From an uncultured Gammaproteobacteria bacterium (lineage in GTDB: Bacteria; Pseudomonadota; Gammaproteobacteria; Pseudomonadales; Pseudohongiellaceae): a DNA stretch of 45,400 bases. Positions 1 through 45,400 of this stretch are shown here, in pieces. Every line of letters begins with the position of its first letter. Position 1 is the first letter of the stretch. The stretch is from positions 1 to 45,400 of the forward strand of contig CAJWGN010000011.1 of assembly GCA_913031035.1 (NCBI GenBank), read 5' to 3'. A program made the translations under genes and the position numbers. The notes below the pieces were generated by a model. The model saw nothing but the letters and a program-made list of their open reading frames with translations, made no database searches and had not been told where the DNA came from.

Positions 1-52
1 AGGTAGGTAGGTAGGTAGGTAGGTAGGTAGGTAGGTAGGTAGGTAGGTAGGT
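1..52. repeat. Tetranucleotide tandem repeat (AGGT)13
   Basis: Thirteen perfect copies of AGGT open the window. They lie downstream of the minus-strand helicase gene and in no recognisable coding frame. Perfect tetranucleotide runs are length-variable by slippage; because this one starts at base 1, its true length is unknown and it may be a contig-edge collapse. Confidence 0.95.
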
Positions 53-310
53 ACAAAACTGGTAAAAATAAAATAGATATCCTAACAAAAAACCAGCCTA
101 AGTACTTTCCCCCAACAGAAGACTCGCAACATCAAACTCTAGTATCAACGCGCTTTAAAAACAAAAAGAATTACGAAAAACGCACTTGCCTTGTTCGTAA
201 TCCCAATCAAAACCAAACAGCGATCAGGCCTATTTCAAGCTCAAGGAAAGGTATAGAAAAATGCCAAATTAACTAAGGATTTGCGCACAAAGAAATAGAA
301 GCAAGGAAAT
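53..310. other. Intergenic, no gene seen
   Basis: AT-rich stretch between the AGGT repeat and the helicase terminator hairpin. I see no convincing reading frame, RNA gene or repeat. Confidence 0.6.
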
Positions 311-341
311 AAGATAAGTGTCGGGGTGAACACTCCGACAC
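311..341 (-). terminator. Probable terminator of the helicase gene
   Basis: An inverted repeat pairs GTGTCGG (318-324) with CCGACAC (335-341), extended inward by a G-T wobble and GTG/CAC around an AA loop. On the minus strand the hairpin is followed by a T-rich stretch (complement of 307-317) rather than a pure T run. It lies about 50 bases past the helicase stop, so it plausibly ends that transcript. Confidence 0.55.
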
Positions 342-390
342 CTGATCATGTGACTAGGTCAAGCTGATTCCCAGTCTACTCGAGGTTGCA

Positions 391-1509
391 TTACTCAGCA
401 CCATCCAAACGCTTAATCTTGCGCTTAATCAGCCGCTCAATCGCTTTCAGTTGTTTCATCTCATCTTGTGACACAAATGAAATTGCCTGACCACTTTCGC
501 CTGCCCTGCCGGTACGCCCGATTCTGTGAACATAGTCTGCAGGCACATGAGGTAAATCAAAATTCACTACAAGACTCAACATATCAATGTCGATGCCACG
601 GGCCGCAATATCTGTTGCAACCAAGACCTGAACTTTGTCATCCTTAAAATCTTGCAACGCTTTAGTACGTTGAGCCTGACTTTTATTGCCGTGAATCGCC
701 GCAGCACTTAGTCCACTTTTGCTAAGCTGTTTTACCAACTTATTAGCTCCATGTTTGGTGCGGCTAAACACCAGTATTTGCTCAGATGTATTGCTCACAA
801 GCTCGGTCAACAAGGCCGCCTTATTTTCCTTCTCTACCCAATAGACACCCTGACTGATTTTTTCGACAGTTGAGTTTCTTGGCGCCACATCAATCTCTAT
901 TGGATTTCTACAAATAGTACCAGCAAGCTTACGAATTTCTTGAGAAAATGTTGCTGAGAACATTAAGTTCTGTCTTTTCTCTGGAATCAATTTCAGAATC
1001 TTTCGAATATCTCGAATAAACCCCATATCAAGCATTCGGTCTGCTTCATCAAGAACTAATACTTCAATGTTGTGAAATCGGATAGCGTTCTGCTGATACA
1101 AATCTAAAAGGCGACCAGGCGTCGCAACCAGAACATCCACCCCACGACTTAAGGTTTTAAGCTGCGGATTGATATTCACACCGCCAAAAACTACAGCGGA
1201 TTTGATCTGTTCGTTCTGTCCATAAGTTTTGATGCTCTCATGAACCTGAGCTGCTAATTCGCGTGTAGGGGTAAGAATCAAGGCACGAGCTCGGCAGGGC
1301 TTAAGACGAGATTCGCCGCTAAGGTGTTGAAGCAGAGGCAAAACAAAACCCGCGGTTTTACCTGTCCCGGTTTGCGCCGCCGCCATAACATCGGCACCCT
1401 TTAATATGGCTGGGATCGCTTGGAGCTGAATTGGTGTTGGTGTTGTGTATCCTTCTTTGGCTACGGCACGTAGCAAAGAATCGGATAATCCTAGTGTTGT
1501 AAATGACAT
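391..1509 (-). CDS. rhlE: DEAD-box ATP-dependent RNA helicase, RhlE type
   Basis: This 372-residue protein is a superfamily 2 RNA helicase that unwinds short RNA duplexes using ATP, in RNA decay or ribosome assembly. Visible motifs in order are the Q motif ([11 protein letters not shown], about residues 23-33), Walker [18 protein letters not shown], the DEAD box (DEADRML), SAT, and the C-terminal helicase motifs [11 protein letters not shown] and [10 protein letters not shown]. It ends soon after the second RecA domain, so it lacks the long basic C-terminal tail of E. coli RhlE (about 450 residues). Such short RhlE paralogs are common in marine gammaproteobacteria. It is monocistronic, with a hairpin downstream. 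The exact paralog (RhlE against SrmB-like) is less certain than the family. Confidence 0.9.
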
Positions 1510-1986
1510 TTATTTTCTCATTTCTTTAATATACAGAATTGCCGCTGCCTAGATCATTAATAGACAGGCACGCAAATCTGCGAATTCTTGTTTTGAGCCT
1601 AACAGTAGTGTTTGGCTGCACGATTGTGCAATCGATAGGTATGGCTTGAAGTTGGGTGTCGTGTTGTAACGACAGCAAAAGCAGGCTACGACTCGTGTTC
1701 AAAACAGACTTTTGGAGCACGCTTTGAAGCTTTTTCGAGTGTTTTTATCAGATGACTTTATTGCTAAAGCATTGCACTCGCCTTGAATAGCATTGAGCTA
1801 CTCAAAACTGAGCGCGACAGTATCACTTAATCAGACTAATAGCTTTGAATTTCTTTGCGAACTTGAGTTTATTTGCAACATAAGAACAGGCGCTTAGCCT
1901 AAAGCCCTTCGTCTTGCCCCAATAGCGCTTGCCCCAGCGAGCATTTCTGTCAATCATGCCGGTTAGTATCCTGCCTGCTTTAAGGT
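1510..1986. other. Intergenic, no gene seen
   Basis: Upstream region of both the helicase gene (minus) and the serine hydrolase gene (plus), so it should hold both promoters. A 64-codon minus-strand frame at 1526-1720 has no recognisable features and I do not call it. Confidence 0.5.
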
Positions 1987-2001
1987 ATGATCCACTCACT
2001 T

Positions 2002-2025
2002 AAACCAACAACCAAACCAACAACC
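2002..2025. repeat. Two copies of AAACCAACAACC
   Basis: Two perfect 12-base direct repeats (2002-2013 and 2014-2025) lie just before the ribosome-binding site of the serine hydrolase. They would code for a low-complexity Lys/Pro/Thr stretch if the upstream ATG at 1987 were used, which argues that this is untranslated leader. Confidence 0.8.
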
Positions 2026-2058
2026 AAACTATCTACCCAGACAAAACAGGAGATATTA

Positions 2059-3378
2059 GTGACTAACCGAAATAAAAGTATACGACTCAGCAAGGGCTTG
2101 ATGTTTTTGATGATGTCCCTTTTAGTTGCATGTAGTGGAAGCACAACAATCAGCTTGGACATTGGGGCTCGTGATTTATTAAACGGCTCGCCGGAATCTG
2201 TTGGCTTAGATTCCGATAGATTAGACCGCGTTACGGCGGCTATGCAAGGCTTTGTAGACGATGGCCTGTTAGCTGGCGCCGTTACTATGGTTGCCAGAGA
2301 CAACAAAATCATCCACTTTGAGTCTGTTGGATACCGCGACATAGAAGCTGACGCGGCAATGACTAACGACACTATTTTTAGAATTTATTCAATGAGCAAG
2401 CCTATTACTGGCGTGGCCTTGATGATGCTATATGAAGAAGGCCTGTTTAAGCTTTCCGATCCTGTGGAAAAACATTTGCCTGAATTCAAAGATATGCAGG
2501 TCTATGCCGGCATGGATGACGACGGCAATATGATTACTGAGCCTCCAGGCCACCCCATGACCGTTAGGGAACTAATGAGCCACACAGGCGGCATGACGTA
2601 CGGCATCTTTGCTCAGTCACCTGTAGACAACATGTATGTAGAAGCCGGAATGCTGGACACAACCATACCGCTCAGCGAAATGGTTGCAAGACTTGGAAAA
2701 ATTCCTTTGAAGCATCAGCCCGGTTCCGCATGGGAATACAGCGTGTCTGTAGATGTGCAAGGCTACTTGGTTGAAAAGCTGGCAGGCCAATCATTTGGCA
2801 GCTTTTTAGAGGATCGAATATTTACGCCTTTGGGAATGGTCGATACAGATTTTCATGTACCTGCTGAAAAAGCAGATCGATTTGCCCAGATGTATGTAAA
2901 TTCTCCGGCTAGCTTGCTCACCCCAAGTGAAATGTTTCCTGGCACCGATTTCTTAATTGACCCGATACTAGAAGGCGGCGGTGGCGGCTTAGTGTCCAGC
3001 ACTATGGATTATATGCGTTTCAGCCAAATGCTTCTTAACGGTGGCGAGCTTGATGGGGTTCGAATTCTTGCCCCGTTAACAGTGGATCTAATGCATCGCG
3101 ATCAGTTGCCAGAAGCTGTTAAAAGTATTGGGCTCGGAAATCGCGGCACAACCTTTGGTTTGGACTTTGCCATTATCGAAGATACGGTAGAAGCTGAAGG
3201 CTATTCTGAAGGAGAGTATTTTTGGGGAGGAGCCGCTGGTACTTGGTTCTGGATCGACCCAGTAGAAAACTTAGTCTTTATCGGAATGATTCAGCAAGCC
3301 GGCCCGATGATTCCTGATGTTCGCGGCACATCTAAGCGTCTGCTATATCAATCAATTATGGATGCTTACGGTATCTAA
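2059..3378 (+). CDS. Beta-lactamase-fold serine hydrolase, lipoprotein
   Basis: Serine hydrolase of the class C beta-lactamase / esterase (EstB-like) superfamily, probably acting on esters or peptides at the cell envelope. I choose GTG 2059, not ATG 1987: an AGGAG sits six bases upstream of it, and the protein then begins with a lipoprotein signal (basic start, hydrophobic core, lipobox LVAC, lipidated Cys25). The catalytic SxxK is SMSK (Ser111, Lys114). The second-motif tyrosine is in EYSVS (Tyr227), the YSxS form of esterases rather than the YxN of true beta-lactamases. WGGAAGT near the C-terminus takes the place of the KTG/HxG motif. Length (439 residues) is normal. It is single, followed by a strong hairpin. 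The substrate cannot be read from sequence. Confidence 0.88.
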   Translation: MTNRNKSIRLSKGLMFLMMSLLVACSGSTTISLDIGARDLLNGSPESVGLDSDRLDRVTAAMQGFVDDGLLAGAVTMVARDNKIIHFESVGYRDIEADAAMTNDTIFRIYSMSKPITGVALMMLYEEGLFKLSDPVEKHLPEFKDMQVYAGMDDDGNMITEPPGHPMTVRELMSHTGGMTYGIFAQSPVDNMYVEAGMLDTTIPLSEMVARLGKIPLKHQPGSAWEYSVSVDVQGYLVEKLAGQSFGSFLEDRIFTPLGMVDTDFHVPAEKADRFAQMYVNSPASLLTPSEMFPGTDFLIDPILEGGGGGLVSSTMDYMRFSQMLLNGGELDGVRILAPLTVDLMHRDQLPEAVKSIGLGNRGTTFGLDFAIIEDTVEAEGYSEGEYFWGGAAGTWFWIDPVENLVFIGMIQQAGPMIPDVRGTSKRLLYQSIMDAYGI

Positions 3379-3383
3379 AAACT

Positions 3384-3422
3384 AAAAAGCCCGCGTTTAA
3401 CTTCTTAAGCGCGAGCTTTTTT
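3384..3422 (+). terminator. Intrinsic terminator, probably bidirectional
   Basis: A 13-base-pair stem with one mismatch and one wobble (3388-3400 with 3405-3417) closes on a CTTC tetraloop. It is preceded by AAAAA and followed by a six-T run. It lies six bases after the plus-strand hydrolase stop. The A run on the other arm would serve as a U run for the convergent minus-strand GST transcript. Confidence 0.9.
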
Positions 3423-3491
3423 ACAATCTCATCCTTAAGTCTTCCTCAAAGATGCCGTAGCTAGCCTTTTAAGACCGACTCTCACCTGATT

Positions 3492-4097
3492 TTAAGTAGA
3501 TGTCGCTTTAATAAAGGCGGGTCTTGCCATCATCGCAGCTAGATAGCGCACGCAATTTGGTTTGTAACGGTCAGCTAATCCCAATCGACTTCCCATGTAG
3601 AGCGCGAAGGTAACCGCAATGTCAGCGACCGTAAAACGATCTGCCACAAGAAAATCTTTCCCTTCCAAAGCCGCTTCCACCGATCGAAGCCTAGAGTGAT
3701 ACCAGATACTGTAATCCTGTACCGCTTGAGGCAGACGACGCTCTTCAGGCTCAAGTTTTGAGTAACGCAGGACAACAGCCTGTGGAAAAGTCAGGGTGGC
3801 ATCACTTCGATGCAGCCAATTCAGATAGTCGCCGTATTGAGGCTCTTCTCGCCCAACGCCAATAGGATGTGGTCCATATTTATCGACTAGGTATTGGCAA
3901 ATACCGCTGGACTCAGTCATGGTTAAGTCACCATCAATAAATGTGGGCACCGTGCCTAAACGGTTTATATCTAAGTAACCTTCAAATGTTGCCCGCGGAG
4001 GAAACTCCATCGTAATTAGGTCATAGTCCAACTCCATTTCTTCTAACGCCCAAAGTGGGCGAACAGAGCGCGAATGCGGACAGTGATATAGCTTCAT
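3492..4097 (-). CDS. Glutathione S-transferase family protein
   Basis: A 201-residue cytosolic GST. The N-terminal thioredoxin-like domain starts MKLYHCPHSRSVRP and has the cis-Pro loop GTVPTFIDGDL and the glutathione gamma-glutamyl-binding motif ESSGICQYLVDKYG at about residues 62-75. The C-terminal helical domain carries the folding motif FTVADIAVTFAL. It would conjugate or reduce electrophiles with glutathione; the substrate is unknown. The ATG lies three bases after the stop of the upstream haem-motif gene, and its ribosome-binding site (AAAGGTG) is inside that gene's last codons, so the two are translationally coupled. Ser9 and Ser11 near the N-terminus are candidate catalytic residues, as in bacterial beta/theta-like GSTs. 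Confidence 0.92.
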   Translation of the reverse strand: MKLYHCPHSRSVRPLWALEEMELDYDLITMEFPPRATFEGYLDINRLGTVPTFIDGDLTMTESSGICQYLVDKYGPHPIGVGREEPQYGDYLNWLHRSDATLTFPQAVVLRYSKLEPEERRLPQAVQDYSIWYHSRLRSVEAALEGKDFLVADRFTVADIAVTFALYMGSRLGLADRYKPNCVRYLAAMMARPAFIKATST

Positions 4098-4100
4098 ATT

Positions 4101-4652
4101 TTAGGCACCTTTGTTATTTACACAGCGAGGATCACTGTTTTGAATGTTAACGATAGTCTCGCGAGTAATAGGTAAAGGGGCGCAACCGTGGGTGCTACCG
4201 CAAATAAGATCCCATTCCGGACGCGCCAATGTGTGACAGTCAAAACAGTTGCCACCAAATTGATTTATAACTTCTGTGGTACGACGAGTTTTGATTTCGG
4301 ACCTTGTTGCAGAAACGTTTAACTCAAAAAATTCCCAGTCATCAGTCGCTTCATTCCAACCCGAAAGATGTTTGATCATGACCTCAGAAGGCACCAAGGA
4401 AATCAATGACCCTGCAGGAAACTCTCCGCCAATCTCCGAATTAGCAATCTCAAGCGTTCCCGCCACATCCCCTAGAATATTGTCTACAAAATAAATGCCA
4501 ATCTCTCCTTTCTCCATATCAGTCAAACAGCGAAAAGTGTCTTCGTTGACCTCAAGTTGTTTTTCAAGTTCTTGGGAACTGCTCATGCCAACAAGAAACA
4601 GTGATAAAGAAAATACGATTGTGGCGTTTACGGCCTTGACAAATATTTGCAT
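4101..4652 (-). CDS. Exported protein with single CxxCH haem motif
   Basis: A 183-residue protein with an N-terminal signal sequence (hydrophobic residues about 8-25, cleavage probably before QELEKQ) and one c-type haem attachment motif, CFDCH (Cys136, Cys139, His140). Four further cysteines, Cys42 of the mature region plus three after the haem motif (CGSTHGC and RC), may form disulfides. I do not recognise the N-terminal domain, and there is no obvious classical cytochrome c fold with a distal Met. It is probably a periplasmic monohaem protein. It is the first gene of a two-gene unit with the GST: the gap is three bases. A periplasmic haem protein coupled to a cytosolic GST is an unusual pairing whose function I cannot infer. 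Confidence 0.75.
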   Translation of the reverse strand: MQIFVKAVNATIVFSLSLFLVGMSSSQELEKQLEVNEDTFRCLTDMEKGEIGIYFVDNILGDVAGTLEIANSEIGGEFPAGSLISLVPSEVMIKHLSGWNEATDDWEFFELNVSATRSEIKTRRTTEVINQFGGNCFDCHTLARPEWDLICGSTHGCAPLPITRETIVNIQNSDPRCVNNKGA

Positions 4653-4726
4653 CGTTTTTTTGATTGGAGCCCTAGCTATTATTGCCTCTTAAAAGAAGAT
4701 CTGTTTCTAGTAGTTTTTGACTTTTA

Positions 4727-5686
4727 TCATTCTACAGACACAAGGGTAAACAATAACTGATCTGGGTCGGTCAGTACAAATCTCGCATTTCTAGCTGCTA
4801 CTGCGTCATTGATATAAATTTTTGGGATAACCAAGCTACTATCAGCTGAACTAAAGCTTGCAAAACTTGCATCTCCGCTGGCCTCAGGCTCAACCGTCTC
4901 AAGAAGCCCGCGAATGACAACCGGAGCTTCCAGAGAGACAACGCGAAAAGAAACTCCGAGAAACTGAGCTCCATCTATAGCGACTTTTAATTTTAACAAA
5001 CCCGCAGCGGCATCAAATGTGTTTGATATGACTGGCCCTGGAGGAGCAGACACAGACATCTGCACACCTAATAATTGTGACGTAACATTTCCATCGTCAT
5101 TAGTTGTTTGAACCACTGGAACACCGGCGAGGCCATTGGCATTAATCACGGGCAAATTGGAAATAGCATCGACAACCGTCATGCCGGGCTCAATCACTCT
5201 TCCAAACACAGTAAATCCTCCGTTCTGGCTGTCAAGATTTGCGCTGTTGTCAGCAAGGTTAACAAACCATTGGCTAGTAGCGCTGTTGGGATCTCCACCC
5301 ATTTTAGCCATCGCGAGTGTCCCGCGGGTATTCGATATAGAGAACTCGTTCACTACGGGTGCATCTAGATTTATTGCAAAAAATGTTTGTGTTGTCGCGT
5401 CAAATTTAAACCCGCCCCCTTGAATAACAAAGTCTGCTACTGCTCTATGAATAAAAGTTCCGTCATAACGTCCGCTAACCACATAGCTGAGAAAATTTTC
5501 GACGGTTGCTGGCGCAACAGTGTCGAAAAGCTCGATGGAGAAGTTACCCCTTTCAGTCGTCACGTTAACAATGGTTTGTGCGTGAGAAAATTGACCAGCG
5601 AAAACCAAGCTTAATAAAACCACTACCGCATACCCATTCCGCAGGCTGCGCATAAAGTCTGATACTATATTTACTAAAAAATTCAT
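4727..5686 (-). CDS. Exported cyclophilin-type peptidyl-prolyl isomerase
   Basis: Catalyses cis-trans isomerisation of peptidyl-proline bonds, probably in the periplasm. The 319-residue product begins with a long signal peptide ending SHAQ (about residue 37). The cyclophilin domain follows (residues 38-205), with FSIELFD, FIHRAVADFVIQGGG (the catalytic Arg is in HRA), MAKMGGDPNSATSQWFVN and a FTVFGRV strand. A C-terminal extension of about 110 residues is not part of the cyclophilin core and ends with a stretch resembling a beta-sandwich; I do not recognise it. Bacterial exported cyclophilins are normally about 190 residues, so the extension is the odd feature. An alternative start at Met12 (MRSLRNGYAV) would give a more typical signal peptide. 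It is monocistronic. Confidence 0.88.
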   Translation of the reverse strand: MNFLVNIVSDFMRSLRNGYAVVVLLSLVFAGQFSHAQTIVNVTTERGNFSIELFDTVAPATVENFLSYVVSGRYDGTFIHRAVADFVIQGGGFKFDATTQTFFAINLDAPVVNEFSISNTRGTLAMAKMGGDPNSATSQWFVNLADNSANLDSQNGGFTVFGRVIEPGMTVVDAISNLPVINANGLAGVPVVQTTNDDGNVTSQLLGVQMSVSAPPGPVISNTFDAAAGLLKLKVAIDGAQFLGVSFRVVSLEAPVVIRGLLETVEPEASGDASFASFSSADSSLVIPKIYINDAVAARNARFVLTDPDQLLFTLVSVE

Positions 5687-6491
5687 GCCTATATCCTAAC
5701 CCAAATTTTAAATTTAAATTTAAATGAAGTCTTTTAACATGGCCCGATTCTAGCGCTACTAAAACACTGTAAAAGGGGAATAATTCCGCTTCATTCCATT
5801 GTCTCGGTTAGCGCGTAACTTTCATACCGATACCCCAGCTGTTGGTATAATTATAGCAGCCTATCAAATCGCTGCTATGGCCTGTCACAGCCCACAAATT
5901 AAAAGGGACTCCGAGCAGACTAGCGTTAGCTCGGCGCTGTTGATATTTCTGTTAAATGAGCCAATACAGGGCGATGATACATAACTCGTCGATAAAATTA
6001 TACTCAACTGAGAACTTTAGTCCGTCGTATTTATCTTTCGACCTAGGCGCAGCACCCGGCCTCTTCCAGACGCTATATTCGTCTGGTGAGCCCGACAAAA
6101 ATCAATTACTGAAATAGAGGCGTCATCTATGTGAGCTGTTGTAATCCTTTTCAGCCTGAGTAGAAGATCCGTTTCCCGCTGTTTAGTTCAATCTAGCGAA
6201 AAATAGTTCCAGCTAACACCAGTTCTCGCTTTCGCGTGAATTCAAGCTTTCTGTTTTCACCTAAATAGCATTGGTTTAATTGCCCAAATGACTGGGGGGT
6301 CACTAATTTTCTAGCCATTTAGCTCATAGCCAAAGCATCCTCGATAAGCACAATATCTGCAAAGTGAATCGCAGAAATCTATTTATTATTGTAACTGCTG
6401 GGCTAAATCTCTAGAGTGACTGTCGACACATCAAGTTAGTATAGTTTTTTTCTGAGAAACCAAGCTGCATTAGTAAGGATATATACCTAAA
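5687..6491. other. Long intergenic region, no gene seen
   Basis: About 800 bases between divergent genes. It contains a short A/T repeat (AAATTT units near 5704-5724) and a perfect 7-base-pair hairpin, CCAGACG/CGTCTGG (6067-6087), without a T run. A 61-codon plus frame at 5799-5984 has no features and is not called. A minus-strand stretch around 5940-6100 stays open for about 45 codons and could be a gene remnant, but I cannot assign it. Confidence 0.5.
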
Positions 6492-7748
6492 ATGAACCTA
6501 GAATTGGACGTAGATTTCATCCGTGAACAGTATCCAGCCTCACGCTGGCAACGTCCCTTTTTTGAAAACGCTGGCGGCGCTTTTGTGCCCCAATCTGTCA
6601 TCAAACGCATGACAGACTATATGACTGATGCTCAGGTTCAAACCGGTTATCCATTTGCAGAATCTGTGGATGCCTCCGAGCGGGTCAATCTAAGTCAAGC
6701 CCTTATGGCGGAATTTATCGGGGCTGAGACAGAGGAGGTTATTTTGGGGCCTTCCACTTCCATGAACGTCTATGTCTTGGCGCAGGCGCTGCGACCATTA
6801 TTCAAGCCAGGTGACGAAATTATCGTCAGCACACTGAACCATGAATCGAATTCTGGACCTTGGCGAAAACTGGCTGAGTTCGGTATACGCATTATTGAAT
6901 GGCCTGCCGATAGAGATACCGGCGCCATGAAACCTAGCGATCTGGGTTCTCTGCTTAGCGAGAATACTCGACTAGTTGCCTTTCCCCAGGTCAGCAATAT
7001 TACTGGGGATATTAATGACGTGGCCAGCATCACAAAAAAAGCTCATGCGTCTGGCGCTATGGTATGCGTTGATGGGGTTGCGTTTGCACCTCATCGAGCT
7101 GTCGACGTCAAAGCCTGGGATGTAGATTTCTACCTTTTTAGTTTCTACAAGGTATTTGGCCCACATCTTGGACTTCTCTACTGTAGGGCAGATAGATTGT
7201 TAGCGGCGAAGGGGCAGTATCACTACTTTTTTCCTGAACACGATCTTGACCACAAACTCAATCCCGCCGGGCCAAACCACGAGACCATTGCCAGTTTAAC
7301 TGGCATCAGTGATTATCTTGATGCCCTCTATGCGCATCATTTTACAGATTCTACTAAAAGCAGATTCGAGAGAACGAGGCTGCTGTTCCAATTGTTCGCC
7401 GAGTATGAAGAAAAGCTCGCTCAGCACTTTTTAGAATTCATTAACTCAGAAACCAGCATTCGGCTCATTGGGACAACGAGAGCGGAGTTGAACGCTAGAG
7501 TCCCCACTTTTTCTCTGCAGATAAATGGCGTCCCCAGCGATCAAGTGGCTCAAGCACTTGCCAAAGAAGGAATCGCCTGTGGCTCAGGGCATTTTTACGC
7601 TAAACGACTTCTCGACAGCTTAAACATCTGGGAGCCCGAAGTGCTGCGCTGTTCTATGGCACATTACACAAGCCTAAGCGACGTCGACCGATTGATCAGC
7701 ACCCTGAAAAGGCAAATTCCTGCACAGACGCGCCCGCTCAAAAAATGA
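6492..7748 (+). CDS. Class V aminotransferase, cysteine desulfurase-like
   Basis: A 418-residue PLP-dependent fold-type I enzyme of the cysteine desulfurase-like (VC1184-type) subfamily. Visible features are NHESNSGPWR (PLP-phosphate / substrate region), VCVDGVAFAPHRAVDV (the Asp that contacts the PLP pyridine nitrogen, followed by the His), the Schiff-base lysine in FYLFSFYKVFGPHLG, and a C-terminal CGSGHFYAKRLLD segment. Members of this group are related to SufS/CsdA but are usually single genes without sufU/iscU partners, and their substrate is not established. No Fe-S genes are nearby here. An AGGAT lies 11 bases before the ATG. Whether it is a desulfurase, lyase or aminotransferase is not decidable from sequence. 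Confidence 0.85.
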   Translation: MNLELDVDFIREQYPASRWQRPFFENAGGAFVPQSVIKRMTDYMTDAQVQTGYPFAESVDASERVNLSQALMAEFIGAETEEVILGPSTSMNVYVLAQALRPLFKPGDEIIVSTLNHESNSGPWRKLAEFGIRIIEWPADRDTGAMKPSDLGSLLSENTRLVAFPQVSNITGDINDVASITKKAHASGAMVCVDGVAFAPHRAVDVKAWDVDFYLFSFYKVFGPHLGLLYCRADRLLAAKGQYHYFFPEHDLDHKLNPAGPNHETIASLTGISDYLDALYAHHFTDSTKSRFERTRLLFQLFAEYEEKLAQHFLEFINSETSIRLIGTTRAELNARVPTFSLQINGVPSDQVAQALAKEGIACGSGHFYAKRLLDSLNIWEPEVLRCSMAHYTSLSDVDRLISTLKRQIPAQTRPLKK

Positions 7749-7893
7749 CAATGTATTTACGTTTTTGATCGGCCTCGGCCAAGGATTTACGGACAACTGA
7801 AGCCTCATACTCTATATTTGGTGTCCTAAACTTAATTTTCAGTAGTACGATCAAGTTATCTGCCACCTCATAAAGCCATAAAGAGAAGCAACT

Positions 7894-9681
7894 ATGCACG
7901 ATTTTAAAGCACCTATTCGAGACATTCAGTTTACATTGTACGAAGTATTAGGGGCCGAGCAACATTATCAACGTATCGGTGCGCAGGAAGCTAACCGAGA
8001 GTTAGTAGATGCAATAATCGTCGAAGGTGGCAAGTTCGCAGAAGAGGTTCTCGCCCCGCTAAACCAAATTGGTGACACCGTAGGCTGTCAGTTTGACAAC
8101 GGGGTTGTCACCACACCGCCCGGATTCAAAGAAGCCTATAAGCAATATGTGGAAGGCGGATGGCCTAGTCTTGCTGGTGAAGCGGCCTATGGCGGACAGG
8201 GCCTACCGGAGTCCTTAGCCACTGTAGTCAACGAAATGGTCAGTACCGCAAATTGGTCCTGGGGCATGTATCCTGGGTTAAGTCATGGCGCCAAACTAAC
8301 GCTCTCCCAATACGGCACAGAAGAGCAAAAACAAACCTACCTGTCTAAGCTCACAAGCGGCGAATGGACCGGCACAATGTGCCTGACCGAATCTCACTGC
8401 GGCACCGATCTTGGTCTATTAAAAACCAAGGCCGAATTGCAAGCAGACGGTAGTTACAGCATTACCGGCACCAAAATATTTATCTCTGCCGGTGAACATG
8501 ACATGGCAGAAAACATCGTTCACATTGTCATCGCCCGCATACCCGGATCGCCAGCAGGCACCAAGGGAATCTCTCTGTTTGTTGTGCCTAAAATGAATGC
8601 TGATGATGGGTCAAAGAATGCCGTGAGTTGTGGCTCAATAGAGCACAAAATGGGCATTCACGGTAATGCAACCGCAGTTATAAATTTTGACAATGCTAAG
8701 GGCTTTTTGATTGGCGAACCAGACCACGGCTTAAAGTATATGTTCACATTCATGAACTTTGCCCGCCTAGGAACAGCCCTGCAAGGCTCAGCAGCAGCTG
8801 AACTTTCTTTTCAGGGATCCCTGGCTTATGCAAAAGACCGGCTGGCAATGCGCTCTTTAACAGGACCTAAATTCCCAGAAAAGAGCGCAGACCCAATCAT
8901 TGTTCATCCTGATGTAAGACGCATGCTACTGCAGCAAAAAGCTATCGCGGAAGGTGGCAGAGCAATGATTTATTTTTGCACATTGCAAGGTGACATCTTG
9001 AATAGCAATGTCAGCGCAGAAGAAAAGTCGGAAGCTGAAGACATAATGAGCGTCCTGACCCCAATTGCAAAGGCTTTTCTAACAGAGGTAGGCTATGAAG
9101 CAGCAAACAATGGCCTACAAGTTTTTGGCGGTCATGGGTATATAGCAGAATGGGGAATGGAACAAATTGTCCGTGACACCAGAATCGCATTACTCTACGA
9201 AGGGACTACCGGCATTCAAGCTTTGGACTTGCTTGGCCGGAAGGTATTGTCAGACCGTGGCAAGAAGCTTCGTTTGGTCACTCGTGTAATGCACCGTTTT
9301 TGCCGCGACAGTAAAAACAGTGAGATGAAGGAATTCATCAAACCACTTCGAAAACACTATAAGGACTGGGGCGGGCTAACTACCAAGCTTGGTCTAAAAG
9401 CTTTAAAGGACAGAGAAGAAGTTGGTGCAGCGTCAGTTGACTACTTAATGTACTCAGGCTACATCACGTTAGCGTATTTTTGGGCGACTATGGCCGACAC
9501 AGCATACTCTGCGCTAAAAACCGGCAGTACTGAGAAAGACTTTTATGAGAGCAAAATTAAAACGGCGCGCTTTTATTTTGAGCGCATCCTGCCTCGAGTC
9601 AAGACGCACAAGCTAGTGATGATGTCTGGCGCGGGCAACCTGATGGATATGGGAGACGATCAGTTTGGGTTCTATCAGTAG
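7894..9681 (+). CDS. Acyl-CoA dehydrogenase, DmdC-like long form
   Basis: A 595-residue FAD-dependent acyl-CoA dehydrogenase that introduces the alpha-beta double bond into an acyl-CoA. The N-terminal start APIRDIQFTLYEVL, the length and the extra C-terminal domain (after about residue 460) are typical of the group that includes 3-methylmercaptopropionyl-CoA dehydrogenase DmdC and related enzymes. Key stretches are LTESHCGTDLGLLKT (FAD/substrate), NNGLQVFGGHGYIAEWGMEQIVRD and LYEGTTGIQALDLLGRK, whose Glu (about residue 436) is the expected catalytic base. It is a single gene. DmdC acts in DMSP demethylation, but no dmdA, dmdB or dmdD is adjacent, so the substrate could equally be a long or branched acyl-CoA. 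Confidence 0.9.
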   Translation: MHDFKAPIRDIQFTLYEVLGAEQHYQRIGAQEANRELVDAIIVEGGKFAEEVLAPLNQIGDTVGCQFDNGVVTTPPGFKEAYKQYVEGGWPSLAGEAAYGGQGLPESLATVVNEMVSTANWSWGMYPGLSHGAKLTLSQYGTEEQKQTYLSKLTSGEWTGTMCLTESHCGTDLGLLKTKAELQADGSYSITGTKIFISAGEHDMAENIVHIVIARIPGSPAGTKGISLFVVPKMNADDGSKNAVSCGSIEHKMGIHGNATAVINFDNAKGFLIGEPDHGLKYMFTFMNFARLGTALQGSAAAELSFQGSLAYAKDRLAMRSLTGPKFPEKSADPIIVHPDVRRMLLQQKAIAEGGRAMIYFCTLQGDILNSNVSAEEKSEAEDIMSVLTPIAKAFLTEVGYEAANNGLQVFGGHGYIAEWGMEQIVRDTRIALLYEGTTGIQALDLLGRKVLSDRGKKLRLVTRVMHRFCRDSKNSEMKEFIKPLRKHYKDWGGLTTKLGLKALKDREEVGAASVDYLMYSGYITLAYFWATMADTAYSALKTGSTEKDFYESKIKTARFYFERILPRVKTHKLVMMSGAGNLMDMGDDQFGFYQ

Positions 9682-9728
9682 ACTATCGATAGCTTACCAA
9701 TCAGTTCTCTTAACAGCGTGACCTAAAA

Positions 9729-9760
9729 ACTGACTCCGAGGATTATTTATCGGAGTCAGT
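9729..9760 (-). terminator. Intrinsic terminator of rdgC
   Basis: A perfect 11-base-pair inverted repeat (ACTGACTCCGA, 9729-9739, with its complement at 9750-9760) has a 10-base loop. On the minus strand the stem is followed directly by a T run (complement of AAAAA at 9725-9729). It therefore ends the rdgC transcript and also sits 47 bases past the convergent acyl-CoA dehydrogenase stop. Confidence 0.88.
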
Positions 9761-9768
9761 AGCCCTGC

Positions 9769-10743
9769 CTACTTTTTGTCTTTGCTTCTGTTATCCGGCA
9801 ACTCTTTATTGCGAGGATCTTCCAAACCACCGAACGCTGCAAATAGTGAAGTGAAAAAATTACTTAATTCCAGTGTCATCAGTACAAATTCCTGATCAAA
9901 TTTTTGAGCTGCAGATTCTTCTTCGAAGCTATCAATTTCTTCGTTCATTTCTTCGAATTTCAAACGTTTTACCGCTAGGTCATCGCTAATCATACAGCTC
10001 AGCAAGTTATTCCAATAAACCCCAAGACTTTTAACTTGTTTACCCGCGTCAAGATGAGCTTTGATTTCATCACTGACTAAATCTTGCCCCTTGCAGCGAA
10101 CCACATTACTGCCATCGATAGGGTTAAATAATTCGCAGTCCTCATGAATCTCAAAACTGTCTGTAGCTGACTGCTCGCTGAGCCATCGAGTCATAACATC
10201 GCTAGGGGCCCGCGTGCTTTCAGGAAGTGCCACAGGAAATGTACCGAGAGTATCTCGCAAAAGATTAAGAAGCTCTTCGGCCTTTGGCGCACTTGCAGCA
10301 TTAACCACAAGAAGCTTTTCTTTTTTGCTGATATAGGCAAAAGTTTGTGTGGATCGAGTAAAAGCTCTTGGTAACAAAGCAATAAAAACATCGTCTTGAA
10401 TCTGGCGCTTTTCTTTGCGATAAATTTTACGCCCTTGGCGCTGCTCTATCTCCGATATTTGCTCTTCCGCTGCTTCACGCACTACAGACGCGGGTAAGAG
10501 TCGATCCTGCTTTTGTGCACAGAGCATAATGTAATCACCAACCCCATGGCTTAGCATTGGCGCCACGCCATCCTCTTCATCCACAGGTGCGTCGTTGCCC
10601 AGCGGACTTATCCACCCAATCCGAGACTTCTCATAGGTGGCACAAGGCACAAAAGTTTTTTCTGCCAAATGAGTTTCTAGGTCTTCTTCCGACATTTCAA
10701 AGGGTTGAGTCAGGCAATACAGGCGTAGGTTCTTAAACCACAT
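9769..10743 (-). CDS. rdgC: Recombination-associated protein RdgC
   Basis: RdgC is a ring-forming, non-specific double-stranded-DNA-binding protein that modulates RecA and is limited mostly to beta- and gammaproteobacteria. The start MWFKNLRLYCLTQPF, the EEDLETHL segment and the FVPCATYEKSRIGWISPLG stretch match the family N-terminus. The rest (LLPASVVREAAEEQI, TRWLSEQ, LSCMISDDLAVKRLKFEE) follows family order. Length is 324 residues against about 303 in E. coli; the extra residues are in an acidic insert and at the C-terminus (DPRNKELPDNRSKDKK). It is transcribed as a single gene, with a terminator immediately downstream. Confidence 0.95.
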   Translation of the reverse strand: MWFKNLRLYCLTQPFEMSEEDLETHLAEKTFVPCATYEKSRIGWISPLGNDAPVDEEDGVAPMLSHGVGDYIMLCAQKQDRLLPASVVREAAEEQISEIEQRQGRKIYRKEKRQIQDDVFIALLPRAFTRSTQTFAYISKKEKLLVVNAASAPKAEELLNLLRDTLGTFPVALPESTRAPSDVMTRWLSEQSATDSFEIHEDCELFNPIDGSNVVRCKGQDLVSDEIKAHLDAGKQVKSLGVYWNNLLSCMISDDLAVKRLKFEEMNEEIDSFEEESAAQKFDQEFVLMTLELSNFFTSLFAAFGGLEDPRNKELPDNRSKDKK

Positions 10744-10862
10744 AGTTAGTCTCTGGAAATTTGTTGTTATATAAGCGGGGGCTGATTATGCAGCAAAACA
10801 TCGATAACAATAAACCAAAACCTAAGCTGTTAACGACATTCGCCGAATCGAGTTCTAGAGCC

Positions 10863-11396
10863 TTATTCTTGCAAAGTTGTCAGGGAAAGTTCGATCTCAC
10901 CGCGGGCGGCGGCTACATAAACTGAATTTCCTGTAATGGTTACTGATATATCCATTGTCCGCTCAATCAAATCAGCTAGTTTCTGTATTTCTGGCCAAGA
11001 AAACTGAATAACCGTAGCAGATAGCTTGGCAAGTTTAGGAGATTCTAGTTGCCACCACGTGGCTGACTTTGTATTGAAACAGTAGACGATGGTTTTTTTA
11101 GCTTGCCGACTCACTTTTTTAATTCGATCGGCCCCTGGTTCACCAGCTTCGATCCAAAGATCAAGCTCTCCAGTTAAGGCTCTTGCCCAAAGATCAGGCT
11201 CTTCGGTATCGCTTAGCCCCTTACAAAACTCAAGCTGTTCTTCATAGTTCAAACAGTAGGCCAGTAAGCGGACCATCATCCGTTCACTGGTTTCAGAGGG
11301 GTGCTGAGCAATCGTGAGACTTAATGACTCGTATACCTCTCTGTCTAGATCGGTAAGTGCCACTTTAATTTTAAATATTGTCGGTTTTAAGGCCAT
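10863..11396 (-). CDS. yaeQ: YaeQ family protein
   Basis: A 177-residue homolog of E. coli YaeQ, a small protein with a PD-(D/E)xK nuclease-like fold and no settled function (it was first reported as an RfaH suppressor). Diagnostic stretches are the start MALKPTIFKIKVALTDLDR, HPSETSERMMVRLLAYCLNY, and ALTGELDLWIEAGEPGADRIKKVSRQAKKTIVYCFN. The Asp and Glu of these conserved blocks correspond to the nuclease-like core. Length matches the family (about 180). It is a single gene about 120 bases upstream of rdgC on the same strand; an operon is possible but not evident. Confidence 0.93.
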   Translation of the reverse strand: MALKPTIFKIKVALTDLDREVYESLSLTIAQHPSETSERMMVRLLAYCLNYEEQLEFCKGLSDTEEPDLWARALTGELDLWIEAGEPGADRIKKVSRQAKKTIVYCFNTKSATWWQLESPKLAKLSATVIQFSWPEIQKLADLIERTMDISVTITGNSVYVAAARGEIELSLTTLQE

Positions 11397-11463
11397 ATCG
11401 CATTACAGAGAAGTCAACGGAGCGCAATGATAGCCCCAATCACCTAGCGAGTCTGGATTGTTT

Positions 11464-12387
11464 TTACAATCCCAGTGACTGATGTCCGGGGTGAACATTG
11501 ATACTGGGGTTGGAATTAACCAATTTCTTGAGTCTGGCCAAGCTTGTCGCACTAAGAGGAATATTTTCGGAGTAAGTGCCAGACTCAACGCCGTTTTCCC
11601 AACCCCAGCGAGTATGAGTTGCATCGCCAATCATCAATTCCGGCCCTTGTATTGTGATAGCCAAGTAGGCAGTGGCGCCCGGTGTATGGCCTGGCGAATG
11701 CAGCGCCCAAAAACTGCCATCGCCAAATACATCCACTATTCCCTCTTCACCAAACTGCCATTCCAAGATGCCCTGGGTGCTGTCGAGCAAACGATTTGTG
11801 CTGCCTTGGGTAAAAAAATTCATAAAAGTGGACAGCTCGGCATCCCCGGGACCGCCATAAACCGAAGCCTTCTCAAGATCAGACAAACCCATAATGTGGT
11901 CCATGTGAATATGGGTAAGAAATACGCCGTCAACTCCGCCTAGCTCTTGCTCAAGCTGTTTAGTTGACTTGAGCACGTCTAGGGCGCTTATATTCATTGC
12001 CGACTCGATTAACCAACCTATGCCATTATCTTGAGATTCATCGGCGAATGCCGTAGCCACCCCAGAGTCCACTAGATAAGTGCCAAATTCAGGATGCTTT
12101 ATGGAATACACGTAAATTTGAATGGCCTCTTCTTTATCACTAATTTCAGCCGCTTGGCTTTTCGGGTGGTCTAGGTTCAATAGACCCGATAGAGGCACCG
12201 ACCAGTTGGCTGCTAAGTGCTTCTCAAAAACGATCTTGCCGGGCTGAGCTATCGAATTTTCCAGCTCGATGAAGGACCTAGGCACCCCTAAATCTGCTGG
12301 GGCGGTGCCGATTGTTGACGCTCGGCAACACGCCAGCACTAGCGCTATCACTAAAAGTACAATTGACTGGCTCATTACTGGCTTCAT
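11464..12387 (-). CDS. Metallo-beta-lactamase-fold hydrolase, lipoprotein
   Basis: A 307-residue MBL-fold metal-dependent hydrolase. It begins with a lipoprotein signal (lipobox LVLAC, lipidated Cys20), so it is membrane-anchored, probably in the periplasm. The zinc motif HIHMDHIMGL is intact, with later ligands in LHSPGHTPG (His), MIGDATH (Asp) and NVHPGHQ (His). The ATG is preceded by GAGGAAA at eight bases. The sequence resembles lactonase/quorum-quenching-like and hydroxyacylglutathione-hydrolase-like members, but the substrate cannot be told. It is divergent from the LysR pseudogene at 12544, which may once have regulated it (inference). The short C-terminus after NVHPGHQSLGL is slightly truncated compared with relatives. 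Confidence 0.87.
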   Translation of the reverse strand: MKPVMSQSIVLLVIALVLACCRASTIGTAPADLGVPRSFIELENSIAQPGKIVFEKHLAANWSVPLSGLLNLDHPKSQAAEISDKEEAIQIYVYSIKHPEFGTYLVDSGVATAFADESQDNGIGWLIESAMNISALDVLKSTKQLEQELGGVDGVFLTHIHMDHIMGLSDLEKASVYGGPGDAELSTFMNFFTQGSTNRLLDSTQGILEWQFGEEGIVDVFGDGSFWALHSPGHTPGATAYLAITIQGPELMIGDATHTRWGWENGVESGTYSENIPLSATSLARLKKLVNSNPSINVHPGHQSLGL

Positions 12388-12543
12388 TGGGCTTTCCTCA
12401 TTAGGGCTTCCTCATCTGAATTATTGACTGCGATTTAGAATAATCACGAGTATTGGCCATGAAATTAGAGATGTATACTCCGAATTATCGAATACTGGTA
12501 TGTGTAAATGCATACTATTTAGCGTGATGGGGGCTCGAATAAA

Positions 12544-13401
12544 ATGAGCAAAAAACGCTCTCTTGGGAAGACGCTCAAACTCTGCTCACAGTGATAGAGT
12601 GCCAAAGCTTTAGTCGTGCAGCAACGCGCCTAGGGGTGGGCAACCAACGGTCAGCAGACGTATTCAGGCGCTAGAAGCGCGAAGTAAGCAACAATTGTTG
12701 ACCGTGGTAAGCATGGAGCAAAAGCTACAGCGGCTGCAAATGATCTTCAGGTCGCGGCCCAGCAGATGGCAAAATGGGCAGCAGAGTTTCAGCGCATCGC
12801 CAACGGCTCTGAAAAAATTATCAGGCATGGTTAAAATTGCTGCGCCACCGAGAGTCGCAGTAGAGCAGATAGCGCCTTTGCAGCCACCCTGCGCAAACTC
12901 GAACCTCAGCTCAGGCTGGAGGTATTAGCCGCTGTTGACCTAAGCCGTGGAGCCACGGATATTGCTGTTCGCACCAACTACCCCAACGAGCTTGAGTGCC
13001 TATACGAGGGTGAAATTCAGCCCACCGTTTATGGAGCCAAACCTTACCTCGCCACCTTAAATCAGCCCTGCAAATGTGAGGATCTGGACAGGATTAGCTG
13101 GGCAGGTCAATACAGCTCCCTTAGCTCACGCTCTATCTTGAAAAAAGCCATTCCAGATTTCAAACCAAGCTTAGCCAGCGATGATTTTTCGGTTCAAAAA
13201 GCTGCAGCAATCGCAGGACTCGGCGCGATGATCATGAGCGAATCTGAAAGTCTTCAAGAATCAAGTCTAGTAGAAATAGATATCGGGGTTAGATTGCTCG
13301 CTGTTAATTTCAACTTGGTTTGCGCTAAGTCGATGAGTGGTATGCGAAACATTCACAAAGTCTCCCACCTTCTAATCGAGCTCTTTTTAAACGCACCTTA
13401 A
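12544..13401 (+). pseudogene. LysR-family transcription regulator, degraded
   Basis: Translating in three frames recovers a nearly complete LysR regulator. In order: the helix-turn-helix segment (W-E-D-A-Q-T-L-L then SFSRAATRLGVG, from 12564), VSRRIQALEAR, a linker helix (AKWAAEFQRIANGSEK), then the substrate domain (VKIAAPPRVAVEQIAP, PQLRLEVLAAVDLSRG, IAVRTNYPNELECLY) and an in-frame tail from about 12886 to the stop at 13401. At least five frame changes are needed: in the A run after ATG 12544, near 12642, near 12700, near 12815 and near 12872. The genes on both sides are intact, so this is real decay rather than poor sequence. It sits divergent from the MBL lipoprotein gene and 108 bases upstream of the aldehyde dehydrogenase. 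Confidence 0.88.
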
Positions 13402-13509
13402 CTGTGGTTTTAATTTGCTTTGGGCAGTTCTTAGCTTGTTAGACACAGCAGACGGCGCTAAAGTGCCTGCTTACTCACGATTACTTACCCATACTGACAG
13501 TGTATAAAC

Positions 13510-14961
13510 ATGCTTAAACTTAAAGATGCGTCCTTACTAAAATCCGAAAACTATATTGATGGCCGCTGGACAACGGCTGCGACTAAATTTGATGTGACTA
13601 ATCCAGCCAACGGCGAGGTAATCGCCAGCGTCGCTAATGGAGATGCCCAAGATACCGAAAAAGCGGTATTGGCAGCGCATGCAGCATTCAAAACTTGGCG
13701 TAAAAAAACGGCCAAGGAACGCTCGGCAGTGCTGCGGAAATGGCACGATCTTATTCTCGAGAATGCTGACGACCTCGGCGCACTGATGACAGCAGAACAG
13801 GGTAAGCCTCTAGCGGAAGCGGTTGGAGAAGTGAAATATGGCGCCAGCTTTATTGAATACTACGCCGAAGAATGTAAGCGGGTGAACGGTGCTACGATTC
13901 CTACAGTTGCCAATGACCGGCGTCTGTTCACTTACAAGCAAGCTATCGGCGTCGTAGGATGCATTACTCCTTGGAATTTCCCCAATGCCATGATTACTCG
14001 AAAAGCAGGCCCAGCCTTGGCCGCCGGTTGCACGGTTGTAATAAAACCCGATGCAGGCACTCCCCTTTCAGCGCTCGCCTTATGCGAGCTTGCCGAAAGA
14101 GCTGGCATACCCGCTGGAGTTTTAAACATTGTTGTTGGCGAAAACTCATCCGCAATCGGCAAAGTGCTTACTCAACATAAAGACATTGCTAAATTTACTT
14201 TTACCGGCTCCACAAAGGTCGGCAAATTACTCATGGCCCAATGTGCGAGCACTGTAAAAAAAGTGTCACTGGAACTCGGCGGAAATGCACCTTTCATCGT
14301 GTTTGACGATGCAGATCTGGATTCTGCAGTCTCTCACTGTGTTGCAACAAAATTTCGCAACTGTGGCCAGACCTGCGTCTGCACCAATAGAATTTTCGTC
14401 CACAGCAAAGTAGCAAATCTTTTTACAGAAAAACTCAAGAAAGAAATCGCCGGCTTAAAAGTAGCGGACGGCTTTGAGGAAGGCGCAGTTATCGGCCCAA
14501 TGATTAACAAGCAAGCTGTAGAGAAAATGGATGCTTTACTTGCTGATGCTAAAGAGAAAGGCGCAGAAGTTGTCATCGGTGGCAAACAGCACGAGCTCGG
14601 CGGGGGTTTTTACCAGCCTACGTTACTGCTTAATATTAATGATGACATGAGACTGGCCAACGAAGAGATTTTTGGCCCAATCGCGACAGTTCAGCACTTT
14701 GAAACAGAAGACGAGGTGGTCGCTAAAGCTAATGACACTGAATATGGCCTCGCGGCTTACTTTTTTACTCGCGATGTTGGCAGAGTGATGCGCGTATCAG
14801 AAAACCTAGAACACGGAATTGTCTGCTCCAACTCTGGCGTGTTCTCAACAGAAGTTGCGCCTTTTGGCGGCTGGAAACAATCAGGCATTGGCTCCGAAGG
14901 CGGTCATGAAGGTATCGTAGATTTCTACGAAACCAAGTTCCATTCAATGGGCGGCATATGA
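13510..14961 (+). CDS. gabD: Succinate-semialdehyde dehydrogenase-type aldehyde dehydrogenase
   Basis: A 483-residue NAD(P)-dependent aldehyde dehydrogenase of the GabD group, which oxidises succinate semialdehyde to succinate in GABA and related catabolism. Motifs are CITPWNFPNAM, the nucleotide-binding FTFTGSTKVGK, the general base in ELGGNAPFIV (Glu255), and the nucleophile in GQTCVCTNR (Cys289, followed by Cys291 as in GabD). The end region EEIFGPIATV and APFGGWKQSGIGSEGG is also typical. Length equals the family's. No gabT lies nearby, so the aldehyde could come from another pathway. It is convergent with the flavin monooxygenase gene 31 bases away, with no clear hairpin between them. 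Confidence 0.88.
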   Translation: MLKLKDASLLKSENYIDGRWTTAATKFDVTNPANGEVIASVANGDAQDTEKAVLAAHAAFKTWRKKTAKERSAVLRKWHDLILENADDLGALMTAEQGKPLAEAVGEVKYGASFIEYYAEECKRVNGATIPTVANDRRLFTYKQAIGVVGCITPWNFPNAMITRKAGPALAAGCTVVIKPDAGTPLSALALCELAERAGIPAGVLNIVVGENSSAIGKVLTQHKDIAKFTFTGSTKVGKLLMAQCASTVKKVSLELGGNAPFIVFDDADLDSAVSHCVATKFRNCGQTCVCTNRIFVHSKVANLFTEKLKKEIAGLKVADGFEEGAVIGPMINKQAVEKMDALLADAKEKGAEVVIGGKQHELGGGFYQPTLLLNINDDMRLANEEIFGPIATVQHFETEDEVVAKANDTEYGLAAYFFTRDVGRVMRVSENLEHGIVCSNSGVFSTEVAPFGGWKQSGIGSEGGHEGIVDFYETKFHSMGGI

Positions 14962-14992
14962 AATGTGTAGCATTGACCTGAATTAGCAGTGC

Positions 14993-16438
14993 CTAGCTAA
15001 ATTGCAGCACACCGTCTTCAAGGTTAGCCTTGCCCAGAAGTTTTTTATCTAAAAGGTAGTTCTGGGTATTCTGCCATGGCGCATGATTTCCCTGCTTTGG
15101 AAACATATGTAAGCCTCTGCTCATATAGCCCGGCTGAAAGTCCTTGAATGGGTTTTCTGCCGGCATGTTTCGATCATCCTCAACGAGCTCGGCACTGACT
15201 TTAGTCTTATTTTTTTGCTGCATATAATTAACCAGCCGGCTTACAAAAAGAGAATTTAGGTCAGCCCGCAGCGTCCACGACGCGTTAATATAGCCGAAGG
15301 TTTGAATCAGATTAGGAACGCCGGAAAACATCATCCCTTGATAATAAAATCGGTCGCGAAAATCAATTTCCACGCCATCCATGCTGAATTTCGTTCCACC
15401 TAGAAGCTTAAGGTTTAGCCCGGTAGCCGTCACTAAGATATCTGCCTCTATCTCTGCCCCGCCAACCATCCTTATGCCTGTTTCGGTGATAGTATCAATA
15501 TTGCCGGTGACTACTTCAGCTTTCCCACTTTTAATTGCCTTAAACAAATCCCCATCCGGCACCAAGCAAACCCGCTGGTCCCAAGGGTTATAGCTGGGCG
15601 TAAAGTGCTTATCTACGGCAAAGCCTTCTGGTAGATTTTTTCGTACCTGATTAATCAAGAGGGCTTTTATTCTCTTTGGATTATTACGGGCCTTTTTGTA
15701 AAAGTAATTTTGGAGGCGAATATTTTTCCAACGAACTGCATTGTATGCCCACTGTGCAGGCAGAATTGCATTGAGGATATTAGATAGAATGTCTTGCCTT
15801 GGACGTGACGCAACATAGGTTGGCGAGCGCTGCACCATAACAACCTTTGCCGCATCCGGCGCCATTGCAGGGACCAAGGTCATCGCCGTAGCCCCACTGC
15901 CAATAACGGCTACTTTCTTATTTTTATAGTCGAGATCCTTCGGCCACTTTTGGGGATGGACCCGCTGGCCAGCGAAAGATTCAAGACCTGGTATTTCTGG
16001 GGTGTAACCTTTGTCATAGTCGTAGTAGCCCGCACACATGAACAGTATCCTAGTTTCAACTTCTACCGTTTCCCCCGATTTCTCTTGAATGACAACACAC
16101 CATAATGATTTATCTTCTCGCCAATCTGCCGAGATGACCTTCCTACCAAACTGAATCTTGTCAGCGATTTCATAGTCAGCAATCGCCTCATTTACGTATT
16201 CTCGGATCGACTCACCATCGGCCAGTACTTTTGGGTCAGTCCAAGGTTTAAAGGAAAAACCAAAAGTGTGCATGTCACTATCCGAACGAACACCCGGATA
16301 ACGAAACAAATCCCACGTGCCTCCTGAATTATCCCTCGCCTCAATAATGCTATAATCCGCCAGAGGACACTCTTTTTCCAAATAACAGGCGGCGCTAATC
16401 CCTGAAATTCCAGCACCAACTATAAGCACATCTAACAA
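14993..16438 (-). CDS. Flavin-dependent monooxygenase, Baeyer-Villiger type
   Basis: A 481-residue class B flavoprotein monooxygenase that uses FAD, NADPH and O2 to oxidise ketones to esters or oxidise heteroatoms. The FAD-binding Rossmann motif GAGISGISAA is at residues 8-17. The fingerprint FxGxxxHxxxWP is present as FAGQRVHPQKWP (around residue 155). The NADPH motif GSGATAMTL follows, then ATG in LVTATGLNL. The shape resembles EthA-like enzymes (about 490 residues). The substrate cannot be predicted. It is divergently oriented from uup, with about 235 bases between for both promoters, and co-located with other lipid and ketone catabolism genes. Confidence 0.9.
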   Translation of the reverse strand: MLDVLIVGAGISGISAACYLEKECPLADYSIIEARDNSGGTWDLFRYPGVRSDSDMHTFGFSFKPWTDPKVLADGESIREYVNEAIADYEIADKIQFGRKVISADWREDKSLWCVVIQEKSGETVEVETRILFMCAGYYDYDKGYTPEIPGLESFAGQRVHPQKWPKDLDYKNKKVAVIGSGATAMTLVPAMAPDAAKVVMVQRSPTYVASRPRQDILSNILNAILPAQWAYNAVRWKNIRLQNYFYKKARNNPKRIKALLINQVRKNLPEGFAVDKHFTPSYNPWDQRVCLVPDGDLFKAIKSGKAEVVTGNIDTITETGIRMVGGAEIEADILVTATGLNLKLLGGTKFSMDGVEIDFRDRFYYQGMMFSGVPNLIQTFGYINASWTLRADLNSLFVSRLVNYMQQKNKTKVSAELVEDDRNMPAENPFKDFQPGYMSRGLHMFPKQGNHAPWQNTQNYLLDKKLLGKANLEDGVLQFS

Positions 16439-16674
16439 CGCATTATTCCTTTAGATTTAGTTTTGCATTTGCCCAGCGAGAGCAAATTCACCAAGCCATG
16501 ATAGTGCAAAACTTGACTGAGGTTAAACAGTTAAAGCTGCATTTCGCGCGTAATTCTCCATTTACTCGCAGCGAGGCCCAACATGCTTTAGACTCCTCTG
16601 CTCTTAAAGTACGGCCACCTCTTTCCGGGGGCAAATTTGCAGTCCGGATGCGTAACTACTGAAGAATCTAACTA

Positions 16675-18567
16675 ATGCCTTTGTTAAAACTCGATAAAAT
16701 CTCAATTAATTTTGGCACTCACATCTTATTGGATGAAGTGTCGTTGAATCTGGTAAAAGGCAAGCGCTTAGGCCTGCTTGGCCGTAACGGCACAGGCAAA
16801 ACTACTTTGATACGCACCATTGGAGGGCTGGTAAAACCAGACAGTGGTGAACGCTGGTTGCGGCCCGGAGTGAAAATCGCCTGGCTAGATCAATCCCTCC
16901 CTGACGCCAGCGAAGAAACTGTTTATGACGTCGTAGCAGGAAGTCTTAGCGAGGTAGGTGAACTCTTAAAATCCTATCACCAACTGACAAGTAACTTTGA
17001 CGCTAACAATATGGACAAACTTGCAGCCGTGCAAGAGCAACTTGAAGCCAATGATGGATGGAGCCTAAGTCAGCGAGTTGACACGGTTATTAGTCAGCTT
17101 AACCTGCCAGCTGAGAAAAAAATGTCGGAGCTCTCTGGCGGTTGGCGCAAAAGAGTCGCGCTGGGTTGTGCCTTGGTTCTTGAGCCGGACATTCTGCTTT
17201 TAGATGAGCCTACTAACCATCTCGATATTCCAGCGATTGAATGGCTTGAAAAACAACTACAAGATTTCCGCGGTGCGATGGTTTTAGTAACTCACGATAG
17301 AGCATTTTTGCAAAAAGTGGTAAACACTATTGTTGAGCTGGACCGAGGCCTTCTCTATGAATTTGAAGGAACTTATCAGCGCTTTTTACGCTTTCGCGAG
17401 GAGCAATTAGCTGCCGAAGACAGAGCCAATGCCTTATTTGATAAAAAGCTAGCACAAGAAGAAGTCTGGATACGGCAGGGCATTAAGGCCCGTCGCACCC
17501 GTAACGAGGGGCGAGTAAGGGCTCTAGAAGCACTTCGCCGAGAGCATAGCCAGAGAAGAGATCAAGTAGGCAAGGCAAGCTTTAAGGTAGATGCCGCTTC
17601 ACGCTCTGGAAAAATCGTTGCTGAACTGGAACATATATCTCACAGCTTCGGTGATAACGAAGTCATCAGGGATTTCTCTACCACCATTCTGCGTGGCGAC
17701 CGCATCGGTTTGGTCGGCGCTAATGGGGCAGGGAAATCAACACTGCTAAAAATCATCCTAGGCCAGCTAGAACCTTCATCTGGAACGGTGAAGACTGGCA
17801 GTAATTTAGAAATCGCCTACTTTGATCAGCTTAGGGCCCAGCTAGATCCGGAACTAAACCTCATCGACAATATTTGTGGGGGCCAAGAATTCATCGAAAT
17901 TGACGGTAAGAGAAAGCATGCCATTACCTATCTTGGAGACTTCTTATTCACCCCTGATCGCGTTCGCACCCCTGCCAAAGCCTTGTCGGGTGGAGAACAA
18001 AACCGAGCCATCTTGGCCAAGCTATTCAGCAAGCCCGCCAACATATTGGTATTAGATGAGCCAACCAACGATTTGGATGTGGAAACCCTAGAACTACTAG
18101 AGGACATTCTGCTGGGATTTCCCGGTACAGTCCTATTGGTAAGTCACGATCGAGTCTTTATGGACAATGTGGTTACAAGCTTGATGGTATTTGAAGAAAA
18201 AGCCTCCATTGGTGAATACGTTGGTGGCTATTCTGACTGGGCCTCTAAAGGCGGTCGCTTGCTAAGCTTGCAAGACGAAAAAGAGACTCCAGCGGAGGCA
18301 GCGCCTAAAGCAAAGGCTCAGCCTGCTCCAATAAAGACGGAACCAAGCAAACCGAAGTTGTCGTATAAAGATCAGCAAGAACTGAAGGATTTAACCGCTC
18401 TCATCGAAAAATTAGAAGCTAAACAGGGTGAATTTGAAGACCTAGTGGCTAAGCCTGACTTCTATGAACAAGACAGTGATAAAGTCAGTAAGACATTAAA
18501 AGAGATGGCTGACAATCAAGCTAAACTCGAACAAGCTTATGGCAGATGGGAAATACTAGAAGGATAA
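16675..18567 (+). CDS. uup: ABC-F family ATPase Uup
   Basis: A 630-residue soluble protein with two ABC ATPase domains and no membrane segment, as in the ABC-F translation factors. Domain 1: Walker A GRNGTGKTT (residues 36-44), signature LSGGWRKRVAL, Walker B ILLLDEPTNHLD. A charged linker (the P-site tRNA interaction motif, rich in Arg/Glu, about residues 230-300) is followed by domain 2: GANGAGKST, LSGGEQNRAILA, ILVLDEPTNDLD. A C-terminal coiled-coil domain after an Ala/Pro/Lys linker (about 545-630) is the Uup hallmark. E. coli Uup has 635 residues and affects transposon excision and ribosome function. It is followed on the same strand by the DedA gene. Confidence 0.93.
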   Translation: MPLLKLDKISINFGTHILLDEVSLNLVKGKRLGLLGRNGTGKTTLIRTIGGLVKPDSGERWLRPGVKIAWLDQSLPDASEETVYDVVAGSLSEVGELLKSYHQLTSNFDANNMDKLAAVQEQLEANDGWSLSQRVDTVISQLNLPAEKKMSELSGGWRKRVALGCALVLEPDILLLDEPTNHLDIPAIEWLEKQLQDFRGAMVLVTHDRAFLQKVVNTIVELDRGLLYEFEGTYQRFLRFREEQLAAEDRANALFDKKLAQEEVWIRQGIKARRTRNEGRVRALEALRREHSQRRDQVGKASFKVDAASRSGKIVAELEHISHSFGDNEVIRDFSTTILRGDRIGLVGANGAGKSTLLKIILGQLEPSSGTVKTGSNLEIAYFDQLRAQLDPELNLIDNICGGQEFIEIDGKRKHAITYLGDFLFTPDRVRTPAKALSGGEQNRAILAKLFSKPANILVLDEPTNDLDVETLELLEDILLGFPGTVLLVSHDRVFMDNVVTSLMVFEEKASIGEYVGGYSDWASKGGRLLSLQDEKETPAEAAPKAKAQPAPIKTEPSKPKLSYKDQQELKDLTALIEKLEAKQGEFEDLVAKPDFYEQDSDKVSKTLKEMADNQAKLEQAYGRWEILEG

Positions 18568-18604
18568 TTCCCCTATCACGGCTCAATCAACACAAGAGAC
18601 TTAA

Positions 18605-19108
18605 CCTATCGACACTTTTCTTATCGAGTGGCTAGAAGCGCGGCAAAGCTATGCAATATGGTTAATACCCGTTTTTGCTTTCGCTGAGGCCTGTGTTGGC
18701 ATCGGTTTGTTTATATCTGGCGTGCTGCTATTGGCAATCGCTACTTTTATTATCCAGTACGATCTAGCCCCTATAGAATTGGTTTGTTCTCTAGCATTCG
18801 CTGGGGCATTTGCTGGAGACCATCTTGGTTTTCATATTGGCAGAATTATTGGCCCTGGATTTCATAAAACGAAAATCGCAAATAAGTATGCCAAATCAAT
18901 ATCTCAAGGCCAGGATCTTATTCAAAAATTCGGCAGCGCTGCCATATTCATTGGCCGTTTTGTGCCAGCAGTGAGAAGCTTGGTTCCTGCATTGATGGGA
19001 CTAAGCGGATTCAGTCGAATCCGCTACAGCCTTTTTGATGCCTTAGCTTGTTTGCTTTGGGCGATTGCATTGGCATTAATTGTGCTAGGCATTGAGACCG
19101 TGCTCTAG
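18605..19108 (+). CDS. DedA family membrane protein, start codon unclear
   Basis: An integral membrane protein of the DedA/SNARE-associated family, which handles undecaprenyl-phosphate or lipid flipping and proton-motive-force homeostasis. The conserved signature is FIGRFVPAVRSLVPALMGLSGF, preceded by GDHLGFHIGR. Homology to family N-termini begins upstream of the first usable TTG (18707): the frame is open from a TAA at 18602 and reads I-D-T-F-L-I-E-W-L-E-A-R-Q-S-Y-A-I-W-L, followed by VFAFAEACVGIGLF, which are normal DedA residues. No ATG, GTG or TTG occurs in that 34-codon stretch. Either a non-standard start (ATC 18608) is used or the start codon has been lost. I give the full homologous frame. 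Starting at TTG 18707 would remove the first hydrophobic segment. Confidence 0.7.
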   Translation, partial: PIDTFLIEWLEARQSYAIWLIPVFAFAEACVGIGLFISGVLLLAIATFIIQYDLAPIELVCSLAFAGAFAGDHLGFHIGRIIGPGFHKTKIANKYAKSISQGQDLIQKFGSAAIFIGRFVPAVRSLVPALMGLSGFSRIRYSLFDALACLLWAIALALIVLGIETVL

Positions 19109-19181
19109 CCTATTGAACGACTGTTACCTTATAAAACACAGCTGCGATCCGGTATACCTATCATCCGCGTTATTCTGGCAT

Positions 19182-21053
19182 CTACTTATTCAACGTTCTG
19201 CTTACCCATCTATCCACCTGCGCCTCTAAAGCCATCATGGGTATGGGCCCAGATCCTAGTACCGTGTCATGAAACTCTTTGATATCAAATTGTTCACCAA
19301 GCTGAGCCTCAGCTTTTTCTCGATACTCAATTATTTTTAGCATGCCTATTTTATACGCAGTAGCTTGACCCGGATTATTGAAATAGCGACGGACTTCCGA
19401 GCGCACTGAAGAATCAGGCCGCGGCGAGTTGGCTAACGCATAGTTAACCGCTTTGGCTTGAGTCCAATCTTTCGTATGTATACCGGTATCAACCACTAAC
19501 CGCACTGCGCGCCAAAGCTCACCCGACAACCTGCCCATATCTGCAAACGGATCGTTGTATCCGCCCATTTCTTTACCAAGCAGTTCGGCGTAAAGACCCC
19601 ACCCTTCGCTGTAAGCGGTATAACCGCCGTTGGTTCGAAACTGCGGAATATTTTCTAATTCTGTTTGAATAGACCTCTGCATATGATGCCCGGGAACACC
19701 TTCATGATAGGATAAATTTTCTAAACGGTTCACGGCAGCGGCCCGCATATCCGTCAAATGGACATAAAAAGTACCGGGCCTAGAGCCATCTTTAGTTCCC
19801 CGCCGATAGTGAGCCGCCCCGCCAGCTGTCTCTCTGAACGATTCCACTCTTTTCACTTCTAAACCGGCTTTCGGCAGAATTCCAAAGTAATCTGGCAATC
19901 TAGTGTACATCTGCGTTAGGTGAACTTCAGCAAGCGCAAGGTAATCAGCTCTACCTTGATCGTTTGTTTCAAAATAAAACTGATCGTCCTCTCTAAGAAA
20001 TCCAAAAAAATCTTGCAACGACCCTTCGAACCCAACAACCCGCTTTATGACTTTCATTTCTTCATGAATTCTTGCCACTTCAGAAATTCCTAGAACATGA
20101 ATTTCATCCGCGCCCATTGGCAAAGTGGTCATCGTTTGCAAACGAACACTGTAATAGTCATTCCCGTTAGGTAATGAGGATGCGCCTTGGGCTATTTCAG
20201 ATGCATTAACTCGGTCGGACTCCAGCCAAGCAAGCACATCATCGAACCCTGGCTTCAAGTAATTCAAAAGAGCATCCTCTGCTCCATTCGCAAGCTTCGC
20301 GGCTTCCGCTTCATCAATCATATCCCTATCTCTAAGAGACGATATTTTCTCATTCACATCGCTCCACAGCGCGGAGGAACCCTCTTCAGTAAAAGGCGCG
20401 CCGGTTATAATTCTTTTTACCTCCCTTATTGCTTGATCGTAGTCAAAAAACGGCGCACGAATACCATCACTCACTGAAAGCTTTGCTCTGTCCAAATACT
20501 GAGACATGTACCTTCGAGATTGCCGTAGACGAGAAACGTAAGCTTCCATGTCGGAGACAGAATCAACCCTATGGTTGTTGATAAGACGGTTGGGCAAACG
20601 CGACTGCGGCCCGTTGCGCCCAAATATATAAGCATGTCTTCTAAACGGCAGATTTAGTGTGGCGATTTCCAGCTGATATTCCCAGAGATCCCACGATAGT
20701 TGCCCTTCAACATCAAGCTCAGCCCGGTCAAACTCGGCTCGCATCCTAGCGACGCTGTCACCTCTCCATGCCATTTTACGGTCAAGTGCCTGCTCGGAAA
20801 CATCGTCTAACTCGCCGTAGTCACTTTTAATTCCCTGACTTGTTTTTGTAAGCGGGTGAAAGTCTAGTTCGGTAGCATATTCACTATCCAACCACTCGTT
20901 GAAATCATAAGTTCGAGTGGTAAGCTGGCTGAGCGCTACATCAGCATCTTCATTCACAGCCATACCAGCAGGTTGATCACTGCATGATGACAACATGAGT
21001 AGTAGTCCTACAAAACCAGCACGAGCTGCACAGCTCTTTTCAACTAACGTCAA
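19182..21053 (-). CDS. DUF885 family lipoprotein, putative metallopeptidase
   Basis: A large DUF885 protein of about 623 residues. I place the start at TTG 21053, because GAGAGG lies five bases upstream and the protein then has a compact lipoprotein signal (VGLLLMLSSC, lipidated Cys24). An upstream TTG at 21116 would add 21 residues. The family motif HEGVPGHHMQ (around residue 470-480) resembles a zinc-peptidase HExxH-like site with an inserted Gly-Pro. YSEGWGLYAE downstream would supply the third ligand. Related proteins are exported and presumed to be carboxypeptidases or dipeptidases. It is a single gene. The function is inferred from the motif only. Confidence 0.85.
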   Translation of the reverse strand: MTLVEKSCAARAGFVGLLLMLSSCSDQPAGMAVNEDADVALSQLTTRTYDFNEWLDSEYATELDFHPLTKTSQGIKSDYGELDDVSEQALDRKMAWRGDSVARMRAEFDRAELDVEGQLSWDLWEYQLEIATLNLPFRRHAYIFGRNGPQSRLPNRLINNHRVDSVSDMEAYVSRLRQSRRYMSQYLDRAKLSVSDGIRAPFFDYDQAIREVKRIITGAPFTEEGSSALWSDVNEKISSLRDRDMIDEAEAAKLANGAEDALLNYLKPGFDDVLAWLESDRVNASEIAQGASSLPNGNDYYSVRLQTMTTLPMGADEIHVLGISEVARIHEEMKVIKRVVGFEGSLQDFFGFLREDDQFYFETNDQGRADYLALAEVHLTQMYTRLPDYFGILPKAGLEVKRVESFRETAGGAAHYRRGTKDGSRPGTFYVHLTDMRAAAVNRLENLSYHEGVPGHHMQRSIQTELENIPQFRTNGGYTAYSEGWGLYAELLGKEMGGYNDPFADMGRLSGELWRAVRLVVDTGIHTKDWTQAKAVNYALANSPRPDSSVRSEVRRYFNNPGQATAYKIGMLKIIEYREKAEAQLGEQFDIKEFHDTVLGSGPIPMMALEAQVDRWVSRTLNK

Positions 21054-21116
21054 TTGCGCCTCTCCCAGAGATTTTCGAATAATTAAGATTCTAAATCTTT
21101 CTAGAAGAAATCCCAA

Positions 21117-21686
21117 TAATTAAAACCCTCATTTTATAGATTCCTTTTACCCCACAATAAAATAAATCACGGCATTAGTTCTGATTTAGAGAGACCCGCG
21201 ATCCGGTTCTTAAATAACCAGACAGAATCGCGATTCATCACCAGAAATAACTGTTGCGAGGAGCGGTGCCCGAGGAAGTCAAATAAGAACAGGAAGTAAT
21301 TTTCTAAGTATATTTATGAATTTAGTGGGATTAGAATATCGAGGGGGAAATTTTGCACTATCGAAAATACCGTCGAGAATTGCACTACCAGTACCCAAAC
21401 CACCTGCAGTCCAAGTGCAGAATAACAAGCCCGCTGAAAAGGGAACTATGACGCAGGAGCTATGATGTAGGCATTAGTTCGCTATAACGATGCGTTTTGG
21501 TGTTTAGAGAGATTGGCTCATTGCTGAGGCCTACTCAGTCACCTAGCGAAAGCATGCGCTGTGACGCTTCGCGTGCAGTAAAGGAGACCATAAACCCGAT
21601 CAATGCCATCATCAATTTCAATGCTTTATTCACTTTCAAATAACTTTTATCAGTCTCGTAGTCGACTATAGGCGGTTTTCAGAACA
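21117..21686. other. Intergenic, no gene seen
   Basis: About 570 bases between the DUF885 gene's upstream side and the 3' end of the sirtuin gene. I see no reading frame with recognisable content, no RNA gene and no strong hairpin. Confidence 0.5.
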
Positions 21687-22556
21687 TCAAAGCATAGCGC
21701 TAAGTGCTTGGAGTGACTCCGCGCAAGGCTTGGAAACCTTTAAGGTCAGTAAATCATCCGCTCTGGTTAACCCCTGATTGATACAGACTATTGGAATATT
21801 GTTCTCAGCAGCGAATTTGCAAAATCGATAACTGGAGTACACCATCAGAGACGAGCCCACTACGAACAAGGAATCTGATCTTAGAATTTTCTGATAAATC
21901 GACTCGACTATGTCTTTTTCCACCGAACTGCCGTAAAAAACCACATTAGGTTTCAATACGCCACTGCAACGCCGACAGCTAGGAACCTGCACCGCTTTGA
22001 CTAATCCGTCATCCACATCCGCGTCGCCATCGGGTCTAGTTAAATTAGAGGATTCGTGGAGATGGGGGTTATGTTGTTTTAGCCAATCCTGAATATCACT
22101 TCTAGCAATTAAGGCGCCACAGTCCATACACAGTACTTGATCGAGACGTCCATGAAGGTCAATGACTCTTTTATGGTTCGCACGCTGATGGAGCCGATCA
22201 ACATTTTGAGTAACCAACTGGCCAACAAAGTTTAGAGCTTCTAAACTGGCTAGCTCGACATGGGCAAGATTAGGCTCCGCTTTTTCTATGGTTGGCCAAC
22301 CTGAGAAACTCCGAGCCCAATAGCGTTGACGAACCGAATGGGTTCGCATAAATTCGGCATGTTGAATCGGGCGATTACTCGTCCAAGTACCACTATCATC
22401 TCGATAAGTTGGTATACCTGACCCGGAGCTTATCCCCGCCCCTGTAATAACAACTGAATTGTGACGCTGGATCATGAAATCAGCAAGTTCACTGATAGTA
22501 TTCGACTCATTGATTTGGGCATTGACGTTAAGCTTTCTAAGAACTGGTGAATCCAT
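21687..22556 (-). CDS. Sir2-family NAD-dependent protein deacylase
   Basis: A 289-residue sirtuin that removes acyl groups from lysines with NAD, giving nicotinamide and O-acyl-ADP-ribose. Visible motifs are GAGISSGSGIPTYRD (residues about 38-52, NAD binding), TQNVDRLHQRA, the catalytic His in LHGRLDQVLCMDCG, and the four zinc cysteines in CMDC and CRRC separated by about 55 residues. FYGSSV and VVGSSLMVYS follow. The GR-x-x-x-x-CxxC layout is that of class II (SIRT4-like) bacterial sirtuins. An inserted acidic stretch (DGDADVDDG) lies between the zinc pairs. It begins 24 bases after the alkylsulfatase-like gene on the same strand, so the two are probably co-transcribed. Confidence 0.92.
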   Translation of the reverse strand: MDSPVLRKLNVNAQINESNTISELADFMIQRHNSVVITGAGISSGSGIPTYRDDSGTWTSNRPIQHAEFMRTHSVRQRYWARSFSGWPTIEKAEPNLAHVELASLEALNFVGQLVTQNVDRLHQRANHKRVIDLHGRLDQVLCMDCGALIARSDIQDWLKQHNPHLHESSNLTRPDGDADVDDGLVKAVQVPSCRRCSGVLKPNVVFYGSSVEKDIVESIYQKILRSDSLFVVGSSLMVYSSYRFCKFAAENNIPIVCINQGLTRADDLLTLKVSKPCAESLQALSAML

Positions 22557-22580
22557 TTAAAGATAATCCAACTTCGGTTT

Positions 22581-24599
22581 TTATTTCGGCGCAGTGCCTG
22601 GCATAGTTTCAAAGCCTGGTGCAAATTCGACCAGCACTTCGGTTAAACTTAGCAGAACGGAGACGTCACCTTCGACGCTACCCACACCAGTCTGCAAAAG
22701 AGATCCAAGGGTTGCCGCTCCCATAATAACCGCATCAAGATCGCTACGGTTCATGGTGATGGTAACGTCGGCATTGTCTGATGAGTAACCCGCAATATTG
22801 GTTAAAGTGCCACTACTCATTTCCACAACATAACTCTCATCGGTATCTGGGGTTAAAAAGTTTATAATAAAATCGTTTCCATCAGCCAAGTCACTGTCTA
22901 CTCGAGTAGCCACTGAATCCCACCACTGGCTCGTTGTCATTGCCCGGGCAAGGCTAGGACTCGTGCCTCTCGGAGCAGGAATCCTAGGCATACCATTGCG
23001 TAAGTCCTGAGCCGTTGCTAGAAAGACATTACGCATACTTGCACTTTCGTACTGATAACCAAGTTGTTCGAACACATCCGCAAGTAAATCTTTCGCAACT
23101 TGGTTGTTCTGCTCGGCATATACCAGCTTGTTCAATATTTCCATTGCCATACGATAACGGCCATCCTCAACGAGTTCTTCACTGCGACTCATGATAGCAG
23201 CCGCCCCGCCCATCATCTCCACATAAAGAGGAGCAGAATCAGCTGGAGACAGCGGCGCAAGAGTCGCGGGATTACCATCCCAATATCCCAAATACCGATT
23301 AGCTACTGCGCGTGAGTTATGGAACTCTGAACCATGATACTGACGAACATTCCACTGCTGCTGCAGTGATTCTGGAACTTTGTACTCATTGTGCATTTCG
23401 TTAATCGTGACGCCCTGGTTTGCCAAGTACAATACTTGATTATTCAGATTCGCGTAAGCGTCTCGCTGGGCTCGCATAACTTCTTGAATTCTTTCATTGC
23501 CCCATCGCGGCCAGTTGTGAGAAGACACCAGCACCTCAGCCTCCATTCCAAAGCGATAGAGAGCTTCGTTTATCTGTCTTGACCATTGCAGGGCATCTCG
23601 TACAAGTGCACCGCGCAACGTATAAATATTATGAATTGTCGCTGTGATGTTCTCGGCCGCCCAAAATACTTTCTGCTCAGGGAACCAAGTATTCATTTCC
23701 GCAGGCGCTTCAGTGCCTGGCGTATTCTGGAACACAAGATTAACGCCATCAATTGTGTGCTCCTCATACTCACCCTCGATAACTAAGGTAGGCGCTATCA
23801 AGCCGGTGGTTCCTGCCGCCAAGCCTTTGCCAATTGCCGAATCCACCTGTCCAAAAGGACTTGATGGAATAGTGCGGCCATATTGCAAGACGGCCCTACG
23901 TGACATCGCGGTACCTGCATAGACGTTTTCAGAGATTGCCTCCTTCATAAACCCGGAAGGAGCAATAATCATAACCTCTCCCACGCGCACAGCTTCCTCA
24001 CTAGTAACGCCTAGCACACCGCCAAAATGATCAACATGGGAATGTGAATAGACAACCGCTTTAACAGGTCGTTCTCCCAGTTGCTCATTGGCAAGTGCCA
24101 AGGCAGCTGCGGCCGTTTCGCTCGTTAACAGTACATCAAATATGATCCAACCTTCGTTCCCCTTTACTAGGGTCATATTGGCCAAATCGAATCCTCTCAC
24201 CTGATAGAGAAAATCTGGCACCACTTCGTAAAGCCCAAAATTCATGTTCAGTGTGGCTTGGCGCTGAAGTGACGGATGTATGCTGTCCAGTTCATCCCCG
24301 TTAAGCAGAAAATCATAGCGGTTCATATCCCATACCGTATTGCCCGCTGCACCGACGATACGTCTGCTGTCCGGCTCGGCTATGAAGCCTCTGCTAGACT
24401 CCGCGAAATCTCGCTCATCTTCAAAAGGCAGCGACTCCCTTAATTCACTTTGAAGGGCTACTGTAAACTCGCTTGGCGGGTTTCCTTTCGGATTAAAGTG
24501 ATCTTGAGCATTAACACTCGAGCTGCAAATTACTAAAAAATGCACGCACGAAAATAACATCAAAGTTACTTTAAGTTTGGCGGCTATCGAAGTCTTCAT
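22581..24599 (-). CDS. Alkylsulfatase-like MBL-fold hydrolase (SdsA1/BDS1 type)
   Basis: A 672-residue exported class III (zinc-dependent) alkylsulfatase-like enzyme that would hydrolyse alkyl sulfate esters to alcohol and sulfate. Start chosen at ATG 24599 (AGGA eight bases upstream; signal peptide ending VNAQ), not TTG 24623. The metal site is HSHVDHFGG (His186, His188, Asp190, His191). The neighbouring LVSSHNWPRWG and the AENITATIHNIYTLRGA stretch are conserved in SdsA1. The middle alpha-helical dimerisation region (YLGYWDGNPATL) and a C-terminal SCP2-like domain that binds the alkyl chain (from about residue 540) complete the layout. It precedes the sirtuin gene by 24 bases. The substrate could be surfactant or natural sulfate esters. 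Confidence 0.92.
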   Translation of the reverse strand: MKTSIAAKLKVTLMLFSCVHFLVICSSSVNAQDHFNPKGNPPSEFTVALQSELRESLPFEDERDFAESSRGFIAEPDSRRIVGAAGNTVWDMNRYDFLLNGDELDSIHPSLQRQATLNMNFGLYEVVPDFLYQVRGFDLANMTLVKGNEGWIIFDVLLTSETAAAALALANEQLGERPVKAVVYSHSHVDHFGGVLGVTSEEAVRVGEVMIIAPSGFMKEAISENVYAGTAMSRRAVLQYGRTIPSSPFGQVDSAIGKGLAAGTTGLIAPTLVIEGEYEEHTIDGVNLVFQNTPGTEAPAEMNTWFPEQKVFWAAENITATIHNIYTLRGALVRDALQWSRQINEALYRFGMEAEVLVSSHNWPRWGNERIQEVMRAQRDAYANLNNQVLYLANQGVTINEMHNEYKVPESLQQQWNVRQYHGSEFHNSRAVANRYLGYWDGNPATLAPLSPADSAPLYVEMMGGAAAIMSRSEELVEDGRYRMAMEILNKLVYAEQNNQVAKDLLADVFEQLGYQYESASMRNVFLATAQDLRNGMPRIPAPRGTSPSLARAMTTSQWWDSVATRVDSDLADGNDFIINFLTPDTDESYVVEMSSGTLTNIAGYSSDNADVTITMNRSDLDAVIMGAATLGSLLQTGVGSVEGDVSVLLSLTEVLVEFAPGFETMPGTAPK

Positions 24600-24861
24600 G
24601 GGAGCGTTCCTGCTGGTAAACAATATGAGTATCGGATTCAGTATACCCTGAGTTGTCTCTCACCTTACCCTGCATTTGTGCCTTAACCGCAGTGATTCTG
24701 GCTAACAGTTATTGGATACCGCAGTTATCGATCCTTTAGCTCTCCAAGCCATTGTATTTGTTCGCAATTTTTTTATATGAAATAAGCAGCTACCCTTGTG
24801 CAGAAATCTTATCTTATTTAAATGTCTTACTTTGAACTAGGAATTTGGAAACGTAATCACA

Positions 24862-25388
24862 TTGAAAAATCTAAGCAAGGTTTACCAGACCGCATATATA
24901 GAGACTGCTGCGCTAAAAAAAATTAACCTCCGCATATCTAAAGGCGAGTTCGTTGCCATGATGGGGCCTTCTGGCTGTGAAAAGTCTACCCGCCTGACCG
25001 TAATCCGAATGACCGATAGACCAATCCCTGGGTAGTATTTTTCACGATGAACAGGAGAAAGCTCATCGCTCTGAAAATGGGCTTGTGGATCTGCGTAAAA
25101 ATAATATTGGATTTATTTTTTAGAACTTAAATTTGATCGACGATCTTAATGTCGAAGGGAATGTTGATTTACCTTTGCTATATCCAGGCATACCAAAAAA
25201 AGAGCGTTGAGAGAAAATTGAGAAAGCATTAAAAATGGTCAGTCTGAAAAACCGAGCGAGCCACAAACCTCAAGAACTATCTGGCGGCGAGTAGCAGCGA
25301 ATGGCCGCCGCACGCTCGGTTATTGGCGAGCCAAAACTGATTTTAGTCGATGAGCCAGCCGGCAATCTGAACACAAAAAAATGCTGAT
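24862..25388 (+). pseudogene. ABC transporter ATPase (MacB/LolD type), degraded
   Basis: The protein can be followed from LKNLSKVYQ (24862) through Walker A, which reads SGCEKST instead of SGCGKST (Gly to Glu), to the Q loop, the signature LSGGE and Walker B LILVDEPAGNL, ending just after at 25388. Damage includes frame changes around 25010-25100, in-frame TAG at the Q-loop glutamine (25121-25123), TGA at an arginine (25207-25209) and TAG in the signature (25291-25293). All three stops are explained by single C-to-T changes. The ATPase breaks off after Walker B, so the H loop is missing. It belongs to the group that exports lipoproteins or macrolide-like molecules with an MacB permease; no permease is present. 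Confidence 0.88.
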
Positions 25389-25536
25389 GACGATGCTAAC
25401 CGTTGGCTTTAGTATCACCGATGCCCTCTTCATAGCCGGAACGCTAGTGCTGCTAATTGGCTGTATTCCCTATTCAAATTTAGTAATCAGCCAACTATTA
25501 GGCCGCGGCCAAGACATACCAGCTGAAAGATATTAG
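25381..25536 (+). CDS. Small hydrophobic ORF, possible remnant
   Basis: A 51-codon frame directly after the ABC remnant with one strong hydrophobic segment (ALFIAGTLVLLIGCIPYSNLVI) and a polar tail. I do not recognise it. It may be a fragment of a membrane protein fused to the ABC remnant by a deletion, or chance. It has no clear ribosome-binding site. Confidence 0.2.
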   Translation: MLMTMLTVGFSITDALFIAGTLVLLIGCIPYSNLVISQLLGRGQDIPAERY

Positions 25537-25744
25537 GTGCCAAACGTAGCACGATCATCTTTCAATCATGAATCGGTGTTGAAAAAGACAAATGAGACTG
25601 ATGCCCGAGTCAATAAAAAGTAGCCGTTATGACAGCTAGATAAAGTCTCTAGATCAAGAAAAGGAGAGAATCAACAAGTACGCAATTGTCGATCTGAGGA
25701 TAAAGCAGATCTTAAGAAAGAATAATAGTTTTGGGGAGAGTTAG
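25389..25744. other. Intergenic remnant region
   Basis: Apart from the 51-codon frame above I see no gene. The sequence is AT-rich, with frequent stops in all plus frames, and leads to a plus-strand terminator, which suggests that an operon beginning with the ABC ATPase once ended here. Confidence 0.45.
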
Positions 25745-25786
25745 TCCACTGGGCAGAATTAGAAACTTCTATCCAGTGGATTTTTT
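25745..25786 (+). terminator. Intrinsic terminator
   Basis: An 8-base-pair perfect stem TCCACTGG (25745-25752) with CCAGTGGA (25773-25780) is followed by six T residues. Inside the loop AGAA/TTCT can pair further. There is no intact plus-strand gene upstream within 6 kb, so this is probably the orphan terminator of the decayed ABC operon. Confidence 0.8.
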
Positions 25787-25821
25787 CTTATGTCGGTTTG
25801 CTTAAGCTAAACCGAGTTTAA

Positions 25822-27480
25822 CTACAGACGTGAGCGCTCTAAAACAACGTCAGCGTTCCTCCAGAGGGATTCAAACTGGCGCTTAATTACTATCGCCTCT
25901 TGTTCGCGACCCTGAGCTTCAACAGACTGATAAAGCCCAAATGTAGACCAACCATTCTGCTGATTCCACTCGAGGTCTTTCATATAAACTTTTTCGGCTT
26001 CTGCCGCATCGCCTTTTTCAAGTAACGCAGCGCCAAGATAAAGACGCATTGACTGAGACCAGTCTGGTGGCTCGGTATAGTTCAAGTTGTCTTGAAACTC
26101 TATCGCGTGACCGTAGTGAAGAATCGCACCATCAAGATTACCTTGGGCTTCTTCGATCTCGCCTAGTAAGGCATGCATAGCAAGACTTAAAACATGAGAG
26201 GCCGGTGTCGGACCAACACCGGTGTCGTCTACGTTGTCAGCGCCCATCTGAACTTGAATATTAGCAACTTCAGCTTTGGCCAAGTCGATATGGCCTTTAG
26301 ATGCGTGGGCGCTACCTTTTACGTAACTCCACATGCCATCCAAGTAAGGCGTGCCGCTGTGGGACTGTTCGGCAACATGGATTTTGTCGTACTTACCGAA
26401 AACCTTGTCGACAATCCAATTATGGGCGATTCTCTTTTGACCACTAGTGATAGCCGCGTCGTCACCAACGTTTCCAGCTCCGCGACTTGACGCATCAGCG
26501 GTAGCAGCATAGTTTCCTTGCAGCATGTTGGCATAGCGAACAAAGTCCAAAGCATGTGGGGCATGAATTTTGTGGGATAAAGGATAAGTGCCAATCATTG
26601 GGAAATTTGTGTCGCCCCAAATTTCAGCAAACTGCTTATCTACCACCTGCGAACGCTCATTGATGTCGATGGCTTTTTCATACTCACCAACACGCAGGTA
26701 AATATGGCCAGGCATATGCACCATGTGGCCAGAAATCGGCACTATGCTTTCTAGCTTTTGGGCAGCAGGCATCGCCAGTTCGGGCTGGCCAGAACCTTCC
26801 ATTAAGTGAATATACAGGTGGTTAGCACCAGGATGGTCATGCTCTAAAGCCATTGCGGCCTCTAAAGCGGCCTTGCCTTCTTCGGTACCCACCTTGGCTG
26901 TACCATCGGCTTCCCAATAGTCCCAGCGGGTTGTATTCATATAGCCTTCGCCAAAGATTGTGGCTATATCAGCGTCATCTGGATATTTGGCATGAAGCTG
27001 ACGCATACTGTCCAAAAAGGCAAAATCTCGCTCTACACGGTCTGGGATTGCGTCTTTGTTGTACAACACAAATAGGGAATTGATCATGTCGCGTTCGCGC
27101 TGAGTGCCATTGTCCGCCAAATCCATAGCTCGGCGAATCGCTGCTAACCCAGCACCTTGGGGATCATCAGGCATTTGGGCATAGCGGCTGTTAGGATTTG
27201 GGCCCGCCGCATGAGCAATACCAAAATGAGGCATTGGGCTATCGGGGTCTAACCTAGCCGCTTCTTGATAGGATGCAATGGACTCTGGAAAATAGAAGCT
27301 CCACGCCATCCGTAAACCTTGATCAAAAAAGGCCTGAGCCTGAGCCGAGTCCGTAGTAATAGAACGGCTGTAAGTGCCACCGCCCGGAACCATTACTGCC
27401 AAAGGTTCATCTTGAGCTACGGAAATGGCGGAAGTCACCAAAGTCGTCGCTGCAGCAATGAAGGAAATAAACTTGCGCAT
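25822..27480 (-). CDS. Exported TPR-repeat protein
   Basis: A 552-residue secreted protein with a clear signal peptide (MRKFISFIAAATTLVTSAISVAQD, cut after about residue 22). Tetratricopeptide-like helical pairs are visible, for example SAQAQAFFDQGLRMAWSFYFPESIASYQEAARLDPDSP (about residues 45-80) and HIYLRVGEYEKAIDINERSQ (mid-protein), plus further pairs near the C-terminus (LLEKGDAAEAEKVYMKDLEW). Conserved His-rich stretches (HDHPGANHLYIHLMEG, HMVHMPGHIYLR) suggest a bound metal; this is inference. Proteins of this kind are common in marine Proteobacteria and have no assigned role. A 7-base-pair inverted repeat without a T run lies just beyond the stop (25793-25815). Confidence 0.85.
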   Translation of the reverse strand: MRKFISFIAAATTLVTSAISVAQDEPLAVMVPGGGTYSRSITTDSAQAQAFFDQGLRMAWSFYFPESIASYQEAARLDPDSPMPHFGIAHAAGPNPNSRYAQMPDDPQGAGLAAIRRAMDLADNGTQRERDMINSLFVLYNKDAIPDRVERDFAFLDSMRQLHAKYPDDADIATIFGEGYMNTTRWDYWEADGTAKVGTEEGKAALEAAMALEHDHPGANHLYIHLMEGSGQPELAMPAAQKLESIVPISGHMVHMPGHIYLRVGEYEKAIDINERSQVVDKQFAEIWGDTNFPMIGTYPLSHKIHAPHALDFVRYANMLQGNYAATADASSRGAGNVGDDAAITSGQKRIAHNWIVDKVFGKYDKIHVAEQSHSGTPYLDGMWSYVKGSAHASKGHIDLAKAEVANIQVQMGADNVDDTGVGPTPASHVLSLAMHALLGEIEEAQGNLDGAILHYGHAIEFQDNLNYTEPPDWSQSMRLYLGAALLEKGDAAEAEKVYMKDLEWNQQNGWSTFGLYQSVEAQGREQEAIVIKRQFESLWRNADVVLERSRL

Positions 27481-28062
27481 AGCACTCTCCTGAGTAGATT
27501 GTTTTATTTTTTAATGCTTTAAGGGCCAAGAGTATACTCCCATAGTTGAAATTTTCGAGCACGAACACATTTCGAGCTTGCAGGAGCAGCTTTGCTCACT
27601 TTAACTAGGCTTTGCCCTATAAAAGAGTGAAGAGCAAAAGGCTGCTAAGATCGTAAATCTAAGACCATAAACGAGCCAACCAACCACACTCAGTGAACTG
27701 ACAATAATAAAGCCACCTCACTTGGCCCGAGTTAGCGGATCATCTAAGCGTTCTCTTAAGGGCTCGCTTCAGGGCTACGTTGGGGAACACTCGGATTGGA
27801 AATGACCTTAATCTGGTCATCGTTAATTGAAGGATTAAGACAACTCTTAGTCGCTTCTAAATTTTACTTTAGAAGCAAACTAACGCTGGCCCCGGACACG
27901 CTTTCCCTTACGTGATACTCAGACCTGCAATCTCACTCTGTTGCTTTAGACGTCTACGATTCCATCCACTACATGAGACTAATGTTTACCCCAACAAAGG
28001 CCTCTGTTTTCTTGACTGGGGCACCCAAACTTTTTGGCCACCTCTTTAGCGAAGTTAGCTTA
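27481..28062. other. Intergenic, one hairpin
   Basis: About 580 bases with no gene that I can support. A perfect 9-base-pair hairpin, GCTTCTAAA/TTTAGAAGC with a six-base loop (27853-27876), stands alone without a T run on either strand. Confidence 0.5.
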
Positions 28063-28167
28063 TTAAAGTCTATTCCTGAGGTATTGCTGCCATGAAGGAC
28101 GAAAAGGGTCTGCATAACGAGTCATCATTGCCAGCGTCTGCCGATCAAGCTCCATGGCGAACTGCAT
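28063..28167 (-). other. Short protein-like frame, possible gene tail
   Basis: A 34-codon minus-strand frame reads MQFAMELDRQTLAMMTRYAD then PFRPSWQQYLRNRL and stop. Its composition (balanced, with Trp, Arg and Met) looks like the tail of a real gene rather than random sequence. It begins 16 bases past the histidine phosphatase stop. I do not recognise the family, so treat it as a remnant candidate. Confidence 0.25.
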
Positions 28168-28182
28168 GTGAAGCGGGTTAAC

Positions 28183-28707
28183 TTAGTTTAACGGTGTTCT
28201 CGGTTCAGAATACGTAACATCAAGCTCCGCATGTCCATGCTCATCTAAAGTCACGATATACACTCTATCGTAAACACGCTCATCTAAGTCTTGAAGGCTT
28301 TCACCACTAAGCAAGTTTACAAGCCCTGGAATAGTATTCGAGTGCCCAGTAACTAGTATTACACCGGTGAGAGTTTTCAGCTTATCAACTAATTTCTGCC
28401 CCTGATCTGGGTCATATTCTTCTATCGAAACCCCATGTTCTTGAGCGGTTGGAGCGGCCGTATCTCGGGTTCTCATGTAAGGAGTAGAGAATATATGACT
28501 AACATTTTTACCGTGCAGCATTGCAGCAAAGGTTACAGCACGAGCCTGCCCAACTTCGGTCAGCGCAGGATCGTTTGAGTCTTCAATGACCTTTTCTGCA
28601 TGCCGAACCAAATATATCGTCGGGCCATCGGCGGCCAATGCTGAGAAAGCCAGACTAAGTGACAGAAATAATAAGCTGATTCGAGCAAGAGTATTGTTGT
28701 TTTTCAT
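28183..28707 (-). CDS. Exported histidine phosphatase family protein
   Basis: A 174-residue protein of the histidine phosphatase (phosphoglycerate mutase-like) clan with a cleavable signal peptide (hydrophobic residues 9-24, cut after ALAA), so probably periplasmic. The phosphoacceptor is in LVRHAEK (RHG-type motif with Ala for Gly, as in SixA-like members). The second-half catalytic His is in GVILVTGHSNTIPGLV. The intermediate Arg (STPYMRTRDTA) is also present. The small size and short helical insert are like SixA and related small phosphatases. The substrate is unknown. It is monocistronic. Confidence 0.88.
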   Translation of the reverse strand: MKNNNTLARISLLFLSLSLAFSALAADGPTIYLVRHAEKVIEDSNDPALTEVGQARAVTFAAMLHGKNVSHIFSTPYMRTRDTAAPTAQEHGVSIEEYDPDQGQKLVDKLKTLTGVILVTGHSNTIPGLVNLLSGESLQDLDERVYDRVYIVTLDEHGHAELDVTYSEPRTPLN

Positions 28708-30221
28708 AATTTCTCAGTTTTGTTCGTTTCTCGGTTTGGTAAACGGCCCTTATTTTCTAATCTTTCACTGCATATCCAAATAAAGCCGTTGCCAGTGTCC
28801 CTTAGTTCTCACTAATCCTCAACTGCCCCAAGAAGAAAGAAATAATCGATGCGTGAACAGGTAACATCAAACACTGCGATCCCCAGACTTAAGGCACATT
28901 TCACATGTCACTGAACGATCCTATTTTCGGCACTTTGCGTCTAACTCAACCATAAATATTTCCGCAAGCACACTTATCAGACAACAGCTTATTACTAAGC
29001 CAGAATAAGCCTGAGCTCAACCACCTCTATGTTTTTCCTGCCATTACTTCATCCTATTCGATGAATCGCTTCGATTATAAAGTAGTAACGTTAGTAGCCT
29101 TTCCTGCTCTTTTTCTGTTAAGTGAGGATCGCCCGTGGTTAGCATGAAAAACAACATAACCCTTTTTCTGTTTTCGCAATAATAAATACCTACCTTATTT
29201 ATTTTTCTTATACGCAAATAAGCGATACCTCTCACTCAGAAGGGGCAGCGCTCAAAATACTCAAGCCATTTCCCTAATGATTTCCGCCGTGGATTTTCCC
29301 TACCGCCTTTAAACCATCCGAATAAAGTAATTCATCTTGCCATCGCTCTTCTATGTTTCAGTTTCATATTACGAGGGCTTGATCTTGAGCATATGGACGT
29401 CTTTCAAACTATAAAAATACTCGACAGCGGCCAAGGCAGAATTTTACTCATGGCATCCCTACAGGCGTCACTGATTTTTTATGACTATAGAGCCGTCGAA
29501 AACAACGTGTGGGCTTTAAAGGATTTCTGTTTCTCTCCTCTTTGCTCTGTTCTTTTATTTGCTTTTTTGATGCTGATGGTAAGGCCGGTATTGGACAAAA
29601 AAGGGTTAAAATAAGCCAACCCATGTTTTGCGAAGAACTTGCCGAAGCCAACGCCTATATGCTGAACTGTTTACCAGTCATATACCAAGCTGGCGATTAG
29701 GTTTATGAGAAAAACAGCATGCTTTCTTCAAAACTTCTAATCTTTATGAACCACCCTCATCGCTGGAGCAAAAATAGACTCATCTACTATCTAAGCCTTG
29801 ATAAGTTAAGCCATGTGCTAGAAAGAATTTCTGAACTTATTAGAGGAGTAAAAAATTTTTTCTTGACCGTCATGGCCAACCCGAATGAGTATGTACACCA
29901 GCAAAAATGGCATACCAACAGCTAATCTGGATACAGTGAGTGTATATCCACGATTGCCTCATTGGTTGATTACGATAGTGTTTAGAGGGCTCTAAATACA
30001 GGCCCATCGGAAACAGGCGGACCTCAAGTGACTTACCTGAAATAAATTACCCTGAAATAATTTCCCCTAATTAGGCTATCCTGAGCACAGCCAGCCTTCT
30101 AGAGTAACATTAAGTCGCTTTGGCACTAGCGGCGAGAGTCTTCTTCAAGTTACTCTTAACTCCGTATTGCTCAATTACTTAAGCTTTCGTTCTTTAACCT
30201 AGAGTGTAGATTAGTTCCGCT
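28708..30221. other. 1.5-kb gene-poor region
   Basis: No gene is recognisable. Several frames of 60-75 codons exist (minus 29044-29235, plus 29393-29614, 29509-29700 and 29719-29925), but none has a convincing start, domain or neighbour link, and the last three partly overlap. The pile-up of partial frames between 29390 and 29930 is compatible with an old degraded gene on the plus strand. There are no clear RNA genes or strong hairpins. Confidence 0.45.
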
Positions 30222-30449
30222 GTGAGCGATTCCATAGAACATAACATGCCTGATGTCCGCGATGGTCTTAATGCCAAAGAGCGGGTCATCCTTTATTGCC
30301 TGCATGAGGCGCAGAAGGAATTCCCCAATCGCAATGTGCCAACAGCATTACTTTATGGGCGAGTTGTCGAGCAGATGGATATGAGCGAAAATGAATTTCA
30401 AAGCATTCTGTCGAGGATTGCGGGGCTAACTAGAAATACTCATCTGTAA
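30222..30449 (+). CDS. Small conserved-looking hypothetical protein
   Basis: A 75-residue acidic-to-neutral protein, GTG start, with the look of a helical regulator or adaptor: LNAKERVILYCLHEAQKEF, VPTALLYGRVVEQMDMSENEFQSILSRI. The alternation of helices and the segment NVPTALLYGRV followed by MSENEFQSIL resembles a winged-helix half, but I cannot assign it. No good ribosome-binding site precedes GTG 30222; ATG 30246 is an alternative. It lies about 185 bases before the acyl-CoA synthetase gene on the same strand. Coding is plausible from composition only. Confidence 0.5.
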   Translation: MSDSIEHNMPDVRDGLNAKERVILYCLHEAQKEFPNRNVPTALLYGRVVEQMDMSENEFQSILSRIAGLTRNTHL

Positions 30450-30544
30450 TTGTTGAGCCATTTCAGTTGACCTTTATAAGAGACCGTATTAGCTTCTTGA
30501 CGTGTGCAATTAGAATCTTAAAGTAGTGGTATTTTACACTGCTG

Positions 30545-30602
30545 CACTTTTTGACCCATTTTTTAGACCCTTTTTTTAGATCCACTTTCTAGACCCACTT
30601 TA
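30545..30602. repeat. Four imperfect T-run/AGACCCA repeats
   Basis: Four consecutive imperfect units of about 14 bases (T run followed by TGACCCA, AGACCC, AGATCCA and AGACCCA) lie 30 bases before the acyl-CoA synthetase start. They are in the leader, so could be slippage-prone or regulator-binding direct repeats. Confidence 0.65.
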
Positions 30603-30634
30603 GTGAAGTCGCGAACAACTCGAAGGATTTAACC

Positions 30635-32206
30635 ATGTTTTCAATGACACAAATGGTGCGCAGAGCAGCACAAACCCAACCCAATGTTCTTGCCACAGTT
30701 GATGGAGATCGGTCCCAAACTTGGCCTGAATTTGCACACAAGATAGCTTGCTTTGCTAATGGCTTACAGCAACTGGACATTGGTGCAGACAGCTGCGTAG
30801 CAATTTTAGCACTGAACAGCGACCGCTACTTTGAATTCATGTTTGCCACCCCTTGGGCAGGCGCAATTTTTCAGCCTATTAACACCCGCTTAGCAGGACC
30901 GGAAGTTGTATACTGGCTAAACGATTCTGAGGCTACTGTATTATTAGTAGACAAGAATTTTGCACCACTGATTGCCGAAATCAAAGACCAGTTACAACAC
31001 GTCAAGCATTTTGTGTTTGTTGACGATCTCAGTGAGGCAGACGAATTGCCTAAAGGGTATATTGCCTATTCCGAGGTGGTTGATAACGAGCCCGTTGCAG
31101 ATGCAAACCGCAGTGATGACGATGCTGCTGGCTTGTTCTATACAGGAGGCACTACAGGCCGCTCGAAGGGCGTTATACTGACCCATACGAATTTCGTTGC
31201 GAACGCACTGCAAGCTATTTCGGTACTGGGCGTACAAGAAAAAAACCGACTTTTGCACGTGGCTCCAATGTTTCATATCGCAGACGCTTTTGTTTGCATG
31301 ATGTCCACCGCACTATCTTGCTCGAACTACTTCCGCCCCGCATTCGACCCCGTATCGACCTTAGAAGCCTTACAGGACCATAAGATTGAGCGCTTGGTGC
31401 TCGTTCCAACGATGATCAATATGCTGGTCAATCATCCGAGTATTAGTGACTACTCCTTAGAATCGCTACAATGTGTCTGGTACGGCGCGTCGCCCATGCC
31501 TGAACCAGTTATTCGAAAAGCTATGGAAGTAATGCCGGCCGTAGATTTCTGCCAGGTTTATGGCCAAACAGAAGCTGCACCGGGCATCACGGTACTATTA
31601 CCCGAGCGGCATACTTTTGAAGGCCCCTTGGCCGGGAAGATAAAATCTGCCGGGCAAGCGCTGCCGGCCATAGATCTGTGCATCATGGATGAGAATAATC
31701 AAAAAGTCGCCAATCACGTTATTGGCGAAATTTGTATGCGAGGCCCAAATATCATGTTGGGCTACCGCAACATGCCTGAACAGACCGCTAACACAGTTGT
31801 TGATGGCTGGCTGCATACCGGCGATGGGGGTTATTTGGACGATGAAGGGTTTCTCTTCATCGTCGACCGGGTAAAAGACATGATTATCTCCGGCGGCGAG
31901 AATGTTTACTCAGCGGAAGTAGAAAGCGCCCTTTACCAATATGACGCTGTAAGCCAATGCGCTGTAATTGGTATTCCCCATGAAAAGTGGGGAGAGCAGG
32001 TTCACGCAGTGGTCTTGCTTAAAGAAGGCATGACAGCAGATGAGGCCGCGTTAATAGCACACTGCAAGGCGCTAATAGCTGGATTTAAATGCCCACGCTC
32101 AATCTCATTTCAAAGTGAGCCATTACCATTGTCTGGTGCGGGTAAAATATTGAAGACTGAGTTGAGGAAGCCTTTCTGGGGCGACGGAGATCGCAACGTA
32201 AACTAG
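30635..32206 (+). CDS. AMP-dependent acyl-CoA synthetase
   Basis: A 523-residue member of the ANL superfamily that activates a fatty or aromatic acid to its acyl-CoA through an acyl-AMP. Core motifs are YTGGTTGRSKGVILTH (ATP P-loop, around residues 169-184), VYGQTEAAPG (A5), HTGDGGYLDDEGF (A7, adenine ribose Asp), the hinge RVKDMIISGGENVYSAEVE (A8) and PLSGAGKILKTELR, whose Lys is the adenylation lysine. AAGGA lies seven bases before the ATG. The size and A8 form fit medium/long-chain or FadD3-like ligases. The substrate is not predictable. It is monocistronic, with a T-run repeat in its leader. Confidence 0.92.
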   Translation: MFSMTQMVRRAAQTQPNVLATVDGDRSQTWPEFAHKIACFANGLQQLDIGADSCVAILALNSDRYFEFMFATPWAGAIFQPINTRLAGPEVVYWLNDSEATVLLVDKNFAPLIAEIKDQLQHVKHFVFVDDLSEADELPKGYIAYSEVVDNEPVADANRSDDDAAGLFYTGGTTGRSKGVILTHTNFVANALQAISVLGVQEKNRLLHVAPMFHIADAFVCMMSTALSCSNYFRPAFDPVSTLEALQDHKIERLVLVPTMINMLVNHPSISDYSLESLQCVWYGASPMPEPVIRKAMEVMPAVDFCQVYGQTEAAPGITVLLPERHTFEGPLAGKIKSAGQALPAIDLCIMDENNQKVANHVIGEICMRGPNIMLGYRNMPEQTANTVVDGWLHTGDGGYLDDEGFLFIVDRVKDMIISGGENVYSAEVESALYQYDAVSQCAVIGIPHEKWGEQVHAVVLLKEGMTADEAALIAHCKALIAGFKCPRSISFQSEPLPLSGAGKILKTELRKPFWGDGDRNVN

Positions 32207-32383
32207 AACAAAAAAACTTGAGGGTGCCTGACTGTTATAGCTAAACGGTAGGCTAAGGGAAATTCTGGATCAGACTAGAATTGCAGAGACGGATATCACT
32301 GATCCGGCTTTTCTTGTCGATCTGGCTTTCTTTGTCGAACCTCTTTGTTCCATGCGCTTCGCTTGCCCTCATTATTCGAGGCC

Positions 32384-33040
32384 CTATTTTTCCTTCGGGT
32401 ATGAGTTTTGATAGACCACCGCGCTAACCAACTTTCTAGTCTCCCAATTGAGCTTTTCTAACTCAGGTCCATCTAGAAACTCTTTTACGTAGCCAATACA
32501 GAGATAAGCAATTAGCTTATTTTCTGGCGGTGATTTCAGTATTTCTTTTACAGCCTCAGGATCAACTATACTCACCCATCCCATACCGATGTTCAGCGCT
32601 CTTGCCATCAGCCACATATTCTGTACAGCACACACAACACTATATTCTCCTGCTTCCTTCATTGTCGTCTGGCCTAGAACTGGCTTAACTGACGGCTTAT
32701 AAAATACTGCAATATTTATCGGTGTCTCATGGATTCCTTCCAATTTCAGTTTTGCATAAGCTGCCCGCTTTTCGTCAAAAAACATTCCTTCAGCTTTTTT
32801 GTTTTCCAACTCAAAACTGTCAGCAATCAGATTCTTGGTATTATTATCACGGACAATCACAAACTCCCAGGGCTGGGAAAACCCTACCGATGGAGCTAGA
32901 GATGCTGCTAACAATATTTTTTCGATTATTTCATCCGGCACTTCTTTTTTAAGAAATTTGTTACCACGCACATCTCTTCTATGAAGCATTATTTCTTTAA
33001 GTAATTCTTGTTCGACGGATGTGAAATTTTTACCAGACAT
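32384..33040 (-). CDS. bluB: 5,6-Dimethylbenzimidazole synthase BluB
   Basis: A 218-residue flavin-destroying nitroreductase-fold enzyme that converts FMNH2 and O2 to 5,6-dimethylbenzimidazole, the lower ligand of cobalamin. The diagnostic stretches are HRRDVRGNKFL (FMN phosphate), LAASLAPSVGFSQPWEFVIV, YAKLKLEGIHETPINIAVF, and YSVVCAVQNMWLMARALNIGMGWVSIVDPE, which separate BluB from other nitroreductases. Length is right. There are no other cobalamin genes beside it, and I see no cobalamin riboswitch upstream. The minus-strand leader has no clear Shine-Dalgarno. Confidence 0.9.
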   Translation of the reverse strand: MSGKNFTSVEQELLKEIMLHRRDVRGNKFLKKEVPDEIIEKILLAASLAPSVGFSQPWEFVIVRDNNTKNLIADSFELENKKAEGMFFDEKRAAYAKLKLEGIHETPINIAVFYKPSVKPVLGQTTMKEAGEYSVVCAVQNMWLMARALNIGMGWVSIVDPEAVKEILKSPPENKLIAYLCIGYVKEFLDGPELEKLNWETRKLVSAVVYQNSYPKEK

Positions 33041-33574
33041 ATTTTATTACTTTTGGTCTAAAATTTATAGAAAGCACTGACTGAAAATCAAATTTTATCA
33101 AAAAACTAGTCAAGACTTCGTTTTTACCCTGACCTAACTGAGCGCTGATTTTCTAGATTATCTCAGTATCAATCAGTAAAGCATTAACTGTGAGCAGAAG
33201 AAGCACTAGAAAAAAAATCCACGACTTAAAGTTACAGCTAACCCAGAGTTACTTTTAATTCGTTAAAAAATAAATAATAGACGCACAAATAGCAAATTCT
33301 CTGATACATCTAGAAATCAGAAGATGTTTGTATCTCTCATCGAACGAATTGCTTGCAGACCGATAGGAAATAATCTGCCCCCGTAAGAGTTGATATAAAA
33401 CCGAAGCCGCATAGAGAAAAAAACCTTAATCCGCTCTAATGTTAGTCATTCTAACCCCATTAACCATAGCGTCATGTCAAGCGCTTCTTTAGCGACCCAG
33501 CGGCGAGCGAGAAGTGCAGAACGAAAAATCGCTTTGACTAAAATGATATTTAAACAGCTGCCGCGCTATTGAAC
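33041..33574. other. Intergenic, no gene seen
   Basis: AT-rich region between bluB's upstream side and the repeat block at the end of the NYN gene. I see no coding content, RNA gene or strong hairpin. Confidence 0.5.
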
Positions 33575-33636
33575 GTCAGCTAATCTATAGGTCAGCTAAT
33601 CTATAGGTCAGCTAATCAATAGGTCAGCTTCTATAG
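33575..33636. repeat. 16-base tandem repeat at a gene end
   Basis: Three copies of GTCAGCTAATCTATAG (33575-33590, 33591-33606, and 33607-33622 with one change), then a shortened fourth (33623-33636). The stop codon of the NYN gene lies in the third copy. Each unit carries a minus-strand TGA, so extra copies extend only the untranslated side. Confidence 0.95.
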
Positions 33637-34084
33637 GTATAAATTTATCCGCCGCGTTTATTAGTGATGCTGCAGTCAGCATTTTAACGCCGTAAACTTC
33701 TACCGATGATCCTTTACGGGCTCTAAGCCTGTCTGCCAGCAAATCAAAATCGCCATCACCTGAAACTAAAATGGTCGTATCACTTTGTTCAGCATACTCC
33801 ATTGCATCTAATGCAATGCCAACATCCCAATCGCCTTTTGCAGAGCCGTCAGAGCGCTGAATATAGGGTTTTAGCTTCACTTCAAAACCAATTGCTTTGA
33901 GTATATTTTGAAATTGTTTTTGCTTTTGATCTCCCCTGTCGATGGCATAGGCTACTGCTTTAACAACCTTCCGATTTCCAGTTGCCTTAGCCCAAAACTT
34001 GTTGTAATCAAAATTCCGACCGTAAGCCTGTTTCGTGGTGTAGTAGACGTTCTGCACATCAACCAGTATAGAGATTGTTTCCAT
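33608..34084 (-). CDS. NYN domain protein, LabA/DUF88-like
   Basis: A 158-residue protein of the NYN (PIN-like) nuclease fold related to LabA/DUF88 and the limkain-b1 N-terminal domain. The start METISILVDVQNVYYTTKQ has the first acidic metal site (Asp9, Asn12), GDWDVGIALDAMEY the middle acidic residues, and TTILVSGDGDFDLLADRLRARG-like SGDGDFDLLAD the last cluster (SGDxDF). These residues bind Mg2+ in an RNA- or DNA-cleaving site. The protein is single-domain, whereas some relatives carry an extra C-terminal domain. Its 3' end is within a tandem repeat. It is monocistronic. Confidence 0.88.
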   Translation of the reverse strand: METISILVDVQNVYYTTKQAYGRNFDYNKFWAKATGNRKVVKAVAYAIDRGDQKQKQFQNILKAIGFEVKLKPYIQRSDGSAKGDWDVGIALDAMEYAEQSDTTILVSGDGDFDLLADRLRARKGSSVEVYGVKMLTAASLINAADKFIPIEADLLIS

Positions 34085-34845
34085 CGAGTTTCAACTTGTA
34101 AGTAGAAGAGGTATTAGAAATTCAAGATCGTTGACACCCTAATTAGATTAGCATCGACTGATATCATCTATCTCACTAGAGTCTCTTTGTTACTGATGCC
34201 AAAAATTATAAGTGAGGTTAGGTACTGCTTTCTAGTGCTGATTGTTAGGAATCTTGGATCTGTATTGCGATTTTTAATCCTTCGCTTTCTTAAGGAGCTT
34301 TAAAGTATTTGCCTACTTCATTGAACACTTCTTCTGTGTCAAATCAGCTGTTTTCGGCTAATGGATTCGACGTCGAGCGATTTTTCAGACAAGGATCGTA
34401 GCTGGCGATATGCTAACTAAGTTCATAGTGTGATTCACCTTTAGAGATAACTTGTTTAAACCATTCTCGCTATATCTTGTTATTTTCAGAAAAATCCAGA
34501 ACCACATTTGTCCTCTTCCTCAATATGTTTTTGAGATGAACTTGGAGCAATGGCTTTAGTTTTTTAAGAAATTTACATATTCATCAAAAGTATAAATTTC
34601 ACCGGAATAGAGGACGCTAACCACTTGTCCGTAGGAATAAATAAAGCATAGCTTTTATTTTCAATTTTCTTCGATTTCGAAGATTTTTCTGCACCCCATC
34701 TTCCCGCAGAAAAAAATTAGAGCCCCACTCTTCATCGCCAATCCTCTATACAGGAAAAAAGCGGGGACAAAGATAACGTAATCACTTAAGCGTTATGCTG
34801 AGGCTAGTTAACTTATTAACTTAATCGTCCGTCCGATTTTCCTAC
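34085..34845. other. Intergenic, possible degraded frame
   Basis: About 760 AT-rich bases. On the minus strand around 34559-34664 a broken stretch reads VVSVLYSGEIYTFDEYVNFLKN before a stop, with ENKSYALFIPTDKW in another frame just before it. This looks like a decayed gene tail, but the family is not recognisable. Nothing else is seen. Confidence 0.4.
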
Positions 34846-35832
34846 TTATTGACTGTCTTCATATTCCTGGCGGCGAGCGCCCGCTAATATCCCCGGAAGA
34901 GCATAGTTGCCTTCATGACAGGCATACTCGTAAATCTGGTCTTCCACTGCATTCATGGGTAATTCACCTGTCCACGCCGTGGCGTAGTTCTCAGGATCAT
35001 CAATCGTGAATTGATATAAAAGAGTTGCACCATCAAGGCGAGAGAATCTCTCTGTCACTACGGCAGAAGACGACAAGTAAAAGAAATGCCGAAGGGCACC
35101 GCGTAAACCTTGTTGCGAATTAAAGTTAGTTGTCTCAACTACCAGCGTGTCATCTTCGTAATAGCCGATAGAGTCTCCTAGCCATTTAGGAATATCCGCA
35201 TGCTTGCTGTCACGCATTCTGACGATCCTAGCATCGTGATTCATTTCTGCCATGATCATGACGTAGTTTTCGGTTTGAACGATTTGCTTATGGTTGTTGT
35301 ACAAAACAGGCAGCATTGGAGGTCCACCTGTGGAGCCAAAACCAACGAGGCAGCGCTCGGCCATAGGTCGTGTTTCCGGACCTGCGTATTCGTCAATTTG
35401 AGCTCGACCACCGAAGATTTTTTGCAATGCGCCTTCAGCCCAAGGCAAGCGACCGTTAGCAGGTTCGACAATTATCGAAGTTCGAATTTCACCGTTAATG
35501 GTAGCCATGCGCTCACCAGGATCCATCCAAAAGGTATTGTATCCGCCAATAGCACCCTCTGCGCCGCCAACACCATCGATAAGATTTGTTAGGTAGCTAT
35601 CTCCAGTTTGGCCTATTCGCTCGGCTTCTTCTTCCGTGATAACCAGCTGATCGCCAAATTGCTCTCCGCGCTCCAACATAGTTACCGTGGCAATATTATA
35701 AACACCCTGCAGGTCAGGAGCGCCGAAACTGGTCTGAGGCACCTCATAATCTTGGGCCTGGAGTAGCCCGCAAAACAAGCAAGCGGCCAATAGAGTGGAA
35801 TGCTGAAAACTGATCGTAATATTGAATCTCAC
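34846..35832 (-). CDS. Exported protein of unknown function
   Basis: A 328-residue protein with a clear signal peptide (cut after LLQAQ, about residue 26) followed by TSFGAPDLQGVYNIATVTMLERG. The PDLQGVW/Y-type start is typical of a large, poorly characterised group of exported proteins abundant in marine gammaproteobacteria and Acidobacteria. I cannot name a fold or enzyme. The mature part is rich in Gly, aromatic and acidic residues and has only two cysteines (CLVGFG and YACHEG), which could form a disulfide. HDARIVRMRDSKHADIPKWLGDSIGYYEDDTLVVETTNF is the most conserved-looking block, consistent with a beta-rich fold. It is a single gene. Confidence 0.8.
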   Translation of the reverse strand: MRFNITISFQHSTLLAACLFCGLLQAQDYEVPQTSFGAPDLQGVYNIATVTMLERGEQFGDQLVITEEEAERIGQTGDSYLTNLIDGVGGAEGAIGGYNTFWMDPGERMATINGEIRTSIIVEPANGRLPWAEGALQKIFGGRAQIDEYAGPETRPMAERCLVGFGSTGGPPMLPVLYNNHKQIVQTENYVMIMAEMNHDARIVRMRDSKHADIPKWLGDSIGYYEDDTLVVETTNFNSQQGLRGALRHFFYLSSSAVVTERFSRLDGATLLYQFTIDDPENYATAWTGELPMNAVEDQIYEYACHEGNYALPGILAGARRQEYEDSQ

Positions 35833-36003
35833 AAGGTTCTCCTTAAAATTTGAAAATTCATAGGCTCATTCGATTATACAGCTTCAACTGGGAATTGTGA
35901 CAGAGGCAAAAGCAGCGCAGATTAGATAAGATCACAGCCGCTAAATCGTTAATTTCGCAAGCAAGGTGCCGAAGTCGCTATTTTACTAGCTTAATGTCCA
36001 CTT

Positions 36004-36726
36004 TCATTTCAAACCGCAGTGGATCACCCCTACGGCTGCCTCCTTTACTGTAAGCGGCCTGCTCCGGCCCAGCTCGAGCTCGTCTAAGCAAATATGGCCG
36101 ACTGAAACTCGGTGAAGCGCCACTACTTCATTCTGAAAAAAGCCAAACATTCGCTTAACTTGATGGTACTTTCCTTCAGTTAATGACAGTCTCGCTGTGT
36201 ATTTCGAAAGTATCTCTAAAACAGCGGGCTGAGTTGTAATATTTTCATAGGCAAAATAGAGACCTTCTTGAAACACCGCAACATACTCACTACTCAGTGG
36301 CTTGGATAAGGTAACCTCATATGTCTTCGCAAGCTTTGTTTCAGGCAGACTTATCCTCCGGGACCATGCTCCATCGTTAGTCAATAGCACCAGCCCGGTT
36401 GTATTGAAATCCAGCCGCCCAGCAATGTGAAGCTCATTCTTTTGGGGATGCTGGATAAGATCTAATACGGTGGAGTGGCTAGTATCTTTAGTTGCACAAA
36501 CAACCCCTTTCGGTTTATTCAACATAATATAGACAGGGGTGTTATTTTTTAGGCAGCTACCATCGAGAAGCACATGAGTGAATTCTGTCACTGGCTGTTG
36601 AACTGAATGCGCCACATCACCGTCCAGATAAATCCGCCGCTGAGCAATTAAACGACGTGTATCTGAAATCGAAAAAGCAGTATTCTGGCTGATAAAGCGA
36701 TCGAGTCGGCTGGTCGTAGACTTCAT
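36004..36726 (-). CDS. rsuA: 16S rRNA pseudouridine synthase, RsuA type
   Basis: A 240-residue pseudouridine synthase. It has an N-terminal S4 RNA-binding domain (SRLDRFISQN, then RRLIAQRRIYLDGDV, residues 6-55) and a catalytic domain with the key Asp in AGRLDFNTTGLVLLTNDG (about residue 100-118), YHQVKRMFGFFQNEVVALHRVSVGH and a C-terminal RPLTVKEA. These, and the KTYEVTL and MLNKPKGVVCAT stretches, match RsuA, which makes pseudouridine 516 in 16S rRNA. RluE-like enzymes lack the S4 domain, which favours RsuA. It is monocistronic, with no clear terminator seen. Confidence 0.9.
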   Translation of the reverse strand: MKSTTSRLDRFISQNTAFSISDTRRLIAQRRIYLDGDVAHSVQQPVTEFTHVLLDGSCLKNNTPVYIMLNKPKGVVCATKDTSHSTVLDLIQHPQKNELHIAGRLDFNTTGLVLLTNDGAWSRRISLPETKLAKTYEVTLSKPLSSEYVAVFQEGLYFAYENITTQPAVLEILSKYTARLSLTEGKYHQVKRMFGFFQNEVVALHRVSVGHICLDELELGRSRPLTVKEAAVGVIHCGLK

Positions 36727-36972
36727 AGACTAATTATACGTTTCGCAAAGAGAAGATTCAAAAGTTAACGACCCTTACAAATTAATCAGTAGCTTTCTCT
36801 AGCTATGGGTCTGGTTGCAGATGTAGCATTCTCTATTCTAGAAACTATTTAGCGGACTCACTATCCTTCGGTTTTTCGTCTCTGACATTTCTTTCTTACT
36901 AAAACTTATTAGCTTAGTTGAGAATATCTTGCCCTATAGACGTGGCTGCAAATATTTATCAACAATCCTCAG

Positions 36973-37880
36973 CTAATACTCAATTGGATTTTGACTAACA
37001 TCGTTGCACATAATAACTGACGAAAAGCCTGAGCTCAGAAAACGGGCATACAGGGTACTCGTATCTAACCAGCCTCCGCTATATGAGTATACTTTTACTT
37101 CATCATATTCAAATACAAATTGTTCATTCGCGTGTAGGCGTCCATCGTCTTTTGGCTCACTGTTAGGCGTTAGAAATAGCATCATGATCGCTTCAGAGTG
37201 TTGACCGAGCTTAGGGCTGTAAAAATTCTGGTCCCATTTGAGCATATCACCCAGATTAGTATGGGGCCCGCCGTCACTAATCCAAAACAAGTTCGTCGTA
37301 TCAGTGACAAAACCTTCACCTCGGGACGTATAAACACTAGCACGCTTAGGAAGGACTTCAACGGGCTCATCGCTAAAGAATGTGTGGCTCATATTAAGCG
37401 GTTTAAACATCCGCTTGTCATAGAACCTCACGCAAACTTTCACCGGAAACAGGCTCAACCAATAAGGTAAGGATGATATTCACGATATTGCTGTATTCTA
37501 GTTTTTCTAAAGGCGGATTCTTTAAAGCTTGTGTTTTAACGAGACTGTAAAATTCTTCGTTGATTAAATGATCTTGGTTCCCTAGACGAAAAGAGCCTCA
37601 GCAAAAGAGCATAAATTGAGACCACCTTTAACTAGCTCGCCATCACTTCCTTTTGCCGTAATTAACTCATAGTCACCCATCCCAGCGACATGTCCGAGAA
37701 TCGCATTAATTGAAACTTCACTACCATAGCTTCTAAGTTCAGGGAGTCATTCTCGGATATCGCTATTTAAATTAAACTCATATTCTTCGGCCAGCAGTAA
37801 CACAGCCATAGCGGTAACTGTTTCGACACTGACCCCTGCCGGTGGACATGGGAGACATCTAGTTTCACACTCAGCTTCAT
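36973..37880 (-). pseudogene. Beta-lactamase-fold serine hydrolase, degraded
   Basis: The downstream 161 codons (36973-37458) are an open frame of the C-terminal half (FYDKRMFKPLNMSHTFF, LFWISDGGPHTNLGDMLKW, HANEQFVFEYDEVKVYSYSGGW). Upstream, up to about 37880, other frames give the N-terminal half: SVETVTAMAVLLLAEEYEFNLNSDIRE, then a TGA where a Trp is expected, then LPELRSYGSEVSINAILGHVAGMGDY and EYSNIVNIILTLLVEPVSGES. These are typical beta-lactamase-related serine hydrolase blocks. The gene has at least two frame changes and stops; the second-motif Tyr survives (EYSN), but the nucleophile region is broken. It probably makes no protein. Confidence 0.85.
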
Positions 37881-38102
37881 ATTCGCCAAGCCGTAACCAG
37901 CAGATGCTCTAGCTGCCCGCCTTCGATTACGCCTACTTTACAGCTAGGGGAGTTTGCATCATCTATGGGGAGAAAATTGAATCGATGAGATCGTTGATCT
38001 CAGCAGTAAAGGCGGCACTGTGCACTAAGCTAAGTGGCACAAAAGACTTAACCTAGCGTTCATAGGAACCCTTTCTAAAGGAAAAATATTGCTGTAAGAC
38101 CG

Positions 38103-39074
38103 TTAAAACTTGGCATCTAATTTTTCAAGATACTCGGATACGTCCAATCCATGAGCGGCAAATCGCGCCTCTACGTTCCTTAGCCTTTCTATACTCCAAT
38201 AACTGTCTCCAGGCAGAGGAAAATCCAACACACTGCGCTGCAGCGGTGTACTACGACCGATTATAGACTCAACCTTTCCATAGTAGCTTTTTCTTGCGAA
38301 GCCTTCGTTCCAATGACAAACACCTCGTGCATCGGCACGTTTCCAAGCCAAGTTGTGCACTCGACGTAGTTTCCCAGCCACAAGCGGACGTCCTCTATGC
38401 CAGAGGTCGTGGCGGTAAAATAGAACAGTAGCAGGTTTGAATTGCACAACTTCTTCTCGCTCGTAAAGTTGTTGTCTAAGCTCATACGCCCTTGGATTGT
38501 TCTTTTTAAACCAACTCTCTACAGTGGCGCGGTCATTAAAAAAGGGATTAGCTGCTTGGCCTGGCATATTCACAAAGGGTGCCTGATATACTGGGTCATC
38601 TACTCCACGACGAGAAACATAGCCAGTTCCTCCTCCGGTTTCCTCAATGTCATCATAGTAAACAATCGCAGCAACCACATCCGGCGTATCCCACTGTGGA
38701 TGCAGCACAGTATTGTTACCGTAATCCATGTGCATTCGCTGATCAGTGTTTGCTTGAGCTTCGGGGAGGCCTTCAGCCACACCAATCTTAGGCCATAGAT
38801 CTGCCTGAATAAGTCGCACATCGGCGGTGCCCAGTAATTTCTGAGCCGCCACAATTAGCGGCTCGCAAAGAACTAGGTCGTCAAGGGCGTTTATAAAAGT
38901 AGGAAATTCGAATTCTTTGTCCGGAGTACCAAAATCTAGGTGGCTACTGTCAATTTGATCTAACGTAAAATTTGAATTTAACCACTCCAGCGCCGGTTCA
39001 GCTACGTGCCCGGGGAGCTGACAGATAACGGCTCCTTGTTCTTTCCATGTTTGAATTTGCGAGTTTGAAAGCAT
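38103..39074 (-). CDS. Phytanoyl-CoA dioxygenase (PhyH) family protein
   Basis: A 323-residue member of the PhyH branch of Fe(II)/2-oxoglutarate dioxygenases, which hydroxylate alkyl chains or small natural products. The iron facial triad appears as His-x-Asp in QRMHMDYGNN (about residue 114-116) and the distal His in LWHRGRPLVAG; the latter's Arg would contact 2-oxoglutarate. YYDDIEETGGGTGYVSR matches the region between them. The C-terminal tail after about residue 290 is extra. No pathway neighbour names its substrate. It is monocistronic and divergent from the selenoprotein-candidate unit. Confidence 0.88.
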   Translation of the reverse strand: MLSNSQIQTWKEQGAVICQLPGHVAEPALEWLNSNFTLDQIDSSHLDFGTPDKEFEFPTFINALDDLVLCEPLIVAAQKLLGTADVRLIQADLWPKIGVAEGLPEAQANTDQRMHMDYGNNTVLHPQWDTPDVVAAIVYYDDIEETGGGTGYVSRRGVDDPVYQAPFVNMPGQAANPFFNDRATVESWFKKNNPRAYELRQQLYEREEVVQFKPATVLFYRHDLWHRGRPLVAGKLRRVHNLAWKRADARGVCHWNEGFARKSYYGKVESIIGRSTPLQRSVLDFPLPGDSYWSIERLRNVEARFAAHGLDVSEYLEKLDAKF

Positions 39075-39466
39075 GGTTTAGTCGACCAATAAATTATTAA
39101 ATTTGCCCAGCCTCCTATTTTTTCAGGGCTAGATTCAGGACTTTAGCTTAATATGTTCAGCGAATAAAATAGCGTATATTACTCTTTTTAGCATCCTGCT
39201 TTTAGTGACTAGCGCTTGCTGGGAACCCAAGCCCAATCACGCCTTTAATAAATAGGTCTACTCATGATTACGGGTTTTTGATTCTGAGCTCGGGCAGCCC
39301 TGTTGATTCTTGCGAACAACCATACGCCGACTAAGGCTTTAACCGCTTTTTTGCTATAGTTGCCCATCTCAATTAATCTAACCCCAACAGTGCTTCATGG
39401 CTTGAATGAAAATCAAGTTAACAAACAGTAAGACCGCCTCTGCAACACTTATTAATAGGACTCAAT
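39075..39466. other. Intergenic, promoter region
   Basis: About 390 bases between the divergent PhyH and DsbA/FrnE-like genes, so it must carry both promoters. I see no gene. An AGGA at 39457-39460 is the ribosome-binding site of the next gene. Confidence 0.55.
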
Positions 39467-40081
39467 GTGAAAAAAATTACCATCGACATATTCACCGACT
39501 ACGTGTGACCCTGGTGTTATCTCAGTACCGTGAGTATTGATAAACTTAAAGAAAATTACCCATTGGAGACACGGTGGATTCACTTTCCATTGCATCCAGA
39601 AACGCCAGCTGAGGGTAAATCCTTAGCAGAACTTTTTGCGGGCCGAGATATATCGGAAGTTAAAAAGCGCCTGCAAGATTTAATGGCGGAAGCTGGGCTG
39701 CCCTATGGCAATCGCACCCATACCTTTAACAGCCGGCTCGCTCAGGAACTTGGAAAATGGGCAGACACCCAAGAAGGCGGGGATAAGATACATGATCTGC
39801 TGTATCGAGCTTACTTTGTCGACAATGTAAATATTGGCGACGTTGATGAACTGGTAAAAATCGCTGCTGCCGCTGACCTAGATGAGAGTGCCGCACGAAA
39901 AGTAATCGTAGAGCGCCAGTTTGAAACTGAGGTGGATGAAGACTGGAAGCGGTCCCGGGCGATTGGAGTGACTGGCGTGCCTACCTTTTATGCAAACGAT
40001 ATGGCTGTGGTGGGTTGCCAGCCTTATGACGTTTTGGAAAAATTTGCCAAGCATTTATTAGAGCAACAACAGACAACCTAG
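39467..40081 (+). CDS. DsbA/FrnE-family oxidoreductase with in-frame UGA (candidate selenoprotein)
   Basis: A thioredoxin-fold protein of the FrnE / HCCA-isomerase branch of the DsbA family, 204 residues if the UGA is read. GTG 39467 has AGGA six bases upstream and gives K-K-I-T-I-D-I-F-T-D-Y-V, a normal first strand. The next codon is TGA (39506-39508), followed by P-W-C-Y: the family motif is CPWCY, so the stop replaces the first active-site cysteine (residue 14), with Cys17 retained. The remaining 190 codons are intact, including the helical insert and the cis-Pro loop GVTGVPTFYANDMAVVG. It is followed 35-45 bases later by the halohydrin-dehalogenase-like gene. Alternatives are a nonsense mutation or restart at GTG 39530, which would lose the active site. 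Confidence 0.7.
39506..39536 (+). promoter_or_regulatory. Candidate bacterial SECIS hairpin after UGA
   Basis: Downstream of TGA 39506-39508, CTCA (39521-39524) pairs with TGAG (39531-39534) around the six-base loop GTACCG. With one bulged T (39520), TA (39518-39519) can pair with TA (39535-39536). The loop starts with G and lies 16 bases after the UGA. Known bacterial SECIS elements have a small apical loop with G in its first two positions, about 16-37 bases from the UGA. The stem is short, so this is suggestive only. Confidence 0.4.
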
Positions 40082-40125
40082 CAACTTCAATCTACAGAAT
40101 AGCTACCCTGAGGAAATTGCAAATC

Positions 40126-40791
40126 ATGGAAAATCGCACTGCGCTAATTACCTGTGCCGACCGCTATATGGGAGGCGTTATAAAGGACAAGTTTGAATCT
40201 CTTGGTATTAACGTTATTACCGGCGGTTATCCAATGGAGTCTCAGGAATCAGTTGAGGCGTTAATTGCTTCAGCCGGCGAGATTGATATTTTGGTTGCCA
40301 ACCTTGCTGAGCCGCCTATGACTGGTCCGGTTCAAAATATCCAAAATGATGATTGGCAAAAGCTATTTGATTCACTGGTGAATCCTCTCATGTACTTGGT
40401 TAGGGCTATCACCCCACAGATGGTTGAGCGTGGTTCTGGCAAAATTATAGGTGTGACAAGCGCAGCGCCATTAAAAGGAATTGCCAACAACGCAGCTTAT
40501 TGTGCCGCTCGGGGCGCACAAAATGCGTTTCTAAAAGCAGTAGGGTTAGAGCTTGCGCGCAATAATGTTCAAGTTAATGCTATCGCACAAAACTATATTA
40601 ACAATGATACTTACTATCCCGATGAGTTTCTGGGGAATGCAAAATTTCTAGATCACGTCAAAAGAAATGTGCCAACGAACAAAATCGGTGCTGCACAGGA
40701 GACTGCAGAGCTAGCCGCTTATCTAGCCAGCGAAAAGTGCAATCATATGGTCGCTCAAGTCATCCCGCTGTCCGGTGGTTGGGTGACGTAG
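40126..40791 (+). CDS. Halohydrin dehalogenase-like SDR protein
   Basis: A 221-residue short-chain-dehydrogenase-fold protein that looks like a halohydrin dehalogenase, which turns vicinal haloalcohols into epoxides with release of halide and no cofactor. The N-terminal Gly-rich NAD(P) motif is replaced by T-C-A-D-R-Y-M-G (Thr9 to Gly16), matching the family motif T-x4-F/Y-x-G. The catalytic triad is Ser112-Tyr125-Arg129, matching S-x12-Y-x3-R, with Arg in place of the SDR Lys. TSAAPLKGIA, AIAQNYINNDTYYPDEF, VKRNVPTNKIGAAQE and the ending LSGGWVT resemble HheC. I choose ATG 40126; an upstream in-frame TTG at 40117 sits too close to GAGG (40110). Same strand as, and 44 bases after, the DsbA/FrnE-like gene. 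Confidence 0.8.
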   Translation: MENRTALITCADRYMGGVIKDKFESLGINVITGGYPMESQESVEALIASAGEIDILVANLAEPPMTGPVQNIQNDDWQKLFDSLVNPLMYLVRAITPQMVERGSGKIIGVTSAAPLKGIANNAAYCAARGAQNAFLKAVGLELARNNVQVNAIAQNYINNDTYYPDEFLGNAKFLDHVKRNVPTNKIGAAQETAELAAYLASEKCNHMVAQVIPLSGGWVT

Positions 40792-40801
40792 GACTAATCG
40801 C

Positions 40802-41152
40802 TCAATCGTCCCCGGCAAGGTTCGCAACCATTTGATGGGCAAGCAACAACCAGTCTTGCATAAGAGTTCGCGCCATAATATTAACCCCGGGGTTCTGTCT
40901 ATCCACGGCGTCCGGGTAAGTAAAAGTCATTAATTCTTCGACCACTTCTCTAACGTTGTAGGAATCCAATTCAACACGAAAGTGATCGGTGTCCTTGTCA
41001 TCGAGAAGTTTGTCATAGTCTTTGGCCAGAGGTTCACCGCCGGCGATATTACGTACGGCCAGCGCCAGCCTCGGATTCCGTTTTCGAAGCAACTCGAAAG
41101 TAATTTGAATGCTGCGCCGACTAAAAACATCCACCTCGTTGCTAGGGTCCAT
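40802..41152 (-). CDS. Small hypothetical protein, 116 residues
   Basis: A charged soluble protein, probably helical (RRSIQITFELLRKRNPRLALAVRNIAGG, VREVVEELMTF, ARTLMQDWLLLAHQMVANLAG). There is no signal peptide, cysteine or known motif that I can name. It is convergent with the halohydrin-dehalogenase-like gene, with 10 bases between the two stops. The sequence composition fits a real protein. No function is proposed. Confidence 0.6.
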   Translation of the reverse strand: MDPSNEVDVFSRRSIQITFELLRKRNPRLALAVRNIAGGEPLAKDYDKLLDDKDTDHFRVELDSYNVREVVEELMTFTYPDAVDRQNPGVNIMARTLMQDWLLLAHQMVANLAGDD

Positions 41153-41558
41153 TATCTATTTCTCAACCATAGTGGTTATTTTAGTTTCCAACTGTGGGTG
41201 CTCCTCATACCTGAATCACACAATTACATTTGACCTCTCTAAGTATAGACAGCAATTTTTGGAGATGATGGATTTCTAAAAAAATTGAGGAGAACACGGT
41301 TAAAAACAAACGCCCGAGGAAACATGAAAAAAGGTGATGGGTAGCGTGATGAGTTAGATTAAACGCAACAAGCAGAGAAATGGGAAGGAGCGTGAAAAAA
41401 TAAATTCACCAGCTTAAAGCCAAAGATTTATCAAAAAAAATCGCTGTAAATAAACCAGCAAACTATAAACATCTTGCCGGTTTGTAATCATTACAGAAGA
41501 ACTAGCTGGGCTTGAGAAGCTGGTTTAACTTATGGATTGGAAGCTTTAGGGCCCATTG
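41153..41558. other. Intergenic, no gene seen
   Basis: About 400 AT- and A-rich bases between two minus-strand genes. No coding frame, RNA gene or strong terminator is evident. Confidence 0.5.
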
Positions 41559-42821
41559 CTACTGAGGGTCAGCCCCAGCGACAATGCCGCTATCGTGAAG
41601 CTTGGCAATTTCCATGCTATCCATCTCCAAAACTTGCGCCAATATCTGGTCCGTATGCTCGCCCAACAGCGGCGCTGGCTGGGGCTCACTAACAGGCAGT
41701 GCCGAAAAATTCAAAGGCTGAGACGGCACTAAAACCGAGCCAATGCCAGGCTGGTTAATCTGACTAAATAGTGGGTTATCCGCGGAGCAATCAGGGTCAG
41801 AATCTACTAACTCCTTAATAGTCTGGTAAGGGCCCCAACATACCCCCGCCTCTTCAAGGGCTTGAGTCACTGATTGAAAGTTCAGTCCAGCAAACCAAGG
41901 CTGGAACAGCTCTTTTAACTGCTCTCGGGCCTGATAGCGATCCCCTTCTTTTTTGAAATCTAACTTTAGCTGATCCGACAGTCGCCCCACCTGCTGTGTT
42001 GTGCCAGTGACCTCCACTATCGCTCGCCACTGGTTAGGACTGACCCCAACAATCATTACACGCTTGCCATCCCTGCAAGCAAAGTCGTGGCCAAAAGTTC
42101 CGAAAATATGATTACCCACTGGCTGACGAGGCTGCTGGTTTAATTGAGCTTCTGCGATGTAGCCGAGATGTCCCATAGTCGCTAAAGCAACATCAGCCAG
42201 TGCCAGCTTTATAAATTGTCCCTCGCCGGTCAGAAGCCGATGCCTGTCTGCTGCTAAAAGGCCAAGGGCGATCTGTTGCCCTGCAATCACATCCCAGGCC
42301 GGAAACGGACTATTGATTGGAATGCGGGATTCATTGCCGCCTGATCTGTCTTGTTCCTCACCCGCGCTGTTGCCGTCGCCGGCCAAATAAGGAATACCGA
42401 CTTTGCTATTCACGGTGTAATCTAATGCGCTACCTCCGTGTCTGTCACCGACAAGGTTCAGATAGATTAGATCGTTACGTGTAGCGCGCAATTTTTCATC
42501 TGCTAGCCAGCCTTTGGCTGGAAAATTAGTGAGGAATATTCCAGACCCATTACCGGGCGCAGTAATAAGCCGTGTCAGCAGTTCTTGGCCTTCGGGTTTT
42601 CGAAAGTCTACGGCAATAGAGCGCTTACCCTTGTTAAGGCTGTGCCAGTACAAACTCTTGCCTGACTTGGTTATTGGCCAGCGCCTATAGTCGATTCCGC
42701 CGCCGATCATATCAAAGCGAATAACATCAGCGCCGAGCTGGGCTAACGTCATACCGCCGGATGGAGCTGCGATAAAAGCACTGCCCTCAATGACTCGTAT
42801 TCCCTTTAATAAATTTTGCAA
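41559..42821 (-). CDS. CaiB/BaiF-type (family III) CoA-transferase
   Basis: A 420-residue family III CoA-transferase that moves CoA between acyl groups. Family features are the start LLKGIRVIEGSAFIAAPSGGMTLAQLGADVIR, LYWHSLNKGKRSIAVDFRKPEGQELL, the FPAWDVIAGQQIALGLLAADRHR segment, and the C-terminal LGEHTDQILAQVLEM. The start is TTG 42821, with CGGAG five to six bases upstream. Members such as alpha-methylacyl-CoA racemase and succinyl-CoA-dependent transferases share this fold; the sequence does not fix the substrate. It lies just downstream of the MaoC pseudogene and the acyl-CoA dehydrogenase on the same strand, suggesting one former catabolic operon. Confidence 0.9.
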   Translation of the reverse strand: MQNLLKGIRVIEGSAFIAAPSGGMTLAQLGADVIRFDMIGGGIDYRRWPITKSGKSLYWHSLNKGKRSIAVDFRKPEGQELLTRLITAPGNGSGIFLTNFPAKGWLADEKLRATRNDLIYLNLVGDRHGGSALDYTVNSKVGIPYLAGDGNSAGEEQDRSGGNESRIPINSPFPAWDVIAGQQIALGLLAADRHRLLTGEGQFIKLALADVALATMGHLGYIAEAQLNQQPRQPVGNHIFGTFGHDFACRDGKRVMIVGVSPNQWRAIVEVTGTTQQVGRLSDQLKLDFKKEGDRYQAREQLKELFQPWFAGLNFQSVTQALEEAGVCWGPYQTIKELVDSDPDCSADNPLFSQINQPGIGSVLVPSQPLNFSALPVSEPQPAPLLGEHTDQILAQVLEMDSMEIAKLHDSGIVAGADPQ

Positions 42822-42875
42822 AGCTGCTCCGTCTTATTCAATTAGCAAATAACCATTGTTGATGACCACATTTTC

Positions 42876-43612
42876 CTATTCTAGTGATTTGCAGCGAGAA
42901 GAAATTTCCTTTCCGTTTTTCCAAATCTCGGTGCAAATAGTTTCACCAGGATACTCAGGAGAGAAAAACCTCTGGCCTCTAAGCCTAAATTTCGCTGTAT
43001 CGTAATTACAGCAAGTTTTCAGTAGCGCGTGTGTGACAATACCCATCGTGCACAGGCCATGTAAAATTGAACCATCAAAACCGACACTCTAATCTTCGTT
43101 AGGTGAAGCATGCAACGGATTGAGATCAGCAGATAGTTCTACAGCAGCGCCTGCTGCAACAAAGTGAGGCTATCGCAAACAGAGTCTGGCTCAGTTTTTG
43201 AAATCAAATTAGCCGTGCCAGAAGACTTGCGTCCGCTACCGCAGCCGCCTTCACCTCGCGCCAGTACGGTTGTGAAATTGTGCACAGGTCTTCATCAGTT
43301 TCGACGTCGCGCACCACTCAATCAAATTTGATCAACGCGCCTATCCGCTCCCCTTATCACTAACTTCTGTAATCTGCGTTGTGGCCTCAACAGTGCCGGA
43401 GGTGGGAAGGGGCCTGTGAAATGTTATCTCTTGACCTGCATGGAGCAACTTCAGCCAGCCTATGCCAATATCCTCTTCTTTGCCCAAAACCCTGGGTGGG
43501 CCATCATGAAGGCCTGGCTAGGCAACACCTTTAAGTCCTCCTCATAAACAAAGCGTAAGCAATCTTTATCTATCGGATCTGCTTCCATACCTATACCGAG
43601 AGCAGATAACAT
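42876..43612 (-). pseudogene. MaoC-like enoyl-CoA hydratase, degraded
   Basis: Reading minus-strand frames in turn restores a double-hotdog (R)-hydratase of the MaoC / 17-beta-HSD4 type. The start is ATG 43612 with GGGAGGAAG upstream (LSALGIGMEADPIDKDCLRFVYEEDLKVLPS). It continues with GIGWLKLLHAGQEITFHRPLPTSG, QITEVSDKGSG, then QQALL, LSADLNPLHASP and SVGFDGSILHGLCTMGIVTHALLK, ending PEYPGETICTEIW and stop 42876. The catalytic Asp/His hydratase motif (DxNPLHxxP) survives. The gene has at least three frame changes and in-frame stops (TAG after SPNED, TGA before VVRDVE, and others). It sits between the CoA-transferase and acyl-CoA dehydrogenase genes. Confidence 0.87.
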
Positions 43613-43811
43613 GCAGTCTTCCTCCCTGTACTATGGCGAATCTTAGAGAACTGGCGTTTGAGCAAATAGTCTGGGCTTACAGTAATCATGCGTTACTACT
43701 TAATTTCATTGCTCTGCTTCACGCCTATCGGACATCGACCGTGCGATGTCCGGCGATCAATTGGAAATAGAGCAGACGTCGAACTGAAATTAACCCGACA
43801 ATTAACTGGCG

Positions 43812-45032
43812 TTAGTCAGCTTTAGCGATGAGTTCACGAGCAATCACTTTTAGTGCGAGCGTCTCCTCCGCCCCTTCGAAAATAGAAAGAACCCGAGCAT
43901 CAACGAAATATCGGCTCACCGATACTTCTTCCGCATAACCCATTCCACCGTGTATTTGCAACGCTTCACGAGTAATCCATTCAGCCGCACGACAAGAGTA
44001 AAGTTTAACTAAACTAGCTTCCATTTGACCACCGCCGTCATCCATAAGCCTTGCCACTTCATAGCTAAACTGTCTCGATGCATTGAGCGCGGCCAACATT
44101 CTAACCAGCTTGATCTGTGTTAATTGATAATCGGCCACGGCTTTACCAAAAACTTTTCGATCTTTGGCATAGCTTAGCGCTTTCTCAAAAGCTGCCTGCA
44201 TTACTCCGGTCGCCCTTGCCGCTGTTTGAATTCTGCCACCGGCAAATCCTGCCATGGTAAAGTAAAACCCTTTGCCCAGCCCAGCATCACCACCAAGCAA
44301 ACTGTCATCAGAGACAAAATAATCTTCAAAAAATAAATCAAAAGAATGCATACCTCGGTAACCCAAGGTAGCTATAGCCCTGCCCGTTAATGCACCGCCA
44401 TTTTCCTGTTGGTGAATAAATTCATGACCGGAATAAGACGGCTTCTGTACCAGAAATAAACTAAGCCCTTTATAACCCAGACTGGCATCCGGTTCTGTCC
44501 TTGCAAGTACGACTAGAAGCTCTGATTTACCCGCAAAGGTGCACCACGTTTTAGCGCCGTTAAGAGTCCATCCGCCAGAGGTTCTAGTAGCTTTTAACGA
44601 CACAGCCGCCACATCCGAGCCTGTATTAGGCTCTGTGATAGAAATGGCGCAAAGCGTCTCGCCGGAGGCCAATTGCGGCAACCATTGTTGTCGTTGCTGT
44701 TCAGTGCCTCCGCTTAGCAATGCTCGTGCAGCAATTTCTGGACGAGTGATCAGGCTCCCCGCCGCTCCCAATGAACCACGAGAGAGCTCTTCAGTCACCA
44801 CTATCATGCCTAAACTATCAGGTCGGTCGTTTGGCTGTAGGCCACCATACTCTTCTGGAATACAAGTACCAAAACAACCTAGCTCAGCGGCTGGCTTTAG
44901 AATCTCATCGGGAATATCCAAATCTTGGCGGTGGATTTCTTCTGCCAGCGGCGCCACAACATCATTGGCGAACCGATAGAAGGTTTCTCTAACTAATTCC
45001 TTTTCTTCAGTTAAAGCACTCGGCAAACGCAC
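43812..45032 (-). CDS. Acyl-CoA dehydrogenase
   Basis: A 406-residue FAD-dependent acyl-CoA dehydrogenase of normal length. Conserved stretches are EEYGG, LCAISITEPNTGSDVAAVSLKAT (FAD and substrate), TWCTFAG, GYRGMHSFDLFFEDYFV, and the C-terminal QIHGGMGYAEEVSVSRYFVDARVLSIFEGAEETLALKVIARELI, in which the Glu of FEGAEE is the usual active-site base position. The start is GTG 45032, without a good ribosome-binding site; the remnant methyltransferase sequence begins just beyond it, so the original promoter region may be lost. It precedes the MaoC pseudogene and CoA-transferase on the same strand. The substrate is unknown. Confidence 0.9.
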   Translation of the reverse strand: MRLPSALTEEKELVRETFYRFANDVVAPLAEEIHRQDLDIPDEILKPAAELGCFGTCIPEEYGGLQPNDRPDSLGMIVVTEELSRGSLGAAGSLITRPEIAARALLSGGTEQQRQQWLPQLASGETLCAISITEPNTGSDVAAVSLKATRTSGGWTLNGAKTWCTFAGKSELLVVLARTEPDASLGYKGLSLFLVQKPSYSGHEFIHQQENGGALTGRAIATLGYRGMHSFDLFFEDYFVSDDSLLGGDAGLGKGFYFTMAGFAGGRIQTAARATGVMQAAFEKALSYAKDRKVFGKAVADYQLTQIKLVRMLAALNASRQFSYEVARLMDDGGGQMEASLVKLYSCRAAEWITREALQIHGGMGYAEEVSVSRYFVDARVLSIFEGAEETLALKVIARELIAKAD

Positions 45033-45055
45033 AAGAAGAGAAAGAGAATGCTGTG

Positions 45056-45400
45056 ATGGTACAACACCTGAAGAAGGAAATTGACGAAGGAAGCAATAGC
45101 AATTTTTTTTACGAAAGATTTAAAATCAGGAGTCAACAGGCAACAGCATGGATGGAGAGTCAGCTGACAAATCTGCATCGATCTGGATATTCAATTGGTG
45201 CTTATGGAGCGGATGCAAGTAATTTAGTCCTGCTGAATTATCTTTTTGATAATCAGAACAAGAATCAAAAAAAAAAGGAGCAGCGATCAATTCATCGATC
45301 CTCCAAATGGCAGTTGAATTGGGTATTAAGTCGTAGCCACAAAATATTTCAAAATTATTTCACACCTGGGACCAACGTGCCTCTGCTGGTAAGCATTATT
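45056..45400 (+). pseudogene. C-terminal fragment of a sugar-type SAM C-methyltransferase
   Basis: An open frame running to the window end. It reads MVQHLKKEIDEG, then FFYERFKIRSQQATAWMESQLTNLHRSGYSIGAYGADASNLVLLNYL, an A run (45269-45278), and further on HKIFQNYFTPGTNVPL. The pattern F-x-R-V/I, L-x-x-L-x-x-x-G, the YGA motif with LLNY, and PGTN-x-P is the C-terminal domain of TylCIII-type NDP-sugar C-methyltransferases. The catalytic SAM domain, normally about 280 residues upstream, is absent: the acyl-CoA dehydrogenase gene on the other strand starts there. The segment between LLNY and the PGTN block no longer matches, suggesting a shift around the A run. It is more AT-rich than its neighbour. 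Confidence 0.6.

Follow-up and report, generated by a model that had tools for sequence, protein, structure and literature searches.

The stretch of DNA analysed here (45,400 nucleotides; hereafter the window) contains an otherwise complete gene for a FrnE-type protein of the DsbA family, in which an in-frame TGA replaces the first cysteine of the CPWC active site (Table 1). From the GTG at 39467 to the TAG ending at 40081, translation gives exactly one internal stop, the TGA at 39506-39508, which is codon 14. The preliminary description of this DNA had reported an intact frame preceded by a ribosome-binding site, which is probably TAGGA, and its placement of the TGA at the first cysteine was confirmed by translation. 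Of 18 candidates for read-through in the window, the one at 39506 alone resembled the active site of a protein, a judgement made by eye for the remaining 17. We refer to this gene as Sec-FrnE.

Table 1. Features of the Sec-FrnE locus, with positions in the window.
Feature	Position	Strand	Basis or description
TAGGA, probable ribosome-binding site 5' of GTG 39467	39456..39460	+	Sequence; inference
Sec-FrnE coding region	39467..40081	+	GTG to TAG; 204 residues, U14; active site U14-P-W-C17
UGA codon, very probably read as selenocysteine (Sec)	39506..39508	+	TGA in 110/110 loci; Cys in 15/15 more distant relatives
Probable bacterial SECIS hairpin	39522..39540	+	RNAalifold (82 distinct sequences), pair counts, low synonymous variation
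SDR-like gene with both halohydrin dehalogenase motifs	40126..40791	+	44 bases downstream of Sec-FrnE; motifs, PDB, co-occurrence

Several other features were observed in the window. A 161-codon open reading frame at 36973-37458 (-) is matched by the Beta-lactamase (serine hydrolase) profile over that profile's later half alone, at 20.3 bits against a cut-off of 27, and is probably a gene remnant. The open reading frames at 34846-35832 and 38103-39074 (-), of 328 and 323 codons, gave no Pfam hit at thresholds up to E 0.1; the one at 38103-39074 lies beside Sec-FrnE and did not turn up in the regions flanking the 80 named relative loci. Between two open reading frames with Pfam matches, about 1.9 kb (28708-30634) holds no open reading frame of at least 100 codons and is possibly a pseudogene region.

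What kind of protein does the gene encode? The read-through product matches the Pfam family DSBA (PF01323) over residues 5-192 (8.6e-33), and the PDB entries nearest to it in sequence are Deinococcus radiodurans FrnE (4.6e-19) and SCO1869 (1.4e-11). An AlphaFold model, built from 28 sequences with cysteine substituted for Sec (pLDDT 91.2, pTM 0.87), has as its best fold match the same D. radiodurans protein (DR0659; PDB 5cnw, 5xwh), with a TM-score by query of 0.88-0.92 and the CPWC motif at the corresponding position; the predicted fold also resembles the glutathione-using HCCA isomerase and kappa-class glutathione transferase. By sequence and by fold, the protein thus belongs to the FrnE subfamily of DsbA, here with the motif UxxC. 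Three weak matches were obtained in NCBIfam, none above its own cut-off, and a phage collection gave no match to the gene. The D. radiodurans protein differs in that it has cysteine instead of Sec and is longer, with a C-terminal CXXXXC motif that is absent from the 204-residue Sec-FrnE. This second motif has been proposed to regenerate the active site, and it occurs in many, but not all, FrnE proteins, being absent from those of D. maricopensis and S. roseofulvus (PMC8945050).

How widespread is the TGA? A relative of the protein at E 1e-20 or better is carried by 82 of 137 genomes of the family. Within the genus of the window, 67 of 84 genomes yielded 68 matches, all of which contain an in-frame TGA; the exact codon position was checked in 30 of these 68 and in the named loci, and one genome (G102) has an additional TAG, beyond residue 199. 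The aligned codon is TGA in all of 110 loci, namely 30 from the family genome set, the window's own gene included, and 80 named loci, the two sets sharing genomes. These loci reach down to about 55% identity, and the TGA is the sole stop in each aligned stretch; because the named loci are the best 80 of 275 relatives, the other 195 may include cysteine forms. By record title, the 80 loci include Pseudohongiella, SAR86, OM182 and other gammaproteobacterial bins, and also Rhodospirillaceae, other Alphaproteobacteria, one Betaproteobacteria bin and one Thermoanaerobaculia bin. One locus titled as a Klebsiella pneumoniae metagenome bin (L113) groups with the Sec-FrnE of the Betaproteobacteria bin (L109), and its title probably reflects a mistake in binning or naming.

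The alignment of homologs proposed in the preliminary description separates UGA in the close relatives from cysteine in the more distant ones. Fifteen matching genomes from three other genera have no stop and a cysteine codon at this position (14 TGC, 1 TGT). Thirteen of them, from two sister genera (L134-L146), encode proteins about 42-50% identical to that of the window, with CPWC at the same place and a TGC codon there; the cysteine form of the g6 genomes is about 30% identical. A tree built from 83 Sec copies and 15 cysteine copies places a single branch between the two kinds; this branch is weakly supported (58/65), and a long-branch warning applies. No close cysteine form was found in the remaining 17 of the 84 genus genomes, 15 of which give no match at E 0.001. 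Another (G077) contains broken FrnE fragments, one of them with two TGA (G077:C185:20217-21435, -), adjoining a stop-free halohydrin dehalogenase-like gene, and appears to represent a loss of Sec-FrnE in progress; G074 has a 24% match without a stop, which is probably another DsbA protein.

In the protein database, 117 of the 120 best relatives listed (8000 candidates scored) cover at most 90% of the query, and among eight database sequences, P0001 and P0118 are two of those whose first residue corresponds to codon 22 or lies close to it, within the SECIS hairpin. Gene callers thus truncate this family. One database sequence from a short contig (P0041) has cysteine at the Sec position and is otherwise of the Sec type downstream; it may be a chimera or a real cysteine form.

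The genome from which the window derives (3.96 Mb, 307 contigs, 92% complete) holds tRNA-Sec, selA, selB and selD, the set of genes that the preliminary description had proposed looking for. The tRNA-Sec scores 62.3 bits against a cut-off of 47 and is called SeC(tca) by ARAGORN, and selB (399.7 bits), selA (570.6 bits) and selD (278.5 bits) exceed their family cut-offs. The selD sequence contains no in-frame TGA and has a cysteine at what we take to be its active-site position. It sits in an open frame of 773 codons (L017:803-3121, -, contig C114), the long N-terminal part of which, before selD, looks NADH dehydrogenase-like by eye. Among the 67 genomes with Sec-FrnE, selA is present in 59 (in G089, only in pieces); of the eight others, four have selB and six have a tRNA-Sec over the cut-off, and two genomes, G115 (85% complete) and G128 (65%), have Sec-FrnE but none of selA, selB and tRNA-Sec. 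In the two sister genera with the nearer cysteine form, selA is found in 2 of 13 genomes and is absent from 11, and both g6 genomes, with the distant cysteine form, have it. All 17 genus genomes without Sec-FrnE have selA, and the gene is therefore dispensable.

A conserved hairpin follows the UGA closely. From the 110 loci, one of which was removed because it contained N, the TGA and the 48 bases after it gave a gap-free alignment of 82 distinct sequences, identical stretches being counted once. Unaided, RNAalifold folded this alignment into a 7-bp stem (columns 17-23 with 29-35), which corresponds to 39522-39528 paired with 39534-39540 around the loop CGUGA (39529-39533). To this stem we added by eye an eighth pair (columns 24 and 27; 39529-39532). 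Across the eight pairs, 99.7% of 656 cells are paired and 12 cells carry paired changes, a count that is partly circular because the extra pair was picked from the same sequences. The pairing fraction, the number of paired-change cells and the covariation score were each reached by 0 of 500 shuffles; the number of pairs with paired changes (2) and of further pair types (7) are weaker measures, reached by 19 and 58 of 500 shuffles, respectively. When the partner strand was slid by 1-3 columns, at most 47.6% of the cells were paired. Eight pairs form in 80 of the 82 Sec sequences and seven in the other two, whereas the 15 cysteine relatives from other genera form only 2-6 of the eight and do not keep the hairpin.

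Columns 24 and 27 are occupied by C-G in 71 sequences, U-A in five, A-U in four, G-C in one and another combination in one. They fall at the third positions of codon 21 (Thr) and codon 22 (Val or Gly), where the protein leaves the base free to vary, so that protein constraint does not explain their covariation. A two-base loop would be strained; the extra pair may therefore form only in the complex with SelB. It differs from the published N1-N2 pair, which spans one base more (PMC13188914).

The hairpin starts 13 bases after the UGA, with 20 nt between the UGA and the loop, and the second loop position (column 25; 39530) is G in 82 of 82 sequences, followed by U in 69 and G in 13. These features agree with the placement rules of the published bSECIS model, in which a G occupies one of the first two loop positions, 16-37 nt after the UGA (PMC13188914). 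The same predictive model sets a free-energy limit of at most -7.5 kcal/mol, and the review that presents it states that it misses some putative bSECIS elements (PMC13188914). The window hairpin misses this limit, at -5.6 kcal/mol (40 nt; z -0.08) or -6.2 kcal/mol (51 nt), and of five relatives folded, L088 (-7.6), L104 (-10.9) and L128 (-8.0) pass, while L103 (-7.1) and L112 (-6.7) fall short. The z-scores of the seven folded stretches (-0.98 to -0.07) lend the hairpin no energy-based support, and Rfam gave no match in the window at its gathering thresholds. A bacterial SECIS check, as the preliminary description had proposed, thus succeeds in finding a conserved stem-loop at the right spacing and fails on the energy of the window copy, -5.6 against -7.5 kcal/mol.

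The preliminary description had drawn a different hairpin, with a G-initial loop, at 39521-39534 (CTCA/TGAG), which overlaps bases of the one described above. It can be drawn in this copy, but it is broken in part of the relatives: 85.4% of 328 cells are paired, without paired changes, and 500 of 500 shuffles pair as many. The SECIS element is thus likely to be the conserved hairpin at 39522-39540 rather than this one.

The same segment stands out in a codon analysis of 83 distinct complete copies. Over codons 15-25 (10 usable), normalised synonymous entropy is 0.317, against 0.873 afterwards (118 usable), the lowest of 175 eleven-codon windows starts at codon 15, and codons 19, 20, 23 and 24 are nearly frozen among the copies with the commonest residue. 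For selection on the protein, 262 of 3403 pairs of Sec copies have dS under 1.5, with a median dN/dS of 0.202 and a maximum of 0.511. The dN/dS comparison proposed in the preliminary description therefore reveals purifying selection among the relatives; for the window copy, dS is under 1.5 in 0 of 82 comparisons, so that its own dN/dS is out of range.

We considered that the TGA might be a recent nonsense mutation at the active site of a decaying cysteine gene, as the preliminary description had left possible. Pseudogenes had been seen in the window at that stage, and the copy of one relative, G077, is broken, with two TGA in one fragment. The same codon, however, is TGA in all 110 loci, as the only stop and down to about 55% identity, and an in-frame TGA is present in 68 of 68 genus matches; the low dN/dS (median 0.202 where dS is under 1.5, as in 262 of 3403 pairs) and the conserved hairpin also speak against decay. 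Because the TGA is conserved across the genus, nonsense mutation is refuted as a general explanation, and we consider it very improbable.

Equally little probability attaches to a UGA read without selenium, as tryptophan or by simple read-through. The database copies P0005 and P0007 do show W at this position, but probably as a result of calling under a code in which TGA is Trp. In the window, TGA is the ordinary stop of 5 of 19 genes checked, the 15 more distant relatives all have cysteine and not tryptophan at the position, the Sec machinery is complete, and the hairpin is conserved. The real product might instead begin at the internal GTG at 39530 (codon 22) and lack the active site, in keeping with the open reading frame list of the window, which gives 39530-40081, and with the database entries P0001 and P0118, which begin at that codon. 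Such a protein would lose the first strand and the catalytic motif, yet codons 15-21 are conserved in the 83 copies (P, W, C, L and T are invariant, Y is present in 95% and S in 96%), and the GTG itself is kept in only 58 of 83, being replaced in the others by GTT, GTA, GTC or a Gly codon. We give this explanation next to no credence.

Conservation of the UGA and of the hairpin, the presence of Sec machinery and the predicted fold, all established by computation, together with the purifying selection among relatives, support the selenoprotein reading of the preliminary description. We are confident that the gene encodes a FrnE-type oxidoreductase of the DsbA family with Sec at the attacking position, the UGA being very probably decoded by means of the hairpin at 39522-39540 as a SECIS element. 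In the mechanism that we propose, this hairpin would act in the mRNA as a bacterial SECIS element, to which SelB would bind, and Sec-tRNA delivered by SelB would decode the UGA at codon 14. The selenolate at U14 would be the nucleophile that attacks disulfides of substrates, or other electrophiles, and the intermediate so formed would be resolved by Cys17. The reaction would probably take place in the cytoplasm, as FrnE is a predicted cytoplasmic thiol oxidoreductase; a FrnE mutant of D. radiodurans shows increased sensitivity to cadmium and to diamide (PMC8945050).

Selenoproteins of this kind have been listed before. A DsbA-like UxxC selenoprotein assigned to COG2761 was reported from the Sargasso Sea in 2005, with nine sequences (PMC1088965); the preliminary description had likewise mentioned DsbA-like examples from marine bacteria. 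'DsbA 1', with 63, appears in the GOS table of 2008 (PMC2398784), DsbA-like selenoproteins in sequenced genomes in a 2006 study (PMC1794560), and a DsbA-like selenoprotein in reviews of 2022 (PMC9312934) and 2026 (PMC13188914, as 'DsbA-like protein form 1'). The frnE gene of D. radiodurans is assigned to COG2761 as well (PMC1978522). The Sargasso Sea and GOS proteins, computer predictions like ours, are described in these sources as sharing the DSBA family, the UxxC motif, marine bacterial origin, a predicted SECIS element and COG2761 with Sec-FrnE, and they are likely to be the same subfamily. New with respect to the earlier lists are a genome with Sec machinery, the genus-wide distribution, the aligned SECIS elements and the neighbouring gene. 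In the open-licence literature, we found no paper that pairs Pseudohongiella or OM182 with selenocysteine, nor one that pairs a halohydrin dehalogenase with a selenoprotein.

The SDR-like gene downstream of Sec-FrnE is possibly its operon partner. It encodes T9-X4-Y-X-G and S112-X12-Y-X3-R, and its PDB relatives include two entries named only SDR (1.4e-53, 1.5e-49) and, less close, Halohydrin epoxidase B (HheB; 5.2e-38). The Sec-FrnE loci supplied 32 relatives of this protein on the same strand and with at least 50% identity; S-X12-Y-X3-R is found in 30 of them, and the first motif, with Tyr, in 28. Halohydrin dehalogenases are characterised by T-X4-F/Y-X-G and S-X12-Y-X3-R (PMC11976700, PMC4989007).

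In the 84 genus genomes, both genes are present in 53, Sec-FrnE alone in 14, the SDR-like gene alone in two and neither in 15 (Fisher p 4.7e-7, ignoring kinship). One of the two with the SDR-like gene alone is G077, with its broken FrnE alongside; partial SDR matches were found in G083 (with two TAA) and G124. Of the 53 SDR-like genes, 44 lie within 400 bases downstream of Sec-FrnE on the same strand and one at 401, five are 3.8-4.2 kb away, and three are on another contig; in two genomes examined (L149, L150), the gap of 3.8 kb or longer is occupied by a putA-like gene in the opposite orientation, which offered no hint of function. Among named loci with room downstream, the SDR-like gene is adjacent in 31 of 40 nearer ones (L049-L095, at least 63% identity, and L110) versus 2 of 38 others, and the pairing is therefore a trait of the genus and its near relatives. 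Farther downstream are a CoA-transferase III gene and, in two relatives examined, acyl-CoA synthetase-like genes.

What might the two genes do together? Other physiological functions of halohydrin dehalogenases have been held possible (PMC4989007). We tentatively suggest, as an idea less likely than not, that Sec-FrnE and the dehalogenase-like gene might form one functional unit in this genus. The dehalogenase-like enzyme would make or open epoxides or halohydrins, and the selenoenzyme, given the resemblance of its predicted fold to the glutathione-using enzymes named above, would handle the reactive product or the thiol stress that results. If true, this would provide a physiological partner for halohydrin dehalogenases and a substrate class for the selenoprotein.

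A gene that looked like a pseudogene thus becomes a well-supported selenoprotein of a kind already known, and the family yields a set of 82 distinct SECIS sequences in which paired changes occur. That a halohydrin dehalogenase-like gene so often accompanies Sec-FrnE may, speculatively, offer a testable hint at the role of the selenoprotein.
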